From contig NZ_CP045488.1 of assembly GCF_009392895.1 (NCBI RefSeq), forward strand, positions 2,542,001 through 2,606,000: a stretch of 64,000 nucleotides of DNA. The letters run 5' to 3'. Origin of the DNA: Natronorubrum aibiense (GTDB lineage Archaea; Halobacteriota; Halobacteria; Halobacteriales; Natrialbaceae). Numbering within the stretch: position 1 is the stretch's first letter; each line of letters begins with the position of its first letter. The translations under genes and the position numbers were made by a program. The notes below the pieces were generated by a model. The model was not told where the DNA came from, made no database searches, and saw nothing but the letters and a program-made list of their open reading frames with translations. Shown one piece after another: positions 1 through 64,000 of this stretch.

Positions 1-1293
1 GAGGACGATCAGCTCAAGGAGACGCTGTACTGCATCCGGTGTTCGGCCTGTGCGAACACGTGCGGGAACTTCCAGTCCGTCGGCGGCCACGCCTTCGGCG
101 GCGAGACCTATACGGGCGGCATCGCGACCGGGTGGGAGGCCGGCGTTCACGGCCAGGACAGCGCCGCCGAGTTCAACGACCTCTGTACGGGCTGTTCGCG
201 CTGTGTCGAGGCCTGTCCGGTCGAGATCGACATTCCGTGGATCAATACCGTCGTCAGGGATCGGATCAACCGCGAGGGCAACGCCAGCCGCTTCGAGTTC
301 GTCTACGATGAACTGGTGCCCGACGAGGAAGACACGGGGAGCATCGACCTCCAGAAACGGCTCTTTGGTAACTACGAGACGCTGGCGAAACTCGGCTCGG
401 CGACCGCGCCACTGTCGAACTGGACTGCCGGCCTCGAGCCCGTCAGATCCCTTCTCGAGCGCACTGCCGGCATCGATCGCCGCCGCTCGCTGCCCGCGTT
501 CGAACGCGAGACGCTCGTCGACTGGTTCGAGGCGCGCGGCCCGCGCGTGTCCGCCGCCGATGCCGAGCGCGAAGCCGTCCTCTACCCCGATACCTACACG
601 AACTACATCGACGTCGACCGCGGGAAGGCAGCCGTCCGCGTCCTCGAGGCCATGGACGTTCACGTCCGGATTCCGTCGGTCGGCGAAAGCGGCCGTGCAC
701 CGCTCTCACAGGGGATGATCGCGACCGCCGACGAGAAGGCCAGCCGCGTCTACGCCGCGCTAGCCGAACACCTCGACGCTGGCCGAGACGTCGTCGTCAT
801 CGAACCATCCGATCTGGCGATGTTCCACCGCGAGTACGAGAAGTTCCTCCCCGAGGCCTCGTTCGAGCGCCTGCGGGAGGGCAGCTACGAAGTCATCGAG
901 TACGTCTACGGCTGTCTCGAGAACGGGGCCGACGGCGCGCGACTGCGAACCGGCGACGAGGGGCCGGAGATTGCCTACCACTCCCACTGCCAGCAGCGGA
1001 CGCTGGGCGTCGACCGCTACACGCGAGCTGTCTTCGAAGCCCTCGAGTACGACGTCGTCGAGAGCGACGTCGAGTGCTGTGGGATGGCCGGGAGTTTCGG
1101 CTACAAACAGGAGTACTACGAGCTGAGCATGGACGTCGGCGACCGACTGGCCGAGCAGTTCACCGAACCCGAGACGCAGGATCGACTGGTCGTCGCCAGC
1201 GGCACCTCGTGTGAAGACCAACTCGAGGACTTGCTCGACCGCGACGCGTCCCACCCGGTCGAGGTGCTCGATCCGCGCTCGCGGCTTCGCTGA
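1..1293 (+). CDS. LutB/LutA-like iron-sulfur oxidoreductase, 5' end missing
   Basis: Partial gene; the reading frame is already open at base 1, and 430 residues are visible. Two 4Fe-4S ferredoxin motifs lie at visible residues C11/C14/C17/C21 and C62/C65/C68/C72, with a glycine- and histidine-containing segment between them typical of LutB/YkgF proteins. The C-terminal part has a cysteine-rich CCG-type domain (HSHCQQRTLG, then ECCGMAGSFG), as in LutA/GlpC and heterodisulfide reductase HdrB. Known family role: electron-transfer subunits in lactate or glycolate oxidation. I infer a fused LutB-LutA type protein whose N-terminal LUD domain lies outside the window. The substrate cannot be told from this fragment. 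A D- or L-lactate, glycolate or glycerol-3-phosphate dehydrogenase partner would be expected just upstream. Confidence 0.85.
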   Translation, partial: EDDQLKETLYCIRCSACANTCGNFQSVGGHAFGGETYTGGIATGWEAGVHGQDSAAEFNDLCTGCSRCVEACPVEIDIPWINTVVRDRINREGNASRFEFVYDELVPDEEDTGSIDLQKRLFGNYETLAKLGSATAPLSNWTAGLEPVRSLLERTAGIDRRRSLPAFERETLVDWFEARGPRVSAADAEREAVLYPDTYTNYIDVDRGKAAVRVLEAMDVHVRIPSVGESGRAPLSQGMIATADEKASRVYAALAEHLDAGRDVVVIEPSDLAMFHREYEKFLPEASFERLREGSYEVIEYVYGCLENGADGARLRTGDEGPEIAYHSHCQQRTLGVDRYTRAVFEALEYDVVESDVECCGMAGSFGYKQEYYELSMDVGDRLAEQFTEPETQDRLVVASGTSCEDQLEDLLDRDASHPVEVLDPRSRLR

Positions 1294-1351
1294 GAGCCGT
1301 CGACGGCAGCAACAAAAACGGAGTTGATCGGCGGACGAGCGGACCGACTCG

Positions 1352-1840
1352 CTACTCGTCCCGTGGCTCATCGGTCGCAGCGGGTTCGATCGTTATCTCC
1401 GCCGTTCCGAACGGCTCGAGTGGCGCTTCGAACGTGGCTGTCAGTTCGGTATTCGGGAAGAACCCGATGATATGGGCGGTTTCGTCGCCGGTGTTCTCGA
1501 GCCCGTGCGGTTCCATCTTGGGGACGACGGCACACTGGCCCGCCTCGAGGGAAATCGTTTCGTCACCGACCGTCGCCTCGACCCGTCCCGAGGTCGCGAC
1601 GAGGAGTTCTTCGTTGCTATCCCGGTGGCTGGGAAGGTAGTTGCCGGGCTCGAGTTCGATACAGACGAGCATCGTCTCCGTCGCGCCGGCGTCGGTTCCG
1701 TTCGGCATCCCGGGCGTCAGCGGGAAGTACGCGCGCAACCGGGCGCGGTCGTCATCTACCTGAGATACGTCCATCCCCTCGAACTGGTCGAGGTCGACGG
1801 CTCGAGTTGCTTCTGGGTGCTTTTTCGATGTGGCTGCCAT
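1352..1840 (-). CDS. cupin-domain protein
   Basis: A 162-residue acidic protein with one cupin beta-barrel. The first cupin motif is near residues 70-85 (LPSHRDSNEELLVATSG) and the second near 107-125 (VPKMEPHGLENTG). Histidines H73 and H112 and the two glutamates after H73 are candidate metal ligands. The N-terminal 40 residues resemble the leader of haloarchaeal cupins of unknown substrate. The gene converges on the Fe-S oxidoreductase and is separated by 190 bases from deoxyhypusine synthase behind it on the same strand. No catalytic function can be assigned; small single-domain cupins include sensors, isomerases and dioxygenases. Confidence 0.8.
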   Translation of the reverse strand: MAATSKKHPEATRAVDLDQFEGMDVSQVDDDRARLRAYFPLTPGMPNGTDAGATETMLVCIELEPGNYLPSHRDSNEELLVATSGRVEATVGDETISLEAGQCAVVPKMEPHGLENTGDETAHIIGFFPNTELTATFEAPLEPFGTAEITIEPAATDEPRDE

Positions 1841-2030
1841 GATCGTTCACCGTAGTGATTACGGGCCGTCTCACGACGACGTGAAAAGTGCCGATTCTAT
1901 GGGGCGACCTGAATCACGTACTCCAACGCGCACTCGAATTATAATGGTTTTTCACGGCGCTGGGAGACACCGTCCCGGCGACAGGACGACGAGACCGGTC
2001 GCATCTCGTCGACGACCGCATCCTGTCGGC

Positions 2031-3002
2031 TTACTCGAACGCAGCCGCCACGAGCAGCGGGAAGACGAGCGTCGCCTCCGCTTCGATTTGGGTGTAGTTT
2101 TTCTCGGCTTCCTTGATCTTCCCCCACGAGACGGCCTCGTTCGGCGGAGCACCCGACAGCGAGCCGTCGCCTTCCATCCCCGTCGAGATGTAGACGACGT
2201 AGTCCGCGCCGCCACGGAAGAGGTTCGTCATGATCGCGTGGTGTTTCGGGACGCCGCCGCCGACGGCGATGAGGCCGGTCGTGTCGGAGAGCAGGCCGTC
2301 TTCGATCAGCGAGTCGTAGTCGTCCAGAATTTCGATGCCGACCTCCGAGTCGTACCCCTGTCGGTAGTAGTAGAGGAAGTTCCCGACTTCGGCGTCGGTC
2401 AGCGCCGGACAGTACACCGGCACGTCGTTGTCCGCGGCCTGTTTCAGGACCGAATCCTCGTCGTCGAGGGTCTCGCCGAGTTCGCGGGCGAACTCGGTCG
2501 GCGTTCGGACCTTCTCCTCCGCGAAGAAGTCGTCGAAGAAGTCATACAGGTACTCCTCGAGCCAGACGTACCGGTCGGAGGGGACGAAGATGTTCCCGAG
2601 TCGGTTGATGCCGCGTTCGCGAAGTTCGGCCTCGTCTGCATCCCACTCGCCCATCTTGAACGGCTTCTCTGTCTTGATGACATCCTCGGTCAGCGAGCCG
2701 GAGGTGGTGATCAACACGTCGACGTACCCTTTCCGAATGAGGGCCGCGACGACTTCGCGCAGTCCCGAGGAGATGATGTTCGAGGTACACGTCAGGTAGA
2801 TCGTCGCGTCCTCGTCTTGCATTCGCTCGGCGATGTCGATCGCCTCTGCGAGCTGTGTCGCCTGAAAGCCGGTCGTCGCGTAGGACTCGAGTAACTCGCC
2901 GAAATCGAACTCGCCGCGGAAGTCGTAGCCACGAACGTCGTCCGTCGACAGCGCCTCGTCGCTGCCCGGGACGACGTGGTCGCGGGACTCGTCGTCGGTC
3001 AT
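2031..3002 (-). CDS. dys: deoxyhypusine synthase
   Basis: A 323-residue homologue of deoxyhypusine synthase, which transfers an aminobutyl group from spermidine (possibly agmatine in haloarchaea) to a lysine of translation factor aIF5A. The NAD-binding region appears as TSNIISSGLRE near residues 86-96 and as the segment with TTSGSLTEDVIK. The C-terminus carries the family hallmark SGAPPNEAVSWGKIK (about residues 290-304), which contains the catalytic lysine in the WGK motif. Length matches archaeal members. The ATG at 3002 is the only good start. It stands alone on the minus strand, 107 bases downstream of the acyl-CoA synthetase gene. Identification is secure; the polyamine donor is not visible from sequence. 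Confidence 0.95.
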   Translation of the reverse strand: MTDDESRDHVVPGSDEALSTDDVRGYDFRGEFDFGELLESYATTGFQATQLAEAIDIAERMQDEDATIYLTCTSNIISSGLREVVAALIRKGYVDVLITTSGSLTEDVIKTEKPFKMGEWDADEAELRERGINRLGNIFVPSDRYVWLEEYLYDFFDDFFAEEKVRTPTEFARELGETLDDEDSVLKQAADNDVPVYCPALTDAEVGNFLYYYRQGYDSEVGIEILDDYDSLIEDGLLSDTTGLIAVGGGVPKHHAIMTNLFRGGADYVVYISTGMEGDGSLSGAPPNEAVSWGKIKEAEKNYTQIEAEATLVFPLLVAAAFE

Positions 3003-3109
3003 ATCCCTAGCTACCCGAGCAGGGCTTTGAATTGCTCGGGATCGATCGCCCCGTGTGGGCTGGTACCGGTTGTCGAGGAAGTGACTATCGCAACCGCACC
3101 TCGAGTCGC

Positions 3110-5143
3110 CTATCGCGCGTCCTCGATCTCCCCGAGGGCGTCGGGGTTCTCGATGCTGCTCATGTCGCCGAGGTCCTCGCCCGTATACGTGGCCTCGATG
3201 GCGCGACGGATGATCTTGCCCGACTGCGTTTTGGGGAACTCGTCGACGAACAGCACCTCACGTGGCCGGAACGGTTTCCCCAGTTCCTCGCCGACCTGTG
3301 CGCGCAGTTCCTCGCGGAGGTCGTCAGTTTCGTCGACGCCGTCCTCGAGGACGACGTACGTGACGACGGCGGTACCGGTGGTGTCGTCGGGAGCCCCGAT
3401 CGCGGCGGCCTGATTGACCGACTCGTGGTCGATGAGCGCGCCCTCGACTTCCGCGGGGCCGACCTTCCGGCCCGCCACGTTCAGCGCGTCGTCGGCGCGG
3501 CCGTGGAGGAACCAGAAGCCGTCCTCGTCCTTTTGGGCCCAGTCGCCGTGGTTCCACATGTCCTCGAACCGCGACCAGTACTCCGCTAAGTAGCGTTCGT
3601 CGCCCGACCACAGCGACTTGGTCATCGAGGGACAGGAGTCGCGCGCGACGAGGTAGCCGCGTTCGTGGTCTTCTTTGACCGACTCGCCCGACGCGTCGAC
3701 GATATCGATGTCCATTCCGAGGCCGGGACCGCCCAGCGTGCAGGGTTTCAGCGGCTCGGTCGGCATCGGCATCAGGAAACAGCCACAGATCTCGGTGCCC
3801 CCAGAGATGTTGATGATGGGGGCCTCGCCGTTTCCGACGTTCTCGTAGAACCACTGCCACGATTCGGGGTCCCACGGCTCGCCCGTCGAGCCGAGCAGCC
3901 GAAGCGAGGAGAGGTCGTGGCCGGAGAGCCACTCGTCACCGTGCTTTCGCAGCGCGCGGATTGCGGTGGGCGAGATACCGAACTGCGTGAGCTTGTGGCG
4001 GTCGATCATCTCCCAGAAGCGATCCGGCTGCGGATGATCGGGTGCCCCCTCGTACATGAAGACCGTGCCGCCGAAGCTGTGGGTGCCGATGAGCGTCCAC
4101 GGCCCCATCATCCAGCCGATGTCGGAGACCCAGAAGAACCGATCCGACGGCTTGAGATCGAAGCCGAAGTGGAGTTCCTTGGCACTCTGCATCTGCACGC
4201 CCGCGTGCGTGTGGACGATCCCTTTCGGTTTGCCCGTGGTGCCCGACGAGTACAGCAGCATCGACTCCTGACTCGAGTCGAGCGACTTCGTTCCGTAGTC
4301 GTCGTCTTGGGATTCGACGGCGTCGGTCCACCACTCGTCGCGGTCGGCGTCCCACGGAACGTCGTACTCCGAGCCGGCGTCGCTCGAGCCGAGTCGGTCG
4401 AAGACGATCGTCTCCTCGACGTGGCCTGCCTCATCGATCGCCTCGTCGGCAGCGCCTTTCAGGTACACCGGACTGCCGCGACGATAGAAGCCGTCGCCGG
4501 TAAACAGCACCGAACACTCCGAATCCGCGATCCGGGTCGCGGCTGCGTCGACGCCGAAGCCCGAGAAGATGGGGACGGCGATCGCGCCGACTTTGAAACA
4601 GCCGTAGAGGATCGAGACGACCTCGGGCACCATCGGCATGTAGAGGCCGACCGTATCGCCCGTCTCGATGCCGCGGTCCTCGAGGGCGTTTGCGACCTGA
4701 TTCGACTGGCGATTGAGTTCGTGGTAGGTTATCTCGCGAACCTCGCCGTCTTCACCCTCCCAGATCGTCGCCACTTTGTTTCGCCGCTCGTTCTCGATGG
4801 CGGCGTGGCGATCCACGACGTTGTGGGCGACGTTGAGTTCCCCGCCGGGATACCAGTCGGTGAACTGCGGCCCCTCGCTGTCGTCTCGCACCGTGTCGTA
4901 GTCCTCGTAGAACTCGATGCCGAGATAGTCGACGAGTTCGTCCCAGAACCAGTCGACGCTCGACGCCTCGACGCCCTCGAGGTCGGTCGTTGTGCGCTCG
5001 ATCAGGTCCTCGTAGTCGTCGATCCCGTACGTCTCCATGAACGCAGCGACGTTGGTCGATTCGACGAACGCCTCGCTCGGTTCGTGAACGATCTCGTCGA
5101 CGTCCTCGAGACTCGGCTCGGTTGTGTTCTCGGACATTGTCAC
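3110..5143 (-). CDS. AMP-forming acyl-CoA synthetase (acetyl-CoA synthetase-like)
   Basis: A 677-residue adenylate-forming enzyme that joins a short carboxylic acid to CoA using ATP. Motifs seen: the P-loop-like SSGTTGKPKG (about 300-309), the VSDIGWMMGPW segment, the A5-type region ISGGTEICG, the hinge region GRADDALNVAGRKVGP and the C-terminal catalytic lysine in PKTQSGKIIRR. Length equals the acetyl-CoA synthetase subgroup rather than shorter fatty-acyl ligases. The first start is GTG at 5143, overlapping the upstream SDR stop (GTGA); an ATG two codons later is equally possible. The overlap implies translational coupling with the 3-hydroxybutyrate dehydrogenase-like gene. That context suggests acetoacetate or another product of the SDR as substrate, but acetate or propionate cannot be excluded. 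Confidence 0.88.
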   Translation of the reverse strand: MTMSENTTEPSLEDVDEIVHEPSEAFVESTNVAAFMETYGIDDYEDLIERTTTDLEGVEASSVDWFWDELVDYLGIEFYEDYDTVRDDSEGPQFTDWYPGGELNVAHNVVDRHAAIENERRNKVATIWEGEDGEVREITYHELNRQSNQVANALEDRGIETGDTVGLYMPMVPEVVSILYGCFKVGAIAVPIFSGFGVDAAATRIADSECSVLFTGDGFYRRGSPVYLKGAADEAIDEAGHVEETIVFDRLGSSDAGSEYDVPWDADRDEWWTDAVESQDDDYGTKSLDSSQESMLLYSSGTTGKPKGIVHTHAGVQMQSAKELHFGFDLKPSDRFFWVSDIGWMMGPWTLIGTHSFGGTVFMYEGAPDHPQPDRFWEMIDRHKLTQFGISPTAIRALRKHGDEWLSGHDLSSLRLLGSTGEPWDPESWQWFYENVGNGEAPIINISGGTEICGCFLMPMPTEPLKPCTLGGPGLGMDIDIVDASGESVKEDHERGYLVARDSCPSMTKSLWSGDERYLAEYWSRFEDMWNHGDWAQKDEDGFWFLHGRADDALNVAGRKVGPAEVEGALIDHESVNQAAAIGAPDDTTGTAVVTYVVLEDGVDETDDLREELRAQVGEELGKPFRPREVLFVDEFPKTQSGKIIRRAIEATYTGEDLGDMSSIENPDALGEIEDAR

Positions 5144-5997
5144 TCGTAGGTTACACTCATGCCACCATCAAACAACAGGTCGCCGCCGTCGAGGTGTCGG
5201 CCGAGATCCGAGAAGCCAAACAGGAAGAGGTTGGCGACGTCGACCGGCTCCATCATCTCTTTGACGCGGGATTGGCCGAGCATAACGTCTTGGATCACCT
5301 CGTCGACGGAGATCCCGCGCTGTTCGGCGGTGTCTTCGAGCTGGTTCATCACCAGTGGCGTCTTCACGTAACCGGTGCTGACTGAGTACGCGCGGATCTC
5401 GCCGTCGCCTTCGGCTGCGATCGACTGCGTGAGCCCGCGCAGTCCGAACTTCGAGACGTTGTAGCCGACCTTGTCGCTGGTGACGTAGTGGCCGTGGATC
5501 GAGCCCATGTTCCCCACGCAACCCGCACCATCCGCTGTCTCGCGAAAGTGTGGAATACAGAGCTTCGAAAGATACAGCGGCGCGCGGAGCATGACCTGAT
5601 GCATTCGATCGTAGGTCGCCATCGGGAACTCCTCGATCGAGTCGATGTGTTGCATCCCGGCGATGTTGGCGAGATACTTGAGATCGCCCAGCTGCGCTGC
5701 CTCCTCGACGATTCGCTCGAGGTCCTCGTCGCTGGTCAGATCGCCCACGATCGACGTGATCGACCCCTCGAGGCCGAGGTCTTCGCCGCGGTCGATCGTC
5801 CCCTCGAGGCCGTCGGCGTCGATGTCTGTCGCCGCGACGGTGAGTCCGTTTCCGGCGGCACCGAGTGCGGTCGCACGGCCGATCCCCGATCCGGCTCCCG
5901 TCACCAGACAGACGTTCCGGTCGGTAAACGAGTCGTCGTCGAACCGTTGAATATCGTCGACGGCCACTGTCGGCGCCGTAAGCTGTGAGTCAGACAT
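5140..5997 (-). CDS. 3-hydroxybutyrate dehydrogenase-like short-chain dehydrogenase
   Basis: A 285-residue classical SDR. The Rossmann motif TGAGSGIG follows an unusual 35-residue N-terminal lead. NIAG replaces the usual NNAG, the catalytic serine lies in MGSIHG, and the YxxxK pair is in YNVSK. The sequence after it (SVSTGYVKTPLV) matches the substrate loop of bacterial D-3-hydroxybutyrate dehydrogenases. The ATG at 5997 is chosen because an in-frame extension to 6042 reads through basic, non-conserved sequence. First gene of a two-gene operon; its stop overlaps the GTG of the acyl-CoA synthetase. I infer oxidation of a 3-hydroxy acid followed by CoA activation. A Bat-type regulator is divergently transcribed 200 bases away. 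Confidence 0.85.
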   Translation of the reverse strand: MSDSQLTAPTVAVDDIQRFDDDSFTDRNVCLVTGAGSGIGRATALGAAGNGLTVAATDIDADGLEGTIDRGEDLGLEGSITSIVGDLTSDEDLERIVEEAAQLGDLKYLANIAGMQHIDSIEEFPMATYDRMHQVMLRAPLYLSKLCIPHFRETADGAGCVGNMGSIHGHYVTSDKVGYNVSKFGLRGLTQSIAAEGDGEIRAYSVSTGYVKTPLVMNQLEDTAEQRGISVDEVIQDVMLGQSRVKEMMEPVDVANLFLFGFSDLGRHLDGGDLLFDGGMSVTYE

Positions 5998-6164
5998 TTC
6001 GATTTCTGCGTGGATGTTTCGCCGAGTCACGCTAAAACACAACTGTTAACATATCAATGACGGGCCGCGCCGGGAGTCGGTCGGCCGACGAGAGATCAGT
6101 GGTGTATTAGCAACAGTCGTTGTCTCGATCCCCGTTTGATTGCCCATCCACGGTACTTAGTAGC

Positions 6165-6173
6165 AAATATTAA
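6165..6173 (+). promoter_or_regulatory. TATA box of the Bat-type regulator gene
   Basis: An A/T-only stretch (AAATATTAA) in G+C-rich DNA, centred 32 bases before the ATG at 6201. This is the expected spacing for a nearly leaderless haloarchaeal transcript and supports ATG 6201 over TTG 6192 as the start. Confidence 0.6.
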
Positions 6174-6200
6174 GCCCTTGTATGTGGCTTCTTGGCTCAT

Positions 6201-6911
6201 ATGATTGATCTCGATATCGACATGCGACAGTACGACTGTCCGTTCATCGACACAACTGACGACGTCGAGATCGCCTTTTCGGCCGTCCAGTGGCAACTGG
6301 ACACCGACGACGAGCAACTCGAGACGCGATTGATCGCGAAAGGGGAGTCCGTTGGGACGCTCGAGTCCGGGTTGCGCGAACTTCGCGAGCACCCGAACAT
6401 GCGGGAGTGTTACATTCTCTCGAAACGTGACAACGTGGCCGAGATCGGCACGACGATCGAGGAGACGAACGCGATGCGGACGATCCAACAAAACGGTGGC
6501 TACATCACTGGCCCCTTCCAGATCGAGGACGGACAGGAACGCTGGCACGTCGGCTTCGACGACGACCGCGACGAGGATCACGCGCTCGCCGAACTCGAGC
6601 GACACAACGAGTTCACCGTCGAGAATCGCGACCAGGTCGGCCCGACGGCGCTGTTCGACCTCCTCGAGAACTCCGACAGCGCGCTTCGGATGCTCGAAGG
6701 CTGTCGATCCCTCACCGAAACCGAGCGTGAGACGTTCGAGGTCGCCTCCCGGAACGGCTACTACGAGACGCCACGCGAGACGACCCTCGACGACCTCGCA
6801 GACCACTTCGACGTCTCGAAGACCGCCGTCTCGATGAACCTCCGCCGAGGCGAGCGCAAGGTCCTGAAAGCCGCGCTCTCGGCGCTCGAGAACATGGATG
6901 CGACGCGATAG
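6201..6911 (+). CDS. bacterio-opsin activator (Bat)-like HTH regulator
   Basis: A 236-residue protein of the haloarchaeal Bat family. The N-terminal 155 residues form the ligand-sensing domain with the usual alternating acidic beta strands. The C-terminus (about 170-232) is an HTH_10 domain: LTETERETFEVASRNGYYETPRE, then LADHFDVSKTAVSMNLRRGERKV. No PAS or GAF domain is present, so this is the short form. An in-frame TTG nine bases earlier (6192) is possible, but the ATG fits the promoter spacing better. It is divergent from the SDR/acyl-CoA synthetase operon, so local control of that operon is a reasonable hypothesis, not shown by sequence. Confidence 0.85.
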   Translation: MIDLDIDMRQYDCPFIDTTDDVEIAFSAVQWQLDTDDEQLETRLIAKGESVGTLESGLRELREHPNMRECYILSKRDNVAEIGTTIEETNAMRTIQQNGGYITGPFQIEDGQERWHVGFDDDRDEDHALAELERHNEFTVENRDQVGPTALFDLLENSDSALRMLEGCRSLTETERETFEVASRNGYYETPRETTLDDLADHFDVSKTAVSMNLRRGERKVLKAALSALENMDATR

Positions 6912-6928
6912 CTCCGACAGTCCTCGAC

Positions 6929-7828
6929 TCAGGCCTCGAGAATCTCGTCGTCGTCGTCGGCCGGCACGGCGAGCGAGCCGTCGAGGACGGTCACGCCGCG
7001 GCCACCGACCTGCACGTCGTCGCCGACGCGGATGCGGACCAGTCCCGGCCGATCGACGTAGTGGCCCTGCTCGAGGCGGAGTTCCTCGGGAAAGTCGTCG
7101 TCGAACGCGCCGAAGTGATCGAGATACGCGCCGACGGCACCGCTTGCGGTCCCCGTAACTGGATCTTCGGGTACGCCGGCTCCCGGCGCGAACATCCGCC
7201 CGTGCAGCGTCGATTTTCGCTCGAGGGCGTCGAACGTGAACAGATAGATCCCGGTCACGTCGAGCGCGTCGGTCAGTTCCTCGATCGCTTTCATATCGGG
7301 GTCGGCGCTCCCGACGTCGGAGAGGTACGTAATCGGGACGACCAGAAACGGAAGACCGGTCGAAGCCACCGCGAGCGGAATGTCGTCGCTCGCGCCCTCG
7401 AGGGCGGCCTGTTCGACCCCAAGCGCGTCAGCGACGCGGGCGTAGCCGACGTCGACCTCGCGAACCTCAGGTCGATCCTGTGTCATCCAGACCGTGCCGT
7501 CGTTCTCGAGGGCGATCTCGAGTTCGCCGACGTTCGTCTCGAGCGTCGTCGTGCCGAACTCGAGGCCGTCATCGTGGAGATACGCGAAGGAGCCGATGGT
7601 CGCGTGTCCGCAGAGATCGACCTCCTGAGTCGGCGTGAAGTAGCGAACCCGTCGGTCGGCGCGGTCGCTCGAGCGCAAAAACGCCGTCTCGCTGACGGCC
7701 ATTTCGGCGGCGATCGCTTGCATCTGTGCGTCCGAGAGGCCGTCCGCGTCCGGGACGACGCCCGCCGGATTGCCGGTCAGCGGTTCGTCGGTGAACGCAT
7801 CGACCTGTAAGACTCGAGTCGTCTGCAT
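6929..7828 (-). CDS. PhzF-family isomerase/epimerase-like protein
   Basis: A 299-residue member of the PhzF phenazine-biosynthesis-like family, which shares the diaminopimelate epimerase fold. Characteristic features: the N-terminal QVDAFTDEPLTGNPAGVV, the glutamate of SETAF (the general acid/base in PhzF), FTPTQEVDLCGHATIG, and the C-terminal DPVTGTASGAVGAYL. The ATG at 7828 starts exactly at the conserved N-terminus; an upstream in-frame extension is not conserved-looking. It converges on the Bat-type regulator and lies 57 bases downstream of thiC on the same strand. There are no phenazine genes nearby, so the substrate is unknown; most archaeal members are uncharacterised. Confidence 0.88.
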   Translation of the reverse strand: MQTTRVLQVDAFTDEPLTGNPAGVVPDADGLSDAQMQAIAAEMAVSETAFLRSSDRADRRVRYFTPTQEVDLCGHATIGSFAYLHDDGLEFGTTTLETNVGELEIALENDGTVWMTQDRPEVREVDVGYARVADALGVEQAALEGASDDIPLAVASTGLPFLVVPITYLSDVGSADPDMKAIEELTDALDVTGIYLFTFDALERKSTLHGRMFAPGAGVPEDPVTGTASGAVGAYLDHFGAFDDDFPEELRLEQGHYVDRPGLVRIRVGDDVQVGGRGVTVLDGSLAVPADDDDEILEA

Positions 7829-7885
7829 ACGCCATCGGTCGGCCGAGTGACGTATCAATCCTCGGTCGTCGGCCGGACCGGCGAC

Positions 7886-9328
7886 TCAGTCGTCTCCGGT
7901 TTCTTCGACCGACCGATCGGTCCACGTCTCATCCGACGGCAGCATGGCCGACTCGTGGGTTCCGACAGGGGGACGGTTCACCTCAGCGGCTGGCGACGAC
8001 TCGAGGTCGATTCCGGACTCGAGACGGTCCATCTCACCGTCCGCGCGGTTGCGGGCATCCTGATCGATCCGCATCGAGCAGAACTCGACGCCGCACATCG
8101 AGCAAAAGCGGGCGTCTTTGTAGTTGTCTTCGGGCAGCGTCTGGTCGTGATACTCGCGGGCCCGGTCGGGGTCGAGCGCGAGGCGGAACTGCTCGCGCCA
8201 GTCGAACGCGTAGCGGGCCGACGAGAGGGCGTCGTCCCAGTCTCGAGCGCCGGGGTGGCCGCTTCCCACGTCGCCCGCGTGGGCGGCGATCTGGTAGGCG
8301 GCGAGGCCGTCGCGGACGTCGTCCTCGTCGGGGAGACCGAGGTGTTCTTTGGGCGTGACGTAACACAACATCGCCGCGCCAGCCTGGGCTGCCATCGCGG
8401 CCCCGATGGCGCTCGTGATGTGGTCGTAGCCGGGCGCGATGTCGGTCACCAGCGGGCCGAGTACGTAGAAGGGCGCGCCGTCACAGACCTCCTGCTGGCG
8501 CTCGACGTTCTCGGCGACCTTGTCCATCGGGACGTGGCCCGGTCCTTCGACCATCACCTGTACCCCGCGGTCCCAGGCGCGGCGGGTCAACTCGCCAAGT
8601 GTGTCGAGTTCAGCGTACTGGGCCTCGTCGCAGGCGTCGGCCAGCGAACCCGGTCGCAGGCTATCGCCGAGACTGAACGTGACGTCGTGGGCGGCGAAGA
8701 TGGCGCAGATCTCGTCGTAGATCTGAAACAGCGGATTCTGCTCGCCGTGAGTTTCCATCCACGTCGCCATGATCGAACCGCCACGCGAGACGATCCCCGT
8801 CGTGCGACCGTCGGTCAACGGCAGGTGTTCCGCCAGAATCCCCGCGTGGATCGTCATGTAGTCGACGCCCTGCTCGGCTTGCTTCTCGATAATCTCGAGC
8901 AACAGATCAGTCGTGATATCCTCGGGACTCCCCGCCTGCTTGACGGCCTCGTACAGCGGCACCGTTCCGATTGGCACCGGTGAGTGGTCGATGTGGGTCT
9001 CACGGATCACATCGAGATCGCTGCCGGTGCCGAGATCCATCACCGTGTCCGCGCCGTAGTGAACCGCCGTGTGCAGTTTCTCGAGTTCCGTCTCGAGGTC
9101 GCTGGTCGTCTCGCTGTTGCCGATATTCGCGTTGATTTTCGTCGCGAACTCGCGGCCGATGACCATCGGGTCGAGCGCCTCGTGAGCCCTGTTGGCCGGG
9201 ATGACTGCCTGTCCGTCGGCAACCTGTTCCCGGACGAACTCCGGATCGCGGTTCTCGCGCTCGGCGACGCGCGCCATTGCCTCGGTGATCGTTCCCTCGC
9301 GGGCGGCTTCGAGCTGGGTTCGTCCCAT
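7886..9328 (-). CDS. thiC: phosphomethylpyrimidine synthase ThiC
   Basis: A 480-residue radical-SAM enzyme that rearranges aminoimidazole ribotide to hydroxymethylpyrimidine phosphate in thiamine synthesis. Sequence landmarks: NANIGNS near residue 65, [10 protein letters not shown], a long TIM-barrel core with the VEGPGHVP and [15 protein letters not shown] motifs, and the C-terminal iron-sulfur motif [11 protein letters not shown] (CxxCxxxxC), which binds the 4Fe-4S cluster. Length suits the archaeal form without the bacterial N-terminal extension. A TATA box sits 28 bases upstream of the ATG, so the mRNA is probably leaderless. That leaves no room for a TPP riboswitch. Other thiamine genes are not in the window. 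Confidence 0.97.
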
Positions 9329-9349
9329 TGATAACTAGGTTATATTACT

Positions 9350-9362
9350 GGATCATATATCG
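9350..9362 (-). promoter_or_regulatory. TATA box of thiC
   Basis: On the minus strand this reads GCGATATATGATC, centred 28 bases before the thiC ATG, which indicates a leaderless transcript. Confidence 0.65.
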
Positions 9363-9477
9363 CTTGTGTTGCGCGTCCCACGTCGGCGCACCATCACTCG
9401 AGTTACAGGTTCGAGTGCCGAGCGCGGTTTCAGCCCACTTATGAGGGTCGCGTCCTCTCACTCGAGTAGATAGCACC

Positions 9478-10176
9478 ATGTCCGATCTACCGGACGACTT
9501 CGACTGTACGATCACCAACTGGGAGTATATCTACGGCCTGTGTCGCGACGTCGGCGACGAGGTTCGCGACGACGCGTTCGAACCCGACGTCGTCGTCGCG
9601 CTCGCCCGCGGGGGCTGGTTTGCGGGCCGCTGTCTCTGTGACTTCCTTGGACTCGACGATCTGACGAGTCTGAAGATGGAACACTACGTCGGGACGGCCG
9701 AGAAAAGCGACGAACCGACCGTTCGCTACCCAATGCCCGAAGGCAGCGTCGCGGGCAAAGACGTCCTCATCATCGACGACATCGCCGACACCGGCGGCTC
9801 GATCGAGCGCGCCTACGAGTACGTCACCGACCGCGACGCCGGCGAGGTTCGAACCGCGACGCTCCAACTGCTCGGCACCAGCGAGTACGAACCCGACTAC
9901 GTCGGCGAACATCTCGAGGAGTGGACGTGGATCGTCTACCCGTGGAACTTCATCGAAGACATGGTCGATCTCATCTCGAGCGTGATGCGCCAGGCCGATC
10001 AAGACACGTTCGCCCAGGAGGAGATCCGCCACTATCTCGCCACGTTCCACGGCGTCGACCGCATCGAGATGGAGATCGCACAACCCGACCGCATTCCCGA
10101 AGTACTGACCGAGATGGACCGCCGCGATGTCCTCGAGTCGGCCGGCCCCGGCGAGTGGCAGTTGGCTGACGACTGA
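9478..10176 (+). CDS. type I phosphoribosyltransferase (xanthine/guanine type)
   Basis: A 232-residue protein with a type I PRTase core and a C-terminal extension of roughly 80 residues. The PRPP-binding loop is VLIIDDIADTGGS (about residues 96-108), and the flexible-loop region with VALARGGWFAG precedes it. This arrangement matches haloarchaeal proteins annotated as xanthine-guanine or hypoxanthine phosphoribosyltransferase, which salvage purine bases using PRPP. The C-terminal part (residues 155-232, with RHYLATFHGVD and a DRRDVLES helix) looks like a small winged-helix-type domain, possibly regulatory. It is divergent from thiC. Base specificity cannot be deduced with certainty. Confidence 0.85.
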   Translation: MSDLPDDFDCTITNWEYIYGLCRDVGDEVRDDAFEPDVVVALARGGWFAGRCLCDFLGLDDLTSLKMEHYVGTAEKSDEPTVRYPMPEGSVAGKDVLIIDDIADTGGSIERAYEYVTDRDAGEVRTATLQLLGTSEYEPDYVGEHLEEWTWIVYPWNFIEDMVDLISSVMRQADQDTFAQEEIRHYLATFHGVDRIEMEIAQPDRIPEVLTEMDRRDVLESAGPGEWQLADD

Positions 10177-10197
10177 GTCGTTCGGTTTCGACCCACG

Positions 10198-11646
10198 TCA
10201 CTTCGCGACCGATTCGGCCTCGCCCGAGTCCGACTGTTCGGCCGTCGTCTCGTCTTCCTCGAGTAACGACTCTTTCCAGGTGCCACGCGTAAACCACGCG
10301 ACGGCGGCGAGCGCGCCGACGATGTCACCGACGACGACGCCTGTCCAGATACCCGTCGTGCCCCAGTCGATGACGAAGATCAGGACGTACGTGACCGGAA
10401 CGCGCACGAGCCACAGCCCGAGCACCGAAAACGCGAGCGCCGTCTTCGTGTTACCGGCTCCGCGGAACGCACCCAGGATCACCTGCATGACTCCCATAAA
10501 GACGAACCCGATCGCAGCGAACTGAAGGTACGTAACGCCGTAGGCGAGCGTTTCGGCCCGGCCGGCTTCCTCGGCCGTGAGAAACACCGCGACGAACGGC
10601 TCGGGGAAGAAGAAGGCGAGCGCGCCGGCGACGGCCATGATCCCCGCGATCACGCCCGAGGCGAGCCACGTCGCCTTCGCTGCCCGGTCGGCTCGTCCAG
10701 CGCCCAGATTCTGGCCGACGATCGAGTCTGTCGCCTGTCCCATCCCCATCGCAGGCAGGAAGGCAAGCGAGATCAGCCGATTCCCGAGCCCGTAGGCCGC
10801 GACGACCGCTGGCGGGAACGTGACGACGATCGCCGTCATCGCGACCAGCGCAAGCGCCGTCATCGACTGCTCGATCGCCGTTGGCACGCCGAGTCTGGTG
10901 ATCTCGCTCACGTACTCGAGGCGCGGTCGGAGATGGCCCGGTTCGATAGTCGGCCCAGTCGTCGTGTAGTAGAGCAGATAGAAGCCGATCAGCGTGGCGA
11001 GCCCCCGCGAGACGACGGTCGCGACGGCAGCGCCTTCGATCTCGAGGCGGGGCAGCGGTCCGACCCCGAAAATAAGCAGGGGATCGAGTGCGAGATTGAC
11101 GACGACGCTGATGACCATCACGCGCATCGGCGCGCGAGTGTTGCCGTAGCCTCGCATGAGCGCGGCGAAGACGAAAAAGCCGAAGACGAAGGGCACGCCA
11201 AGAAAGAAGATCCGCAGGTAGTCGCCAGCCAGTGGGAGGATCGCGGCTTGCGTGTCGCTGTCGGCGGGGAGGGCAGCGAGCATCGGATCCGTCGCGACGT
11301 ACCCCACGATGCCGAGTGCGACTGCGAGTATCGAAATGAGCGAAATCGTCTGCCCGGCGATCAGGCCACCCTCGCTGCTTTCTGCGCCCGTATGCTGGGC
11401 AAGCAAAATCGAGCCGGCTGTCGTGAAGCCGGCGCCGACAGCGATCACCAGAAAGAGTAGCGGAAAGGCGAGACTCACCGCGCCGACGGCATCGGGCGAG
11501 AGCGCGCCGAGCCAGAAGGTGTCGCCGACGTTGTACGCGACCTGCAGGAGCTGGATGACCACGAGCGGCCAAGCGAGCCTGAACATCGGGCGAACGAGCG
11601 CCCCCTCCGTGAGAGACCCCTCGCTCGACGGACCGCTTGAGGACAT
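10198..11646 (-). CDS. MATE-family efflux transporter
   Basis: A 482-residue integral membrane protein of the multidrug and toxic-compound extrusion family, with two homologous six-helix halves. Visible features: the N-terminal FRLAWPLVVIQLLQVAYNVGDTFWLG (helix 1 with the NVGD segment of the DinF-like branch), repeated glycine- and alanine-rich helices, and an internal second half starting near residue 230 (TRLGVPTAIEQSMTALALVAM). Such proteins exchange Na+ or H+ for organic cations or drugs. ATG 11646 is preferred; a longer in-frame start at 11700 adds only a basic stretch. The soluble C-terminus is acidic. It is divergent from a DUF7344 regulator across an A+T-rich region. The exported substrate is unknown. 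Confidence 0.9.
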   Translation of the reverse strand: MSSSGPSSEGSLTEGALVRPMFRLAWPLVVIQLLQVAYNVGDTFWLGALSPDAVGAVSLAFPLLFLVIAVGAGFTTAGSILLAQHTGAESSEGGLIAGQTISLISILAVALGIVGYVATDPMLAALPADSDTQAAILPLAGDYLRIFFLGVPFVFGFFVFAALMRGYGNTRAPMRVMVISVVVNLALDPLLIFGVGPLPRLEIEGAAVATVVSRGLATLIGFYLLYYTTTGPTIEPGHLRPRLEYVSEITRLGVPTAIEQSMTALALVAMTAIVVTFPPAVVAAYGLGNRLISLAFLPAMGMGQATDSIVGQNLGAGRADRAAKATWLASGVIAGIMAVAGALAFFFPEPFVAVFLTAEEAGRAETLAYGVTYLQFAAIGFVFMGVMQVILGAFRGAGNTKTALAFSVLGLWLVRVPVTYVLIFVIDWGTTGIWTGVVVGDIVGALAAVAWFTRGTWKESLLEEDETTAEQSDSGEAESVAK

Positions 11647-11739
11647 ACCCGATACTCTTGCTCGAGTTACTTCACCTCTCGTGAGGCGTGATATCTGCAC
11701 GCAGTCTCCGTTCGGTTTCCACCGACCAGTGGAGGTGTC

Positions 11740-11880
11740 GACGTTCAGGTTTTAGAAACTGTACTGTTCAAAGATATTTCTTCAGATGATTGGCTATCTT
11801 CCTGATATTGGATAAAAGTACAAAGGAATCTCTGTACATGGAAAGGTTTACATCATTATGAAAACCTGCTCCGAGTAACG
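11740..11880. other. A+T-rich divergent promoter region
   Basis: About 140 bases of clearly A+T-rich DNA between the MATE gene (minus) and a DUF7344 gene (plus), in a G+C-rich chromosome. It contains a short inverted repeat (AGGTTT at 11844-11849 and AAACCT at 11862-11867) around an A+T-rich core, just upstream of the ATG at 11884, plus scattered TGTAC words. A promoter or regulator-binding zone is the simplest reading; an old insertion footprint is an alternative. Confidence 0.5.
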
Positions 11881-11883
11881 CGT

Positions 11884-12498
11884 ATGAGTCCCCAGTCAAC
11901 CCTCCCTCCCCGCAGTTCGACCGGTTCCTCTCGCGCTCCCACTGCCGAGGAGTCGCCGGCACTCTCTCAAGACGAGATCTTTCACATTCTACAGACGAAT
12001 CGCCGGCGAGATACGATCCAATACCTGCTCGACATCGACGACGAAACCGTCAGAATGCGCGAGATCGCCGAACACGTTGCCGCTCGCGAACACAATACGA
12101 CGGTTCGAGAGCTCACATCCGCCCAACGCCAGCGCGTCTATATCCCGCTGTACCAGTCACACCTTCCGAAACTCGACAAGAAAGGCGTCATCGAGTACAA
12201 CAAATCCCGCGGCATCGTTCGTGCGACCGACCGATTGGAGATCTTCCAACCGCACCTCGAGCCGTATCGCGACGAGTCTCCCCAGGACGACGCCGATCGC
12301 TCGCTCGTCGCGTACCTCTTTTCTGACTACTACACGACGGCGATCGCTGCGAGTACGAGCCTGCTGGTCGCTTCCATGCTCGGCGTGCTCGCACTCTCCG
12401 GCGTGATGCTCGGGACGATCATCACCATCCTCTTCGTGCTCGCAACGATCGGGACGAACCGCGGCTTCTCGTTTTCAGGAACCGGGACCGCTGACTAA
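11884..12498 (+). CDS. DUF7344 winged-helix protein with two membrane helices
   Basis: A 204-residue protein. Residues about 28-120 form a haloarchaeal DUF7344 winged helix: SQDEIFHILQTNRRRDTIQYLL, then VYIPLYQSHLPKLDKKGVIEY. Near residues 150-190 there are two predicted transmembrane helices (TTAIAASTSLLVASMLGVLAL and VMLGTIITILFVLATIG), with a short C-terminal tail. The domain family is predicted to bind DNA, and the membrane anchor suggests a membrane-tethered transcription regulator; neither target nor signal is known. It faces the MATE exporter across a shared A+T-rich promoter region. The N-terminal 25 residues are Ser/Pro-rich and look disordered. Confidence 0.8.
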   Translation: MSPQSTLPPRSSTGSSRAPTAEESPALSQDEIFHILQTNRRRDTIQYLLDIDDETVRMREIAEHVAAREHNTTVRELTSAQRQRVYIPLYQSHLPKLDKKGVIEYNKSRGIVRATDRLEIFQPHLEPYRDESPQDDADRSLVAYLFSDYYTTAIAASTSLLVASMLGVLALSGVMLGTIITILFVLATIGTNRGFSFSGTGTAD

Positions 12499-12560
12499 TC
12501 GCTCGTCACCGGCCACTCGCTCGAGGCAACTCACCGTCCGAGACTGATTTCAGAGTGCGA

Positions 12561-13532
12561 TCAGTCGGCGATCGCTTCGCTCGAGTCCGTCTCGACCGTC
12601 GCGTCTTGCACCCAGAGGTCGCCGAACAGCTCGTCCTGCTCGAGGCGGACCCGTCCCCGGTGGGAGAGAAAGAGCAGCGCCAGATACGTCATCACGCGCG
12701 AGCCGCCGACGTCTTCGATCTCGGCGTACAACACTTCCTCGCGGCCCCGGTCGTACTGGCCCTCGAGTGCGGTCTCGACGTCGTCGATAACCGTCTCGAT
12801 GTCCTCCTCGTGGGTCGTGTGCGTGACATCGTCGCTGGTCGGCTCGTCGTCGACCCGGAAGTCGTCGCCCGAGTGGTAGTTCAGTTCCTGCATCCCGCGG
12901 TCGTACCCGCGTGGCGAGTCGCTCGTGTCGTAGCTTCGGGACTCCTTCCACCGTGTGTCGCGTTCGGCGCTTCGAAGTTCACGAACCAGTTCGTCGAGCG
13001 TCTCCGGCTTCCCGCGGGCGTGTTTGCGCTCGAGGCGGCGTTCCATCTCCGCCTCGAGGCTCTCGACGGGGTCGAAGCCGGGTGCTGGTCCGTCGTCGCC
13101 GTCCATCGGCCCCTCGTCCGCGAAGGGAGCCTCCCACGGCGGGAGTTCCTCCTCCTCTGGTTCGTCCGGTGCGAACAGTTCGTCGCTTTTCATCCGCAAG
13201 AGCACGCTCGCGTAGAACAGCGCGCGGCCCGACGTCCGCAGGTCGGCGTCGTCGAGCGCCTCGAGGAACTTGTCCGTCACCGCGACGATGTCGATGTCCC
13301 ACGGATCGATCTCGCCGTCTTCGGCGAGTTGGACCAGCAGTTCGACGGGTTCGACGTCCTCACTCTCGCCTGCGTCGTCACCGCTCTCGCCGTCGACATC
13401 GTCCTCGACGGCGCTCTCTCCGTCTCGTTCGTCACCGTCGGAAAACTCGAGGACCGTCGAATCCGAGTTTCCGGGTCGCTCGCGGTCCTCGTGGCTGGCG
13501 ATGTGCAGCGGGATGTCGTCGTCTTCAGTCAC
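12561..13532 (-). CDS. scpA: segregation/condensation protein ScpA
   Basis: A 323-residue kleisin-type partner of SMC. The ScpA signature appears from about residue 63: PVELLVQLAEDGEIDPWDIDIVAVTDKFLEAL, followed by DLRTSGRALFYASVLLRMKS. The C-terminal winged helix (about 255-315) ends with FLSHRGRVRLEQDELFGDLWV, which contacts the SMC head in the bacterial complex. The middle is an acidic, charged linker. Translation probably starts at GTG 13532, so the gene overlaps the end of smc by eight bases (GTGACTGA), a classic coupling arrangement. No scpB is visible here. Known role: bridging SMC dimers in chromosome compaction and segregation. Confidence 0.93.
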   Translation of the reverse strand: MTEDDDIPLHIASHEDRERPGNSDSTVLEFSDGDERDGESAVEDDVDGESGDDAGESEDVEPVELLVQLAEDGEIDPWDIDIVAVTDKFLEALDDADLRTSGRALFYASVLLRMKSDELFAPDEPEEEELPPWEAPFADEGPMDGDDGPAPGFDPVESLEAEMERRLERKHARGKPETLDELVRELRSAERDTRWKESRSYDTSDSPRGYDRGMQELNYHSGDDFRVDDEPTSDDVTHTTHEEDIETVIDDVETALEGQYDRGREEVLYAEIEDVGGSRVMTYLALLFLSHRGRVRLEQDELFGDLWVQDATVETDSSEAIAD

Positions 13533-16500
13533 TTGCCGGCACCTCCTCGCTCTCGCCGTCGCCCTCGCTGCTGAGGTCGATGCCAGTCACGGCGCTCACG
13601 TTATCCTGTTGCATCGTCACCCCGATGGCTCGCTCGGAGCGGTCGAGCATGGCCGAGCGATGCGAGACGACGACGAACTGCGCCTTCTCGGAGAGTTCGT
13701 CGACCATCTGGCCGATTCGCTCGGCGTTGACGGCGTCGAGGAAGGCGTCGACCTCGTCCAGTGCGTAGAACGGAGCCGGATTGTGGCGCTGGATCGCGAA
13801 AATAAACGCCAGCGCCGTCAGCGACTTCTCGCCGCCAGACATCGCGTCGAGTCGCTGGATCGGCTTGTCGCCGGGCTGGGCTTTCATCGTCAGCCCGCCG
13901 TCGAACGGATCGGCCTCGTTCTCCAGATGGAGGGTCCCGGTCCCCTCCGAGAGCTTCTCGAAGATCTCCGTGAACTGCTCGGCAATCTCGTCGTAGGAGT
14001 TCATGAACGTCTGTTTCTTCAGCGTCTCGTACTGCTCGATCCGGTCGCGGATGCCCTCGGCTTCCTCGACCAGCGTCGCCTTCGCGTCCTCGAGACCATC
14101 GAGATCCTCTCGCACGTCGTCGTACTCGTCGATCGCGAGCATGTTCACCGGTTCCATTGCCTCCATATCCGCCTGCAACACCTCGATCATCTCGAGGACC
14201 GTCTCGTGGTCCGGCACGTCCTCGGGGTCGTAGTCGCCGACCTCGGCCTCGAGGCTCTCGATCTCCCACTCGAGGTCGCGCAGCCGGCTGCGTGCGTCCT
14301 CGAGTTTGCTCTCGACGGCGTTGACCCGATCCTGTTGCTGGTCGCGTTTCGTTCGGGCCGTGGACAGCTCCGCTTTCAGGTCGCTGCGTTCGGCTTTGAG
14401 TTCGGTCAGTTCCTCCTCGAGTTCCGCGACGGCCTCCCGTTTGTCCTCGAGTGTCTCGCGTTTCTCGGCGATCGCCTCCTCGCAGTCGTCGATCCGGGCT
14501 TCCTGTTCGGCTTTCCGGTTCTGGGCCGTCTCGATGTCGTCGTGGAGGTCCTCGATCGCGTCCTCGGCGTACTCTTTTTCCAGACTCAGTTCGTTGAGTG
14601 TGCTGTCGAGATCCGCGATGCGGTCTTCTCGCTCGTCGATTTCGTCCTCGAGACGTTCGATCTCGGCGGTGAGTTCGGGAATCTTCGAGTCGGCGAGTTC
14701 GGCCTCGAGGTCGTCGATATCGGCTTCGATCTCCGCCACCTCGGCCGTTTTCGTCTCGATCTCGCCTGAGAGATCGGTCATCCTCTCGTCGACGGACTCC
14801 CGCTCGGCCTCGAGGTCGTCGAGGTCGTCTCGGAGTTCGTCGATCTCGGCTTCGATCGACTCGCGTTCGTCCGCGAGGCTCTCGAGTTCGGTTTCGATCG
14901 AGCGCACTTCGTCGGTCGCGTCGGTCTTCCGATCGCGGGCGTCGTCGAGGCGTTCCTCGACGCCACGAAGCTCCTCGCGAAGGGAATCGCGCTGGTCTTG
15001 CAACTCGGTGATCTGTTTCGCGACGCGCTCGAGTTGGCCCTCGCCGCCGCCGGTAAAGGAGTACCGCGAGCCGCCGCCGGAGCCGCCGGTCATCGCACCG
15101 CTTTTCTCGACCAAATCGCCGTCGAGCGTGACCATCCGGTAGTCGCCCATGTACGAACGAGCGGTCTCTAAATCTTCGACGACCAGCGTGTCGCCGAGGA
15201 CGTACGAGAAGACGTCGGCGTACTGCCCGTCGAAGTCGACGAGGTTGTACGCGAAGTCGACCACGCCGGGATCGCTCGGGGCGTTGGGCAGCCGGCGCTT
15301 GTGCATGTCCGTCATCGGGAGGAACGTCGCTCGCCCCGCGTTGCGCGATTTGAGGTGGTCGATGCACTGCTGGCCGACGACGTCGTCGTCGACGACAACG
15401 TTCGCGAGTCGCCCGCCCGCAGCCGTCTCGCAGGCGACAGCGTACTCGCCGGGGACAGTCCCCAACTGCGCGACCGCGCCGTGAACGCCGTTGATCCCTG
15501 CGTTCAGGATCGTCGTCACCGCACGGCCGAACGAGGAGTCGCCGCTTTTGCCCGCGTTGGCCTCGAGTTCGGCGTACTCCTGTTGTTTCGCCTGAATCGT
15601 ATCGTCGACGTCGTCGAGATCCGACTGGAGCCGGCGCTTTTCACGTTTGAGGTCGTCGACGACGCCCGCGATGTTTTCGCGGTTTTTCTTGGCCTTCTCG
15701 AGTTCACGCTCGAGATCGGCCCGTCTGTTCTCGATCTCGGGGATCTCCTCGCGGCGTTGCTCGATCGTCGCCTCCTTTTCACTGATCTCGTTCGAACGCC
15801 GCCGGGCTTCGTCCAGCAGTCGGTCCTGTTCGCGCTGGAGGTCGTTTTTCTCGGTCTTGACCGCCTCCAGCTCGTCTTTTCGCTCTGCGAGGTCGGCTTT
15901 CAGCTCGTCGAACTCGGTGTCGACAGCGTCGATTTCGGCCTCGAGGTCGTCGCGTTCGGCCTCGCGGTCCTGAATCTCGCTTTTGACTTGTGCTTTCTCG
16001 AGTTTGTGCTCGCGGATCTCGTCGTCGAGCTCTTCGATCTGTTCCTGTTTGCGATCGATCTTGACGAAGGCCTCACGGCGCTTCGATTCGGCGTCTTCGA
16101 TCGCGTCCTCACTGGTCTCGATTTTGTCCTCGAGCCGCGAGATGTCGCCTTTGATCTCCTCGATGTCGCTTTTGATCCGGAGCTGTTCGTCCTCGCCTTT
16201 GCGCTCGATTTCGGCGTTCAGATCTTCGAGGTCTTCCTGCAAGCGGACGACTTTCCCCTGTCGTTCGTCGAGTTCACGCTGGAGGTCGGTCAGTTCCTCC
16301 TCGAGGTCCTCGACACGATTCTCGGCGCTCGCGAGTTCGTCGCGTTTCTCCTCGAGTTCGCTCGCCTTCTTGTAGCCCTCGTACTCCTCTTTTTCGCGCC
16401 GCAAGCGTCGGTATCGCAGGGCTTCCCGGCGTTCGTCCTCGAGTTGGGCGAGGCGGTCGCGTTTCTCCTCGATGCGGAGTTGGGCCTCGTCGATTCGCTC

Positions 16501-17115
16501 TTCGACGACCTCGAGTTCCTCGAAGGCGTCTTCCTTTTTGGCGTCGAACTCCGCGACGCCGGCGATCTCGTCGATGATCTCTCGACGGGCGTGGGGCGTC
16601 ATGTTGATAATCTCGGTGACGTCGCCCTGCATGACGACGTTGTAGCCCTCGGGCGTGACACCCGCCTGTGCGAGCAGGTCCTGAATATCCGAGAGGTTGA
16701 CCGAGCGATCGTTCAGATAGTAATAGGAGTAGTAGTTGTCCTCGGTTTCTTTGACCCGTCGGCGAATCCGAATCTCGTCGACGTCGCCGACGTCGTCGCT
16801 GCCAGCGGCGTTGACGACCTGCGAGCGCGTCAGCGTTTCGTCGCTGTTGTCGAGAATCACTTCGACGGTCGCCTCGCGCGGGCCAGCGGAGTTGTTGCCG
16901 TCCTCGTGGCCGGGGTTGTAAATCAGGTCGGTCAGCTTTTCGGCGCGAATACCGCGCGTCCGAGCCAGTCCGAGCGCGAAGAGTACGGCGTCGATGATGT
17001 TCGATTTGCCGGAGCCGTTGGGTCCGGTAACGACGGTGAAATCCTCGTAAAACGGTATCTTCGTTTTGCGGCCGAAGCTCTTGAAATTGTCCAGAACGAG
17101 TGCCTTGATATACAT
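13525..17115 (-). CDS. smc: chromosome segregation protein SMC
   Basis: A 1196-residue condensin ATPase. The N-terminal head has a Walker A motif GPNGSGKSN at residues 31-39. Two long acidic coiled coils flank a hinge domain around residues 510-680, which contains the glycine-rich TGGSGGGSRYSFTGG segment. The C-terminal head holds the ABC signature MSGGEKSL and the Walker B stretch FYALDEVDAFLD. Length matches archaeal SMC. The ATG at 17115 directly begins MYIKALVLDNFKSF, the conserved start. First gene of an smc-scpA pair overlapping by eight bases. Known function: ATP-driven DNA loop capture and chromosome folding. The strongly acidic coiled coil generates long antisense reading frames that are not genes. 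Confidence 0.98.
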   Translation of the reverse strand: MYIKALVLDNFKSFGRKTKIPFYEDFTVVTGPNGSGKSNIIDAVLFALGLARTRGIRAEKLTDLIYNPGHEDGNNSAGPREATVEVILDNSDETLTRSQVVNAAGSDDVGDVDEIRIRRRVKETEDNYYSYYYLNDRSVNLSDIQDLLAQAGVTPEGYNVVMQGDVTEIINMTPHARREIIDEIAGVAEFDAKKEDAFEELEVVEERIDEAQLRIEEKRDRLAQLEDERREALRYRRLRREKEEYEGYKKASELEEKRDELASAENRVEDLEEELTDLQRELDERQGKVVRLQEDLEDLNAEIERKGEDEQLRIKSDIEEIKGDISRLEDKIETSEDAIEDAESKRREAFVKIDRKQEQIEELDDEIREHKLEKAQVKSEIQDREAERDDLEAEIDAVDTEFDELKADLAERKDELEAVKTEKNDLQREQDRLLDEARRRSNEISEKEATIEQRREEIPEIENRRADLERELEKAKKNRENIAGVVDDLKREKRRLQSDLDDVDDTIQAKQQEYAELEANAGKSGDSSFGRAVTTILNAGINGVHGAVAQLGTVPGEYAVACETAAGGRLANVVVDDDVVGQQCIDHLKSRNAGRATFLPMTDMHKRRLPNAPSDPGVVDFAYNLVDFDGQYADVFSYVLGDTLVVEDLETARSYMGDYRMVTLDGDLVEKSGAMTGGSGGGSRYSFTGGGEGQLERVAKQITELQDQRDSLREELRGVEERLDDARDRKTDATDEVRSIETELESLADERESIEAEIDELRDDLDDLEAERESVDERMTDLSGEIETKTAEVAEIEADIDDLEAELADSKIPELTAEIERLEDEIDEREDRIADLDSTLNELSLEKEYAEDAIEDLHDDIETAQNRKAEQEARIDDCEEAIAEKRETLEDKREAVAELEEELTELKAERSDLKAELSTARTKRDQQQDRVNAVESKLEDARSRLRDLEWEIESLEAEVGDYDPEDVPDHETVLEMIEVLQADMEAMEPVNMLAIDEYDDVREDLDGLEDAKATLVEEAEGIRDRIEQYETLKKQTFMNSYDEIAEQFTEIFEKLSEGTGTLHLENEADPFDGGLTMKAQPGDKPIQRLDAMSGGEKSLTALAFIFAIQRHNPAPFYALDEVDAFLDAVNAERIGQMVDELSEKAQFVVVSHRSAMLDRSERAIGVTMQQDNVSAVTGIDLSSEGDGESEEVPASD

Positions 17116-17196
17116 ATGTGAGCCAGCCCTCCGTCTCGTCGGGGAATCGTGACCAGTCGATCGCGAAGCGAATGGGACCGCGACGCTGCCACGTAG

Positions 17197-17499
17197 TTAC
17201 GCAACAATAATGTCGTCGCTACCTGAGTCTTCCGTTTCGTCGGTCGTCTCGTCCTCGACGTCCGCGTCGGCCGTCGCTTCGGCCACCTCGTCGGGCGCTG
17301 CTTCCTGTGTCGTTTCGGCGTCGCCTTCTGGCGCTGCGCTGCGTCGCTCGGGAACGCGAGTCGGCGTCTCGGTATCGAGTTCGGCCTCGAGGACGCGGAT
17401 GCGCTCTTTCGCTTCGATGAGTTCGTCCGTCAGCCCCTCGACCGTCGACTCGAGTTCCGCGACCGTCGACTCGAGTTGTTCGACACGGTTTTTCGACAT
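17197..17499 (-). CDS. small acidic coiled-coil protein (DUF7518-like)
   Basis: A 100-residue protein beginning MSKNRVEQLESTVAELE. Residues 3-45 form a regular leucine/isoleucine heptad coiled coil, followed by an acidic, Ala/Glu/Asp/Thr-rich tail ending DDIIVA. The ATG at 17499 is chosen because the coiled coil starts there; an in-frame ATG nine codons upstream is less likely. Homologues are, as far as I recall, restricted to haloarchaea (DUF7518) and uncharacterised. It lies 81 bases upstream of smc on the same strand, so co-transcription and a role near SMC are conceivable, but the sequence alone does not show either. Confidence 0.7.
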   Translation of the reverse strand: MSKNRVEQLESTVAELESTVEGLTDELIEAKERIRVLEAELDTETPTRVPERRSAAPEGDAETTQEAAPDEVAEATADADVEDETTDETEDSGSDDIIVA

Positions 17500-17619
17500 A
17501 TCTTCTAGCGGTTCGTCCGCCCACATAAACGTACGTCAGACACAGCTAACCGTTCTGGTAGGTTCGCCATGGGGGATGGTGATCGTCACGGAACCGCACG
17601 AGAAGACTGCCTCAGCAGA

Positions 17620-17928
17620 TCAGTTGTCGTCTTCGCGCCACTTGTGTTCGCACTCGGTACAGATGAAAAAGCGCGTCTCGGATTCGTCGGCCGACCGGAT
17701 CTGTTGCATATACCAGTGCGCACGGTCGTTCCCACACTCGGGACAGTGGGCGTCGGTCTCTGGCAGGGACGTCTCGCCGGAGGACTCGATAATCTCGCTG
17801 GCTTCCTGGTCGTCCGTGACGATGTACTCCTCGGCATCGCCTTTCGGTTTCGTATAGCCACAGCTGCCACACTCCCAGAGGCCGTCGTCGGCTTTCATCA
17901 TCGAACCGCATTCATCACAAAATTCCAT
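17620..17928 (-). CDS. transcription elongation factor TFS
   Basis: A 102-residue two-zinc-ribbon protein. The N-terminal ribbon uses CDECG and CGSCG; the C-terminal TFIIS-like ribbon uses CPECG and CTEC. The acidic catalytic hairpin QIRSADESETRFF near residues 75-87 supplies the DE pair that stimulates RNA cleavage by stalled RNA polymerase. Length is normal for archaeal TFS (also called RpoM-like). A TATA box centred about 31 bases upstream of the ATG at 17928 supports this start. It is divergent from the phosphohexomutase gene, with both promoters in the 177-base gap. The identification is firm. Confidence 0.95.
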   Translation of the reverse strand: MEFCDECGSMMKADDGLWECGSCGYTKPKGDAEEYIVTDDQEASEIIESSGETSLPETDAHCPECGNDRAHWYMQQIRSADESETRFFICTECEHKWREDDN

Positions 17929-17954
17929 CGTTGTCCGGGTTACGTCGGCCGAGT

Positions 17955-17963
17955 GACTTAAGG
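17955..17963 (-). promoter_or_regulatory. TATA box of TFS gene
   Basis: On the minus strand CCTTAAGTC, centred about 31 bases before the TFS ATG; the transcript is probably leaderless. Confidence 0.55.
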
Positions 17964-18073
17964 GGCGCGTTTAGCCCGAGCCAACACCCGGTTCGTTCCC
18001 TCGGACGGGCCAGCGGTACCACCCGCTTGAGTGAACACGCGATCGGTCTCAGCACGCCGGACGGTGTTCGGAT

Positions 18074-18082
18074 TTTTATATA
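18074..18082 (+). promoter_or_regulatory. TATA box of the phosphohexomutase gene
   Basis: TTTATATAC, centred 28 bases before ATG 18106. It supports that start over the upstream in-frame ATG at 18031, which lies before the promoter. Confidence 0.75.
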
Positions 18083-18105
18083 CCCGCCCGTGCTATCCCT
18101 CGAGC

Positions 18106-19428
18106 ATGTTCGGAACGAGCGGTATTCGCGGCGAAGTCGGCGAGGAAGTGACAGCCGAGTTGGCGCTGTCGGTCGGTCGAGCGCTCGCCTCGGAGGGGTA
18201 CGAGCGCGTCGTCGTCGGTCGTGACGTCCGCGAGAGCGGGACGATGTTAGCCGACGCACTCGCCGCCGGTGTTCGAGAGTGTGGCGGCGACGTCATCGAC
18301 GTCGGCGTCGCGCCGACGCCGACCGTTGCCCGCGGCGTCGAGTGGCTCGAGGCTGACGCGGGGGTCGTGATCACGGCCTCGCACAACCCAGCCACGGACA
18401 ACGGGATCAAACTCTGGTCGCCGAGCGGACAGGCCTTCGACACCGAGCGTCGGGCGGCGATCACAGACCGAGTCGAGAACGAGCGCTACGACCTCGAGGA
18501 TTGGACCGGTATCGGCGACCGCAGTCACCACGACGGCTTGCTCGAGCGCCACGTCGAGACGGTTACGGACGCCGTTGGCGACTTCGAGGGACTCGAGGTC
18601 GTCGTCGACGTCGGTAACGGAGCCGGCAGCGTGACGGCGGACGCGCTGGTCGAACTCGGCTGTCACGTGCGGACGCTCAACGCCCAGCCCGACGGGCGGT
18701 TCCCGGGCCGGCCCAGCGAACCCAACGCGGAGACGCTGACGGACTTACAGCAACTCGTCGGTGCGACGGACGCCGACCTCGGCATCGCTCACGACGGCGA
18801 CGGCGATCGGATGATGGCCGTCGACGAGCGCGGCGAGTTCGTCCCGAAGGACCTCCTGCTCGCGCTGTTCGCTCGCGAGGCAGCGGGCGATGGCGAGCAG
18901 GTCGCCGCACCGGTCGATACGAGCCTCGCCGTCGACGACGCGCTCGCGGCCGTCGGCGCGAGCGTAACCCGGACGGCCGTCGGCGACGTCTACGTCGCGG
19001 AACGGGCGACCGAGCCCGAGGTCGTCTTCGGCGGCGAACCCAGCGGGGCCTGGATCTGGCCCGAGGAGACGCTCTGTCCCGACGGCCCGTACGCGGCCTG
19101 TACGCTCGCGGCGATGGTCGCTCGAGACGGCCCACTTGGCGACGCAGTCGACGCCCTCGAGACGTATCCGATCCGGCGGACGTCGCTCGAGGTCGATGAC
19201 AAGACAGCCGTGATGGAGCGCGTCGAGGCGACGGTTCGCGAGCGCGAGTTGGAGGTCGACGCGTTAGACGGCGTCCGGATCGATCACGGCGACGGCTGGA
19301 CGCTCGTCCGTCCGAGCGGAACCGAACCCGTAGTTCGCGTGACCGCTGAAGCGCGCGATCCCGACCGGGCGGCGGCGCTGTTCGAAGACGCCCGCGCACT
19401 CGTCGCTGATGCGGCCGACACCGAATAG
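18106..19428 (+). CDS. glmM: phosphoglucosamine/phosphomannomutase (GlmM-like)
   Basis: A 440-residue alpha-D-phosphohexomutase. It starts with the conserved MFGTSGIRG. The phosphoserine loop is VVITASHNPATDNGIKLW (about residues 84-101), the Mg2+-binding loop is HDGDGDRMMA, the sugar-ring loop is FGGEPSGAWI, and the C-terminal phosphate-binding loop is VRPSGTEPVVRV. Members interconvert 1- and 6-phosphates of glucosamine, mannose or glucose, feeding nucleotide sugars for glycan synthesis. The closest motif set is archaeal GlmM, but substrate choice among hexoses is not certain. The start is fixed by the TATA box 28 bases upstream. Convergent with the DHH phosphoesterase. Confidence 0.9.
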   Translation: MFGTSGIRGEVGEEVTAELALSVGRALASEGYERVVVGRDVRESGTMLADALAAGVRECGGDVIDVGVAPTPTVARGVEWLEADAGVVITASHNPATDNGIKLWSPSGQAFDTERRAAITDRVENERYDLEDWTGIGDRSHHDGLLERHVETVTDAVGDFEGLEVVVDVGNGAGSVTADALVELGCHVRTLNAQPDGRFPGRPSEPNAETLTDLQQLVGATDADLGIAHDGDGDRMMAVDERGEFVPKDLLLALFAREAAGDGEQVAAPVDTSLAVDDALAAVGASVTRTAVGDVYVAERATEPEVVFGGEPSGAWIWPEETLCPDGPYAACTLAAMVARDGPLGDAVDALETYPIRRTSLEVDDKTAVMERVEATVRERELEVDALDGVRIDHGDGWTLVRPSGTEPVVRVTAEARDPDRAAALFEDARALVADAADTE

Positions 19429-19453
19429 GTCGAGCCGACGACAGCCGATCGCG

Positions 19454-20635
19454 CTACCGCTCCCCGGCCAGCGCCGAAAAGAGCCGTTCCTCGAACTCGT
19501 CCCTGTCGATCCCGTCTGCGGGGCCGATCCCTTCCATGTGGTCGACGGATACTTGCCCGCCGCCCATCCGGGCGTGCCCGCCCGCGTTGGCCATTGGAAT
19601 GTCGCTGACGGCGTGGCGGAGAGTCTCTCCCATGTGGACCCGATCGTCTCGAGAGCGCCCCGAGAGGTGGATCGTGCCGTCGTGTTCGCCGTAGACGACG
19701 ACCGCCGTGATGCCCTCTAACTGCATCAGTTCGTCTGCGGCTTGGGGAATGGCATCGACGTTGGAGAGTTCGCCGACGTCGCAGACGGCGAAGGGGCCCT
19801 TGACGCGCTTTTCGGTGATCGCCGTCGCCTTGATCTGCAAGACGTCGTCGCTGACCTGCGGGTTGGCAACGCGATCTAGCATGTCCTCGTCGATCCCCGG
19901 AAAGAGCGTCGCACAGGCGTCGAACTCCGCCCGCGAGCAGCCGTTCGTCAGGTGGTTCGTATCCGAAAGAATGCCGTAGAGCAACCCGGTCGCGAGTTCG
20001 TCCGAAATCTCGAGACTGTCGTCGTCCGGTTCGATCGCTGCCCCGAGTTCCTCGAGGTACTCGACGACGATCGTCGATGCCGCGCCGTATTCCGTGCGGA
20101 CGTCGGTAAACTCCGTGCCGGTCCCGTTACCGGGATGATGGTCGACGACTGCGACCGGTTCGACCGATTGAGAGCCCGCAAAGCCACGCGGCGTGTTGTG
20201 GTCGACGAGCACGACGGCGTCGGCGGCGAGCTGTGAACTCGTCTCGATCTGTTCGAGGTCGACGTCGAGAACGGTTCGAAACGCGCGGTTTTCTTGGTGG
20301 CGGATCTCACCGGCGTACTGGAGCGTCGTCTCGGTACCGACGGATGCCGCGATGTTCGCGACCCCCATCGCACAGGACATCGCGTCGGGATCGGGGTTCG
20401 GATGCATCAATACCGCGACGTTGTCGTAGTTCCCGAGCAGCCGCTGGAGGTGGGCCCCCGGTGGCCGACGAAACCAGCGGACGACCCACCAGCTCCCGAC
20501 GACGACTGTCGCGGCCGCTAACACGACCAGCGAAAGGATGAGCGGCTCGAGGGACCGTGCTGTGTCGACGATCGGCTCGAGAACCAACGTGTCCACCTCG
20601 AGCGACGGCTCGCTCGAGATGGTCCGGGTTCGCAT
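19454..20635 (-). CDS. membrane-anchored DHH/DHHA1 phosphoesterase
   Basis: A 393-residue protein. An N-terminal hydrophobic helix (LILSLVVLAAATVVVGSWWVV, about residues 33-53) is followed by basic residues, indicating a single membrane anchor with the enzyme in the cytoplasm. The DHH domain has HPNPDPDAMSCAMG, VLVDHN and the signature VVDHHPGN. The DHHA1 domain ends with GGHARMGGGQV, which binds the nucleotide product. The DHH/DHHA1 family includes RecJ, nanoRNases and cyclic-di-AMP phosphodiesterases such as GdpP, which is also membrane-bound. Substrate is unassigned. An upstream ATG at 20644 adds three residues. A TATA-like AAATTTCTT element lies about 28 bases before 20635. Confidence 0.85.
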   Translation of the reverse strand: MRTRTISSEPSLEVDTLVLEPIVDTARSLEPLILSLVVLAAATVVVGSWWVVRWFRRPPGAHLQRLLGNYDNVAVLMHPNPDPDAMSCAMGVANIAASVGTETTLQYAGEIRHQENRAFRTVLDVDLEQIETSSQLAADAVVLVDHNTPRGFAGSQSVEPVAVVDHHPGNGTGTEFTDVRTEYGAASTIVVEYLEELGAAIEPDDDSLEISDELATGLLYGILSDTNHLTNGCSRAEFDACATLFPGIDEDMLDRVANPQVSDDVLQIKATAITEKRVKGPFAVCDVGELSNVDAIPQAADELMQLEGITAVVVYGEHDGTIHLSGRSRDDRVHMGETLRHAVSDIPMANAGGHARMGGGQVSVDHMEGIGPADGIDRDEFEERLFSALAGER

Positions 20636-20691
20636 ATCACACAATTATATCGAATCCTCAAGAAATTTCCCCCGCAGACGACGGCCCGACG

Positions 20692-21594
20692 TCACGCCGC
20701 GTCGGCGACGTACGCGTCGATCGCGTCGCGGTAGCCCTCCCGATAGGTCGGATACGCGAACTCGTAGCCTAGTTCGCGCAGTTTCTCGTTGGCACAGCGT
20801 TTGCTCGTCACGAGGCGTCGCCGCGCGGCCGCCGAGAGGTCGTCGTCTGCGAGTCGGTCGGCTTTCGTCCGTTTCGGCGGGTGCTCGACGCCGGCGGCAT
20901 CCGCCAACCAGTCGGCGAAGACCCACTTATCCGCGGGTTCGTCGTCGACGATCTGCACGACCGCACCGCGGGCGAGGTCCTCCTCGAGCAGGTAGCGGAT
21001 GGCCCCCGCCGCATCGTCGCGATGAACCATGTTCAGATAGCCCTCGACGACTGGTCCCTCGAGGTAGCGCTCGAGGCGGTAGCGACCGGGACCGTAGAGT
21101 CCCGCAAAGCGAGCGACGGTGCCCTCGTATCCGTACTCGGGTGGCAACTCGCGGGCGATCCGCTCGGCCTCGGCGAGCACTTCGGTCTTCTCGGTCGTGG
21201 GCCCGATCGGCGTCTCCTCGTCGACCCAGCCGCCGTCGTGATCTCCGAGGACGCCCGTCGAGGAGGTGTACACCAGTCGCGCCGGCGGCTGGTCACGCTC
21301 GCCGAACTGTTCGATCGCCGTTTGCAGTCCCTCGATGTAGACCTCGCGAGCCGCCTCGGCACCGCGGCCGCCGCTGCTGGCCGCGAAGACGATCGCGTCG
21401 ACGTCCGGCACGGCCTCGAGTCCTTCCTGATCGGTAATATCGGTCTGGACGGCCGCAAAGCCGGCGTTCTCGATCGCCTCGATACCGTCCTCGGATCGGC
21501 GAACACCGATCACGTCGTGACCACGGTCGGAGAGCTGTCGGCCCAACTCGAGACCGACGTACCCACAGCCCAAGATTGCAACGTCCATGTCCAC
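20692..21594 (-). CDS. NAD(P)-dependent epimerase/dehydratase-like SDR
   Basis: A 300-residue extended SDR-type protein. The dinucleotide-binding motif ILGCGYVGLELG is at residues 7-18. VYTSST carries the Ser/Thr of the active site, and an FAGLYGPGR segment is typical of epimerase-like proteins. The usual YxxxK is not obvious: the region after GDHDGGWVDEETPIGP reads TEKTEVLAEAERIARE, so the catalytic tyrosine appears absent. This matches YeeZ-like atypical SDRs of unknown substrate, where NAD(P) binding is kept but classical catalysis is lost. It lies 57 bases upstream of the DHH gene on the same strand, possibly co-transcribed. Confidence 0.8.
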   Translation of the reverse strand: MDMDVAILGCGYVGLELGRQLSDRGHDVIGVRRSEDGIEAIENAGFAAVQTDITDQEGLEAVPDVDAIVFAASSGGRGAEAAREVYIEGLQTAIEQFGERDQPPARLVYTSSTGVLGDHDGGWVDEETPIGPTTEKTEVLAEAERIARELPPEYGYEGTVARFAGLYGPGRYRLERYLEGPVVEGYLNMVHRDDAAGAIRYLLEEDLARGAVVQIVDDEPADKWVFADWLADAAGVEHPPKRTKADRLADDDLSAAARRRLVTSKRCANEKLRELGYEFAYPTYREGYRDAIDAYVADAA

Positions 21595-21667
21595 AGTCGC
21601 GCCTGAACGAGTATAACTACCCTGCTCGCAGCGAGACTGGCTGGCACCGGTTGATCGTCGGCTCGAG

Positions 21668-22093
21668 TCAGGGCGCGCCGTCGGCGATCACGTACTGGAT
21701 GTGGACGAACTCCGCTAGCGACATCGGTGCGCGCTGTTCGATCTTCTGTTGGATCTCTTTCGCCTCGAGATCGATGTCGATGTGACTCTCGATCGCGTCG
21801 ACGTCGAGGACGGCCGTCGACATGCCCAACAACAGATGTTCGCAGGCGATAGTCACGATTTCGTCAGCGTCGGGTTCGCCGTCCTCGAGCGCCAGAATCT
21901 GGGCCGCCTCGGTGAGTGTGAGGGCTGGCGAGTCCCCCTCGAGCAGCGCCTCGAGGGAGTCACGGTCGACGTCAGTCGCGGCGGCGACCTCGTCGGGGCC
22001 GTGCTGTTCGATCACCGACCGGAGGTCGGCGTCGTACTCGGCACGGAGTTCAGCGGGCGAGTCGGGAACGGTCATCCGCTGTTCGTAGAACAT
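21668..22093 (-). CDS. haloarchaeal DUF5791-like protein
   Basis: A 141-residue acidic protein starting MFYEQRMTVPDSPAEL. The first 80 residues look like an HTH-related helical segment (LRSVIEQHGPDEVAAATDVDRDSLEALLEGDSPALTLTEAAQILAL), and the rest predicts helices ending AEFVHIQYVIADGAP. I recognise it as most likely the DUF5791 family, found only in haloarchaea and without known function. ATG 22093 is favoured because the in-frame region upstream is non-conserved and hydrophobic by chance. It is divergent from cetZ, separated by 158 bases that must hold both promoters. Confidence 0.7.
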   Translation of the reverse strand: MFYEQRMTVPDSPAELRAEYDADLRSVIEQHGPDEVAAATDVDRDSLEALLEGDSPALTLTEAAQILALEDGEPDADEIVTIACEHLLLGMSTAVLDVDAIESHIDIDLEAKEIQQKIEQRAPMSLAEFVHIQYVIADGAP

Positions 22094-22251
22094 GCCAGAG
22101 AACACGGGTATCGCGCTGAAAGGTATTGCTATCGTCGCCACTTCTTGCGGTGGGACGGCTGTCACTCGAGGTCGACCCGAACAACCGATCAGTCGGCGAG
22201 AAAAACTCGCTCACCGGAACGTTCAACAGGACCCCGTTACATACACGTGAC

Positions 22252-23334
22252 ATGAAAGTCGCCCTGATCGGTGTTGGACAGGCCGGCGGCAAAGTGACCG
22301 AACGACTCGCCCGATTCGACGCGGAGATGGGGTTTGGGGCCGTTCAAGGGGCGCTGGCGGTCAACTCCGCGGAACCCGATCTCCAGTCGCTCGAGTACGT
22401 CGACACCCAGCTGATCGGCGCAGACCGGGTCAACGGCCACGGCGTCGGCGGCGACAACGAACTCGGTACCGAAGTCATGCAGTCGGACATCCAGCAGGTG
22501 CTTGGCGCACTCGATGGCCGGGTCACCTCGAGCGCCGAGGCGATCTTCGTCGTCGCGGGACTCGGCGGCGGCACCGGCAGCGGCGGCGCGCCAGTGCTCG
22601 TCCATCACCTCCAGCAGGTCTACGACGTGCCCGTCTACACGCTCGGCATCTTGCCGGGGCGCAACGAAGGGGCGCTGTATCAGGCCAACGCCGGCCGCTC
22701 GCTGAAGACGATCATCCGCGAAGCCGACTCGACCCTGCTCGTCGACAACGACGCGTGGCACGAGCAGGGCGAAAGCGTCGAAGGGGCGTTCGAAACGATC
22801 AACGAACGAATCGCCAAGCGCGTTGGGCTGTTGTTCGCCTCCGGCGAGGCCGTCGAGGGCGTCGGCGAAAGTGTCGTCGACTCGAGCGAGGTCATCAACA
22901 CGCTTCGAGCCGGCGGCGTCGCTGCGCTCGGCTACGCCACCGAAATCGCGAGCGAGGACAGCGCCGAGAACATTCGAACCGCGATGAGCGTCTCGCGACA
23001 GGCGCTGTTGACGGGGACGAGTCTGCCCGACGCGACGACGGCCGACTCGGCCCTGCTGGTGATCGCCGGCGACCCCGATCGGATCCCCCGAAAGGGCGTC
23101 GAGCGAGCGCGCCGCTGGCTCGAGGACGAAACCGGCAGCATGCAGGTTCGCGGCGGCGACTTCCCACTCGAGAGCGATCGTCTCGGCGCGCTCGTCTTGC
23201 TCGGCGGTGCGGAACGCTCCGAGCGCATTCAACAGTTCATGGAGCGCGCACGTGAGGCGAAACGCGCACGCGAGGAGACGCGAACTGACCACGCGGCGCA
23301 GTTCGCCGACGACCGACTCGAGGACCTCTTCTAG
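22252..23334 (+). CDS. cetZ: CetZ tubulin-like cytoskeletal GTPase
   Basis: A 360-residue member of the archaeal CetZ branch of the tubulin/FtsZ superfamily. It begins MKVALIGVGQAGGKV with the phosphate-contacting GQAGG at 9-13. The tubulin signature is GGGTGSG at 105-111, and ILPGRNEG lies in the ribose-contacting segment. Its lack of the FtsZ-type NxDxAD T7 loop and its MKxAxIGxGQAGGK start separate it from FtsZ1 in the same window. CetZ proteins control haloarchaeal cell shape and motility rather than division. The C-terminus ends in a charged helix and the short tail DDRLEDLF. Which CetZ paralogue group it belongs to was not determined. Confidence 0.93.
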   Translation: MKVALIGVGQAGGKVTERLARFDAEMGFGAVQGALAVNSAEPDLQSLEYVDTQLIGADRVNGHGVGGDNELGTEVMQSDIQQVLGALDGRVTSSAEAIFVVAGLGGGTGSGGAPVLVHHLQQVYDVPVYTLGILPGRNEGALYQANAGRSLKTIIREADSTLLVDNDAWHEQGESVEGAFETINERIAKRVGLLFASGEAVEGVGESVVDSSEVINTLRAGGVAALGYATEIASEDSAENIRTAMSVSRQALLTGTSLPDATTADSALLVIAGDPDRIPRKGVERARRWLEDETGSMQVRGGDFPLESDRLGALVLLGGAERSERIQQFMERAREAKRAREETRTDHAAQFADDRLEDLF

Positions 23335-23823
23335 CGACCGTTCGATTTCGCTGTCGCCCTGTTCTCGACTTGCCAGATACCGTGAGCGACGAGTCCGTCG
23401 GCTGCTCGAGACGACGTGTCCGGGTCAGCGGATCGTTCGGCAGTCGATCCCAAGCGACCTGTCGGACTGCGAGAGGGATCGGTGGCGATCCGCCGTCGAC
23501 CGTTTATATACACCCGTCGAACCCGTGTCACGCCCCAACACGACCGAGGACGGCCGTGTCAACTGTTTTCAGGGGTTTCGGTACCGGTACATTTAAATTG
23601 AAGGCGACAGTAGAAACGAGTACCAGAACGCCACCGGGGCGCGTATCGCTCGACGATCGATGACAGGAAATCTTATTCACCGAGGTTTCGCAGATTGTGA
23701 GCGCACGCTGTACACCGTCGCTCGTCTCTGTCGAACGGACCACTCCCGAGCGACGGGTGTCGAGTCCAGTCGAGGCGGCGACCGTCCTCCGGTGCGGGTA
23801 TGGCACAGAGGTTTGACTAACAC
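23335..23823. other. 489-base intergenic region with several TATA-like elements
   Basis: The longest gene-free stretch here, between cetZ and the coiled-coil gene. Three A+T-rich promoter-like sites stand out: TTTATATAC at 23503-23511, CATTTAAAT at 23590-23598 and TCTTATTC at 23671-23678. None is at leaderless spacing from the downstream ATG at 23824. Either the coiled-coil mRNA has a long 5' leader, or a small RNA is transcribed inside the gap. I could not match SRP RNA, RNase P RNA or a tRNA here. Confidence 0.5.
23503..23511 (+). promoter_or_regulatory. strong orphan TATA box
   Basis: TTTATATAC flanked by G+C-rich DNA. Transcription would start near 23534, almost 290 bases before the next coding start. 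Confidence 0.5.
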
Positions 23824-24705
23824 ATGGTAGACGAATCACAGAACATCGAACTTACAGAGGACGACCTAGAAAACAAATCGAAAGGCCAGCTCATCAAGAT
23901 GGCCGGGCAGCTCCGAGACCGGCGTAACGAGCTCAACCAGATGGCCTCCGAGCGCGCATCCAAGCGCGACGACCTGAACGCCAAAACGCGCGAGAAGGTC
24001 GACGAGGCACAGGAACACCGCGAAAAGCGCGACGAGCTCAACGAGCAGGTCCAGGAACACAAGGACAAACGCAACGAGCTCAACGCCGAAGCCAACGAGC
24101 TCTTCGACAAAGTAGAACAGCTCAAGTCGGACATGGAACTCGACGAGGGCAAGGATCTCGAGGAGCTCGAAGAGGAAATCGAGCAACTCGAGTTCAAACA
24201 GCAGACCGAGGTCCTCTCGAGCGAAGACGAGAAAGAGCTCATCGAGAAGATCGAGTCCAAGCGCGAGGAGTACGAAGAGCGCAAGCAGAAACTCGACCAG
24301 AACGAGGACCTCGAGGAGCTCGTCGAGGAAGCCGAGGAAGTTCGCTCGGAAGCCTCAAAGCACCACCAGAAAGTGACGGAGCTTGCGGACAAGGCCCAGG
24401 AACATCACAACCAGATGATCGAGGCCTACCGCGAAGCCGACGACATCCGTGACGAAGCTGACGAGATGCACGAGTCCTTCGTCGAGGCCCAGGAGGCTGC
24501 CGACCGCCACCACGAGGACTTCGTCCGCGTCCAGAAGCGCCTGCGCGAACTGGACAAGAAAGAGGAAGAAGAGCGCAAGTCCCAGCGCGACAAGAAGAAA
24601 GAAGCGGCCAAAGAAGAGGCCGAAGAGATCTATCAGAAGTTCAAGGAAGGCGAGACCCTCGACACCGAGGACCTGATGAAGCTCCAGAAGACGGGGCTGC
24701 TCTAA
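23824..24705 (+). CDS. archaeal coiled-coil protein (COG1340-like)
   Basis: A 293-residue protein that is almost entirely charged coiled coil (Glu/Lys/Arg-rich heptads from about residue 15 to 265). It contains repeated DELN-type units (RRNELNQ, KRDDLNA, KRDELNE, KRNELNA) with spacing of about 18 residues. The C-terminus is compact: EEIYQKFKEGETLDTEDLMKLQKTGLL. This matches the conserved archaeal COG1340 coiled-coil family of unknown function, recalled to be broadly distributed. Lysine content is unusually high for a halophile. The ATG at 23824 has no nearby TATA box, implying a leader. An oligo-T terminator follows. The repeating A/G-rich codons are not a CRISPR. Confidence 0.8.
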   Translation: MVDESQNIELTEDDLENKSKGQLIKMAGQLRDRRNELNQMASERASKRDDLNAKTREKVDEAQEHREKRDELNEQVQEHKDKRNELNAEANELFDKVEQLKSDMELDEGKDLEELEEEIEQLEFKQQTEVLSSEDEKELIEKIESKREEYEERKQKLDQNEDLEELVEEAEEVRSEASKHHQKVTELADKAQEHHNQMIEAYREADDIRDEADEMHESFVEAQEAADRHHEDFVRVQKRLRELDKKEEEERKSQRDKKKEAAKEEAEEIYQKFKEGETLDTEDLMKLQKTGLL

Positions 24706-24725
24706 CGCGGTTCGTCCACCTGTGT

Positions 24726-24740
24726 CTTTTTGCGGCTTTT
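24726..24740 (+). terminator. oligo-T terminator after the coiled-coil gene
   Basis: A T5 tract followed by a T4 tract, starting about 20 bases past the stop codon: the typical archaeal intrinsic termination signal. Confidence 0.55.
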
Positions 24741-24851
24741 CTCCGCCGGCGTGAGCGGGTGCGCCGTCCTCGAGTCGGCCACCACGAACGCGAACACGTA
24801 CGCTTAACTCGACAGCAGCCACAGGTGCTGCCATGAGACGAGGTGGTGACG

Positions 24852-25847
24852 ATGGATCGTGGTAGTGGTATCGTGCGTCTGGTGATCGTGGCGATCGGTG
24901 CCGCCGTGTTCGCCGCGCTCGGCGTTGCGCTGTTCGTCGTGTATCCGGAGTCGCTGGCCGATCTGGCCGGCGTCCTCATCGCGCTCGTCGTCGTCGTCGC
25001 GGGGGTTCGGATCGCCAACAACGTCGCCGACTCGCTGTTTCCGGGCTATGACGTCGCCGAGGTCGCTGTCGACGGGCCGATTACTCGAGACGGTGGCGGG
25101 GGACGACTGCCCTCGAGTCCGGGTGGAACGCCGGCCGACGACATCGTCGATCAGATCGACCGAGCCGACGACGATGACCACGTCGACGCGTTACTGTTGA
25201 AACTGAACACGCCGGGCGGCGAAGTCGTCCCGAGCGACGATATCCGCCTCGCAGCCGAGCGCTTCGACGGCCCGACCGTCGCCTACACGACCGACGTCTG
25301 TGCGAGCGGCGGCTACTGGATCGCCAGCGGCTGTGACGAACTCTGGGCCCGCGACGGCAGCATTGTCGGCTCGATCGGCGTTATCGGCTCGCGGGTGAAC
25401 GCGAGCGACCTCGCCGAGAAGATGGGGCTCTCCTACGAGCGCTTCGCGGCGGGCGAGTACAAAGACGCCGGAACGGCGCTCAAGGAAATGGACGACGACG
25501 AACGCGAGTACCTCCAGGGACTGATCGACGACTACTACGAGACGTTCGTCGAGCGGGTCAGCGACGGTCGCGACTTAGAACCCGAGTTCGTCCGGGACAC
25601 CGAGGCACGGATCTATCTCGGTGAGGAGGCCTACGAGATGGGGCTGGTCGATCACCTCGGGACGCGTCGGGAACTCGAGACCGAACTGGCGGACCGACTC
25701 GACAGGGACGAGGTGACCGTCGAGGAGTTCGAACCCGAACGACCGCTGATGGCTCGCGTGGGAACCGGAGCCCAACAGCTCGCCTACGCTTTCGGGGCCG
25801 GTATCGCCGGCATCGCCGAGGACCGAGAATTCAAACTGCGGCTATAA
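24852..25847 (+). CDS. sppA: signal peptide peptidase SppA-like (S49) membrane protease
   Basis: A 331-residue S49 serine protease. Two N-terminal transmembrane helices (about 7-31 and 37-54) anchor it. The serine nucleophile is in the CASGGYWIA motif near residues 151-159, following KLNTPGGEV; the general-base lysine is in AGEYKDAGTALK near residue 203. This Ser-Lys arrangement is that of bacterial and archaeal SppA, which degrades cleaved signal peptides and other membrane-associated peptides. The length equals the short, single-domain form. ATG 24852 has a Shine-Dalgarno-like GAGGTG a few bases upstream; GTG 24843 is the alternative start. A DUF373 membrane protein follows on the same strand. 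Confidence 0.92.
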   Translation: MDRGSGIVRLVIVAIGAAVFAALGVALFVVYPESLADLAGVLIALVVVVAGVRIANNVADSLFPGYDVAEVAVDGPITRDGGGGRLPSSPGGTPADDIVDQIDRADDDDHVDALLLKLNTPGGEVVPSDDIRLAAERFDGPTVAYTTDVCASGGYWIASGCDELWARDGSIVGSIGVIGSRVNASDLAEKMGLSYERFAAGEYKDAGTALKEMDDDEREYLQGLIDDYYETFVERVSDGRDLEPEFVRDTEARIYLGEEAYEMGLVDHLGTRRELETELADRLDRDEVTVEEFEPERPLMARVGTGAQQLAYAFGAGIAGIAEDREFKLRL

Positions 25848-25931
25848 TCGACACCGTTTCCGGGCCGGCGGTGGCCCAAACGGGTCGAACGAGTGAGTGG
25901 TTTTATCGTTACACAGAATGGAACGGCTATC

Positions 25932-27188
25932 GTGACAACGCTGGTCGTCTGTCTCGACCGGACCGACGACGTGGGTCGCAAGACCGGCCTCCGGTCGCCC
26001 GTCGTCGGCTGGGAAGCAGTCCGCGCGCTGGTGACTGACGTCGGACTGGCCGATCCGGAAGATTCGGGAGTGAATTCGCTGCTCGAGACGTTGCGCGTCG
26101 CCCAGGACCTCCGTGACGGGAACGAAGACGTCGTCGTCGCCGTCGTCTCGGGGGACCGAGAGTCGATGGTCTCGGCGGACCGAGCCGTTGCCCACCAGCT
26201 CGACGAGCTCGTCGCCGAGTACGATCCCGACTCGGCCGTCGTCGTTATCGACAGCGCGGAAGACGAGCGGCTGGTGCCGATCGTCGAGAGTCGTATGCAG
26301 GTCGATTCGGTCGACCGCGTCGTCGTTAGACAGGCTCGAGACATCGAGTCGACGTACTACTTGCTCAAGCAGTTTCTCGCCGACGAGGAACTGCGCCAGA
26401 CCGTGCTCGTGCCGATCGGGCTCACGTTGCTGGTCTTCCCGATACTCGCGACCGTCGTCGGTCCCGCAGAGGGAGCCGCCGCGATCACGACCGTGATCGG
26501 TGTCTTCCTCCTTTATAAGGGCTTCAACATCGACGAACTCCTCACCGGACTCGCCCATCAGGCCCGCGAGTCGCTGTACTCCGGACAGGTCTCGGTCGTC
26601 ACGTACGTCGTCGCGGCCGGTCTGACGTTCGTCGGACTCTTTGCAGGCGCGTTAGGCGTTTCGGGTCTCGACAACCCTGCCGGGGTGGTGATCCCGGCGA
26701 TGCGGTTCGCCTTCGACAGCGTCCCGTGGCTCGCGATGGCCGCGTTGACGGCCAGTGCCGGACGACTCCTCGACGAAGCGATCAGCGACGAACCGATTCG
26801 GCGCTCCTACCTGAATCTTCCCTTCATCGTCGTCGCCGTCGGGCTCGTCGTGCGGGGCTTTTCGGCGTACTTCCTCGAGCAACAGGGCGTGATCGACCCG
26901 TTCGAGGTGCCAGCGGCCGAGTTCGGTGCGCTCTCGAACGAGAGTTTCGTGGTGACAGCGGGCGAACGGCTCGCCCTGTTCGTCGTGACGGCGATCGTGA
27001 TCAGTCTCGTCGGTGCACGGCTCGCGTCGTATTTCAGCGAGTCCGAATCGAACCACAACGAGGCAACCGAGACGGCTCAGGATGCGCCACCCACCGCGAG
27101 TTCGCAGTCGGAACTGACCGACGGCGGGCCGACGGGGGCGGCTGCAAAACGGGCAGACGACTCCGATGAGGACGACCTCGACGAGTAG
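25932..27188 (+). CDS. DUF373 family multi-pass membrane protein
   Basis: A 418-residue protein of archaeal family DUF373. The N-terminal ~150 residues are soluble with a TLVVCLDRTDDVG start and an alternating alpha/beta pattern (VVVAVVSGD, VVVIDSAEDE) resembling a Rossmann-like domain. Seven or so hydrophobic helices follow between residues 160 and 375. The tail (380-418) is acidic and disordered. The start is taken as GTG 25932, where the conserved sequence begins; a T-rich TATA-like element near 25903-25909 lies about 26 bases upstream. No function is known for the family. It may be co-transcribed with sppA 84 bases upstream. Confidence 0.82.
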   Translation: MTTLVVCLDRTDDVGRKTGLRSPVVGWEAVRALVTDVGLADPEDSGVNSLLETLRVAQDLRDGNEDVVVAVVSGDRESMVSADRAVAHQLDELVAEYDPDSAVVVIDSAEDERLVPIVESRMQVDSVDRVVVRQARDIESTYYLLKQFLADEELRQTVLVPIGLTLLVFPILATVVGPAEGAAAITTVIGVFLLYKGFNIDELLTGLAHQARESLYSGQVSVVTYVVAAGLTFVGLFAGALGVSGLDNPAGVVIPAMRFAFDSVPWLAMAALTASAGRLLDEAISDEPIRRSYLNLPFIVVAVGLVVRGFSAYFLEQQGVIDPFEVPAAEFGALSNESFVVTAGERLALFVVTAIVISLVGARLASYFSESESNHNEATETAQDAPPTASSQSELTDGGPTGAAAKRADDSDEDDLDE

Positions 27189-27239
27189 CTCTCTCGAGCG
27201 ACTCGGTACGCATTTACTCCTGTGGGCTCACTGACGACC

Positions 27240-27965
27240 ATGAGCGACGCAGACGGGACGTGGGTAAGTCTCTTCTCGGGCGGCAAAGACTCCGTGTGGG
27301 CGCTGTATCAGGCCCTCGAGAACGACCTCGAGGTCTCGCACCTCGTCACCGTCCACCCCAAAGGGGACTCCTATATGTATCACGTCCCCGCGACGGACCT
27401 CGCCGCGCTGGCCGCGGACAGCATCGGCATTCCGCTCGTCGACGTCGAACCCGACGACTTCGAAGCCGACGCCGCAGCCGACTCGAGCGCACAGGGCGAC
27501 GACGAACTCGAGCCCCTCGAAGCCGCGCTCGTCGACCTCGACAACCGACTCGAGGGCGGTATCGCGGGTGTCACGGCGGGGGCCGTCGAGAGCGAGTACC
27601 AGACGAGCCGCATTCAGGGGATGTGCGACCGACTCGACTGTGAGCTGTTCGCGCCGCTGTGGCAGGAGGACCCGCGTGAACTGGCCGACGCGATGCTCGA
27701 AGCCGGCTTCGAGATCACGATCGTGCAGGTCGCCGCCCACGGCCTCGACGAGTCGTGGCTCGGCCGAACGCTCGACCGCGAGGCGCTCGAGGAACTCGAG
27801 CGACTCAACGATGCGTACGGTGTCCACATCTTAGGTGAAGGCGGCGAGTTCGAGACGCTGGTGGTGGGTGGCCCGCACATGGACCAGCGAATCGCCCTCG
27901 AGTACGATACCGAGTGGGACGGCACCCGCGGACGAGTGCGGATCACGGACGCCCGGCTCGAGTAA
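27240..27965 (+). CDS. dph6: diphthine-ammonia ligase (Dph6)
   Basis: A 241-residue N-type ATP pyrophosphatase. The PP-loop SLFSGGKDSVWAL is at residues 9-21. The ligase signature EGGEFETLVVGGP lies near the C-terminus (about 200-212), with the conserved GAVESEYQTSRIQGMC segment in the middle. Members complete diphthamide on a histidine of elongation factor aEF2 by amidating diphthine with ammonia and ATP. An internal acidic insert (DDFEADAAADSSAQGDDELEPLE, residues about 70-92) is halophile-specific. The ATG at 27240 is chosen; an in-frame ATG six codons upstream is less likely. A DUF892 gene begins 55 bases downstream. Confidence 0.9.
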   Translation: MSDADGTWVSLFSGGKDSVWALYQALENDLEVSHLVTVHPKGDSYMYHVPATDLAALAADSIGIPLVDVEPDDFEADAAADSSAQGDDELEPLEAALVDLDNRLEGGIAGVTAGAVESEYQTSRIQGMCDRLDCELFAPLWQEDPRELADAMLEAGFEITIVQVAAHGLDESWLGRTLDREALEELERLNDAYGVHILGEGGEFETLVVGGPHMDQRIALEYDTEWDGTRGRVRITDARLE

Positions 27966-28020
27966 CGTTTCAATCGACGGCCGAATCCCTTTGCGCCTCG
28001 ACGGCGACCCTGTCGATGGC

Positions 28021-28485
28021 ATGATCGAATCCGAACACGACCTGTTCGTCCGGGAGCTTCGGGAACTCTACCACATCGAGCAGGAACTCGCGGACCTCCA
28101 GACGGAACTGGCCGACGCGGCAACCGACGAGGAGCTCGAGTCATATTACATGGCGCACAGCGAGACCACGTCGGAGCAACTCGAGCGACTCGAACAGCTG
28201 TTCGAGGGGTTCGGCGTCGATCCCGGGGTGATCGAGAGCTCGTCGCTGTCGGGGCTCCGGACGGAACGCGACGAGCGCGTCGAGGATCTCCGGGATCCAG
28301 TGCTCGGTGATCTCGTCGAGGCCGAACTCGGACGTGCGATCGAACGCCTCGAACTCACGAAACTCGAGACGTTGCTGACGCTGGCGGATCGCATGGATCT
28401 CCCCGCGGAGATCGTCGATCCCCTCGAGCAGACGAAAGCGGAAGCCGAAAGCGGCCTCGAACGAATACAGGAACTGCCGGCGTAG
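28021..28485 (+). CDS. DUF892/YciE-like ferritin-fold protein
   Basis: A 154-residue all-helical protein that fits the DUF892 (YciE/YciF) ferritin-like family: the start MIESEHDLFVRELRELYHIEQEL contains the helix-1 Glu and Tyr/His positions; YYMAHSETTSEQLERLEQLFEGFG matches the second helix with ETxxQxxRL; later helices hold ELTKLETLLTLAD. Such four-helix bundles can bind a di-iron centre and are linked to stress responses in bacteria. Not every iron ligand is obvious, so oxidase activity is uncertain. The ATG at 28021 is the natural start; a longer in-frame extension overlaps dph6 with unlikely sequence. Converges on the nucleotidyltransferase gene. Confidence 0.75.
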   Translation: MIESEHDLFVRELRELYHIEQELADLQTELADAATDEELESYYMAHSETTSEQLERLEQLFEGFGVDPGVIESSSLSGLRTERDERVEDLRDPVLGDLVEAELGRAIERLELTKLETLLTLADRMDLPAEIVDPLEQTKAEAESGLERIQELPA

Positions 28486-28490
28486 CCCGA

Positions 28491-29459
28491 TCAGGAACCG
28501 TTTTTAATTGTGGTGTGGGCCCCGATGAGTGCGCCCGCGAGGTCGAGATCCTCGAGATGTGTCCCTTCGTCGATGATCGAGCGTCGAATGTCGGCGTTTC
28601 GAACGGTTGCGTTCGGAAAGATCACCGCGTGATCGAGGGTCGTGTTCTCGAGCGTGACGTCGCCCATCACGTGAACGTTGTCGCCGATCGACGCGTTCTC
28701 GAGGGTCGCCGAGTCGTCGACGATCGACTCGCCGTCTAAGTGCCAGGAAACGGCGTCGAGGTAGCTCTCTGGCGTTCCGATGTCGAACCACGCGCCTTCG
28801 AAGGTGTAGGCGTACGTCGGCTCGTGATTCTGGAGCCACTGGACGAACCAGCCGGGTTCGTCCGGGTTGTTGCCGTCCTCGAGATACGTCGGGAGCAGAT
28901 CGAGCGACTCGGCGGGGAACGCATAGCAGGCGATCGAGACCAGCGTGCTCTTGGGATCGTCGGGTTTCTCCTGAAAGTCGACGACGCGGTCTCCGTCGAG
29001 ATCGACGAGCCCGTAGGACTTGGCCTTCTCGCGGGAGCCGACGTCGTAGGCCGCAAGCGTCGGTGCGTCTTGGGCCTCGAAGTAGTCCAGAAAGTCAGCG
29101 ATGTCGAAGCTAATCAGGTTGTCGCCGGCGATGACCAGCAGGTCGTCGTCGACGTTCTCGCGCTCGATCAACTGGGCGAGCGCGCCGACAACGCCGAATT
29201 TATCCGCCTCGTCGGTCGTCTCCTCAACCGACAGCTGGGGTTTCTCGAACGGGCTGTCGGCGAGGTGGGCTTCGAAGTCGGCTGCAAACCGCTCGTTGGT
29301 GCTGACGTAGACGTCGTCGATCCGATCGTCAGCCTCGAGTGCGTCGAAGATCCGATCGACGACGGTTGACTCACCGATCGGGAGAAACATCTTGGGTCGA
29401 TGTTTCGTGATCGGCCACATCCGAGTCGCGTACCCGCCGGCAAGGACGACGGCTTTCAT
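28491..29459 (-). CDS. sugar-phosphate nucleotidyltransferase
   Basis: A 322-residue NDP-sugar pyrophosphorylase. The N-terminal nucleotide-binding motif is VLAGGYATRMWPITKHRPKMFLPI (residues 5-28), where G-x-A-x-R and the K of RPK bind NTP and sugar phosphate. VIAGDNL carries the Mg2+-binding Asp. The C-terminal 80 residues form a left-handed beta-helix of hexapeptide repeats (SIGDNVHVMGDVTLENTTLDHAVI). This layout is that of archaeal glucose-1-phosphate thymidylyl- or uridylyltransferases used for S-layer and lipid glycosylation; the exact NTP is uncertain. A TATA box (29481-29487) is 25 bases before the ATG. Divergent from a small regulator gene. Confidence 0.88.
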   Translation of the reverse strand: MKAVVLAGGYATRMWPITKHRPKMFLPIGESTVVDRIFDALEADDRIDDVYVSTNERFAADFEAHLADSPFEKPQLSVEETTDEADKFGVVGALAQLIERENVDDDLLVIAGDNLISFDIADFLDYFEAQDAPTLAAYDVGSREKAKSYGLVDLDGDRVVDFQEKPDDPKSTLVSIACYAFPAESLDLLPTYLEDGNNPDEPGWFVQWLQNHEPTYAYTFEGAWFDIGTPESYLDAVSWHLDGESIVDDSATLENASIGDNVHVMGDVTLENTTLDHAVIFPNATVRNADIRRSIIDEGTHLEDLDLAGALIGAHTTIKNGS

Positions 29460-29480
29460 GACTCGAGGTTCACTTGCCCG

Positions 29481-29487
29481 TGATAAG
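29481..29487 (-). promoter_or_regulatory. TATA box of the nucleotidyltransferase gene
   Basis: CTTATCA on the minus strand, centred 25 bases before ATG 29459; a leaderless transcript is expected. Confidence 0.55.
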
Positions 29488-29576
29488 TCGTTTGTCCTTT
29501 CAGAAGGCGCGCAGGTGCTATCGAGCGGCCGAGGCTCGGGGGCTGCCGGTCAACGGGTACCGTCCGTGTCACACAG

Positions 29577-29583
29577 TATAAAT
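29577..29583 (+). promoter_or_regulatory. TATA box of the HTH/Zn-ribbon regulator gene
   Basis: TATAAAT, centred 27 bases before ATG 29607: an ideal leaderless haloarchaeal promoter. Confidence 0.75.
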
Positions 29584-29606
29584 CCCCGACGCTCTTCTGT
29601 CGAGCC

Positions 29607-29903
29607 ATGCGTGAGGCCGACGAAACGACGCGACAGCGACTTGCCGACGCGCTCCGTGCCAAACCAGCAACACCGAGCGAGCTTGCGATTGCCCTTGATC
29701 TGACGCCCGAATCGGTGCTCCGGCACGCCGAGCACGTCTCCCAGTCGGTCGACGGAACCGAGACGGACGAACAACTACTCGTCGCACCGCCGACGTGTCG
29801 GGAGTGTGGCTTCGACGACTTCGACGACCTGCTGAACCTCCCTTCGAGGTGTCCCAACTGCAAAAGCGAGTCCGTTGCCGAACCGACGCTGACGATCGAG
29901 TGA
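29607..29903 (+). CDS. predicted transcription regulator, HTH plus zinc ribbon
   Basis: A 98-residue protein of the archaeal COG3357 type. Residues 5-50 form a helix-turn-helix (TTRQRLADALRAKPATPSELAIALDLTPESVLRHAEHVSQ). Residues 62-88 hold a zinc ribbon with CRECG and CPNCKSE. Such proteins are predicted DNA-binding regulators with no known target. Length is as expected and the start is fixed by the TATA box 27 bases upstream. It stands alone, divergent from the nucleotidyltransferase gene, so a local role in sugar-nucleotide genes is possible but not shown. Confidence 0.85.
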   Translation: MREADETTRQRLADALRAKPATPSELAIALDLTPESVLRHAEHVSQSVDGTETDEQLLVAPPTCRECGFDDFDDLLNLPSRCPNCKSESVAEPTLTIE

Positions 29904-30102
29904 GTCCCATCAGGTGCGATGACTGTCACGTTTCGCTGACGACCTGAAACAGATTCGATACTAATATTTACCGTGGCGGCGAGATGCCGACACGAACTCT
30001 CGAGCGAGCGGGTGTCCGGCGTGTGGTCCCATCGACACCTGTCACCGTCTTCGTCTCCACTGGACAGGTATCCGTTCGACTCGAGAGGTTTGGAGGATAC
30101 GA
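29904..30102 (+). promoter_or_regulatory. promoter and structured leader of the small DUF7344 gene
   Basis: About 200 bases without a gene. A TATA-like CTAATATTTA at 29961-29970 would start transcription near 29993, giving a 5' leader of about 110 bases. A clear Shine-Dalgarno GGAGG at 30092-30096 lies six bases before ATG 30103, which is uncommon in this otherwise mostly leaderless genome. Confidence 0.55.
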
Positions 30103-30465
30103 ATGACTGCCACGTCCCACCCCGAGTCCGACTGTGTCGAGTTCGTCCGGTCGGTTCTCGAGAGCCTCGACACGTGCGAGGCATCGGCCGAAACGATCGA
30201 CGAAGCGTTCGGGTTACTCGCCGACCAGCGACGACGACTGTTGCTCGAGGTAATGCGTACCTACGGGGAAGCGGTGACGCTCCCCGATGCCGCCGAGGAG
30301 GTCGCCGTTCGCGAAACCGGCCGACAGATGCCGAACATTTCGGCCGAGCGCGTTCACGAGGTTTACCTCTCGTTGTATCACGACCACCTGCCGCGGCTGA
30401 TCGACGCCGGCCTGCTCGAGTACAATCAGGAGCGAGATATGGTCGCGCCGAACGCGCTCTGTTGA
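30103..30465 (+). CDS. small DUF7344 winged-helix protein
   Basis: A 120-residue single-domain protein of the same family as the gene at 11884. The core runs FGLLADQRRRLLLEVMRTYGEAVTLPDAAEEVAV, then VHEVYLSLYHDHLPRLIDAGLLEYNQE. The LYHxHLPxLxxxGLxEY motif is the family hallmark. No membrane segment is present, so it should be soluble. Predicted role: DNA-binding regulator of unknown target. Its start is defined by a GGAGG ribosome-binding site and a leader of about 110 bases, unlike its neighbours. It converges on the Rieske gene, with only one base between the stop codons. Confidence 0.82.
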   Translation: MTATSHPESDCVEFVRSVLESLDTCEASAETIDEAFGLLADQRRRLLLEVMRTYGEAVTLPDAAEEVAVRETGRQMPNISAERVHEVYLSLYHDHLPRLIDAGLLEYNQERDMVAPNALC

Positions 30466-30466
30466 C

Positions 30467-30901
30467 CTAGAACTCGACGTTCGAGGTCGACGTCAGTTCG
30501 TCGCCGTCATCGATCGGGCCCACACCGAGATACGTGTACTCGTCGTCGGTCAGATAGACGTCGCCGTCTGCGACGGTTATTTCGAGAGCCGAGAGATACG
30601 CCCCTTCGCAGGGCCCGTGCGTGCACTCACCGGAGTCGGCGTCGAAGTACGCGCCGTGGTTCGCACAGACGAGTTCGCCGTCGCGCATGGGTGCGCCGGA
30701 CCCCTTGTCGATTTTAATGTGGGTGAGATGCTGGCAGTAGTTCAGCCAGCAGGCCAGTTCGGGTTCGTCGGCACCCGACTCCGTCGCGACGAGAATCGCT
30801 TCCTGCGGTCCATCCGCTCCGTTCGTGACACGAAAGAGCACCGTCGAGTCCGTCGGCACCGTCTCGAGGGCGGTGATCCGTTGGGACGCGTCCATCGCCA
30901 C
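30467..30901 (-). CDS. Rieske-type 2Fe-2S protein
   Basis: A 144-residue soluble protein (142 if translation starts at ATG 30895 rather than GTG 30901). The Rieske cluster ligands are C-x-H in CQHLTH and CxxH in CANHG, separated by about 18 residues; the disulfide cysteines of membrane Rieske proteins are absent, so it resembles Rieske ferredoxins. There is no transmembrane helix or twin-arginine signal. Extra cysteines occur in CTHGPCEGAY. Likely role: electron carrier for an oxygenase or reductase not present here. It is divergent from the saccharopine-dehydrogenase-like gene; adjacent promoters may be co-regulated. Confidence 0.9.
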   Translation of the reverse strand: MAMDASQRITALETVPTDSTVLFRVTNGADGPQEAILVATESGADEPELACWLNYCQHLTHIKIDKGSGAPMRDGELVCANHGAYFDADSGECTHGPCEGAYLSALEITVADGDVYLTDDEYTYLGVGPIDDGDELTSTSNVEF

Positions 30902-30955
30902 GCTGGTTATCGATCGGTTCCCCTGAACGTTCCGGTCTGCCGGATGTCTGACGCA

Positions 30956-30963
30956 GTTTTAAC
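30956..30963 (+). promoter_or_regulatory. TATA box of the saccharopine-dehydrogenase-like gene
   Basis: GTTTTAAC, centred 27 bases before ATG 30987, consistent with a leaderless transcript. Confidence 0.55.
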
Positions 30964-30986
30964 CTCCTGAGTGCCAAACGACGGCT

Positions 30987-32105
30987 ATGGACTCCCTTCT
31001 CATCTACGGCTCGTATGGCTATACCGGCCGGCTGATCGCCCGCGAAGCCGTCTCTCGAGGAGGGTCGCCGGTCGTCGCCGGCCGCGACGCGCGTGCCGTA
31101 ACTCGACAGGCAGACGAACTCGGCGTCGAGGGACGGACGTTCGCACTCTCCGACGACGTCGCCGCTCAGCTCCGGCGATTCGATGCCGTACTGAACTGTG
31201 CCGGACCGTTCTCGAAGACGGTCGACCCGCTCGTCGACGCCTGCCTCGAGACCGGGACCGACTATCTCGACGTTACTGGCGAGTTTCAGGTGTTCGAGCG
31301 GCTGCGCCAGCACGACGCTGGAGCGCGCGCGGCGGACGTGACGTTGCTTCCCGGTGTCGGCTTCGAGGTCGTTCCGTCGGACTGTCTGGCTGCGTTTCTT
31401 CACGAGCAGTTGCCGTCAGCGACTGCGCTCTCGCTCGGTCTCAAAGGGAACGGGCCGCTCTCGCGGGGGACCGCCCGGACGGTCGTCGAACAGCTCGGCA
31501 GCGACGGCGTCGTTCGCCGAAACGGGCGGCTCATCAAGGTGCCAACCGCGTTCCGGACACGCGAGATCGACTTCGGGACCGGGCCCGAACACGCCGTCAC
31601 GATCCCCGGCGGCGACGTCGTCACCGCCGCACACAGCACGGATATCGACACCATCGAACTCTATGCTGCGATGCCATCGTGGGCGACGCGGACGATGGCC
31701 GCTGCCGACTCGCTCGGTTGGCTGCTCGCTCGGCGACCGGTCGAAACGCTGGTGAAGCGCCTGGTCGACGCCCGCGTCGATGGCCCAGACGCGCGAGAAC
31801 GGGCGCGCAGCGACGCGGTCGTCTGGGGCGAGGCTGTCGACGAGTCGACGGGCCGCCGCGCCCGCGCTCGAATGCGAACGCCGAATCCCTACACGCTGAC
31901 GGCTGACGCCGCCGTCAGCGCCGCAGAGCGCGTTCTCGACGGCCGCGACCGGATCGAGTCACGCGTTCCGGCCGGCTTCCAAACGCCGGCATCGGCGTTC
32001 GGCAGCGAGTTCGTCCTCAAACTTGAGGGGACGACGCGCGACGTCCTCGAGACGCCGACCGAGACCGACGACTCGAATCGATCGACGGTCGAATCGGACG
32101 ACTGA
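30987..32105 (+). CDS. saccharopine dehydrogenase-like NAD(P)-binding protein
   Basis: A 372-residue protein of the saccharopine-dehydrogenase/trans-acting enoyl-reductase fold. The N-terminal Rossmann segment LLIYGSYGYTGRLIAREAV (residues 4-22) has the GxxGYTG motif of this group. LNCAGPFSK and the TDYLDVTGE segment follow, as in mammalian SCCPDH and mycobacterial Rv2449c-like reductases. The C-terminal region is variable and ends in an acidic tail. The family acts on lipid-linked or amino-acid substrates; a true lysine-pathway role is unlikely from the sequence. It stands alone, divergent from the Rieske gene. Confidence 0.85.
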   Translation: MDSLLIYGSYGYTGRLIAREAVSRGGSPVVAGRDARAVTRQADELGVEGRTFALSDDVAAQLRRFDAVLNCAGPFSKTVDPLVDACLETGTDYLDVTGEFQVFERLRQHDAGARAADVTLLPGVGFEVVPSDCLAAFLHEQLPSATALSLGLKGNGPLSRGTARTVVEQLGSDGVVRRNGRLIKVPTAFRTREIDFGTGPEHAVTIPGGDVVTAAHSTDIDTIELYAAMPSWATRTMAAADSLGWLLARRPVETLVKRLVDARVDGPDARERARSDAVVWGEAVDESTGRRARARMRTPNPYTLTADAAVSAAERVLDGRDRIESRVPAGFQTPASAFGSEFVLKLEGTTRDVLETPTETDDSNRSTVESDD

Positions 32106-32232
32106 GACGGGCTGCTGTACCGCGTTTCCGGTGTCCCCGCGACCGTTCGGCGATCACACTGAAACGGACGGACAGGAGTCCGTACGATGTGGCGGTTTCA
32201 CGGCGACTCGAGCGGTCGCGTGATCGACTCAA

Positions 32233-32241
32233 CGCTTATGA
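32233..32241 (+). promoter_or_regulatory. TATA-like box before the broken membrane-protein gene
   Basis: CGCTTATGA, centred 30 bases before ATG 32267: an apparently intact promoter. Confidence 0.45.
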
Positions 32242-32266
32242 CGCAACGAGATGAACAACGAGACGA

Positions 32267-32710
32267 ATGGCCCGCGCGTTCGTTCGCTCGGTCGTGCTGT
32301 GGACGCTCGTTGCGTACCTCGCCATCGCGCTCTTCGAGGCGATCGTCTTCGGGCGACTCGAGCCGACGAGATACGTTCCCGGAGCGGTCGGCGCGGGACT
32401 CGGCATCACCGCTGCGGATCGGCTGTCGCCACTGCGATTCTCACGATCCTGACGTGCTGGTGTTGGCGGTCTCGTCGCGGTGCTGATCGCGGTTTCGGTT
32501 CCCGAACTACCGCTCTCGTCGTGCACCGATGTCGGGTACGCCGGTGACGAGCCGCCCGGTGGCTTCGTGTACTACGAGTGGTATCTGGGCTGGCTCGGGA
32601 ACTCACCCGACGGGGGCGTCAATCGGTGCGATACACCGATCGTCACGATCGCCCTCGGACTCCTCGCGCTCGGAAGCGCGATGCTCGGCCTCGAGCGCTG
32701 GAAACGGTAA
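32267..32710 (+). pseudogene. probable broken small membrane-protein gene
   Basis: The ATG at 32267 opens a 61-residue frame with one good membrane helix (SVVLWTLVAYLAIALFEAIVF), which stops at 32450. The same frame resumes right after the stop with another hydrophobic stretch (GVGGLVAVLIAVSVPEL), a Trp/Tyr/Gly-rich loop (GGFVYYEWYLGW) and a last helix ending at 32710 (LGLERWKR). Between about 32410 and 32450 the neighbouring frame carries a hydrophobic segment (GSAVATAILTILTC) fitting better than the basic SPLRFSRS of the open frame. Two compensating one-base indels around 32411-32455 would restore one protein of about 147 residues. Two separate small genes, or a sequencing error, are alternatives. 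Family unknown. Confidence 0.55.
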
Positions 32711-32745
32711 CGTCCGTACTGTGTGGCGATCATTGACGTTCCAAA

Positions 32746-33654
32746 TCACCCCCGATAGCAGGCTCGCTCGACGCGTTCGTCGTACGCCCTCGAGAGCCGG
32801 TCCGTCACCGGGCCCCCACCGATCTCGTGGCCATCGAGCGTCTCGATCGGCCGCAGCTCCCACGTGCGGTTCGTCAGAAACGCCTCGTCGGCTTCGAGAA
32901 CGGCCTCGAGGTCGTAGCGGCCCTCGAGGTCGTAGCGGCCCTCGTGGACCGCGATGTCGGCGTCAGCAGCGAGTTCGAAAACGATCGCACGCGTGATGCC
33001 CGGCAGGACGGGGCCGTCTGTCGTCGGCGTATACAGGTCGCCATCGCGGACGAACCAGAGGTTGCTCGTCGCGCCTTCGGCGACGGCGCCCTCCGTGTCG
33101 AACATGAGTGCCTCGTCCGCGCTCGGCTGCCCGTCTGTGTCCCGAAGCTCCGCGCGGGCCAGAATTCCGTTGAGGTAGTTGTGTGTCTTCGCCGCAGCGG
33201 GAATCGACTCGGACGGTATTCGGCGCGTCTCGACCGTTCGCACGGTCGCCGGTCCGTCCCAGACAGGCTCGCCGTCGACGCCCCCGCGAGGCAACGGCTT
33301 CGCGTAGATGACGACCGTCGGGTCGACGTCGGGTTGGGGCGTGAGTTTTCCCGGCTGGACGCCGCGCGTGATCGAGAGCCGGACGTAGGCGTCCTCGAGG
33401 TCGTTCGCTGTGAGCGTCTCGTCGATCCGATCCCGGAGGTCGGCAGCCCCGAGGCCGTGGTCGAGCGACAGCGATTCGCAGGTTCGCTCGAGGCGCTCTA
33501 GGTGGGCGTCCCACTCGAAGACCGTCCCGCCGTAGACGCGCATGGTCTCGAAGGCGGCGTCGCCGTAGCGAAAGCCGCGGTCGTCGACGCTGACCGTCGC
33601 CTCGCTCGCGGGGACGAGGTCGCCGTCGACGTGATAGATCGGCTCGACACGCAT
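32746..33654 (-). CDS. class IV aminotransferase / aminodeoxychorismate lyase-like
   Basis: A 302-residue PLP enzyme of fold type IV. VDDRGFRYGDAAFETMRVYGG at the N-terminus, the PLP lysine in AAAKTHNYLNG (about residue 155), the glutamate in GAVAEGATSNLWFV and VLPGITR are all present. The family covers branched-chain aminotransferase, D-amino-acid transaminase and PabC. It lies immediately downstream of pabA and pabB homologues, so the lyase that releases p-aminobenzoate is the likely role. Residues 242-254 contain a duplicated GRYDLE unit, made by an 18-base tandem duplication at about 32909-32944. The three genes form one minus-strand operon, with the class IV gene last. Confidence 0.85.
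   Translation of the reverse strand: MRVEPIYHVDGDLVPASEATVSVDDRGFRYGDAAFETMRVYGGTVFEWDAHLERLERTCESLSLDHGLGAADLRDRIDETLTANDLEDAYVRLSITRGVQPGKLTPQPDVDPTVVIYAKPLPRGGVDGEPVWDGPATVRTVETRRIPSESIPAAAKTHNYLNGILARAELRDTDGQPSADEALMFDTEGAVAEGATSNLWFVRDGDLYTPTTDGPVLPGITRAIVFELAADADIAVHEGRYDLEGRYDLEAVLEADEAFLTNRTWELRPIETLDGHEIGGGPVTDRLSRAYDERVERACYRG
32909..32944. repeat. 18-bp tandem duplication inside the class IV aminotransferase gene
   Basis: The unit CTCGAGGTCGTAGCGGCC, give or take phase, occurs twice in tandem and encodes GRYDLE twice in frame. Boundaries are accurate to within a few bases. Confidence 0.8.
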
Positions 33655-33660
33655 TCGTGC

Positions 33661-34326
33661 TCAGACCTCCTCGTCTGCGTTGGTTTCGGCGGCGAGTCGA
33701 CAGAAGTTCGCGATCATGCGTTTGCCGACCGCGAGCGAGATCCCGTCGCCGTCCGCGGCGTCTTCGTGGCGACGCGTCAGAATGCTTTCGGGGTGGAACT
33801 GGACGCCGATGTGGGGCTTCTCGCGGTGGCGAACCGCCATCAACATGCCGCGTTCGTCGGTCGTCCGGGCCGTCTCGACCAGCGAGTCGGGAAGGTCGTC
33901 ACGTTCGACGGCGAGCGAGTGATAACGGCCGACCTGAAACGTCGACGGCAGGCCGTCGAAGAGGCCCTCGCCGTCGTGGCTGACCGTCGAGGGCTTGCCA
34001 TGGACGACGTGGGGGGCGTGGACGACCGGTGCGCCGTTCGCTGCACAGAGGGCCTGGTGTCCGAGACAGACGCCGAGAATGGGGTACTCGGTCTCGGCGA
34101 ACAGCGGAGTCGAGAGTCCCGCCTCCTGTGGGGTTCCCGGCCCCGGCGAGACGATGATTCCCGTCGGATCGATCGCGTCGACGGCTGCGAGGTCGATCTC
34201 GTCGTTGCGCCGAACGATCACCTCGGCCGCGAGTTCGCCAACGTACTGGACGAGATTGTACGCGAAGGAGTCGTAGTTGTCGACGACGAGGATGCGGGCG
34301 TTTCCGGTCGGTGTCGGCTCACTCAT
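33661..34326 (-). CDS. pabA: glutamine amidotransferase subunit, PabA/TrpG type
   Basis: A 221-residue class I glutamine amidotransferase. The nucleophile cysteine lies in GVCLGHQAL (about residue 88), the oxyanion loop in [12 protein letters not shown], and the catalytic His-Glu pair in VQFHPESIL. It supplies ammonia to the adjacent chorismate-binding subunit. ATG 34326 gives an eight-base overlap with the end of the pabB homologue, so the two should be translationally coupled; the longer in-frame start lacks similarity. PabA and TrpG cannot be separated by sequence motif alone, and the neighbouring lyase-like gene favours p-aminobenzoate synthesis. Confidence 0.9.
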
Positions 34327-35974
34327 GGCTCTCACCCTCCGTCTCGAGGGCCATCGCGGCGCGTTCCCCGAGCGCATCGTCGACGGCTGTAATCAGCGCG
34401 CGGGCCTTGTCGAGTGTTTCGTCGTACTCGCGTTCGGGGTCGGAGTCGTGAACGATCCCGGCCCCCACGCGGAGATGGTACTCCTCGGCGTAGCGAACGA
34501 GCGTCCGGATCACGATGTTGAGCGTCGCCCGGCCGTCGAAGCCGAAGATCCCGACGCTGCCCGTGTAGGGGCCTCGCTGGGTCGCCTCGAGTTCGTCGAT
34601 GATCGCCATCGTCCGTGGTTTCGGCGCGCCTGTGATCGTCCCGCCCGGAAACACCGCGGCGATCGCGTCGGCCAGCGTTTCGTCAGCCCGCAACTGACCC
34701 GTGACGTTCGAGACGAGGTGCATCACCTCGGCGTAGCGGTCGATCCGGCGGTACTCGGAGACCTCGACGGAGCCGTACGCACAGACTTTTCCGAGGTCGT
34801 TTCGCTCGAGGTCGACCAACATCGCGTGTTCGGCACGCTCTTTCTCGTCGGTTCGGAGGTCCGCCTCGAGTGCGTCGTCTTCCTCGGGCGTGTCGCCGCG
34901 GGGACGCGTCCCCGCGATGGGCTCTGTCCGGACGAAATCGACGTCACGGTGCTCGCGTCGGTCGCCACTCTTAGTGCTCGCCGAGGCCGAGGACGAATCT
35001 CGCGGTGGCTCGCGCTCGAGTAACAGTTCGGGGCTCGCGCTTACCAGATCAGTGCTGGCAAACTCGAGCAGACAGGAGTACGGCGCGGGGTTGACCCGCC
35101 GGAGGGCGTCGTAGGCCGCGACGGGGTGGACCGCCGCTGGCGCGACGAGTCGCTGAGAGAGGTTTGCCTGAAACGTCTCGCCGTCGCGGATGTACGCCTT
35201 CGCTTGGCTGACACGGTTGGCAAACGCCTCGCGGCCGCAGTCGCTCTCGAACGTCGCTGCCGCTGTCTCCGCCGGTGGCTCGCCGACCGCTGGATCGCCT
35301 TCGAGCGTCGCCCGAGCCAGCTCGAGCGCGCGTTCGCGGCCGCATTCGTAGGCCGTCTCGAGCGTCTCGTCCGAAATCTCGTCGCCGAACGCGTCGGCCT
35401 CGAGTCGCGGACAGGCCGTGATCCGCAGCGTCACGTCGTCGCCCTCGGTGGGTTCTTTCCACGCCGCCAACCGGTCGTAGATGCCGACCTCGAGTCGGGG
35501 CAGGCCGCGGTCGTCGACGGCCGATTCGGGGAGGGCCTCGAGTTCGCGGGCGATGTCGTAGGCGAGCCAGCCGATCGCCCCACAGGGATAGGGGACGTCA
35601 CAGTCACCACGGCACAGATCGTCTCCCTCGAGTAACCCCTCGAGCGCCGCGAGCGTCGGCGATTCGTCGCTCGATTGAGAGCGCATGACGGCATCGGGTG
35701 AAACCGTCAGTCGATCGACTGGGTCGACGCCGAAGTAGCCCCAGCCGGGCTGGCCGCCGGTCGTCTCGAGGAACGCCCCGCCGCGGGTGTCGGCCGGTCG
35801 GGCACGGCGGTAGGCGAAAAACGGATCCTCGACGGTGACCCGAACCTCGACGGGGAGTCGGACGCCAGTGCGCGTCGCCGGTGTCGAATCTGCCGTCGGA
35901 TCGCGCTGTGCGAGCCACTCGCGGGCAGCGGCTCGAAACGACGCGAACGACGTGACAACGCGCGGGTCGCACAT
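34319..35974 (-). CDS. pabB: chorismate-binding subunit, PabB/TrpE type
   Basis: A 551-residue enzyme of the anthranilate/aminodeoxychorismate synthase family. The chorismate domain is complete: [18 protein letters not shown] (about 372-380), [51 protein letters not shown]. It is the first gene of an operon with pabA (eight-base overlap) and a class IV aminotransferase/lyase. The context says p-aminobenzoate synthesis. However, the PIAGT motif has alanine where classical PabB has the catalytic lysine (PIKGT), which is the TrpE pattern. So product choice, aminodeoxychorismate or anthranilate, is open. An acidic insert (residues 340-360) is halophilic. Confidence 0.85.
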
Positions 35975-36088
35975 GTGCTCGGGGAGGGCATGGGACCCTA
36001 ATCCTCTTGCGGTTTCGGGCGTGTCAGTGACCTGAACGCAGACAGACGGCGGTAGAGAAGAGAACGCGCGGGCAGGACGGAACGGGAA

Positions 36089-36865
36089 TTATCGGACTTC
36101 GGCGCGGTCGATCCAGCCCTGAATGCGCTTTTCGGAGATATCGGTCCCCTCGGCGAGTTCGGCGGCGTCCGCAGCGGCGAGTTCGGTGACGGTTTCGACG
36201 CCCGCCGACGCGAGCCGATCCGCGTAGGCAGGCCCGATTCCCTTGATCGAAGTGACGGGTTCCTGCGTCGTCGGATCGACGTCCTGCTCGTCGGTATCGG
36301 CGTCCGGTTCGTCGTCGGCTGGGGTCTCGTCGACAGTGCGCTCGGACTCGTCGGCGTCGGTCGCTGGTGTGGCCTCCTCGAGTTCGGTATCGACCTCTTT
36401 TGCGGGTTCGGATTCGGTTGCTGGTGCGGGCTCGGGCTCGGCTTCCTCGACCGGGGACGCTCCCTCGGCGTGATCAGGTGTCTTCTCGGCCGTTGGGGAC
36501 GCGTCCGCCGGCGTGGGGCCGGTCGCCTCCGCCGGCTCCGCCGCGGCGTCGGGTTCGTCTGTCGGTTCCATCATCGAGTCGGTCGAACTCGAGGCGGTCG
36601 AGCCGGCGGCTACCGACTCGTCGGTGGTGGCCGACTGGTCAGGTTCGGGCTCGGTCTCGTTGGCAGCTTCGGTTTGCGACCCAGTCGTCGCGCTCGCTGG
36701 TGCCGGTGGTTCCGTTCGTGTCTCGTTCGTGGTCGATTCGGTGGTGTCGTCGCCCTCCTGTGACCCTTCCCGTTCGACCGTGACGCCGACCTCTCGAGTC
36801 TGCCCTCGCTCCGGGTCGGACGTGCCGAGTCCGAGGAGCGATTTCAACTTCTGGAGGAGTGCCAT
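36089..36865 (-). CDS. acidic linker protein with C-terminal helix-hairpin-helix
   Basis: A 258-residue protein in three parts. Residues 1-15 (MALLQKLKSLLGLGT) are an amphipathic helix. About 180 residues of low-complexity Glu/Asp/Thr/Ala/Pro/Ser follow, surely disordered. Residues 200-258 form a helix-hairpin-helix domain (SIKGIGPAYADRLASAGVETVTELAAADAAELAEGTDISEKRIQGWIDRA) of the DUF4332 or RNA-polymerase-alpha C-terminal type, which can bind DNA or proteins. Function is not known. A TATA-like TTTAAG lies about 30 bases before the ATG, and a GTGCC...GGCAC inverted repeat overlaps the start region. It stands alone between aroE and pabB on the same strand. Confidence 0.8.
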   Translation of the reverse strand: MALLQKLKSLLGLGTSDPERGQTREVGVTVEREGSQEGDDTTESTTNETRTEPPAPASATTGSQTEAANETEPEPDQSATTDESVAAGSTASSSTDSMMEPTDEPDAAAEPAEATGPTPADASPTAEKTPDHAEGASPVEEAEPEPAPATESEPAKEVDTELEEATPATDADESERTVDETPADDEPDADTDEQDVDPTTQEPVTSIKGIGPAYADRLASAGVETVTELAAADAAELAEGTDISEKRIQGWIDRAEVR

Positions 36866-36924
36866 TGTGCCGATATAGTTGGCACCACCACTTAAATTCG
36901 CCTGATATCGGGATGTATCGCCCC

Positions 36925-36938
36925 GAAAACCGGTTTTC
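36925..36938 (-). terminator. 14-bp palindrome just past the aroE stop
   Basis: GAAAACCGGTTTTC is a perfect palindrome beginning six bases after the aroE stop, between aroE and the upstream part of the helix-hairpin-helix gene. It is a likely terminator or operator; it is not followed by an oligo-T run. Confidence 0.4.
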
Positions 36939-36943
36939 CGGGC

Positions 36944-37753
36944 CTACAGCTGCGAGCGAAGCGCCTCGTTCATCGCCTCGACTGGCGGTTCCTCGCCGGT
37001 CCACAGTTCGAACGCCTCGACGCCCTGATAGAGCAACATCCACGCGCCGTCAACGGTCGTCGCCCCGACATCCGCCGCGTCCCGCAGCAGGCGCGTCTCG
37101 AGTGGCTGATAGACGGCGTCCATCACGGCCAGCTCCCCGTGGAGCGTGTCGGCGGGCACCGGCGTCTCGTCCGATTCCATGCCGACGCTCGTCGCGTTGA
37201 CGAGCACGTCGGCGTCTTCGAGCAGGTTGGCGAGCGTCCCGGACTCGAGGCCGTGGCCCGTCGCCCCCGGAACCGCCTCGGCGAGCTCGTGGGCCGTCGA
37301 CTCGGTTCGGTTGGCGATCTCGACCGTCGCGCCCGAATCGGCGAGGCCGAACGCGATCGCCCGTCCGGCTCCGCCGGCTCCGACGACGACGGCGCGTGCG
37401 TCCTCGAGCGTGACGTCGTGGTCGCGCAGCGCGCGCATCGCGCCGACCGCGTCGGTATTGTGGCCAGTCGGCGTTCCGTCCCCCGTGAAATCGACCGTGT
37501 TGACCGCGCCGATCCGGGTCGCCAGCTCGTCGGCGTCGACGTACTCGAGGACGTCCTGTTTGAACGGAATCGTCACGTTCAGCCCCCTGATGCCGAGCGC
37601 GTCGGCTCCGTCGACCGCAGCCTCGAGGGCCGCCGGCTCGGGCTCGAAGGTGACGTAGCGGGCGTCGAGCTCGAGCTGGTCGTAGGCCGCTTCGTGCATC
37701 GGCGGTGACAGCGAGTGTCCGACCGGGTTGCCGAGCAACCCGAAGACGTCCAT
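36944..37753 (-). CDS. aroE: shikimate dehydrogenase
   Basis: A 269-residue NADP-dependent enzyme reducing 3-dehydroshikimate to shikimate in aromatic amino-acid synthesis. The N-terminus VFGLLGNPVGHSLSPPMHEAAY carries the shikimate-binding Ser pair. The catalytic lysine is in NVTIPFKQDV, the matching Asp in NTDAVGAMRAL, and the NADP fold has VVGAGGAGRAIAFGLADSG plus the NRT motif. Length is typical. ATG 37753 and ATG 37759 are both plausible; longer in-frame starts overlap the divergent promoter. It does not form an obvious operon with the chorismate genes upstream on the same strand, because the helix-hairpin-helix gene lies between. Confidence 0.95.
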   Translation of the reverse strand: MDVFGLLGNPVGHSLSPPMHEAAYDQLELDARYVTFEPEPAALEAAVDGADALGIRGLNVTIPFKQDVLEYVDADELATRIGAVNTVDFTGDGTPTGHNTDAVGAMRALRDHDVTLEDARAVVVGAGGAGRAIAFGLADSGATVEIANRTESTAHELAEAVPGATGHGLESGTLANLLEDADVLVNATSVGMESDETPVPADTLHGELAVMDAVYQPLETRLLRDAADVGATTVDGAWMLLYQGVEAFELWTGEEPPVEAMNEALRSQL

Positions 37754-37900
37754 AGCCATACGCCACACTCGAGGCGGCGGGGATATACAGATACCGAACA
37801 CGAGATACCGAACGCGGTGCCGATCGTCGGGGGTGTGCTATCCCGTCTCGTATCCGGTCGAAATCTGCACAGACTTACGTCGGACGCGTCAAGGGCACCC

Positions 37901-38845
37901 ATGCTCTCCGGCCTGTCCCTCCACCTCGGGTTGCTCGTGGCCGGCATCTTCGTCCTCTATGCCGGTGCCGAGTTGCTCGTCGCCGGCGCCGGTCGACTCG
38001 CGCTGGGGATCGGCCTCCGGGCGGCGACCGTCGGCGTGACGGTGATCGCCCTCGCGACGACCGCACCCGAACTGTTCGTCTCGGCCATCGGCGCGGTGAA
38101 CGTCTCGACCGACATCGGCCTCGGCGCCGTAATCGGCTCGAACATCGCCAACATCGGGCTCGTCCTCGGGGTCTCCGCGCTCATCAAACCGTTGCACATC
38201 AGCCAGACGGCGATGCACCGACACGTCCCGTTCATGCTCTTTGCGGTCGTCTTGCTCATCGTCCTCGGCGTCGACGGGACGATCGGCTCGCTCGAGGGAG
38301 CGATCTTTCTGCTAGTGCTTGGCGGCTTTACGGCGTATCTGGTCCACTCGGTCAACGCGAATCCAGCTCCGGACGTCGACAACCCCGATGCGAGCGTCGG
38401 GCTCTCGCTTCGGGACGTCGCACTCGTCCTCGGCGGGCTGGTCGCGCTCGTGCTCGGGTCGCGGTGGCTGGTTTCGGGCGGCACCGCGTTGCTGTCGGCA
38501 CTCGGCGTCTCGGATCTGGTGATCGGGCTGACGGTGCTCGCGCTGGGCACCTCGCTTCCGGAACTCGCGGCCTCCGTCGTCGGGGCAGTTCGCGGTGAGA
38601 GCGAGTTCGCCATCGGCAACGTCGTCGGCTCGAACATCTACAACATCCTTGCCGTCCTCGGCATCGTCGCCCTGATCACGCCGATCGAGATCGCCTCGAG
38701 CACGCTGTGGCTCGAACTCCCCGTGCTGGCCGTCTTTACGGTCGCACTAGTCGGGATGATGGCCTACGGCCGGACGGTCACGCGACTCGACGGCGCCGCC
38801 CTCGTCGCCGGCTACGTCGGTTTTCTCGCGTTGCTCATCCCGTGA
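37901..38845 (+). CDS. sodium:calcium antiporter (CaCA family)
   Basis: A 314-residue membrane protein with the two inverted repeats of the Na+/Ca2+ exchanger family. Each repeat holds the alpha motif: ALATTAPELFVSAIGAV with GSNIANIG in the first, and ALGTSLPELAASVVGAV with GSNIYNI in the second. About ten hydrophobic helices cover the protein, with a cytosolic hydrophilic loop near residue 155 (NANPAPDVDNPDAS). The start ATG 37901 is chosen because translation from further upstream reads into the aroE start region on the other strand. Expected role: Ca2+ export driven by Na+. It is convergent with the tandem DUF7344 regulator gene. Confidence 0.92.
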   Translation: MLSGLSLHLGLLVAGIFVLYAGAELLVAGAGRLALGIGLRAATVGVTVIALATTAPELFVSAIGAVNVSTDIGLGAVIGSNIANIGLVLGVSALIKPLHISQTAMHRHVPFMLFAVVLLIVLGVDGTIGSLEGAIFLLVLGGFTAYLVHSVNANPAPDVDNPDASVGLSLRDVALVLGGLVALVLGSRWLVSGGTALLSALGVSDLVIGLTVLALGTSLPELAASVVGAVRGESEFAIGNVVGSNIYNILAVLGIVALITPIEIASSTLWLELPVLAVFTVALVGMMAYGRTVTRLDGAALVAGYVGFLALLIP

Positions 38846-38884
38846 TGTTTCGAGGTCCGTAACCCAACCGAGCCAAAACGTGCG

Positions 38885-40150
38885 TTACAGCGGCAGCGGC
38901 GTCGTGTGTTCGTCCGCCCAATCGCCCTCGGTACAGCGGGCTTGCAACTGGTCCAGCCGCGGCCCGACGTGCTCTCGAACGAGCCTGACGAGCGCGTTTT
39001 CCGGCCCCGCTCCGGTGATCGCGGTCGCCTGTGGCTCACTGCCCGAGTCGTCGATCGTCACGAGCATCACCCGTTCGCGATCGGCAAAGACGATGCGGCC
39101 GTGGTGAATCTCGTCGACCGGAAAGTTCAGCCAGTCGAACTGCGGCTTACAGACCGTGGCCTCGGGAACCGCTGACCGAACCGTGTCCCGAACGCGCGGC
39201 GATCGCGACCCGACGTAGACGTCGATGCCGCGATCGGCGGCGGCCCGCCAGCGCTCGAGACAGCGTTGCTGGACCATCCCTTCGTCGGGCACCGTCACGA
39301 ACAGCTCCTCCTCGGCGCTGTCTGCGAGCTCGTGGCCTCGAGCGACGACCGTCGAGCACCCGTCGATCGTCCAACACGAATTCGCGTCCTGCTGCCCGAT
39401 GGCGACGTCCGCGTCCAGCACGTTCGAGTCGCTTCCAGCCTGACCCTGCATCGCCTCGAGGCCCACGACGACCTCACGGAGCGGACTCGCAGCCAGCCAG
39501 TCGGCCCGCCACTGCGGTGCGTTGGGCTCGAGCGCGACGGTGTTGCTTTCACGGTCGTACTCGACGAGGTCGGCCGCCGCGAGCGACGGCAGGTAGTTGT
39601 GTCGCAGTGCCGTCGCGACGGGCTGCCAATCGGATTCCTCGAGATCGACGAGGCGGCCGCCACCCTTGCGGGCGACGATCAACGCGGCCAAGTCGTCGAC
39701 AGCGAGCGGGTCGCGCTGTTTCGCGAGCACGGCACAGGCGAGCCGACTCCGGGCCGGCTGGAGTGCATCGAGCGTCAGATCCAGCGTCTCCTCGTCGAGG
39801 ACCGACCCACCGGTCGGGTTCTCGAGGAAGTAGTTGACCCAGTCGGCCTCAAGCAGCCGATGGTCGGCGAGCGTGATCGTTCGCGTGTCACCATCGCGAT
39901 GTTCGGTTACCAGCCCGACGTCCAGAAGCCGCGGGACATGATGGTGTACGAGTTCGATCTGGATGTCCCGACACTGCTCGTCGGTGACGATCGGACAACC
40001 GTGTTCGCAAACAGCCACCTCAGTTGCCAGCGTCTCGACCGAGAGCGGCTCCGACCGGTCGGCGAGGACCGACAGGAGGGACCGCCGGCGAGGACCGGCG
40101 AGGACATCGAACGCGGTAGTCGTTCGTTTGGCAGTCAGGCTGGTACTCAT
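38885..40150 (-). CDS. tandem DUF7344 regulator with C-terminal effector domain
   Basis: A 421-residue protein with two winged-helix DUF7344 domains: residues about 14-85 (FDVLAGPRRRSLLSVLADR, then VHHHVPRLLDVGLV) and about 115-200 (ARSRLACAVLAKQRDPLAVDDL, then LRHNYLPSLAAADLVEYDRE). The C-terminal 165 residues contain GHELADSAEEELFVTVP and RIVFADRERVMLVTID, reminiscent of the effector domain in TrmB-like or PLD-like sensors. It is presumably a DNA-binding regulator responding to a small molecule. ATG 40150 is the natural start. It follows the PAS/GAF Bat-type gene 87 bases away on the same strand, so the two may be co-regulated. Confidence 0.78.
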   Translation of the reverse strand: MSTSLTAKRTTTAFDVLAGPRRRSLLSVLADRSEPLSVETLATEVAVCEHGCPIVTDEQCRDIQIELVHHHVPRLLDVGLVTEHRDGDTRTITLADHRLLEADWVNYFLENPTGGSVLDEETLDLTLDALQPARSRLACAVLAKQRDPLAVDDLAALIVARKGGGRLVDLEESDWQPVATALRHNYLPSLAAADLVEYDRESNTVALEPNAPQWRADWLAASPLREVVVGLEAMQGQAGSDSNVLDADVAIGQQDANSCWTIDGCSTVVARGHELADSAEEELFVTVPDEGMVQQRCLERWRAAADRGIDVYVGSRSPRVRDTVRSAVPEATVCKPQFDWLNFPVDEIHHGRIVFADRERVMLVTIDDSGSEPQATAITGAGPENALVRLVREHVGPRLDQLQARCTEGDWADEHTTPLPL

Positions 40151-40237
40151 TGCTCGAAGAAGACGACGAGTGCGGGAAAGGTGTGTACCAGCATGCTCTG
40201 GTATCGGCGACCGAGCGCACCCGGCGAATCGCCCCAC

Positions 40238-42349
40238 TCAGCTGGAACGCTCGTCGCCGATGGCAGCGTCGTCCTCGAAATAGGCCGTGAGGAGCTTCGC
40301 CTGTGCGACCCGGAGGTGTTGGTGGAACGTCTGGCGAGCGATCCCGAGTCGCTCGGCGATCTCGCTGGCATCGCTGTTGCGGGTCGGCCACTCGAAGTAG
40401 CCGCCGTAGTAGGCCGCCTCGAGGGCGGCTCGCTGTTTCTCCGTCAGGTCGTCCTGCACGCGCCGTCGGAAGTCGCCACGCGTTTCGACCGGTCGTTCGA
40501 CGGTGCGCTTCGAGAGCAGTTGCGTGTCCGGGTAACGCGCCGTGAGCGCCTCGACTAACTCCCGAACGGCGACGTCCGGACTGGCCTGCACGACGACGCT
40601 CGAGACGCCGTCATCGACGATCTGTGATCGCATCCGCGCGCCGTAGTCCGCGAGCAGGCCGGTGATCGCCGGCCCGTAGACGACGAGCTCCCAGTAGCTC
40701 TCGTCACCGCTAGTGTCGATGTGGCGGAATTCGCCGATTCCGGAGTGGATCTCGGCAACTGACTCGAGTTGATCCGGATCGGCGTCGGTCACGGAGACGT
40801 AGTAGACGAACACGTCGTCGGTCAACGGTAACACGTGATCGAGCGTCACCGAACACCCCAGCTCGGCGGAGAGATCCGTACAGACGTCTCGGCGGTCCGT
40901 CGATTCGAACTCGAGTTCGACGGCGGTGTCGAGATAGAGGAGCCGCCGGACGGCCATTGCGTTGAGCGCGTGGCCGACCGTCGCGCCGAACTCTTGGAGT
41001 ACTTCCCGTTCGCGGTCGGTAAACGCCGTCGCCTCCGTGGCGGCGACGACGAGCACGCCGAACGTTCGGCCACTCGCCGTGATCGGGACGACTGCGATCG
41101 AACCGTAGTCGCGGTCGCGAGCATTGGCTCGCCAGCGCTCGACCGAATGCTCCCGGAGGCCGTGATAACAGTGGACGGTTTCCGGCTCGAACGGTGGCGC
41201 GTCCGACCCGTCAGTCGGGGGCTCGAGGAACAACGAGAGGACGTCGTCAGCATCAGCTGCGTCGATCCCTGCCCACGAATTCGATTGTATCGACTGCTGC
41301 CCACTCGCCGAGGGATCGCCTTGCCCGATGACGGCGAACTGATACAGTTCGACGTCCGCGAACGCTTCGACGACCGCCGTCTCGATCGCCTTGCGAGTCT
41401 CCGCCGTGACCATCGTCTCGTCGATCGTTCGAATCGTCGCGTTGAGCCGCTCGAGGCGCTCGAGTTCCCGTTCGCGGGCCTTCCTATCGCTGACGTCACG
41501 CCCGATACCGGTAAAGCCGAAGACGATCCCGTCCGCCCCCGAGATTCGTGCGCTGTTGAACTCGAAGGGAATCCGCTGGCCGTCGCTCGTCAGTACCCGT
41601 CCTTCGGCGGTGACCCGTTCACCGTCGATCAGGACCCGGTCGATCGCGTCACTAATCTGCTTGCGATCTTCCGGCACGATGAACTCGAGTGCGTTCATGC
41701 CCTCGAGTTCGGCGGCGTCGTAGCCGGTGACCTGTTCGAATCGCTCGTTCCAGCGGACGAGATTGCCCTCCGTATCGAACGCATAGAGCAGGTCCGGCTG
41801 GGCCTCGAAGATGCTCTCCGTGAGCGCCTTTCGTTCGCGAAGCTCAAGTTCCTGTCTGTACTCGTCGGTCCGATCGTGCAGGATTCGCACGTAGCCTCGA
41901 AGGGTGCCGGGCTCGTCGCCGGCGTCGGCGGTAGAATCGTCGCCGCCTCCGACCTCGAACGCTCCGTCGCGTTCCCGGATCGGCGCGAGCACTTCGTGTA
42001 CCCGGAACCGGCTGCCGTCGCGTCGAAGCCGCCAGCCCTCGTCTTCGGCCCGTCCAGTGGTGCGCGCCTGCTCGAGCAATCGCGCTGGACGGCCGTTCTC
42101 GCGACTCTCCGGTGAGAAGAAGGTCCGGTAGTGTGTACCTTCGATCTCCGCGTCGTCGTGGCCCGTGAGCGACCCGTCGTTCCACCGCGCGACGCGACCG
42201 TCGGCGTCGAGCAACGAGATTGCACGCTCACCGACGAGTTCCGTCAGTTGCCGAACGTCGAGGCTGAACTCGGCCGGGAAGTCGACGTCGCTCGACGTCG
42301 AGTTCGTGTCGTCCGAACTGTCGTTGGTATCCCGTCGTGAGTCGGTCAT
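40238..42349 (-). CDS. PAS/GAF Bat-type regulator
   Basis: A 703-residue sensor-regulator. Order: an acidic N-terminus; a PAS domain (about 33-165, DADGRVARWNDGSLTGHDDAEIEG); a second PAS domain (172-290, FDTEGNLVRWNERFEQVTGYDAAELEGMNALEFIV); a GAF domain (about 300-460); the Bat-specific domain (about 475-635); and a C-terminal HTH_10 (about 645-697, LTEKQRAALEAAYYGGYFEWP, then ASEIAERLGIARQTFHQHLR). No histidine kinase domain is present, so it senses and regulates in one polypeptide. The input signal (redox, light, oxygen) cannot be read from sequence. Divergent from dtdA. Confidence 0.9.
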   Translation of the reverse strand: MTDSRRDTNDSSDDTNSTSSDVDFPAEFSLDVRQLTELVGERAISLLDADGRVARWNDGSLTGHDDAEIEGTHYRTFFSPESRENGRPARLLEQARTTGRAEDEGWRLRRDGSRFRVHEVLAPIRERDGAFEVGGGDDSTADAGDEPGTLRGYVRILHDRTDEYRQELELRERKALTESIFEAQPDLLYAFDTEGNLVRWNERFEQVTGYDAAELEGMNALEFIVPEDRKQISDAIDRVLIDGERVTAEGRVLTSDGQRIPFEFNSARISGADGIVFGFTGIGRDVSDRKARERELERLERLNATIRTIDETMVTAETRKAIETAVVEAFADVELYQFAVIGQGDPSASGQQSIQSNSWAGIDAADADDVLSLFLEPPTDGSDAPPFEPETVHCYHGLREHSVERWRANARDRDYGSIAVVPITASGRTFGVLVVAATEATAFTDREREVLQEFGATVGHALNAMAVRRLLYLDTAVELEFESTDRRDVCTDLSAELGCSVTLDHVLPLTDDVFVYYVSVTDADPDQLESVAEIHSGIGEFRHIDTSGDESYWELVVYGPAITGLLADYGARMRSQIVDDGVSSVVVQASPDVAVRELVEALTARYPDTQLLSKRTVERPVETRGDFRRRVQDDLTEKQRAALEAAYYGGYFEWPTRNSDASEIAERLGIARQTFHQHLRVAQAKLLTAYFEDDAAIGDERSS

Positions 42350-42526
42350 AGCGAGGAAACTGCGTTCATCGATGGCTGTTCCTGATGCCAGTTACCATTC
42401 GAGACACTGAAAAACCGACGGTCGGCGTCGCGGTAGATCGCCATCGTGCACGAGGTTGGGTTCGGGGCAGCCGGCCCGGAACCGAGAACCGACGGCGTTA
42501 CCGGGTCCCGGCCCACGCATTCGAGT

Positions 42527-43894
42527 ATGACCACGCTTGCGATCGTCGAGAGCCGGGCCGACCGCGCGTCGGTCCACATCTGCGACCAGCTTCGCGACCT
42601 CGCCGACTGGGAACCCCTCGAGGATGACGCCCGACCCGCAGCCGACGGCGGCGGCACCTACTACCGACTGGACGGCGTCGAGTTGCGGTCGTTCGACGAC
42701 TTCCATCTCGAACTCGAGCGTCCCGTCGACGCGTTTGACTGTGACCCCGACCTGCTCGTCTTCGCCTCGCGTCACTCGGGCGATACGGGCCCACTGCTGA
42801 CCGGCCACTTCACGGGCAACTTCGGCCCGGCCGAGTTCGGCGGCGAGGCCGACGCCGTCGCCGAGGCCTGTCCGAACGCCCTCGCACGGCTCCTCGAGGC
42901 GTTCGACGAGTACACCCCCGAAGGCTACGACGTCGGGATGGAGTGTACCCACCACGGCCCCACCGACGTCGGCTGCCCGTCGCTGTTTGCGGAACTCGGC
43001 AGCGGCGACGAACAGTGGGACGACCCCGAGGGGGCGGCGGCCGTCGCTCGCGGTATTCTCGCCCTTCGAGACGTTGCCCCCTACCGCAGTCGACACGTCG
43101 TCGGCTTCGGGGGTAATCACTACGCCCCCCGCTTTACCCGCATCGTCCGCGAGACGCCGTGGGCCGTCGGCCACATCGCCGCCGACTGGGCGCTCGAGGC
43201 GATGGGCCATCCCGATGCGCATCGTGACGTTCTCAAGGCGGCGTTCGACGCGAGCGAGGCCGACCTGGCCGTGCTCGACGGCGAGTGGCCCGTCCTCGAG
43301 GACACGCTCGAGGAACTGGATATCCGACTCGTCAGCGAGACATGGCTGCGAGAAGTCGGTGATCGATCGCTCGCCCTCGTCGACGCCGTCGAATCCGTCC
43401 TCGGAGCAGTCGACGACGGAGTTCGCTTCGGCGACCGACGGACCGAGTCGATTGCCGTCGTCGACCTCCCAACCGAACTGGTCGACGCGGCCGAGGGAAT
43501 CGATCCCAAGGCAGTGCGGGCGGCCGTCGACGCGACCACCGTCGCCTACAGGACCGAAAACGGCGGGAGCCGAGTGGGTTCGCAGGTCGCGGTTCCCGAC
43601 CCGAACGCGAGCGCGGCGGCGGCCACGGAGAGCGATGACGGGCCGACCGCCACCACGCGGCTCATCGACTCGCTGGCGACCGTCCTCGAGGACAAGTACG
43701 ACTCGGTGACGATTGACGACGACGCCGTCGTCGCCGAACGGACGAGTTTCGACCCAACCCTCGCGCTCGAGGCCGGCGTTCCCGAGGGGCCGAAGTTCGG
43801 CGCGCTGGCAAACGGCGAGTCCGTGACGGTCGACGGCGAAACAATCAGCCCCGAGACAGTTCGAAGCCAGCAGACGGATCGGTTTCCGATCTAG
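42527..43894 (+). CDS. dtdA: D-aminoacyl-tRNA deacylase (archaeal DtdA)
   Basis: A 455-residue protein. The N-terminal ~270 residues match archaeal DtdA, which hydrolyses D-amino acids from mischarged tRNAs: FASRHSG, TGHFTGNFG, MECTHHGPTDVG (Zn/catalytic His), VGFGGNHYAPRFTRI and the VGHIAADWAL helix. The C-terminal ~185 residues are an extension found in haloarchaeal forms; its last 40 residues read GVPEGPKFGALANGESVTVDG, strikingly like the GVPxGPxxxxLxxGExV segment of RNase Z proteins. ATG 42527 is chosen; an upstream in-frame GTG lacks similarity. Divergent from the PAS/GAF regulator, and upstream of ftsZ1 on the same strand with an intervening inverted repeat. Confidence 0.92.
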   Translation: MTTLAIVESRADRASVHICDQLRDLADWEPLEDDARPAADGGGTYYRLDGVELRSFDDFHLELERPVDAFDCDPDLLVFASRHSGDTGPLLTGHFTGNFGPAEFGGEADAVAEACPNALARLLEAFDEYTPEGYDVGMECTHHGPTDVGCPSLFAELGSGDEQWDDPEGAAAVARGILALRDVAPYRSRHVVGFGGNHYAPRFTRIVRETPWAVGHIAADWALEAMGHPDAHRDVLKAAFDASEADLAVLDGEWPVLEDTLEELDIRLVSETWLREVGDRSLALVDAVESVLGAVDDGVRFGDRRTESIAVVDLPTELVDAAEGIDPKAVRAAVDATTVAYRTENGGSRVGSQVAVPDPNASAAAATESDDGPTATTRLIDSLATVLEDKYDSVTIDDDAVVAERTSFDPTLALEAGVPEGPKFGALANGESVTVDGETISPETVRSQQTDRFPI

Positions 43895-43981
43895 CGACCT
43901 CGAGACGGCGGCGTACCTTCCGTCTGCCGTCTCGAAAACGGAATCCGGCGATGCCGTCCGCCGGCGGGCCCACGCCGGGCG

Positions 43982-44003
43982 ACGTCAGACAATCGTCTGA
44001 CGT
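43982..44003. promoter_or_regulatory. inverted repeat upstream of the ftsZ1 promoter
   Basis: Arms ACGTCAGAC (43982-43990) and GTCTGACGT (43995-44003), perfect 9-bp repeats with a four-base spacer. It ends about 12 bases before the ftsZ1 TATA box, about 87 bases past the dtdA stop. Either an operator/activator site for ftsZ1 or a hairpin terminator for dtdA; no oligo-T run follows. Confidence 0.6.
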
Positions 44004-44014
44004 GTAGGGGAAAG

Positions 44015-44023
44015 GTAATTATG
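44015..44023 (+). promoter_or_regulatory. TATA box of ftsZ1
   Basis: GTAATTATG, centred about 30 bases before the preferred ATG 44049. Confidence 0.55.
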
Positions 44024-44048
44024 CTCCATCTTTTAGAAGGTGCCAAGA

Positions 44049-45218
44049 ATGGACTCCATCATCGACGACGCCATTGACGAGGCCGAAGGCGGGGAGTCGG
44101 AGTCGACCCCCGAGGACGCCCACCCACAGAACGGCCAGTCGCCGGACGGAGACGGATCGACCACCCAGCGGACGGGGACGATGACCGACGATCAACTCGA
44201 GGACGTGCTGCAGGACCTCCAGACGGACATCACGGTCGTCGGCTGTGGCGGTGCCGGCGGCAACACCGTCAACCGGATGCACGAGGAGGGGATTCACGGC
44301 GCGAAACTCGTCGCCGCGAACACCGACGTCCAACACCTTGTAGAGATCGAAGCCGACACGAAGATCCTGATGGGCGAGGAGAAAACCGGCGGCCGCGGTG
44401 CCGGCTCGCTCCCGCAGGTCGGCGAGGAAGCCGCCCTCGAGAGTCAACAGGACATCTACGACGCCATCGACGGCTCCGACATGGTCTTCGTCACGGCCGG
44501 CCTCGGCGGCGGCACCGGTACCGGCTCCGCCCCAGTTGTCGCCAAAGCCGCCCGCGAGGCTGGCGCGCTGACGATCTCGATCGTCACGACGCCGTTTACG
44601 GCAGAAGGTGAGGTCCGCCGAACCAACGCCGAGGCCGGCCTCGAGCGCCTGCGTGACGTCTCCGACACCGTCATCGTCGTTCCCAACGACCGCCTGCTCG
44701 ACTCGGTGGGCAAACTGCCCGTCCGGCAGGCGTTCAAAGTCTCCGACGAGGTGCTCATGCGCTCGGTCAAAGGGATCACCGAACTCATCACGAAACCCGG
44801 CCTCGTCAATCTGGACTTCGCCGACGTTCGCACCGTGATGGAACGCGGCGGCGTCGCCATGATCGGCCTCGGCGAGTCCGACTCAGAAGCCAAAGCGCAG
44901 GACTCAGTCAAGACCGCGCTTCGCTCGCCGCTGCTCGACGTCGACATCTCCGGCGCGAGTTCCGCGCTGGTCAACGTCACCGGTGGCAACGACATGGCCA
45001 TCGAAGAAGCCGAAGGCGTCGTCGAGGAGATTTACGACCGGATCGACCCCGACGCACGTATCATCTGGGGGACCTCCATCGACGAGAGCCTCGAGGGCAG
45101 TATGCGGACGATGATCGTCGTCACGGGCGTCGAATCACCGCAGATCTACGGTCGTCAGGACGGCGAGGCCGTCCAGCCCGCGGGCGCAGGCGGCGACGAC
45201 ATCGACTTCGTCGACTAA
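44049..45218 (+). CDS. ftsZ1: cell division protein FtsZ1
   Basis: A 389-residue tubulin homologue. The N-terminal ~55 residues form an acidic disordered leader. The GTPase core has GCGGAGGN at 65-72, the tubulin signature GGGTGTG at 153-159, and the T7 loop [12 protein letters not shown]. The short C-terminal tail ends GGDDIDFVD. The leader [15 protein letters not shown] is characteristic of haloarchaeal FtsZ1, which organises the division ring together with FtsZ2; FtsZ2 is not in the window. ATG 44049 is chosen over GTG 44040 because it matches the family start and gives leaderless spacing. The inverted repeat in front of the promoter hints at regulation. Confidence 0.93.
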
Positions 45219-45351
45219 CGCCGGTCGACTCACCTTGCCGCCGGACCACAGCGACCGATGGAGTCCATCGTTCACCGTTCGTTGATCCCATGTCTCGATT
45301 GCGCTTTGCCGCGCCGGAACTGACTTACAGCCGACGTTGTGAGTAGATGGT

Positions 45352-45914
45352 ATGCACTCAGACGGCCACGTAGACGATTCGCGCGAGCCGATCGCCGGGC
45401 AGACGATTCGACACGGGACCGGGGTGACGGCGACCCGTGCGTTTCCGACGAACGCGTATCCGTCGAATCTCGACCCGTTCGTCCTGTTCGAGCGCTTTTT
45501 CATCGATCCGAACGAGGGGTTCCCAACCCACCTGCACCGCGGCTTCGAGATCGTCTCGTACATGCTCGAGGGTGGGATGGAACACGAGGATTCGCTTAGC
45601 GGGACGACGGGGCAACCGTCACGACCGTCGTCGGTGCTGGCTCACCGATCGACCTCGAGACACCGATGGAGTACCTCGACGTTCGCGTGAGCGAGTCGTG
45701 GACGTGGTCGATTCCCGATAGCTGGTCGGGCTTTTGCTACGGCGTTGCTGGCTCGGATCTCGTCGACGGCGACGCCTTCGGCGAGGGGGACGTGCTCCTG
45801 GTCACCGACGATCGGTCCGTCGAGATCCGAAGCGAGGACGGCTTCCGCGTCGTCGCCGTGTCGGGCCAGCCACACGGCGAGCCGATCCGCCAGCGCGGAC
45901 CGTTCGTGCTGTGA
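45352..45914 (+). pseudogene. pirin-like gene with internal deletion
   Basis: The first part, from ATG 45352, is a good pirin N-terminal cupin: TATRAFPTNAYPSNLDPFVLFERFFIDPNEGFPTHLHRGFEIVSYMLEGGMEHEDS, with the metal-binding HLH motif. After about 45600 the frame turns into nonsense. From about 45606, in another frame, the pirin C-terminal half resumes (DGATVTTVVGAGSPIDLETPMEYL, ending GQPHGEPIRQRGPFVL). Compared with an ordinary pirin of about 230-300 residues, roughly 60-70 residues between the halves are missing, including the second metal-binding His/Glu pair, and the frame is shifted. I therefore call it a deletion pseudogene. Pirins bind iron and some act as quercetinases. Confidence 0.8.
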
Positions 45915-46037
45915 CGATCGGTCTCAAACAGTCGGTGTGGTGTCCGCACTCCGAACGTCATACGGTTTCCTGTCGTCACGTCCCGCCGATCGCCGACCCG
46001 TGTGGCGATCGTCGGGACATCGGGACAGCAATCCGTC

Positions 46038-46370
46038 TCAGTCGTCAGCGGGCGTTCCCGCACACGAATCGCCGGCGTACTTGCCCTCGATGCTCGGCGG
46101 GTACTTGCCACGATCGAGTTTCAGATCCGACTGGGGCCGTGCCATACAGGTGAGCGCGTAGCGTTCGGCCTCTTCGTCCGTTAGGCCGCGCGCTGCGGGC
46201 TGGGTGACCTCTCCCTCGAGGATCTCCGCCGAACATGCCAGACACATCCCGACGCGACAGGAGTACTCCTGTGCGATCCCCGCCTCGAGACAGCGACTCA
46301 GAATCGTCTCTTTGTCCGAACAGGTGATCGTCTCACCCGTTCCGACGAACTCGATCGTGTACTCGGTCAT
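46038..46370 (-). CDS. plant-type 2Fe-2S ferredoxin
   Basis: A 110-residue ferredoxin. The cluster ligands are in CRVGMCLACSAE (CxxxxCxxC) and the fourth cysteine in LTCMARPQ. The core EFVGTGETITCSDKETILSRCLEAG is a beta-grasp fold; the C-terminal tail is acidic with CAGTPADD. Length is close to other haloarchaeal ferredoxins. The start ATG 46370 sits about 26 bases downstream of a TATA box (46391-46400), so the longer in-frame start is rejected. It is divergent from the geranylgeranyl reductase homologue, which needs a low-potential electron donor, so a functional partnership is plausible. Confidence 0.92.
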   Translation of the reverse strand: MTEYTIEFVGTGETITCSDKETILSRCLEAGIAQEYSCRVGMCLACSAEILEGEVTQPAARGLTDEEAERYALTCMARPQSDLKLDRGKYPPSIEGKYAGDSCAGTPADD

Positions 46371-46390
46371 ACCGCTCGGTACGGCCGACC

Positions 46391-46400
46391 TCACTAAAAC
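46391..46400 (-). promoter_or_regulatory. TATA box of the ferredoxin gene
   Basis: GTTTTAGTGA on the minus strand, centred about 26 bases before ATG 46370. Confidence 0.55.
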
Positions 46401-46520
46401 TCTTTATTTCACTGTATCGAGACGAGGCTGCGAGGTCGACCGACGGCGTCGCCGCCCGGTCGACAGTCCGTCGACGGTCCCCGGATCGTGAAATTGTCAC
46501 CGACAATCCGACGAACCGAC

Positions 46521-46529
46521 CATAAAACG
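46521..46529 (+). promoter_or_regulatory. TATA-like box of the lipid reductase gene
   Basis: CATAAAACG, centred about 35 bases before ATG 46560; a short leader is expected. Confidence 0.45.
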
Positions 46530-46559
46530 TTTTCTTCCTCTGGTGACCATCTTGTGAGT

Positions 46560-47963
46560 ATGAGTACGCAGGAGCAGTCGGCCGCCGCCACGACGCAGAC
46601 CCAGTCGCCGGACGTGGTCGTCGTCGGTGCCGGAACGGCGGGCTGTTATGCCGCCGCGACCATCGCACGAGCAGACTACGACGTCGTCATCCTCGAGCGC
46701 AAGACCGAGGACGAAGCGGGCCACATCGCCTGTGGCGACGCACTGAAAGGCGCTGATGCGTTCCCCGAGGCGATCCCCAAGTCGAAACTCGAGCCCGCAT
46801 TCACGAACACGGGCGTCGACCACGGCCGTTTCGAGATCCCGCAGGAAGACACCGTCCTCGAGATTCCGATTCCCGGTGAACTGGCCGTCATCGACCGCTG
46901 GGAGTACGGCCGCCGTATCATCGAGGGAGCCGGAGACGTCGGTGTCGACTTTCATTACGATACGGTCGTCAACAACGTCACGCAGACCGACGACGGTCGT
47001 GTCACCGGCGTCGAAGCGATTCGGAAAGGCGAGCCCCGAACCTACGAGGCAGAGCTCGTCATCGACGCCGCCGGCTCACTCTCGGTGCTCCAAGATCACG
47101 TCGACTTCTCCGACTCGACGTTCGATACGAACGTCAACTACAGCCACTTCTGTTCGGCCTACCGAGAGATCGTCCACGTCGACGAGCCTGTCGAGTGGGA
47201 CGACGCCCTCGTGTTCAAGCCGACCGAACGCGCAGCAGGCTATCTCTGGTATTTCCCTCGCACCGACACCGAGATCAACGCCGGGCTGGGCTTCCAGATG
47301 ACCGAAGAGCCGATGAAACTCGTCGACGACCTCAAACGCGACCTCGAGAACCGGCCGGAGTTCGCCGGCGCGGAGGTTGAGGACAAACTCGGCGCGGCCC
47401 TCCCGACTCGGCGACCGTACGACTCCGCCGTGCATCCGGGCTACATGGCCGTCGGCGACGCTGCTGGCCACGTTAACCCGACGACCGGCGGTGGCATCGC
47501 CGGCGCCGCCTACGCCGGGAAGTACGCCGCTGAGGCCGCGATCAAAGGACTCGAGACCGGTGACGTCAGCGAGAAAACCCTCTGGGAGTACAACGAGCGC
47601 GTCATGGACCACTTCGGCGCTCGCTACGCCGCCCTGGACGTCTACAACATTCTCTCGACGGCCGTCGACGTCGACGACCTGATGGGGCTGCTCGCCGCGA
47701 TGCCCGGCGAGAAACTCGCGGAGGCGCTGTACTCGGGAAGCACGAGCATCGGCCCGAAACTCGCCGCAGAGAGTCTGTACAACAGCCGCGGTCACTGGGG
47801 GACGATCTGGAACCTCTTCCGAACCAAACGCCGGGCCGACGAGCTGCTCGAACTCTACGAGGCGTACCCACATCATCCTGCCGCACTCGATCACTGGCAA
47901 CAACGCCGCGACGAGCTTATGGAGAAGGTCTACGAGACGACTGGGGCCGATCCGAAGTACTAG
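46560..47963 (+). CDS. digeranylgeranylglycerophospholipid reductase
   Basis: A 467-residue FAD enzyme of the geranylgeranyl reductase family, which saturates the isoprenoid chains of archaeal membrane lipids. The N-terminal FAD motif VVVVGAGTAGCYAAATIA is near residues 19-36, and the conserved CGDALKG segment near 60 matches archaeal members. GDAAGHVNPTTGGGIAGAAYAGKYAAE (about residues 300-326) is the second FAD-binding signature. It begins at ATG 46560, 35 bases after a TATA-like box. Electron supply by ferredoxin is likely, and a 2Fe-2S ferredoxin is encoded divergently. The C-terminal region is helical and acidic. Identification is firm at family level. Confidence 0.93.
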   Translation: MSTQEQSAAATTQTQSPDVVVVGAGTAGCYAAATIARADYDVVILERKTEDEAGHIACGDALKGADAFPEAIPKSKLEPAFTNTGVDHGRFEIPQEDTVLEIPIPGELAVIDRWEYGRRIIEGAGDVGVDFHYDTVVNNVTQTDDGRVTGVEAIRKGEPRTYEAELVIDAAGSLSVLQDHVDFSDSTFDTNVNYSHFCSAYREIVHVDEPVEWDDALVFKPTERAAGYLWYFPRTDTEINAGLGFQMTEEPMKLVDDLKRDLENRPEFAGAEVEDKLGAALPTRRPYDSAVHPGYMAVGDAAGHVNPTTGGGIAGAAYAGKYAAEAAIKGLETGDVSEKTLWEYNERVMDHFGARYAALDVYNILSTAVDVDDLMGLLAAMPGEKLAEALYSGSTSIGPKLAAESLYNSRGHWGTIWNLFRTKRRADELLELYEAYPHHPAALDHWQQRRDELMEKVYETTGADPKY

Positions 47964-48237
47964 CTGCCGTTCGCTCGTGACTCTCCCGGACGACCACCGC
48001 TCACAGTCGAGTGACGTGCGATCCGTTAATCGCGTACGAGAGTTCGGTCTCGCCACCCGTTCGTATCTGCTGAACTGGGACGGTTCGCTGCTTGGCTGTG
48101 AGCGAATTACTACCGCTGTACTGACACAACAATCCGATGTACAGACGTTAACGATGTCATGATATAAATAGGGACTGGCCAAAAACCTACTTTGTTAGGG
48201 ATCTTGGCTATTCTTGTTGGTCTGTTACACTGTCTCG
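47964..48237 (+). promoter_or_regulatory. 274-base intergenic region with promoter of the DUF4397 gene
   Basis: No gene seen. The second half (about 48100-48237) is A+T-rich, with a strong TATA box GATATAAAT at 48161-48169. This predicts a start near 48195 and a leader of about 43 bases before ATG 48238. Confidence 0.55.
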
Positions 48238-49053
48238 ATGGTACAACAACACACACGCCGACGCGCACTGTCACTGATCGGAGCCACCGGGGCTATCGGC
48301 CTCGCCGGCTGTCTGGGCGGCGACGAGAACGGTGACGACGAAATGGACGACGGCAACGGCATGGCCGACGATGGGACGGACGACGAAATGACTGACGACG
48401 GGATGGACAATGCCGGCGTCCGTGTCGCTCACCTCTCACCCGACGCGCCGAACGTTGACGTCTACGTCGACGGCGACACCGTCCTCGAGGACGTCCCCTA
48501 TCGGGCTGTCAGCGACTACCTCGAGCTCGCCCCCGAGACGTACGGGATCATGATTACGGCTGCTGGCGATCCCGACACGGTCGTTTTCGACGACGACGTC
48601 GAGGTCGGTGACGGCGACTACACGATCGCCGCCCTCGGCGAACTTGCCGAGGAGAACCAGCCGTTCGCACCGGCCATCCTCGAGGACGACCTGAGCGATC
48701 CGGGCGAGGATACCCGCATCCGCCTCGTCCACGCCTCGCCGGACGCCCCCGCGGTCGACGTTACGGTGGGCGACGGCGAGACGTTGCTGTTCGAGGACGC
48801 CGCCTTCGGCGACGCTGCCGCCGTCGAGGTCCCCCCTGACATGTACACCCTCGAGATCCGACCCGCGACCGAGGGCAACGACGGCGACGTGGTCGCGACG
48901 TTCGACGTCGAACCGATGGCCGGAAACGTCTACTCGGCCTTTGCTGTCGGCTACTTAGAGCCCGGAATGGCGCCGGCGAACGAGGCCTTCGATCTCGAGG
49001 TCACGCTCGACGCTGAACACCACGACGGCGCCGACGATCACGACGACGAGTAG
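48238..49053 (+). CDS. DUF4397 surface lipoprotein
   Basis: A 271-residue secreted protein. The signal starts MVQQHTRRRALSLIGATGAIGLAGCLGG: a twin-arginine-like TRRRAL followed by a hydrophobic stretch and a lipobox-like LAGC, the standard haloarchaeal Tat lipoprotein signal. A very acidic, Met/Gly/Asp-rich linker follows (about residues 30-58). DUF4397 comes next, with two repeats of the VRVAHLSPDAPNVDVYVDG type (about 60-75 and again 162-180, IRLVHASPDAPAVDVTV). The acidic His-rich tail is unusual. Function of the domain is unknown; cell-surface localisation is likely. It stands alone with its own promoter and a short 5' leader. Confidence 0.9.
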   Translation: MVQQHTRRRALSLIGATGAIGLAGCLGGDENGDDEMDDGNGMADDGTDDEMTDDGMDNAGVRVAHLSPDAPNVDVYVDGDTVLEDVPYRAVSDYLELAPETYGIMITAAGDPDTVVFDDDVEVGDGDYTIAALGELAEENQPFAPAILEDDLSDPGEDTRIRLVHASPDAPAVDVTVGDGETLLFEDAAFGDAAAVEVPPDMYTLEIRPATEGNDGDVVATFDVEPMAGNVYSAFAVGYLEPGMAPANEAFDLEVTLDAEHHDGADDHDDE

Positions 49054-49159
49054 GACGCTGCTGACGACGATGACGGCGAGTACTGATCGATAGGTGTCCT
49101 CGAACCACCAACGGAACTCAATTCGATTTTTCGGACCCTGCGCCCCGAAGCGCCGCCGC

Positions 49160-50437
49160 TCAGACCCGTCTGCGCCCGATTCGTTCGATCGTTCCGGACA
49201 GGACGTCGATTCCGTGTGCGATGCTCGCCTCGTCGACGTCGAACGTCGGCGTGTGGTGGCCGCCGGGGTGGTCCGTGCCGATCCCGACGTAACACGCAGT
49301 GCCGCCGTTTTCCTGCACTGCTTCCATCAGGAACGTCGCATCCTCGCTGCCGCCGAGTTCGTCGCGCTCGAGCACGCGCTCGACGCCCTCGGTCTGACTC
49401 GCCACGTCGGCGACGATATCGACGAGTTCCTGATCGCTCGTCGCGCTTGGAGCCTCCGCGCCGATGGAAAAGTCGACCGTACACTCGTGCATCTCGGCGG
49501 CACTTCGGACTACGTGACGTGCCTTGCTGTGCATGTACTCCATCAGTTCGGTCGTCTCGCCGCGGACTTCGGCGAGGATCCGTGCCTCCTCCGGGATGAC
49601 GTTGGCAGCCGTCCCTCCCTCGACGACGCCCGCGTTGACCCGCGTCGCGCCGTCGTTGTGCCGGGGGATGCCGTAGAGGTTCTGGACGGCCGTCGCCATC
49701 GCCTGCACGGCATTTCGGCCCTGTTCGGGATGGCCGCCAGCGTGGGACGACTGGCCCGTGAACTCGGCCTCGAGGTGGCGAACGGCGAGAAAGCCGTCGA
49801 TACCGGCGACGACCTCGCCGGTGGGGTGGTCGAGGCCGATGTGCAGTGCCAGCAAGTGGTCGACGTCCGCGATGTGGTCGCTTTTGGCCATCGACTTCCC
49901 GCCGCCGACAACCTCCTCGGCGGGCTGGAAAAAGACCTTCAGCGTGCCCGAAAACTCACCGCTCTCTGCGATTCGCTCGAGGACGCCGACGCCGATCGTC
50001 GCGTGGGCGTCGTGGCCGCAGGCGTGCATCGCCCCCTCGTACTCGGATCGGAACCCGTCCGCGGCGGGTTCGTGGGCTGCGTCGGCTGACTCCTCGACCG
50101 GCAGCCCGTCGATGTCGACCCGGAGCCCGACTGTGGGTCCCTCGCCGCGCTCGAGGACGGCGACGAGGCCCGTATACCCACCGTCGAGGGACTCGAGAAT
50201 ACCCTCGTCGACGCCGGCGTCGCGGGCGCGATCGTGCCAACGGGCCAGTTCGGCCTCGTCGGGGACGGCCATCCGGTGGTCGCCAGCGATGGCATCGGGG
50301 CCGACGTGGAGTGCATCGAGATCGAGTCGTGACTCGAGTTCCTCGGCGAGTCGTGCGGTGGTGTAAAACTCACACCAGGCGGGTTCGGGTCTGCGATGGA
50401 GATCCTGGCGAAGCGAAACGAGGTCGTCCGTGTGCAT
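49160..50437 (-). CDS. M20-family amidohydrolase
   Basis: A 425-residue zinc-dependent peptidase/deacylase of the M20D (hippurate or N-acyl-amino-acid hydrolase) group. It starts RQDLHRRPEPAWCEFYT. Metal and active-site motifs: VGLRVDIDGLPV, HACGHDAHATIGVGV with the first histidine ligands, FFQPAEEVVGGGK with the catalytic glutamates, and a C-terminal histidine near GIGTDHPGGHHTP. The dimerisation domain is in the middle, about residues 225-325. Related enzymes release amino acids from N-acetyl, N-benzoyl or indole-acetyl conjugates; the substrate here is not determined. It converges on the DUF4397 gene. The 262 bases upstream, up to the uS10-like gene's end, include a MITE-like repeat. Confidence 0.9.
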   Translation of the reverse strand: MHTDDLVSLRQDLHRRPEPAWCEFYTTARLAEELESRLDLDALHVGPDAIAGDHRMAVPDEAELARWHDRARDAGVDEGILESLDGGYTGLVAVLERGEGPTVGLRVDIDGLPVEESADAAHEPAADGFRSEYEGAMHACGHDAHATIGVGVLERIAESGEFSGTLKVFFQPAEEVVGGGKSMAKSDHIADVDHLLALHIGLDHPTGEVVAGIDGFLAVRHLEAEFTGQSSHAGGHPEQGRNAVQAMATAVQNLYGIPRHNDGATRVNAGVVEGGTAANVIPEEARILAEVRGETTELMEYMHSKARHVVRSAAEMHECTVDFSIGAEAPSATSDQELVDIVADVASQTEGVERVLERDELGGSEDATFLMEAVQENGGTACYVGIGTDHPGGHHTPTFDVDEASIAHGIDVLSGTIERIGRRRV

Positions 50438-50556
50438 AACTCACACTCGATTCGAGCGCTGAAAATGATACCGACACCGGAACATCGGGTGGCAGTCGGT
50501 CGTGCGGATCGGATAGCGGTTCGTCGGTTGCAGTGAGTTGGAGTCGCGCCGCTCGC

Positions 50557-50648
50557 CTACTATAGTAGCCACTGAACGTCAGTGCACACTCAATCGCACG
50601 ACGGCTGTGCGATCGGTGTGTAAACCGTATCAGTTGTTACTACAGCAG
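50557..50648. mobile_element. 92-bp MITE-like inverted-repeat element
   Basis: A palindromic element between the M20 gene (minus) and the end of the uS10-like gene (minus). The ends CTACTATAGTAGCCACTGA (50557-50575) and TCAGTTGTTACTACAGCAG (50630-50648) are inverted repeats matching at 15 of 19 positions. The interior contains complementary ATCGCAC and GTGCGAT segments that could form a second stem. It has no coding capacity. A non-autonomous transposon remnant (MITE) or a mobile palindromic repeat is my reading. No target-site duplication was recognised. Confidence 0.55.
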
Positions 50649-50698
50649 CAGACTGGTGATTGCTCGGAGTGTGGACCTTCCCGCGTCGGGACTCCCGA

Positions 50699-51034
50699 TC
50701 AGTTACCGCGGCCGACGCCGCGGATCTGTTCGACTTCGGCCTCGATATGGACCGAATCAGGAAAGTTCTGCTCGGCGATATTGCGCGCGAGGCTATCGTG
50801 GCCGTGAATCTCGAGTTCGCGGGTAAACACCGTGTACCGCCAGGAGGAAAACTGCCGATCGTCGTCGGCGTGGAGCCGACACCGTTGGGGCACGGAGAGT
50901 TTCTCGGGTGGATGCGAGTGGGGGCCTTTCAGTGCGGCGCCCTTTCGTTCGGCGGTGGCTTTGATGTCGTCGACGATCCCATCCAGCGCGGCGCGATCGC
51001 CGCTCTGGAGCGTGAGGCGGGTAACGAAGGTCAT
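50699..51034 (-). CDS. uS10-like (S10/mL48) protein
   Basis: A 111-residue protein resembling ribosomal protein uS10: FVTRLTLQSGDRAALDGIVDDIKATAERKGAALKGPHSHPPEKL, then QRCRLHADDD and SSWRYTVFTRELEIHGHDSLARNI. The N-terminal beta-alpha-beta layout and the internal GPHSHPP loop match the GPIPLPT segment of S10. It is unlike the canonical haloarchaeal S10 as I remember it, so it is a divergent paralogue rather than the housekeeping gene, and its function is unknown. ATG 51034 is chosen; the longer in-frame start overlaps the promoter region of the Nudix gene. Divergent from the Nudix gene. Confidence 0.75.
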   Translation of the reverse strand: MTFVTRLTLQSGDRAALDGIVDDIKATAERKGAALKGPHSHPPEKLSVPQRCRLHADDDRQFSSWRYTVFTRELEIHGHDSLARNIAEQNFPDSVHIEAEVEQIRGVGRGN

Positions 51035-51221
51035 GGGTTGCTGTCCATTCGTCAACGGTCGGTGCGTAAAAACTTGCTGAGATCCGCCCAGTTCGTGCGT
51101 CGAGCGGTGAACGAATTCGGACTCCTCGTGGGGACACCAGTCGATATCGTTCCACCGAATGGCATATACGCTGGACGAACAGTCCGATATTCTCTTAACG
51201 TCGCACCTATTATCCCAGTTA

Positions 51222-51656
51222 ATGGCAGTTGAAGCTACGAGCGCAGGCGCGATCCTCTTCCGCGATACGCGGGGCCGGCGCGAGTATCTTCTACTCAAGA
51301 GCCGCCCAGGCGATTGGGAGTTTCCCAAGGGCGGTGTCGAAGGAGATGAAGAGCTACAGCAGACGGCGATCCGCGAAGTAAAGGAAGAGGCAGGTATCGA
51401 GCAGTTCCGGCTTCTCGACGGCTTTCGTGAGGACTACAACTACGTCTTCGAGGCGAACGGCACGACGATCCACAAGACCGTTCACCTCTTTATTGCGAAA
51501 TCGTTCGAGGCCAGTGCGGAGCTATCAAACGAACATCGGGACCTTCAGTGGCGCGACTACGAGCAGGCAGTCAACACCGTCACACAGGATGGGCCACGCG
51601 AAATCTTAGAGCAGGCCCACGAGTTCCTCGACGACCGCGAGGAAGACGAGGAGTAG
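51222..51656 (+). CDS. Nudix hydrolase, Ap4A-hydrolase-like
   Basis: A 144-residue Nudix protein. The Nudix box GGVEGDEELQQTAIREVKEEAGI (about residues 37-59) is complete: GX5EX7REUXEEXGU with the metal-binding glutamates. Upstream comes SAGAILFRDTRGRREYLLLKSRPGDWEFPKG, typical of bis(5'-nucleosyl)-tetraphosphatases, which cleave Ap4A-like alarmones; other NDP-X substrates are possible. The tail EFLDDREEDEE is acidic. ATG 51222 is preferred because the longer in-frame start reads through a divergent promoter region with A+T-rich TCTCTTAACG. It faces the uS10-like gene, about 190 bases away. Confidence 0.87.
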   Translation: MAVEATSAGAILFRDTRGRREYLLLKSRPGDWEFPKGGVEGDEELQQTAIREVKEEAGIEQFRLLDGFREDYNYVFEANGTTIHKTVHLFIAKSFEASAELSNEHRDLQWRDYEQAVNTVTQDGPREILEQAHEFLDDREEDEE

Positions 51657-51851
51657 GCCCGACATCGGCAAGACAGCCCCCGAGGCCGTCGGCAACGAGT
51701 CACATCTACGCCGCCTCGTAGAACGTTCTCGAGCGCGTTAACGTCCCTTGTGTCCAAATAGGTGGGCTGTTCTCCCTGAATGTTCACGAGCCGACTCGAG
51801 TCGTCCGTGTGATCGGGCAGCGCTTTTGACGGCGTCGCGCTAAGGGTCGGT
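51657..51851. other. 195-base gap between Nudix and DUF5787-like genes
   Basis: No gene, tRNA or clear TATA box recognised. The region reads as ordinary G+C-rich intergenic sequence. Confidence 0.4.
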
Positions 51852-52898
51852 GTGGACCGCGCACTGAGCGAGTTCGAGTTCGAACTCCGGTGTTGTCGCT
51901 GGGCCGAACGGGCCTGGCCGCCGACCGAGTCGGCCAGTGGCAACCACGCGATTGTCGCCCGTCAACTCGGCACCAAACGCCGCCGCTGGGACACGATCGT
52001 CCTCGAGTGCGATCCCGAGGCTCTCCGCGAGCGCGCGAAGTTCGGCCGCGAACGACTCGATAGCGATCTCTTGCATCTCGTCCGCAACGCGCCTGACGAC
52101 TGGACCTACTATCGCGACTGTCTCCCCGAGCCCGGCTACCCGTGGCGCTACGTCCGCGAGGCGATTCATCGGGCCGACGATCGCGGCATTCTCGAGACCC
52201 GAAAGCGCGGGAATCGCGTTCAGATTCGCCGGAAATGGCCCTATCCCGACTGGCTCAACCGGATCGTCGCGATCGAGAACAAACCCGACCTCAACGCCAG
52301 CGCGGCCCGCGCGCTCGGCTCGCAACTCGAGTACGACGTCGCCGTCTCGCTAGCTGATGAGGTCTGGGTCGCGACGCGGGCGACGGGCGACAGCGTCGAA
52401 CCCGCGCTGTTCGAGGACCTGCCGGTCGAAGCGGGTATTCTCACGCTCGAGCCCGACACGCTCGCCGCCGAGGTCGCGTGGTATCCCCGAACGCTCGCCG
52501 TCGACGAGCCCGGCACGCGCATCCTCGAGCGACCGGACGGCGGCGAGCGGGACGGCTCGGCGGCCCGTTTCGAGTACGTCGAGCCCGCGTCGAAGGCCGA
52601 AAAACGCCTCGCGATCGCCGAACGCGCCTACGAACGCGGCTGGCGCTCGTTCGTCGAGACGATGCGCCCCGACTGTCGACACTTCGAGTTGCGCGCTCGA
52701 GACGGCACGCAACTCCAGCCGCACTGTGCAGCGAAAGAAGGCTGTCAGACGGCTGCAGCGTGCTCCAGCCGCTGTGCCGACTTCGAACCGGAGCCGCCGG
52801 GCTGGCGGACGCGAGGCTGGCCGATCGAGGGTGGCCCCGGGAAGCGCTGTCAGCAGTTACTCGCGGATCGGCGCCGGCGCCGTCGACCGGGGATATAG
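51852..52898 (+). CDS. DUF5787-like protein, candidate PD-(D/E)XK-type nuclease
   Basis: A 348-residue haloarchaeal protein; I place it with DUF5787 by overall appearance, with moderate confidence. It has cysteines C14, C15, C53, C90, C275, C292, C298, C304, C308 and C333; the C-terminal five to six form a possible metal or Fe-S cluster. The middle contains WDTIVLE (D47), then IENKPD with E142-x-K144, and SQLEYD with Q158 and Y161. This resembles the D...ExK...QxxxY residue pattern of the PD-(D/E)XK nuclease fold, and a cysteine cluster alongside it recalls Cas4/AddB-type enzymes. This is inference from motifs; no activity is shown. Start is GTG 51852, as no in-frame ATG occurs early. Confidence 0.72.
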   Translation: MDRALSEFEFELRCCRWAERAWPPTESASGNHAIVARQLGTKRRRWDTIVLECDPEALRERAKFGRERLDSDLLHLVRNAPDDWTYYRDCLPEPGYPWRYVREAIHRADDRGILETRKRGNRVQIRRKWPYPDWLNRIVAIENKPDLNASAARALGSQLEYDVAVSLADEVWVATRATGDSVEPALFEDLPVEAGILTLEPDTLAAEVAWYPRTLAVDEPGTRILERPDGGERDGSAARFEYVEPASKAEKRLAIAERAYERGWRSFVETMRPDCRHFELRARDGTQLQPHCAAKEGCQTAAACSSRCADFEPEPPGWRTRGWPIEGGPGKRCQQLLADRRRRRRPGI

Positions 52899-52899
52899 C

Positions 52900-53403
52900 T
52901 CAGTCGGAGACTGCGACCTCGAGGTCTTCGCGGTCGACGGCCAGTCGGAACGTGGGGACCGTTCGGTAGACGACTTCGACGACGTCCTTGCGCCGAAGGC
53001 TCTGCAGTCCCGAACGGACGTCTTCGGCCTCGGGGTCGACGTCGAACTCGTCGCGGAGTTTGTGCAGGACCGACACGACGCTCTCGGACTCCTCGTCGGG
53101 GCCGGCCAGCACCGACACGATCTGGGACTGGAGCTCCGGGACGCGGATCTTGGAGGGCGGACCCTCGTCCTCGGGATCGCTCTCGATACCGGGTTCGACG
53201 TCGACGAGGTCGGCCGCCTCGCTCGTCGCCCGAATCAAGCTGTTGTCGTCGCGAAAGTAGTAGTCGCCGAGTTCGTTCTCCAGATACTGGTGGACCTCAC
53301 TGCCGCTTTCCATCCCCCACCGCTCCTGTAGCTCTGCGTTCTTCGTCGGCTGTAGCTCCACCACGTCTGCCAATCGGTCTGTGGCCTCCTCCGAGAGCGT
53401 CAT
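52900..53403 (-). CDS. DUF5797-like winged-helix protein
   Basis: A 167-residue acidic protein beginning MTLSEEATDRLADVVELQPTKNAELQERWGMESGSEVHQYLENELGDYYFRDDN. The N-terminal ~65 residues form a likely winged helix with the recognition helix around GSEVHQYLENEL. The C-terminal half (residues 95-160) is a second small alpha/beta domain with VPELQSQIVSVL and DVRSGLQSLRRKDVVEVVYRT. I recognise the haloarchaeal family DUF5797, of unknown function; a DNA-binding role is only inferred. ATG 53403 is the conserved-looking start. Tail to tail with the DUF5787-like gene, the stop codons one base apart. Confidence 0.75.
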   Translation of the reverse strand: MTLSEEATDRLADVVELQPTKNAELQERWGMESGSEVHQYLENELGDYYFRDDNSLIRATSEAADLVDVEPGIESDPEDEGPPSKIRVPELQSQIVSVLAGPDEESESVVSVLHKLRDEFDVDPEAEDVRSGLQSLRRKDVVEVVYRTVPTFRLAVDREDLEVAVSD

Positions 53404-53553
53404 CGTCGAAGCGTATGCGGATCCGCTACTTTTGCGTTGCGTCCCGTCGCCTCTTGAGTGGCGCCGACCGCGGATCATACGGCCGCCCGTCCGTCAGTGC
53501 CGATGCGTCTAGATAGTCTCGGGACCACCGGCAAATCGTTCCAACAGACCGTC

Positions 53554-54843
53554 TCAATCGTCGCCGACGACCGGGATCGGGCGTGTCGTCTCGAGCGTCT
53601 CTTCGACCTGCGTGGAGACGAGGGCGGCTCCGAGGACGGCGAGCGTCGAACCGAAGACGAAGGGGGCCGCAAAGCCGTAGCCGATCAGCGCGCCCGAGGA
53701 AAGCGGGCCGATCGCGATTCCGAAGCCAAAGGCCATCGTGAGCACCGACAGCTTCGAGCCGGATTCGCCCTCGCCCGCGAGGTCGCCAGCGAGCGCGAGC
53801 GACGGTGCGAACACCATCGCTCCGGCGACACCCTGCAGGAGTCGGGCGACGAACATCAGCTCAGAGGTCGTGATGAACCCCTGAACGAGCGTCGCCGGCG
53901 CGAGCAACAGCATCCCGCCGAGGATGAAGGGCCGCCTGCCGTAGCGATCGCAGGCCCGGCCGATCGGGGTCTGGAGGATGATCTGGGCGAGAATAAAGGC
54001 CGCAAACTGGAGGCCGAACCAAGTCGAGCCCTGCTCGAGTCTGGCGTTGACCTGCGGTTGAATCGTCGCGAACAACGCGATCGCCGTCGCCATAAACAGC
54101 GAGGCGACGCCGAGCGTGAAGATCGGATCGAGCAGGTTCGACCCGGATCGATCGCGGATCGGGATCGAGAGGTCGGCCCCGGCGTTCGCCCGCGTCGCCT
54201 CGGGGTCGGTGATGAGAACGGTCACGAGCAGATAGCTGGTCACGGCGGTGATCGCGGCGATCGCGAATGCAGCATCGAACCCGCCGATCGTCGGGCCAAC
54301 GGGCAGCGCGTAGGGGCCGAGGTTGACGACCGCACCGGCGACGATCGGCCCGGCACCGAAGCCGACCAGCCGAAACGTGTTGTAGACACCCATGTTGCCG
54401 CCACGATCCTGCGTCGTCGCGAGTTCGTTGACTAGTGCGATCGATGCCGGGATAATGAACGCGACACTGACGCCCTGCAGGCCCCGGATAACGACCAGCG
54501 AGAGGTACGTCTCCGCGAAGACGTACGCCACGTTCGTGACTGCCAGCCCGGCGAGGCCGATCAGGATGAACGGTTTGCGCCTGCCGAATCGGTCCGAAAG
54601 CCGGCCCGTCGCCGGCTGGAAACTGCTGTTGAGAAACCCGAACAGCGAGAGGATGATCCCGATGAGCATCGACTCTTCGAGGCCGAACGTTCGCCCGCCG
54701 ACGGTGCCGCTTGCCACGTACAGCGGGATGACGATGATCAGAAACGAGTTGCCGATCCCATCAGCCATGCGAGCAAACGCCAGCGCGAGGACCCGGCGGT
54801 CGACAGCAAACTGGTCGAGAAGTCGCCGGACGAACGTCTGCAT
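53554..54843 (-). CDS. MFS transporter
   Basis: A 429-residue major facilitator protein with about 12 transmembrane helices. The start FVRRLLDQFAVDRRVLALAFARMADGIGNSFLIIVIPLYVASG covers helix 1. GRLSDRFGRRKPFILIG (about residues 79-95) is the classic loop 2-3 motif, repeated imperfectly after helix 8 as GRACDRYGRRPFILGG. A ribose/drug type export role fits the general MDR-like pattern, but the substrate is unknown. The ATG at 54843 starts the first helix with a short cytosolic basic segment. A 9-bp inverted repeat (54900-54924) lies just upstream, and phoU precedes on the same strand. Confidence 0.9.
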   Translation of the reverse strand: MQTFVRRLLDQFAVDRRVLALAFARMADGIGNSFLIIVIPLYVASGTVGGRTFGLEESMLIGIILSLFGFLNSSFQPATGRLSDRFGRRKPFILIGLAGLAVTNVAYVFAETYLSLVVIRGLQGVSVAFIIPASIALVNELATTQDRGGNMGVYNTFRLVGFGAGPIVAGAVVNLGPYALPVGPTIGGFDAAFAIAAITAVTSYLLVTVLITDPEATRANAGADLSIPIRDRSGSNLLDPIFTLGVASLFMATAIALFATIQPQVNARLEQGSTWFGLQFAAFILAQIILQTPIGRACDRYGRRPFILGGMLLLAPATLVQGFITTSELMFVARLLQGVAGAMVFAPSLALAGDLAGEGESGSKLSVLTMAFGFGIAIGPLSSGALIGYGFAAPFVFGSTLAVLGAALVSTQVEETLETTRPIPVVGDD

Positions 54844-54899
54844 GGCAAAAACGTGTGTTATCCGCTCCGATGACTGTTTCGGCCCGGCGGGCCCTCCGT

Positions 54900-54924
54900 T
54901 CTCGAGTCACGTTGCGACTCGAGA
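54900..54924. promoter_or_regulatory. inverted repeat between phoU-like and MFS genes
   Basis: TCTCGAGTC (54900-54908) and GACTCGAGA (54916-54924) are perfect 9-bp arms with a seven-base loop. Candidate terminator for the phoU-like gene or operator for the MFS gene; no oligo-T run follows on the minus strand. Confidence 0.45.
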
Positions 54925-54967
54925 CGAAAGACCCCCGTCAGCGGGAGCAAAACGGTGACGAGCGCCC

Positions 54968-55999
54968 TCAGTTGATCGTCGTGTGTTCGGACTCCTCGTT
55001 CAACGCGAGGTTCGCCGCGATTTCGGCGTTTCGCATCGCGTACTGGGCTGTTTGCTGGAGGCTGACGAGCACCTCACGAACCCGCAGCAGGTCCTCGTTG
55101 GACATCTCCGGCAGTTCGTTGAGGATCTCTTTCTCGCGGTTGGAGATCTCGTGGAAGCGCTGTCGAACCTCGTTGGACTTGTCGTAATCACGCTCGACGG
55201 CCGCCTCGACCGCCATGGAGGTGATCTCGTCGACCTGTTCGTTGAGTTCGCGGATGTCGCGCATCACCGAACTGTCGACGTTCAGGCTGTGGCCTTCGGT
55301 CTCGATGACGATGTCGGCGATGTCCTCTCCGTTGTCCGCCGTCAGCTCGAGGTTCTTCGCGATCGAGCGGTAGCCGATCAGTGGGAAGCCGGTATTGAGA
55401 CCGACCGCACGCGCGAGGTTCGGGTTCTGGTAGGCGGTAAAGATCAGGCGCAACAGGAGCACGAAGATCTTGTTCGCCTGCCGCTCCCGGTTGAGGGCGC
55501 GCTGGGCCAGATCGGGGTTGCCGTGGGCCAGCGCCTTGATCCCTTCGCCGCGCATCGTCTGTCCCGTTCGCTCGAGACGCTCTAAGAGGTTGTCGAGCGT
55601 GAAGTCCTCCGGATCGACCGAGCAGCGAATCGAGATGCTCTCGGGAGTTTCCTCGATGACGCCAAGTCCCATCAGCTGCGTTTCGGCCTGATAGACCGCG
55701 TTGATGTGTTCGGACTCGAGTGCGCCGTCTTCGGTATCGATGCGGATGACACGCCGACCCAGTACGTACTGGGCGACGATCGCTCGCTCGACGGCGTCGG
55801 CATCCAGATCGTCGGCGTGGATGATCGCTTCCGTCTCCTCGGTGTTGGCCGACTCGGGCATGACGGTCAGCGTTCCCTTGCCGCTGGTTCGCAGGGAAAC
55901 TTCGTCACCTTTCTCGACACCGTGTTCAGACGCCCACTCGGCGGGGAGGGTCATCGCAAGCGTCGACGGACCCAATCGTTGCACTTTCCGCGTTTCCAT
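54968..55999 (-). CDS. AbrB-PhoU domain phosphate-type regulator
   Basis: A 343-residue protein: an N-terminal AbrB/SpoVT-type DNA-binding swapped-hairpin domain (METRKVQRLGPSTLAMTLPAEWASEHGVEKGDEVSL, residues 1-45) joined to a PhoU-like domain of two three-helix bundles (about residues 120-335, with LNRERQANKIFVLLLRLI and REVLVSLQQTAQYAMRNAE). Such haloarchaeal proteins regulate phosphate uptake genes. No pst transporter genes are nearby, so the target is elsewhere or different. A TATA-like GATTAAG lies 28 bases before the ATG at 55999 (56024-56030), indicating a leaderless mRNA. An A+T-rich gap separates it from the kinase gene. Confidence 0.9.
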   Translation of the reverse strand: METRKVQRLGPSTLAMTLPAEWASEHGVEKGDEVSLRTSGKGTLTVMPESANTEETEAIIHADDLDADAVERAIVAQYVLGRRVIRIDTEDGALESEHINAVYQAETQLMGLGVIEETPESISIRCSVDPEDFTLDNLLERLERTGQTMRGEGIKALAHGNPDLAQRALNRERQANKIFVLLLRLIFTAYQNPNLARAVGLNTGFPLIGYRSIAKNLELTADNGEDIADIVIETEGHSLNVDSSVMRDIRELNEQVDEITSMAVEAAVERDYDKSNEVRQRFHEISNREKEILNELPEMSNEDLLRVREVLVSLQQTAQYAMRNAEIAANLALNEESEHTTIN

Positions 56000-56023
56000 G
56001 CGTCACCCTACGCGAGAGTTGGC

Positions 56024-56030
56024 CTTAATC
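56024..56030 (-). promoter_or_regulatory. TATA box of the PhoU-type gene
   Basis: GATTAAG on the minus strand, centred 28 bases before ATG 55999. Confidence 0.55.
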
Positions 56031-56102
56031 TTGACTATATGGTCATTACATAGCTGACGAATGGTTATATCCTTGATTGCAACAGCTGCAGATGCTAATA
56101 CC

Positions 56103-57233
56103 TTATATAACCTTGACGAGGCGGGTCGTAAACCGGCCTGTCCGAACCTGCGTCCAGCCCCGAAGCCGCTCGTCGACCGCTGGGTCGTCGGTATCCACGC
56201 GCAGGGCGTCGATTCCGTCGAGTTTCTCCCCCGAGGCGACGATTTCGATCTCGTCGGTGCGGTCGATCACGGCGGGTGAAATCTGGTGGTTCCCCCGTCC
56301 GAAGATGAATCCCTGACCGCCGATCGGCGAGACCACGATCGTCACCGGTTCCTCGAGGACCTCGAGGATCTCGCTCTCAGACGCGTCTTTGGCGAGTATC
56401 TCCCCATCGCGCCAGACGTCGACGCCGAGCGGTGAGGGCTCGATACCGAGTTCGGACTCGATCGCCCCGACGGTCCCGCCGGGACCGAAGACGTAGGTCC
56501 GCTCCGGGTCGATCTCGCGGGCGACGCCCGCCGCCAGCGCATCGACGCTGCCGCTTGCGACCTGCTTGCCCGACTGAATATCGGGTGCAACGGGTACCGG
56601 GACGACGGCCTTGAGTTCCGTTCGGACCTCGCCCTCTCGGTAGGCTGCTTCGTCGATGTCGTTCACTTCGCGGGCTGTGACGCGGTCGAACTCGGCGACG
56701 ATCCGGCCGGCGTCGGCCGGCGTCACGGCGAACACCGACGAGTAAATCTTGACGCCCGCCGGGACGCCGAGCATCGGTGTCTCGGCCCCCTCGAGTACCG
56801 ACGCGACGTCGACTGCGGTGCCGTCGCCGCCGACGAAACAGACCAGCTCGACCTCGTGCTCGAGAAAGGCCCGAACGGCCCCACGCGTGTCGGCGGCGGT
56901 CGTCTCGGCGTCGGCGGGCGCGTTCGGATAGGCGCTGTCGGCGGCGTCGGACTGTGCTGCGTCCGTCTCGTCACCTCTCGTAGGCTCGTAGACGACGATC
57001 GGCTCGTAGCCGGCCTCGCGGACCGCGTTTTCACCCAGCACGCCCGCGGCCGTGTAGACTGTCAGGTCGGGCTTCCGTCGATGCAATGCTGCGAGCGCTT
57101 CGCGGGCCCGATCGGGGGCTCGCGGTTCGGCTCCGAGTTCGCGCGCTTCCTCGAGTTTGCCATCGGTTCCTTTCAGCCCGACCCGACCGCCCATGCCCGC
57201 AATCGGGTTGACGACGACACCCAGAGACTCCAT
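56103..57233 (-). CDS. ATP-NAD kinase family protein
   Basis: A 376-residue member of the ATP-NAD/AcoX kinase superfamily. The N-terminal VVVNPIAGMGGRVGLKGTDG is typical of the AcoX-related branch. The nucleotide-binding GGDGT (VCFVGGDGTAVDVASVL) is near residues 136-152, with GVPAGVKIYSSVF following. FGPGGTVGAIESELG and PIGGQGFIFGRGNHQISP complete the C-terminal domain. An acidic Asp/Ala-rich insert (about 85-118) is halophilic. Whether it phosphorylates NAD or another substrate is uncertain, since this branch is broad and only partly characterised. Located upstream of the PhoU-type gene on the same strand, about 103 bases away. Confidence 0.85.
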   Translation of the reverse strand: MESLGVVVNPIAGMGGRVGLKGTDGKLEEARELGAEPRAPDRAREALAALHRRKPDLTVYTAAGVLGENAVREAGYEPIVVYEPTRGDETDAAQSDAADSAYPNAPADAETTAADTRGAVRAFLEHEVELVCFVGGDGTAVDVASVLEGAETPMLGVPAGVKIYSSVFAVTPADAGRIVAEFDRVTAREVNDIDEAAYREGEVRTELKAVVPVPVAPDIQSGKQVASGSVDALAAGVAREIDPERTYVFGPGGTVGAIESELGIEPSPLGVDVWRDGEILAKDASESEILEVLEEPVTIVVSPIGGQGFIFGRGNHQISPAVIDRTDEIEIVASGEKLDGIDALRVDTDDPAVDERLRGWTQVRTGRFTTRLVKVI

Positions 57234-57316
57234 GGCCGACGTAAGCAGAGCCGATCCAAAAGCCGTGTGGTGTTTTCGAGAGGGCGCGCGACGATACCGA
57301 CGAGCGGATTTTCTGA

Positions 57317-57325
57317 AACATTAAG
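57317..57325 (+). promoter_or_regulatory. TATA box of the 41-residue membrane protein gene
   Basis: AACATTAAG, centred 29 bases before ATG 57350, consistent with a leaderless transcript. Confidence 0.5.
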
Positions 57326-57349
57326 AGGGATGGGAACTGACCGCATCGT

Positions 57350-57475
57350 ATGAACGAACTCACGTTCGCCGTGCTCGAATCGGATCCGGAACTACCGATG
57401 GCGCTGACTGGCTGGGGCGTGCTCGCACTCGGCCTCCTCGTGACAGTCATCTGGCTCGCCTACCTGTACCGATAA
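57350..57475 (+). CDS. 41-residue single-pass membrane protein
   Basis: A small open frame: MNELTFAVLESDPELPMALT, then about 18 hydrophobic residues (GWGVLALGLLVTVIWLAYLY) and a final Arg. The acidic N-terminus with a single transmembrane helix and a charge at the end is a typical small membrane protein. It has a TATA-like box at leaderless spacing, and the ATG is the only start. No function or family is known to me. It is divergent from the NAD-kinase-family gene and convergent with the CinA-type gene. Its codon use looks native (GC-rich third positions). Confidence 0.6.
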   Translation: MNELTFAVLESDPELPMALTGWGVLALGLLVTVIWLAYLYR

Positions 57476-57493
57476 TCGACACCTCCGGCGGCG

Positions 57494-58180
57494 TTACTCG
57501 ACAGTGTCGACTCGCTCGCGGAGCCACGTCGCCGCCGCCGACACGGTTTCTTCGTCCGTCCCCTCGAGTGCGAGTCGAACCGACTCGCCGGGGTAGCTGC
57601 CGACGGAGACCTCGAAGCGGTCGCGCACCGTCGCGATGCGGTCGAGCAGCGCGCTTTCCGGCTCGTCGGCGACGACGACCGTTCGATACGTCTTCGTCCC
57701 CGAAAACTCGTCCGCGATCGACTCGAACATCGCCTTCATCTCCAAGGGGACGCCGGGGAGGACGTAAACGCTCTCGAGAGCGGCGCCGGGCGCGACGCCG
57801 GCGTCGTTGTGGAGCGGACGGGCACCGGCCGGCAGCTCGGCCGTCCCCTCCGTCAGTTCGGCCCGCGAGTAGCCGTTCGCCTCGAGCCAGGCGAGCGCGT
57901 CCGCGTCTTCCTCGAGTGAGCGACCCAGCGCGGCGGCGACGCCTGCCATCGTGACGTCGTCGTGGGTCGGGCCGAGACCGCCGGTGACGATGACGGCGTC
58001 GTACTCGGCGCGGTACTCGTTGACGACGCGGGCGATGTCGCCGATCCGATCCGGGACGGTAGTCACACGCTCGATGGCGACTCCGCGCTCGGTCAACTGC
58101 TCGGAGAGCCACGTAGCGTTGGTGTTCGTCGTTCGACCGGCGAGCAGTTCGTCACCGACGGTGACGATTGCAACGTTCAT
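57494..58180 (-). CDS. CinA-type molybdopterin-binding domain protein
   Basis: A 228-residue protein of the CinA N-terminal (MoCF/MoeA-like) family. Its motifs VAIVTVGDELLAGRTTNTNATWLSEQL, AVIVTGGLGPTHDDVTMAGVAAALG and NDAGVAPGA with VYVLPGVPLEMKAMF are typical. Archaeal versions lack the C-terminal deamidase domain; the function is uncertain, with proposed roles in nucleotide (ADP-ribose/NAD) pyrophosphatase activity. ATG 58180 begins at the conserved start; a longer in-frame start lies in low-similarity sequence. It is divergent from a small winged-helix regulator, across an inter-gene region with repeats. Confidence 0.88.
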   Translation of the reverse strand: MNVAIVTVGDELLAGRTTNTNATWLSEQLTERGVAIERVTTVPDRIGDIARVVNEYRAEYDAVIVTGGLGPTHDDVTMAGVAAALGRSLEEDADALAWLEANGYSRAELTEGTAELPAGARPLHNDAGVAPGAALESVYVLPGVPLEMKAMFESIADEFSGTKTYRTVVVADEPESALLDRIATVRDRFEVSVGSYPGESVRLALEGTDEETVSAAATWLRERVDTVE

Positions 58181-58320
58181 GGCCGTCGTTCGGCCCGCGG
58201 CGTAAAACGAGTGTCGAGACTCGAGACTGGAGTCATCTACCGAAGTCGTCCGCGTATCGTCAGTGTTACCCTCGCGCCACCCCGACACACGGCGATAAGT
58301 GAATACGTCTGACACGAAAT

Positions 58321-58392
58321 GGGTCGGTAAAACTATTGGTGTGTTGTCACGACTATTGACCGACCCGTATACGTCGGGGGTCTTTATAGACC
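58321..58392. promoter_or_regulatory. repeat-rich divergent regulatory region
   Basis: Between the CinA-type and winged-helix genes. Outer inverted repeats GGGTCGGT (58321-58328) and ACCGACCC (58359-58366) enclose two direct ACTATTG copies (58332-58338, 58352-58358) spaced 20 bases apart. A second inverted repeat GGTCT-TTAT-AGACC (58379-58392) follows. Candidate operators for an autoregulating winged-helix protein. Confidence 0.55.
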
Positions 58393-58455
58393 GCCGCTCG
58401 ATGTAATTTTACTAACCACAAGATTCAATTCTGATAATTCAGTATAGAGAGAACG

Positions 58456-58812
58456 ATGTCTCAGAGTCGGACAAAACGAGCCGAGTCGGAATCAACTGCA
58501 ATTCTCTCAGCACTGGGGAGCAAGTACAGTGCGGAGATTCTCTGTGCGGCAGGCACGCCGAAATCAGCCCAGGCGCTGAGCGACGATATCGAGATCCCGA
58601 TCGCGACCTGCTATCGCCGCATTCAGGACCTCGTCGAGGCCGGACTGTTGACCTGTGAGGGACGACAACTCTCCGAGGAAGGACGACGAACGAACATCTA
58701 CCGACGAACGCTCGATGAGATCGAGATCGACTTCTCCGACGACCAACCGTCGTTTTCGCGCAAACGCCGAACGGAAGCCAAAAACCGGCTTCGGGATCAA
58801 CTCGAGGACTGA
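58456..58812 (+). CDS. small winged-helix transcription regulator
   Basis: A 118-residue protein with an ArsR/MarR-like winged helix. The core is ESTAILSALGSKYSAEILCAAGTPKSAQALSDDIEIPIATCYRRIQDLVEAGLLTCEGRQL, with the recognition helix in IATCYRRIQDLVEAG, followed by the wing SEEGRRTNIYRRTLDEIEIDF. The tail (SFSRKRRTEAKNRLRDQLED) is basic, unusual in this acidic proteome, and could touch DNA. No metal-binding cysteine pair of ArsR type is seen. The ATG at 58456 is preceded by a weak GAGAG purine stretch. Repeat-rich DNA upstream suggests self-regulation. Target unknown. Confidence 0.8.
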   Translation: MSQSRTKRAESESTAILSALGSKYSAEILCAAGTPKSAQALSDDIEIPIATCYRRIQDLVEAGLLTCEGRQLSEEGRRTNIYRRTLDEIEIDFSDDQPSFSRKRRTEAKNRLRDQLED

Positions 58813-58934
58813 TCGTCCGTCTCCGAGCGCCGTTTCGAGCGAGCGACCGTCTCTCGTTTTCGAGCCACGGCGTGGCGTCCGGGTCGCGGATCGAGTGTGG
58901 TGTGGCCACACAGCGATGGCGCCAGTCGGTCACG

Positions 58935-58943
58935 CTTAAGTAA
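58935..58943 (+). promoter_or_regulatory. TATA box of the queDEC operon
   Basis: CTTAAGTAA, centred 25 bases before ATG 58964, so the operon mRNA is probably leaderless. Confidence 0.65.
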
Positions 58944-58963
58944 TCTCAAGGGAATACTGAGAT

Positions 58964-59449
58964 ATGACTGAACGAGCAGCGACCGCCGAGCGTTCGGCCG
59001 CAGTCGCCGACGGCAGCGGCGATGCAATCATCGGAACCGAGCGTGTCCTCCACGTTGGCCGCGACCGCCCGATCAGGATCAGCGCCGGGCATCGGCTCCT
59101 CCATCACGACGGGAAGTGTTCGCGACCGCACGGGCACAACTACGAAATCTCCGTCCGCGTAACGGGTGAACTGACCGATGAGGGCTGGATCGCCGACAAA
59201 GGCGATATTACCGCAGTGATCGACGAGTGGGATCACATGTTCCTGGTCGAGGCGGGCGACCCCCTGATCGACGCCTTCGAAGCCGCGGGTGACGACGACG
59301 CGCTCGTCGTCCTCGAGCAGCCGCCGACGGCGGAGGTGATGAGCGTCTTCCTAGAACGCAAACTCGAGGCAGCGTTGCCCGACACCGTCTCCCACGTCGC
59401 CGTACAGGTCAACGAGACGAGCGAACTCTGTGGCGGCGGCCAGTTCTGA
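58964..59449 (+). CDS. queD: 6-carboxy-tetrahydropterin synthase QueD
   Basis: A 161-residue member of the 6-pyruvoyl/6-carboxy-tetrahydropterin synthase family, converting dihydroneopterin triphosphate to 6-carboxytetrahydropterin in preQ0 synthesis. Zinc ligands and active site: ISAGHRLLHHDGKCSRPHGHNYEISV (about residues 39-64), with Cys52 in KCSRPHGH. Downstream DEWDHMFLVEAGDPL and the catalytic His-Glu region VQVNETSEL are present. It starts 25 bases after a TATA box. It opens the queD-queE-queC operon, with one base between its stop and the next ATG. Archaea use preQ0 for archaeosine at tRNA position 15. Confidence 0.95.
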   Translation: MTERAATAERSAAVADGSGDAIIGTERVLHVGRDRPIRISAGHRLLHHDGKCSRPHGHNYEISVRVTGELTDEGWIADKGDITAVIDEWDHMFLVEAGDPLIDAFEAAGDDDALVVLEQPPTAEVMSVFLERKLEAALPDTVSHVAVQVNETSELCGGGQF

Positions 59450-59450
59450 G

Positions 59451-60230
59451 ATGCCGGTTTCCGACTCGATCGATCGGGACGGGGTGGCTGGAGACGACCA
59501 GCCAGCCGACGGCCTCCCGATCAACGAACTGTTCTACTCGCTCCAGGGCGAAGGAACGCTTGCCGGCGTCCCCTCCGTGTTCGTCCGCACGAGCGGCTGT
59601 AACCTCCGCTGTTGGTTCTGTGACTCCTATCACACCTCCTGGGAACCCACCCACGCCTGGCTGGGCGTCGAGGAGATCCTCGCGGAGATCGAATCCTACG
59701 AGAACGCCGACCACGTCGTCCTCACCGGCGGCGAACCGCTGCTCCACGAAACGAGCGTCGACCTCCTCGAGGCGCTCGCCGAACGCGGCTACCACACCAC
59801 CGTCGAGACCAACGGAACGATCTACCGCGACGCGCCGATCGACCTCGCTTCGATCAGCCCGAAACTCGAGAGCAGCACGCCCACGCCCGAGCGCGATCCC
59901 AAAGGCGACGGGGAGTGGGAAGACCGCCACGAGCGCGACCGGATCGACCTCGAGGCGCTGGCCCGCCTCGTCGAAGACTCCGACTTCCAGCTCAAATTCG
60001 TCGTCACCGACGAGGGCGACCTGCCCGAAATTCTCGCGCTGCTCGAGGACCTTCGAGAGGTCGCTGCCGTCCCGATTCGGGACGATAACGTCCTCCTCAT
60101 GCCCGAAGGGGCGACGCGGGACCGACTTGAGGAGACCCGCGCCGACGTCGCACAGCTAGCCATGGACCACGGATTCCGGTACACGCCCCGGCTGCACGTC
60201 GACCTCTGGAACGACGCGCCCGAAACCTAG
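59451..60230 (+). CDS. queE: 7-carboxy-7-deazaguanine synthase QueE
   Basis: A 259-residue radical-SAM enzyme forming 7-carboxy-7-deazaguanine. The cluster motif SGCNLRCWFCDSYHT (CxxxCxxC) is near residues 48-62, followed by HVVLTGGEPLLH as the SAM-binding GGE segment. It begins two bases after the queD stop at ATG 59451, so translation of the two is coupled; the in-frame upstream GTG would overlap queD. The leader before INELFYSLQGEG is 23 residues. Mid-gene operon position agrees with its role between QueD and QueC. Confidence 0.93.
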   Translation: MPVSDSIDRDGVAGDDQPADGLPINELFYSLQGEGTLAGVPSVFVRTSGCNLRCWFCDSYHTSWEPTHAWLGVEEILAEIESYENADHVVLTGGEPLLHETSVDLLEALAERGYHTTVETNGTIYRDAPIDLASISPKLESSTPTPERDPKGDGEWEDRHERDRIDLEALARLVEDSDFQLKFVVTDEGDLPEILALLEDLREVAAVPIRDDNVLLMPEGATRDRLEETRADVAQLAMDHGFRYTPRLHVDLWNDAPET

Positions 60231-60244
60231 AACACTGAACTCCG

Positions 60245-60973
60245 ATGACCGACGATACGACTCCTACGACCGACGAATCGACCACCAAACGCGCCGTCGT
60301 CCTCCTCTCGGGCGGCATGGACAGCGCCACCGCCGCTTACGAGGCCCGTGATCGAGGCTACGAGATCTACGCCCTGCACACGTCCTACGGCCAGCGAACC
60401 GAGGACCGCGAACTCGAGTGTGCTCGCCGACTCGCCGACGAACTCGACGCGGCGGACTTCCTGCGGATCGAAACCGGCCACCTCGCGGCGATCGGGGCCT
60501 CGAGTCTGACCGACGACGACCTCGACGTTGCGGACGCCGACATGGACAGCGACGAGATCCCGACCTCCTACGTCCCCTTCCGGAACGCGAACCTGCTCGC
60601 GATGGCCGTCTCGTACGCGGAAGCCAACGACTGCGACGCCGTCTTCATCGGTGCCCACAGCGAGGACTTCTCGGGGTATCCGGACTGTCGACCCGCGTTC
60701 TTCGAGGCCTTCGAGCAGGTCGTCGACGTCGGTACGAAACCCGACACTGAGATCTCGATCGAAGCCCCGTTCGTCGAGTGGTCGAAAACCGACATCGCCG
60801 AACGCGGGGTCGACCTCGAGGTTCCCTACGAACACACGTGGAGCTGTTACCGCGAGAACGAACCCGCCTGTGGAACCTGTGATGCGTGTGCGTTCCGCCT
60901 ACAGGCGTTCCAGAACATCGGCGTTCGGGACCCGATCGCCTACGCCGAGCGGCCGTCGTACGTGGACGACTAG
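60245..60973 (+). CDS. queC: 7-cyano-7-deazaguanine synthase QueC
   Basis: A 242-residue PP-loop ATPase that converts 7-carboxy-7-deazaguanine to preQ0. The PP motif VVLLSGGMDSATAA is at residues 19-32. FIGAHSEDFSGYPDCRPAF marks the substrate region, and the zinc-binding CYRENEPACGTCDACAFR supplies CxnCxxCxxC near the C-terminus. It is the last gene of the queDEC operon, 14 bases after queE. Length is typical. The product feeds the archaeosine pathway (tgt and arcS) elsewhere in the genome. Confidence 0.95.
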   Translation: MTDDTTPTTDESTTKRAVVLLSGGMDSATAAYEARDRGYEIYALHTSYGQRTEDRELECARRLADELDAADFLRIETGHLAAIGASSLTDDDLDVADADMDSDEIPTSYVPFRNANLLAMAVSYAEANDCDAVFIGAHSEDFSGYPDCRPAFFEAFEQVVDVGTKPDTEISIEAPFVEWSKTDIAERGVDLEVPYEHTWSCYRENEPACGTCDACAFRLQAFQNIGVRDPIAYAERPSYVDD

Positions 60974-61002
60974 TGCCGGTTCCGATGGGTGCGTCCGCCT
61001 CG

Positions 61003-62229
61003 TTACCAGGCCTGCTCGAGAATACGTTCGATATCCTCAACGGAAGTCTCCAGCCCCGGCGGCGCGTTCGCCATAAACGAGTCGGCGAGGATCGCCTCCG
61101 CGACGGCGGCGAACTCGTCCGGGTCGGGGCCATCGACGTCGCGAAGTCGTGTCGGCAACGCGAGTGCGTCGCGCACGTCGGCCACCCTGTCGACGACCGC
61201 CTGTGCCGGATCGACCGCACCGGCGACGCCCAGCGCGTCGGCCAACACATCCTGTCGCGCGTCGACTCCCTCCTGATCGAACAGGTACGTGAGGACGTGT
61301 GGAACGGCGACGGCGTGTGCCGCACCCTGTTGGACCTCGTACGTGCGCGTGAGTCCGTGGCCGAAGGCGTGGACGATCGACAGCATCGTCTCGTCGGGCC
61401 GGGAGATGCCGTACTGGACCAGCACGACGCCCTCGAGGATCGTCTCGAACGTCTCGATGTCGCGCTTACCGCGACCGAACGCGCGGAGGCCGGCCTCGAG
61501 TTTGCCGAGCCCGCGCGTCGCCGTGGCGTCGGTCACCGGCGTCGCGTTGGCCGCGTAGATCGCCTCGAGACCCTTGTCGAAGCCGTTCATCGCTGAGCCT
61601 GTCAGAACCGACTCGGGCGTCGTCGCCACCAGTTCGGGATCGTAGACGGCTGCGGCGGGCATCAGTCCCGGTCCCGAGATGCCGCCGCCCACTTCTCTGT
61701 CGACCAGTCCCGACTCGGGCGCGGCGGTGGCGCCCGCGACCTGCGAGAGGTCGGCACCGGCGAGCGTCGTCGGAACCGCGACGATCGGCACCAGTCCCTC
61801 ATCGGGGACTCGAATCGTGCCCGTCTCCGCGAACTCGTCGCCGATCGCCGCGGGTTCGCGGTCGCTCGCCGCGAGGACGCTGATTACCTTCGCCACGTCG
61901 AGGCTGCTCCCGCCGCCGAGGCTCACGAGCACGTCGGCGTCCTCGTCCTCGAGTCGCTCGAGGCCATCGACTGCCGTCCCGAGGCGTTTCTTCGTCGTCG
62001 TCTCGGCGAACACACCGGCGAGTCGGTCCCCGAGGCCGTCCGTGACCGGGTCGATCACGTCGGGCGTGGAACCGACCGTCGAGCCACAGACGACCAGCGC
62101 ACGCTCGAAGCCGTGGCGCTCGAGTTCGGCCCCGAGACCGCCGACACAGCCGGCACCGAACCGGATCGTCGCCGGCTCGTACTCGAATCGAAACGCCGCG
62201 TCGCGAGCGTTCGTGTGCGTCACTGTCAT
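61003..62229 (-). CDS. iron-containing alcohol dehydrogenase family protein
   Basis: A 408-residue type III (Fe-dependent) dehydrogenase. The NAD-binding region has LVSLGGGSSLDVAKVI. The metal site is formed by the ASP/HIS cluster: GFDKGLEAIYA, then SIVHAFGHGLTRTYEVQQGAAHAVAVPHVL, where histidines bind the metal. The FRFEYEPATIRFGAGCV start is typical of the maleylacetate-reductase-like branch. The length is slightly above average. The minus-strand ATG 62229 has a CCTTTAGGAG-type promoter-like element about 28 bases upstream. The substrate is uncertain: alcohol, glycerol or maleylacetate. A VOC dioxygenase gene lies 116 bases upstream on the same strand, which might point to aromatic degradation, though nothing confirms it. 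Confidence 0.88.
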   Translation of the reverse strand: MTVTHTNARDAAFRFEYEPATIRFGAGCVGGLGAELERHGFERALVVCGSTVGSTPDVIDPVTDGLGDRLAGVFAETTTKKRLGTAVDGLERLEDEDADVLVSLGGGSSLDVAKVISVLAASDREPAAIGDEFAETGTIRVPDEGLVPIVAVPTTLAGADLSQVAGATAAPESGLVDREVGGGISGPGLMPAAAVYDPELVATTPESVLTGSAMNGFDKGLEAIYAANATPVTDATATRGLGKLEAGLRAFGRGKRDIETFETILEGVVLVQYGISRPDETMLSIVHAFGHGLTRTYEVQQGAAHAVAVPHVLTYLFDQEGVDARQDVLADALGVAGAVDPAQAVVDRVADVRDALALPTRLRDVDGPDPDEFAAVAEAILADSFMANAPPGLETSVEDIERILEQAW

Positions 62230-62345
62230 GGGTCGCTATCGGTCCCGTCTGCTCCTAAAGGTACGACTCCCGGCAGCACCCTCACGTGGGCGTGCCGTCG
62301 GGCCGATTTCGGGATTTGATATATCATCTGTTAGTTTATCCCTGC

Positions 62346-63326
62346 TCAGTTCCCGCTCGAGTCCACGTTCGGGCCGTCGAACGGCGGTAACTGCGCTTCG
62401 ATCTGCTCTCGGTCTGCCTCGAGTTCGTCGGGAAGCACCAGACTCGAGCCCAGCTCCTCGCGGGCTTCGTCTGCGGTAAAGCCCGGTCCCGTCGTCGCCA
62501 TCTCGAAGAGGATACCGCCGGGTTCGCGCGTGTAGATCGACTGGAAGTATGTCCGGTCGATGACCCTCGAGGGGCGCAGCCCGTGGTCGGCGAATGCCTC
62601 GCGCCAGCGTTCTTGCTCCTCGACCGACCGGGCTGTGAACGCCACGTGGTGGACCGTGCCGATGCCCATGTGTCCGCGGCCCGCGTCGGTCTCGATCAGA
62701 TCAACGATCGAACCCGGCCCGCCAGTCGTGCTCCGGTACCGATACCGGCCGTCGGCTTCGGCCTCGAGGCGGTAGCCGAGGACGTCGGTCAGAACGGCGG
62801 CCGTCGGCTCGACGTCGGCGACGGCCAGCGTGACGCTGTGAAAGCCCCGAAGCTGGTGCTCGATCGGAACCAGGCTCTCGTCCCACGGCGTCGCGACGGC
62901 TGTGCCATCGTCGGTCGCCAGTTCGTCGTCGGCCGCGACGAGTTCGAGTTCGATCCCGTCGGGGTCGGCAAATCGGAGGACGGTCTCGCCGAAGCGCTCG
63001 TCTCGCTCGACGTCGACGGCCCTCGACTCGAGTCGATCACGCCAGTAGTCGACCGAGTCGGTCGGGATTCTGTAGGCCGTCGTCTGGGTCTGGCCGGCGC
63101 CGAACGTCCCTTCGTGGCCCGTCTCGGTCCACGGGAAGAACGTGATGTTCGTGCCGGGCGTCCCCGCCCCGTCGCCGAAGTAGAAGTGGTACGTCCCCGG
63201 ATCGTCGTGGTTGACGGTTCGCTTGACGAATCGCAAGCCCAGCATGTCGACGTAGAAGTCGGCGTTTCGTTGCGAGTCGCCCGCGATAGCCGTCACGTGA
63301 TGGAGGCCAGAGGTCTGTGGTGACAT
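62346..63326 (-). CDS. VOC-family ring-cleaving dioxygenase-like protein
   Basis: A 326-residue protein with two vicinal-oxygen-chelate modules. The first starts TSGLHHVTAIAGDSQRNADFYVDMLGLRFVKRTVN (residues 4-37) and ends DPDGIELELV; the second starts HSVTLAVADVEPTAAVL (about residue 150) and ends GGILFEMATTGPGF. The three metal ligands expected (His near each module start plus Glu in the last strand) are visible. It matches the MhqA/MhqO type annotated as ring-cleaving dioxygenase, some of which react with hydroquinones or act in stress responses. ATG 63326 follows the conserved start. It lies upstream of an alcohol dehydrogenase gene. Confidence 0.88.
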   Translation of the reverse strand: MSPQTSGLHHVTAIAGDSQRNADFYVDMLGLRFVKRTVNHDDPGTYHFYFGDGAGTPGTNITFFPWTETGHEGTFGAGQTQTTAYRIPTDSVDYWRDRLESRAVDVERDERFGETVLRFADPDGIELELVAADDELATDDGTAVATPWDESLVPIEHQLRGFHSVTLAVADVEPTAAVLTDVLGYRLEAEADGRYRYRSTTGGPGSIVDLIETDAGRGHMGIGTVHHVAFTARSVEEQERWREAFADHGLRPSRVIDRTYFQSIYTREPGGILFEMATTGPGFTADEAREELGSSLVLPDELEADREQIEAQLPPFDGPNVDSSGN

Positions 63327-63492
63327 CGAGACAGTGTAGGTACCCACGGTAGAGAACTGTTTGCGAACGGTTACGTCATCGGGTGACATTGGCGTTACTG
63401 TCGTTTACTGCCCGTCACTGCAGAGCCACTCGCACGACTTCCCGTGACGACGTGTCTCAGTGGATCGGCCACCAATCACAGTCGGGTCGCAA

Positions 63493-63503
63493 TATAAAAA
63501 GTG
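63493..63503 (-). terminator. oligo-T terminator after the eS1 gene
   Basis: On the minus strand a CTTTTTAT tract begins about 25 bases after the eS1 stop, the usual archaeal transcription termination signal. Confidence 0.5.
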
Positions 63504-63526
63504 AAAGCGTGATACCGATGTGGGCG

Positions 63527-64000
63527 TTAGTCGTCCGCGGCGACGTCGTCTTCGTCGACGTCGACAGCAGTCGCTTCCTCTTCGGCGACTTCGTCGGGGT
63601 GTGCCTCGAGCGTCGTCTTCTGAATCTCGACGCGGCGCAGTGGGTAGATCGTCTTGGCTTCGCCGTAGATTCCCGAGGAGAGTCGGCCCTCGACGACACT
63701 GTCGACGAGTTCCTCGAAGGTGCGCTCGGCGGCGGCCTCTTCGATCATCTCGACCATCGTCTCGCGGATGGCTTTCTCCTGGCTCGCGTCGGCCTTTTTC
63801 GTCGTGAAGGCGACGGGCTGGATCTGGACGCGGTAGTCGTCCGTCGTGAGGACGGTGACGTACGCCTCGATCTTCGAGGCCCCGCGGCGGACCAGCGAGC
63901 GCAGGTAGTCACGGGTCAGGGAGTGTTCCTTGAACTCCGTGTAAGCGCTGTCGCTGCCGACGTCGGTGATCTTGAAGGTCAGCTTCGTGTTGTTCTCGCT
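63527..64000 (-). CDS. rps3ae: 30S ribosomal protein eS1 (S3Ae), 5' end missing
   Basis: Partial gene; the frame is open at the window edge, and 157 C-terminal residues are visible. The segment TFKITDVGSDSAYTEFKEHSLTRDYLRSLVRRGASKIEAYVTVLTTDDYRVQIQPVAFTTKKADASQEKAIRETMVEMI matches archaeal eS1, a component of the 30S platform near the mRNA exit. The C-terminus ends YPLRRVEIQKTTLEAHPDEV, with an acidic tail typical of halophiles. The gene probably extends about 60 residues beyond the window. An oligo-T terminator follows the stop. The identification is firm even though the start is not visible. Confidence 0.95.
   Translation of the reverse strand, partial: SENNTKLTFKITDVGSDSAYTEFKEHSLTRDYLRSLVRRGASKIEAYVTVLTTDDYRVQIQPVAFTTKKADASQEKAIRETMVEMIEEAAAERTFEELVDSVVEGRLSSGIYGEAKTIYPLRRVEIQKTTLEAHPDEVAEEEATAVDVDEDDVAADD

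Follow-up and report, generated by a model that had tools for sequence, protein, structure and literature searches.

DUF5787 proteins of Halobacteria as predicted PD-(D/E)XK nucleases in two ancient paralogues, one of which carries a putative PCNA-binding box

The DUF5787 proteins are probably PD-(D/E)XK DNA nucleases that occur throughout the class Halobacteria as two ancient paralogues, of which paralogue B would be delivered to DNA by PCNA and paralogue A would act independently of PCNA. Paralogue A is the one encoded in the window, the 64,000-nucleotide stretch of Natronorubrum aibiense DNA. From residue conservation, structural models, profile comparison and the C-termini of the proteins we infer the fold at the atomic level, the nuclease activity, the DNA substrate, the identity of the metal and the binding to PCNA. 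No paper on these proteins came up when the literature was searched for DUF5787 and related terms.

The DUF5787 gene in the window

The open reading frame at 51852-52898 (+) is real; it starts with GTG and codes for 348 amino acids, and all residues named in an earlier note on this DNA are present in it at the positions given there. The assignment to DUF5787 made in that note was right, as PF19100 matches residues 34-313 (406.6 bits against a cut-off of 25, E=8.6e-122) over model positions 1-278 of 278. The gene, its parts and its two neighbours are as follows.

51159..51656, forward strand: NUDIX hydrolase gene, upstream of paralogue A on the same strand (86/100 A loci)
51852..52898, forward strand: DUF5787 paralogue A, predicted PD-(D/E)XK nuclease, 348 aa (PF19100, E=8.6e-122)
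51870..51914, forward strand: helix alpha-1, EFxFExxxCxxxE, with E7, E11 and E19 invariant (core model and conservation)
51894-51896, forward strand: codon of C15 (Ser or Ala instead in three B homologues)
51945..52010, forward strand: beta-1 and beta-2 with RQLG...R44-x2-D47 (core model and conservation)
51990-51992, forward strand: codon of the putative catalytic Asp D47 (conservation)
52074..52232, forward strand: winged-helix-like insertion, residues 75-127, between D47 and ExK (predicted secondary structure and top Foldseek hits)
52254..52343, forward strand: beta-3 and helix with the ExK and Q motifs (core model, conservation and sce7726 alignment)
52275-52292, forward strand: E142-N-K144-P-D-L, within the beta-3/helix part
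52323-52337, forward strand: Q158-x3-D162, within the beta-3/helix part
52674..52775, forward strand: C-terminal Cys4 site with C275, C292, C304 and C308 (invariant, 88/88)
52803..52895, forward strand: tail of paralogue A, a conserved W-P-I-E-G-G-P-G followed by an Arg-rich end, without PCNA box
52900..53478, reverse strand: DUF5797 gene, convergent and downstream of paralogue A (92/100 A loci)

Conservation and predicted fold of the catalytic core

Conservation was analysed in 88 distinct homologues (46 A and 42 B), which were collected by HMM or BLAST with the motifs ignored in their choice. D47, E142, Q158 and D162 were present in all 88 proteins and K144 in 87. Paralogues A and B share only ~27-36% identity, yet the catalytic residues are common to both. 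The conserved D followed by E-x-K that is expected of PD-(D/E)XK proteins is found in this order as D47, E142 and K144, and the core that had been proposed from D47, the E142/K144 pair and Q158 is supported. The motif QLEY (Q158, Y161), which the same proposal had included, was a coincidence, since Y161 is variable; the conserved motif is Q158-x3-D162. The single protein deviating at K144 is a paralogue B (L087) with ENNPDL for ENKPDL, i.e. K144N, which may be a natural variant, a decayed copy or a sequencing error.

The full-length structural model was poor (pLDDT 42). An AlphaFold model of the core only (residues 1-183) was of moderate confidence (pTM 0.60, pLDDT 59) and yielded the element order H7-21, E32-41, E44-53, winged helix, E135-143, H149-164 and E170-174. 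D47 is part of strand 2, E142 closes strand 3 with K144 directly behind, and the helix that comes next bears Q158 and D162. The element order supports a match to the topology of the PD-(D/E)XK core, alpha-beta-beta-beta-alpha-beta, with one domain predicted to be inserted between D47 and E-x-K. Foldseek searches of the PDB with the full-length and the core-only model gave nothing significant, so the agreement with known folds is one of predicted topology and falls short of structural proof. Winged-helix proteins made up nearly all top hits of the full-length model, and no hit reached E<=0.001. Those of the core model, likewise non-significant, include several PD-(D/E)XK-like folds (Bax1, the Cas4-like ACE1, Card1, Can2, viral cap-snatching endonucleases, tRNA-splicing endonuclease), which are not countable as evidence. 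Sequence and profile searches of the PDB returned nothing meaningful and reached no solved structure.

A winged-helix insertion is typical of regulators, and together with K144N in one B protein it might suggest that the DUF5787 proteins are catalytically dead members of the fold, acting as DNA-binding regulators or scaffolds with a winged helix and a zinc site and keeping the core for structural reasons only. We consider this unlikely, as D47, E142, Q158 and D162 are invariant in 88 divergent proteins and K144 is kept in 87, as would be expected of an active site but not of a scaffold.

Profile similarity to the sce7726 family

Further support for a nuclease core came from the sce7726 family (NF033832), for which a profile was built from 11 proteins of plasmids and phages. 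Direct matching to the NCBIfam model stayed far below its curated cut-off of 70 bits, the best match being 12.6 bits (E 0.095) over the E-x-K region. Comparison of DUF5787 with sce7726 by hhalign, however, yielded scores of 38-43 with a probability of 75-85%, whereas shuffled-column decoys scored <=22 and the reversed profile ~10. In the alignment the ExK motifs of the two families coincide, Q158 falls on the Q of sce7726, and D and P...G further on also line up; it covers the E-x-K/Q half only (60-72 columns, ~E142-G195), with the D47 half lying outside. Among the 11 sce7726 proteins D, E and K are invariant and Q is found in 10/11, within QxxxY, the Tyr of which aligns with D162 of the DUF5787 motif Q158-x3-D162. 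As sce7726 is itself uncharacterised and received no Pfam PD-(D/E)XK assignment in the searches made here, the link favours a nuclease core but does not establish it. The reading of the protein as an uncharacterised haloarchaeal nuclease, offered in the earlier note, is supported, short of proof, by the invariant residues, the predicted order of elements and the sce7726 profile link.

Proteins resembling sce7726, of ~284-293 aa, were also observed in four genomes that all belong to a single other family of the phylum (L255-L258; L255 on the + strand). They contain a long Cys-containing insertion between the strand bearing D (RFGMFDLAVY) and FEFKSDHD, and three of the four end in what looks like a shortened PIP box (QSTLKF, QKTLF, QSRLF). 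Judged by these sequences, they possibly represent a parallel architecture outside the Halobacteria.

The conserved cysteines

The C-terminal cysteines C275, C292, C304 and C308 were each found in 88/88 homologues with the spacing C-x16-C-x11-C-x3-C. C15 was present in 85/88 and is replaced by Ser or Ala in three natural B proteins (L086, L088, L092), all of which keep the four C-terminal cysteines. C14 is not conserved, the position being mostly V, T or L, and C298 is a Cys in only 23/46 A proteins and never in B. The cysteine groups named earlier were therefore confirmed in part. Of the N-terminal pair (C14, C15) only C15 is largely retained, and the C-terminal group stands with the omission of C298. 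The invariance that the earlier note suggested testing holds for D47, E142, Q158, C275, C292, C304 and C308 and, with one exception, for K144 (87/88), but not for C14 and C298 and not strictly for C15.

Following the earlier analogy to RecB/Cas4/AddB-type iron-sulfur nucleases, the protein could be a nuclease of the Cas4/AddB/Dna2 type, in which C15 and three C-terminal cysteines would hold a 4Fe-4S staple and which would resect single-stranded DNA as an exonuclease. Cas4 and AddB indeed form their 4Fe-4S staple from one N-terminal and three C-terminal cysteines (PMC3466216), and DUF5787 combines a PD-(D/E)XK-like core with C15 in helix 1 (85/88) and clustered cysteines at the C-terminus. Nevertheless, C15 is lost in three homologues and four rather than three C-terminal cysteines are invariant, and therefore a one-plus-three staple does not fit. 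In addition, the spacing differs from the CxxC-x5-C type of haloarchaeal Cas4, the invariant motif after ExK is Q158-x3-D162 in place of QxxxY, and the haloarchaeal Cas4 profile did not match DUF5787 (hhalign score 12-13, below the shuffled decoys). The analogy was rejected on the pattern of cysteine conservation and the absent profile similarity, and we regard a nuclease of this type as quite improbable. The simplest reading of the sequences is that the four C-terminal cysteines form a self-contained Cys4 site, which may bind zinc or an iron-sulfur cluster.

Distribution of the two paralogues

DUF5787 was detected in 144/145 Halobacteria genomes with two or three copies each, among them Haloferax volcanii. 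The only genome lacking it (G021, 1.9 Mb, same order) is also without a NucS_C match, which might reflect loss or an unusual lineage. The copies fall into two groups, paralogue A and paralogue B, and the genome of the window carries its B copy at G000:C1:1683835-1684842. Searching with paralogue B gave matches in 34/35 Halobacteria and no relative among 162 sampled genomes that belong to the phylum but lie outside the class. A viral or mobile origin was considered as well and rejected, as no relative was found in IMG/VR. The 46 A sequences cluster as a single group (support 0.91) in a quick FastTree tree, which is consistent with one duplication older than the sampled families.

C-terminal tails and the putative PCNA box

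The C-termini separate the two paralogues. Each of the 42 distinct B proteins has at its C-terminus a match to Q-x-x-h-x-x-aromatic with the consensus QSGLD[RQ]F, in which Q and L are conserved to 100% and F to 90%, while most columns of the preceding linker are conserved to 30-60%. Among 114 distinct A tails the PCNA box was found in none (0/114). The published haloarchaeal PIP consensus is QxxLxxFx (PMC7776575), and in the same genome FEN1 and PolY, both named from sequence, end in QTGLDRWT and QLSLTDFS. PIP-like C-termini occur by chance as well, e.g. in a superoxide dismutase and a reductase of the same genome (both named by sequence reading). As a single C-terminal match is therefore weak evidence, the argument rests on the conservation over 42 B proteins. 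On this basis a PIP box is predicted for B that would bind PCNA and that points to DNA transactions. This strongest functional clue applies to paralogue B, since the gene in the window is the member without the box.

Gene neighbourhoods

The NUDIX hydrolase encoded upstream of paralogue A shows 79-98% identity across the class (median 90%), far above the conservation of DUF5787-A itself. DUF5797, the convergent neighbour, is also a protein of unknown function. Paralogue B lies near a gene for an MBL-fold hydrolase in all 15 sampled loci, and in ~10/15 of them apparent genes for eIF2-gamma, a PIN-domain protein and RNA polymerase E' are nearby; all four were named by sequence reading. The position of B beside translation and transcription genes in most sampled lineages, and of A beside a NUDIX hydrolase, would suit a nuclease whose substrate is RNA and which might serve RNA turnover or quality control. 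Gene neighbourhood alone, however, is weak evidence for a substrate, and the PCNA box of B argues for DNA; we judge an RNA nuclease very unlikely.

Proposed function

We propose that D47, E142 and K144 form a metal-dependent active site, with Q158 and D162 located in the helix behind it, that the winged helix between D47 and E-x-K would grip duplex DNA, and that the four C-terminal cysteines would bind a structural metal, either zinc or a 4Fe-4S cluster. Through its C-terminal PIP box, paralogue B would be brought to DNA by PCNA, and it probably cuts DNA in replication-coupled repair, like NucS/EndoMS and FEN1. Paralogue A has the same putative catalytic and metal-binding parts. As it lacks the PIP box, carries its own conserved tail (WPIEGGPG and the Arg-rich end) and lies beside a highly conserved NUDIX hydrolase, it most likely acts independently of PCNA, presumably on a related DNA substrate.

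The presence of two paralogues with invariant active-site residues in essentially every sampled haloarchaeon, in a family for which we found no paper, makes A and B strong candidates for core genome maintenance. The PCNA box would locate B to replication forks or sites of repair, and a version with such a clamp-docking tag suggests an overlooked replication or repair nuclease. If active, A/B would count among the few non-core archaeal PCNA clients (NucS, NreA/B, TIP) and provide a new nuclease for Haloferax volcanii, a model system of archaeal DNA repair. More speculatively, and in our view less likely than not, A and B might be an overlooked pair of PD-(D/E)XK nucleases with an inserted winged helix that is used throughout the class, B being tethered to PCNA and A being free, and might together constitute a class-specific pathway of replication-coupled DNA repair.

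Comparison with known systems

The protein in the window is a full-length member of PF19100 (DUF5787), an entry that gives the function as unknown. The Pfam model begins at residue 34 and leaves helix 1 with C15 outside, and the entry neither splits the two paralogues nor mentions the PIP box of B. The sce7726 proteins (NF033832), of plasmid, phage and chromosomal origin, resemble DUF5787 in ExK, Q-x3, D and P...G; they differ by QxxxY in place of QxxxD and lack both the winged-helix insertion between D and ExK and the conserved Cys4. Moreover, the members fetched were located on bacterial plasmids and phages, whereas DUF5787 belongs to core haloarchaeal chromosomes. Cas4/AddB/Dna2 nucleases share with DUF5787 an active site of D, ExK and Q, predicted in the latter, and clustered cysteines, but have the 1+3 cysteine arrangement and QxxxY, as opposed to four invariant C-terminal cysteines, QxxxD and no helicase in DUF5787. 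NucS/EndoMS (PF01939) is an archaeal PCNA-bound PD-(D/E)XK nuclease; unlike DUF5787, it has a separate N-terminal Sm/OB-like domain and neither the winged-helix insertion nor the Cys4 site. In the profile comparison with NucS, decoys scored above the real match owing to a poor NucS alignment. Matches to the NucS_C family coexist with DUF5787 in 53/59 genomes.
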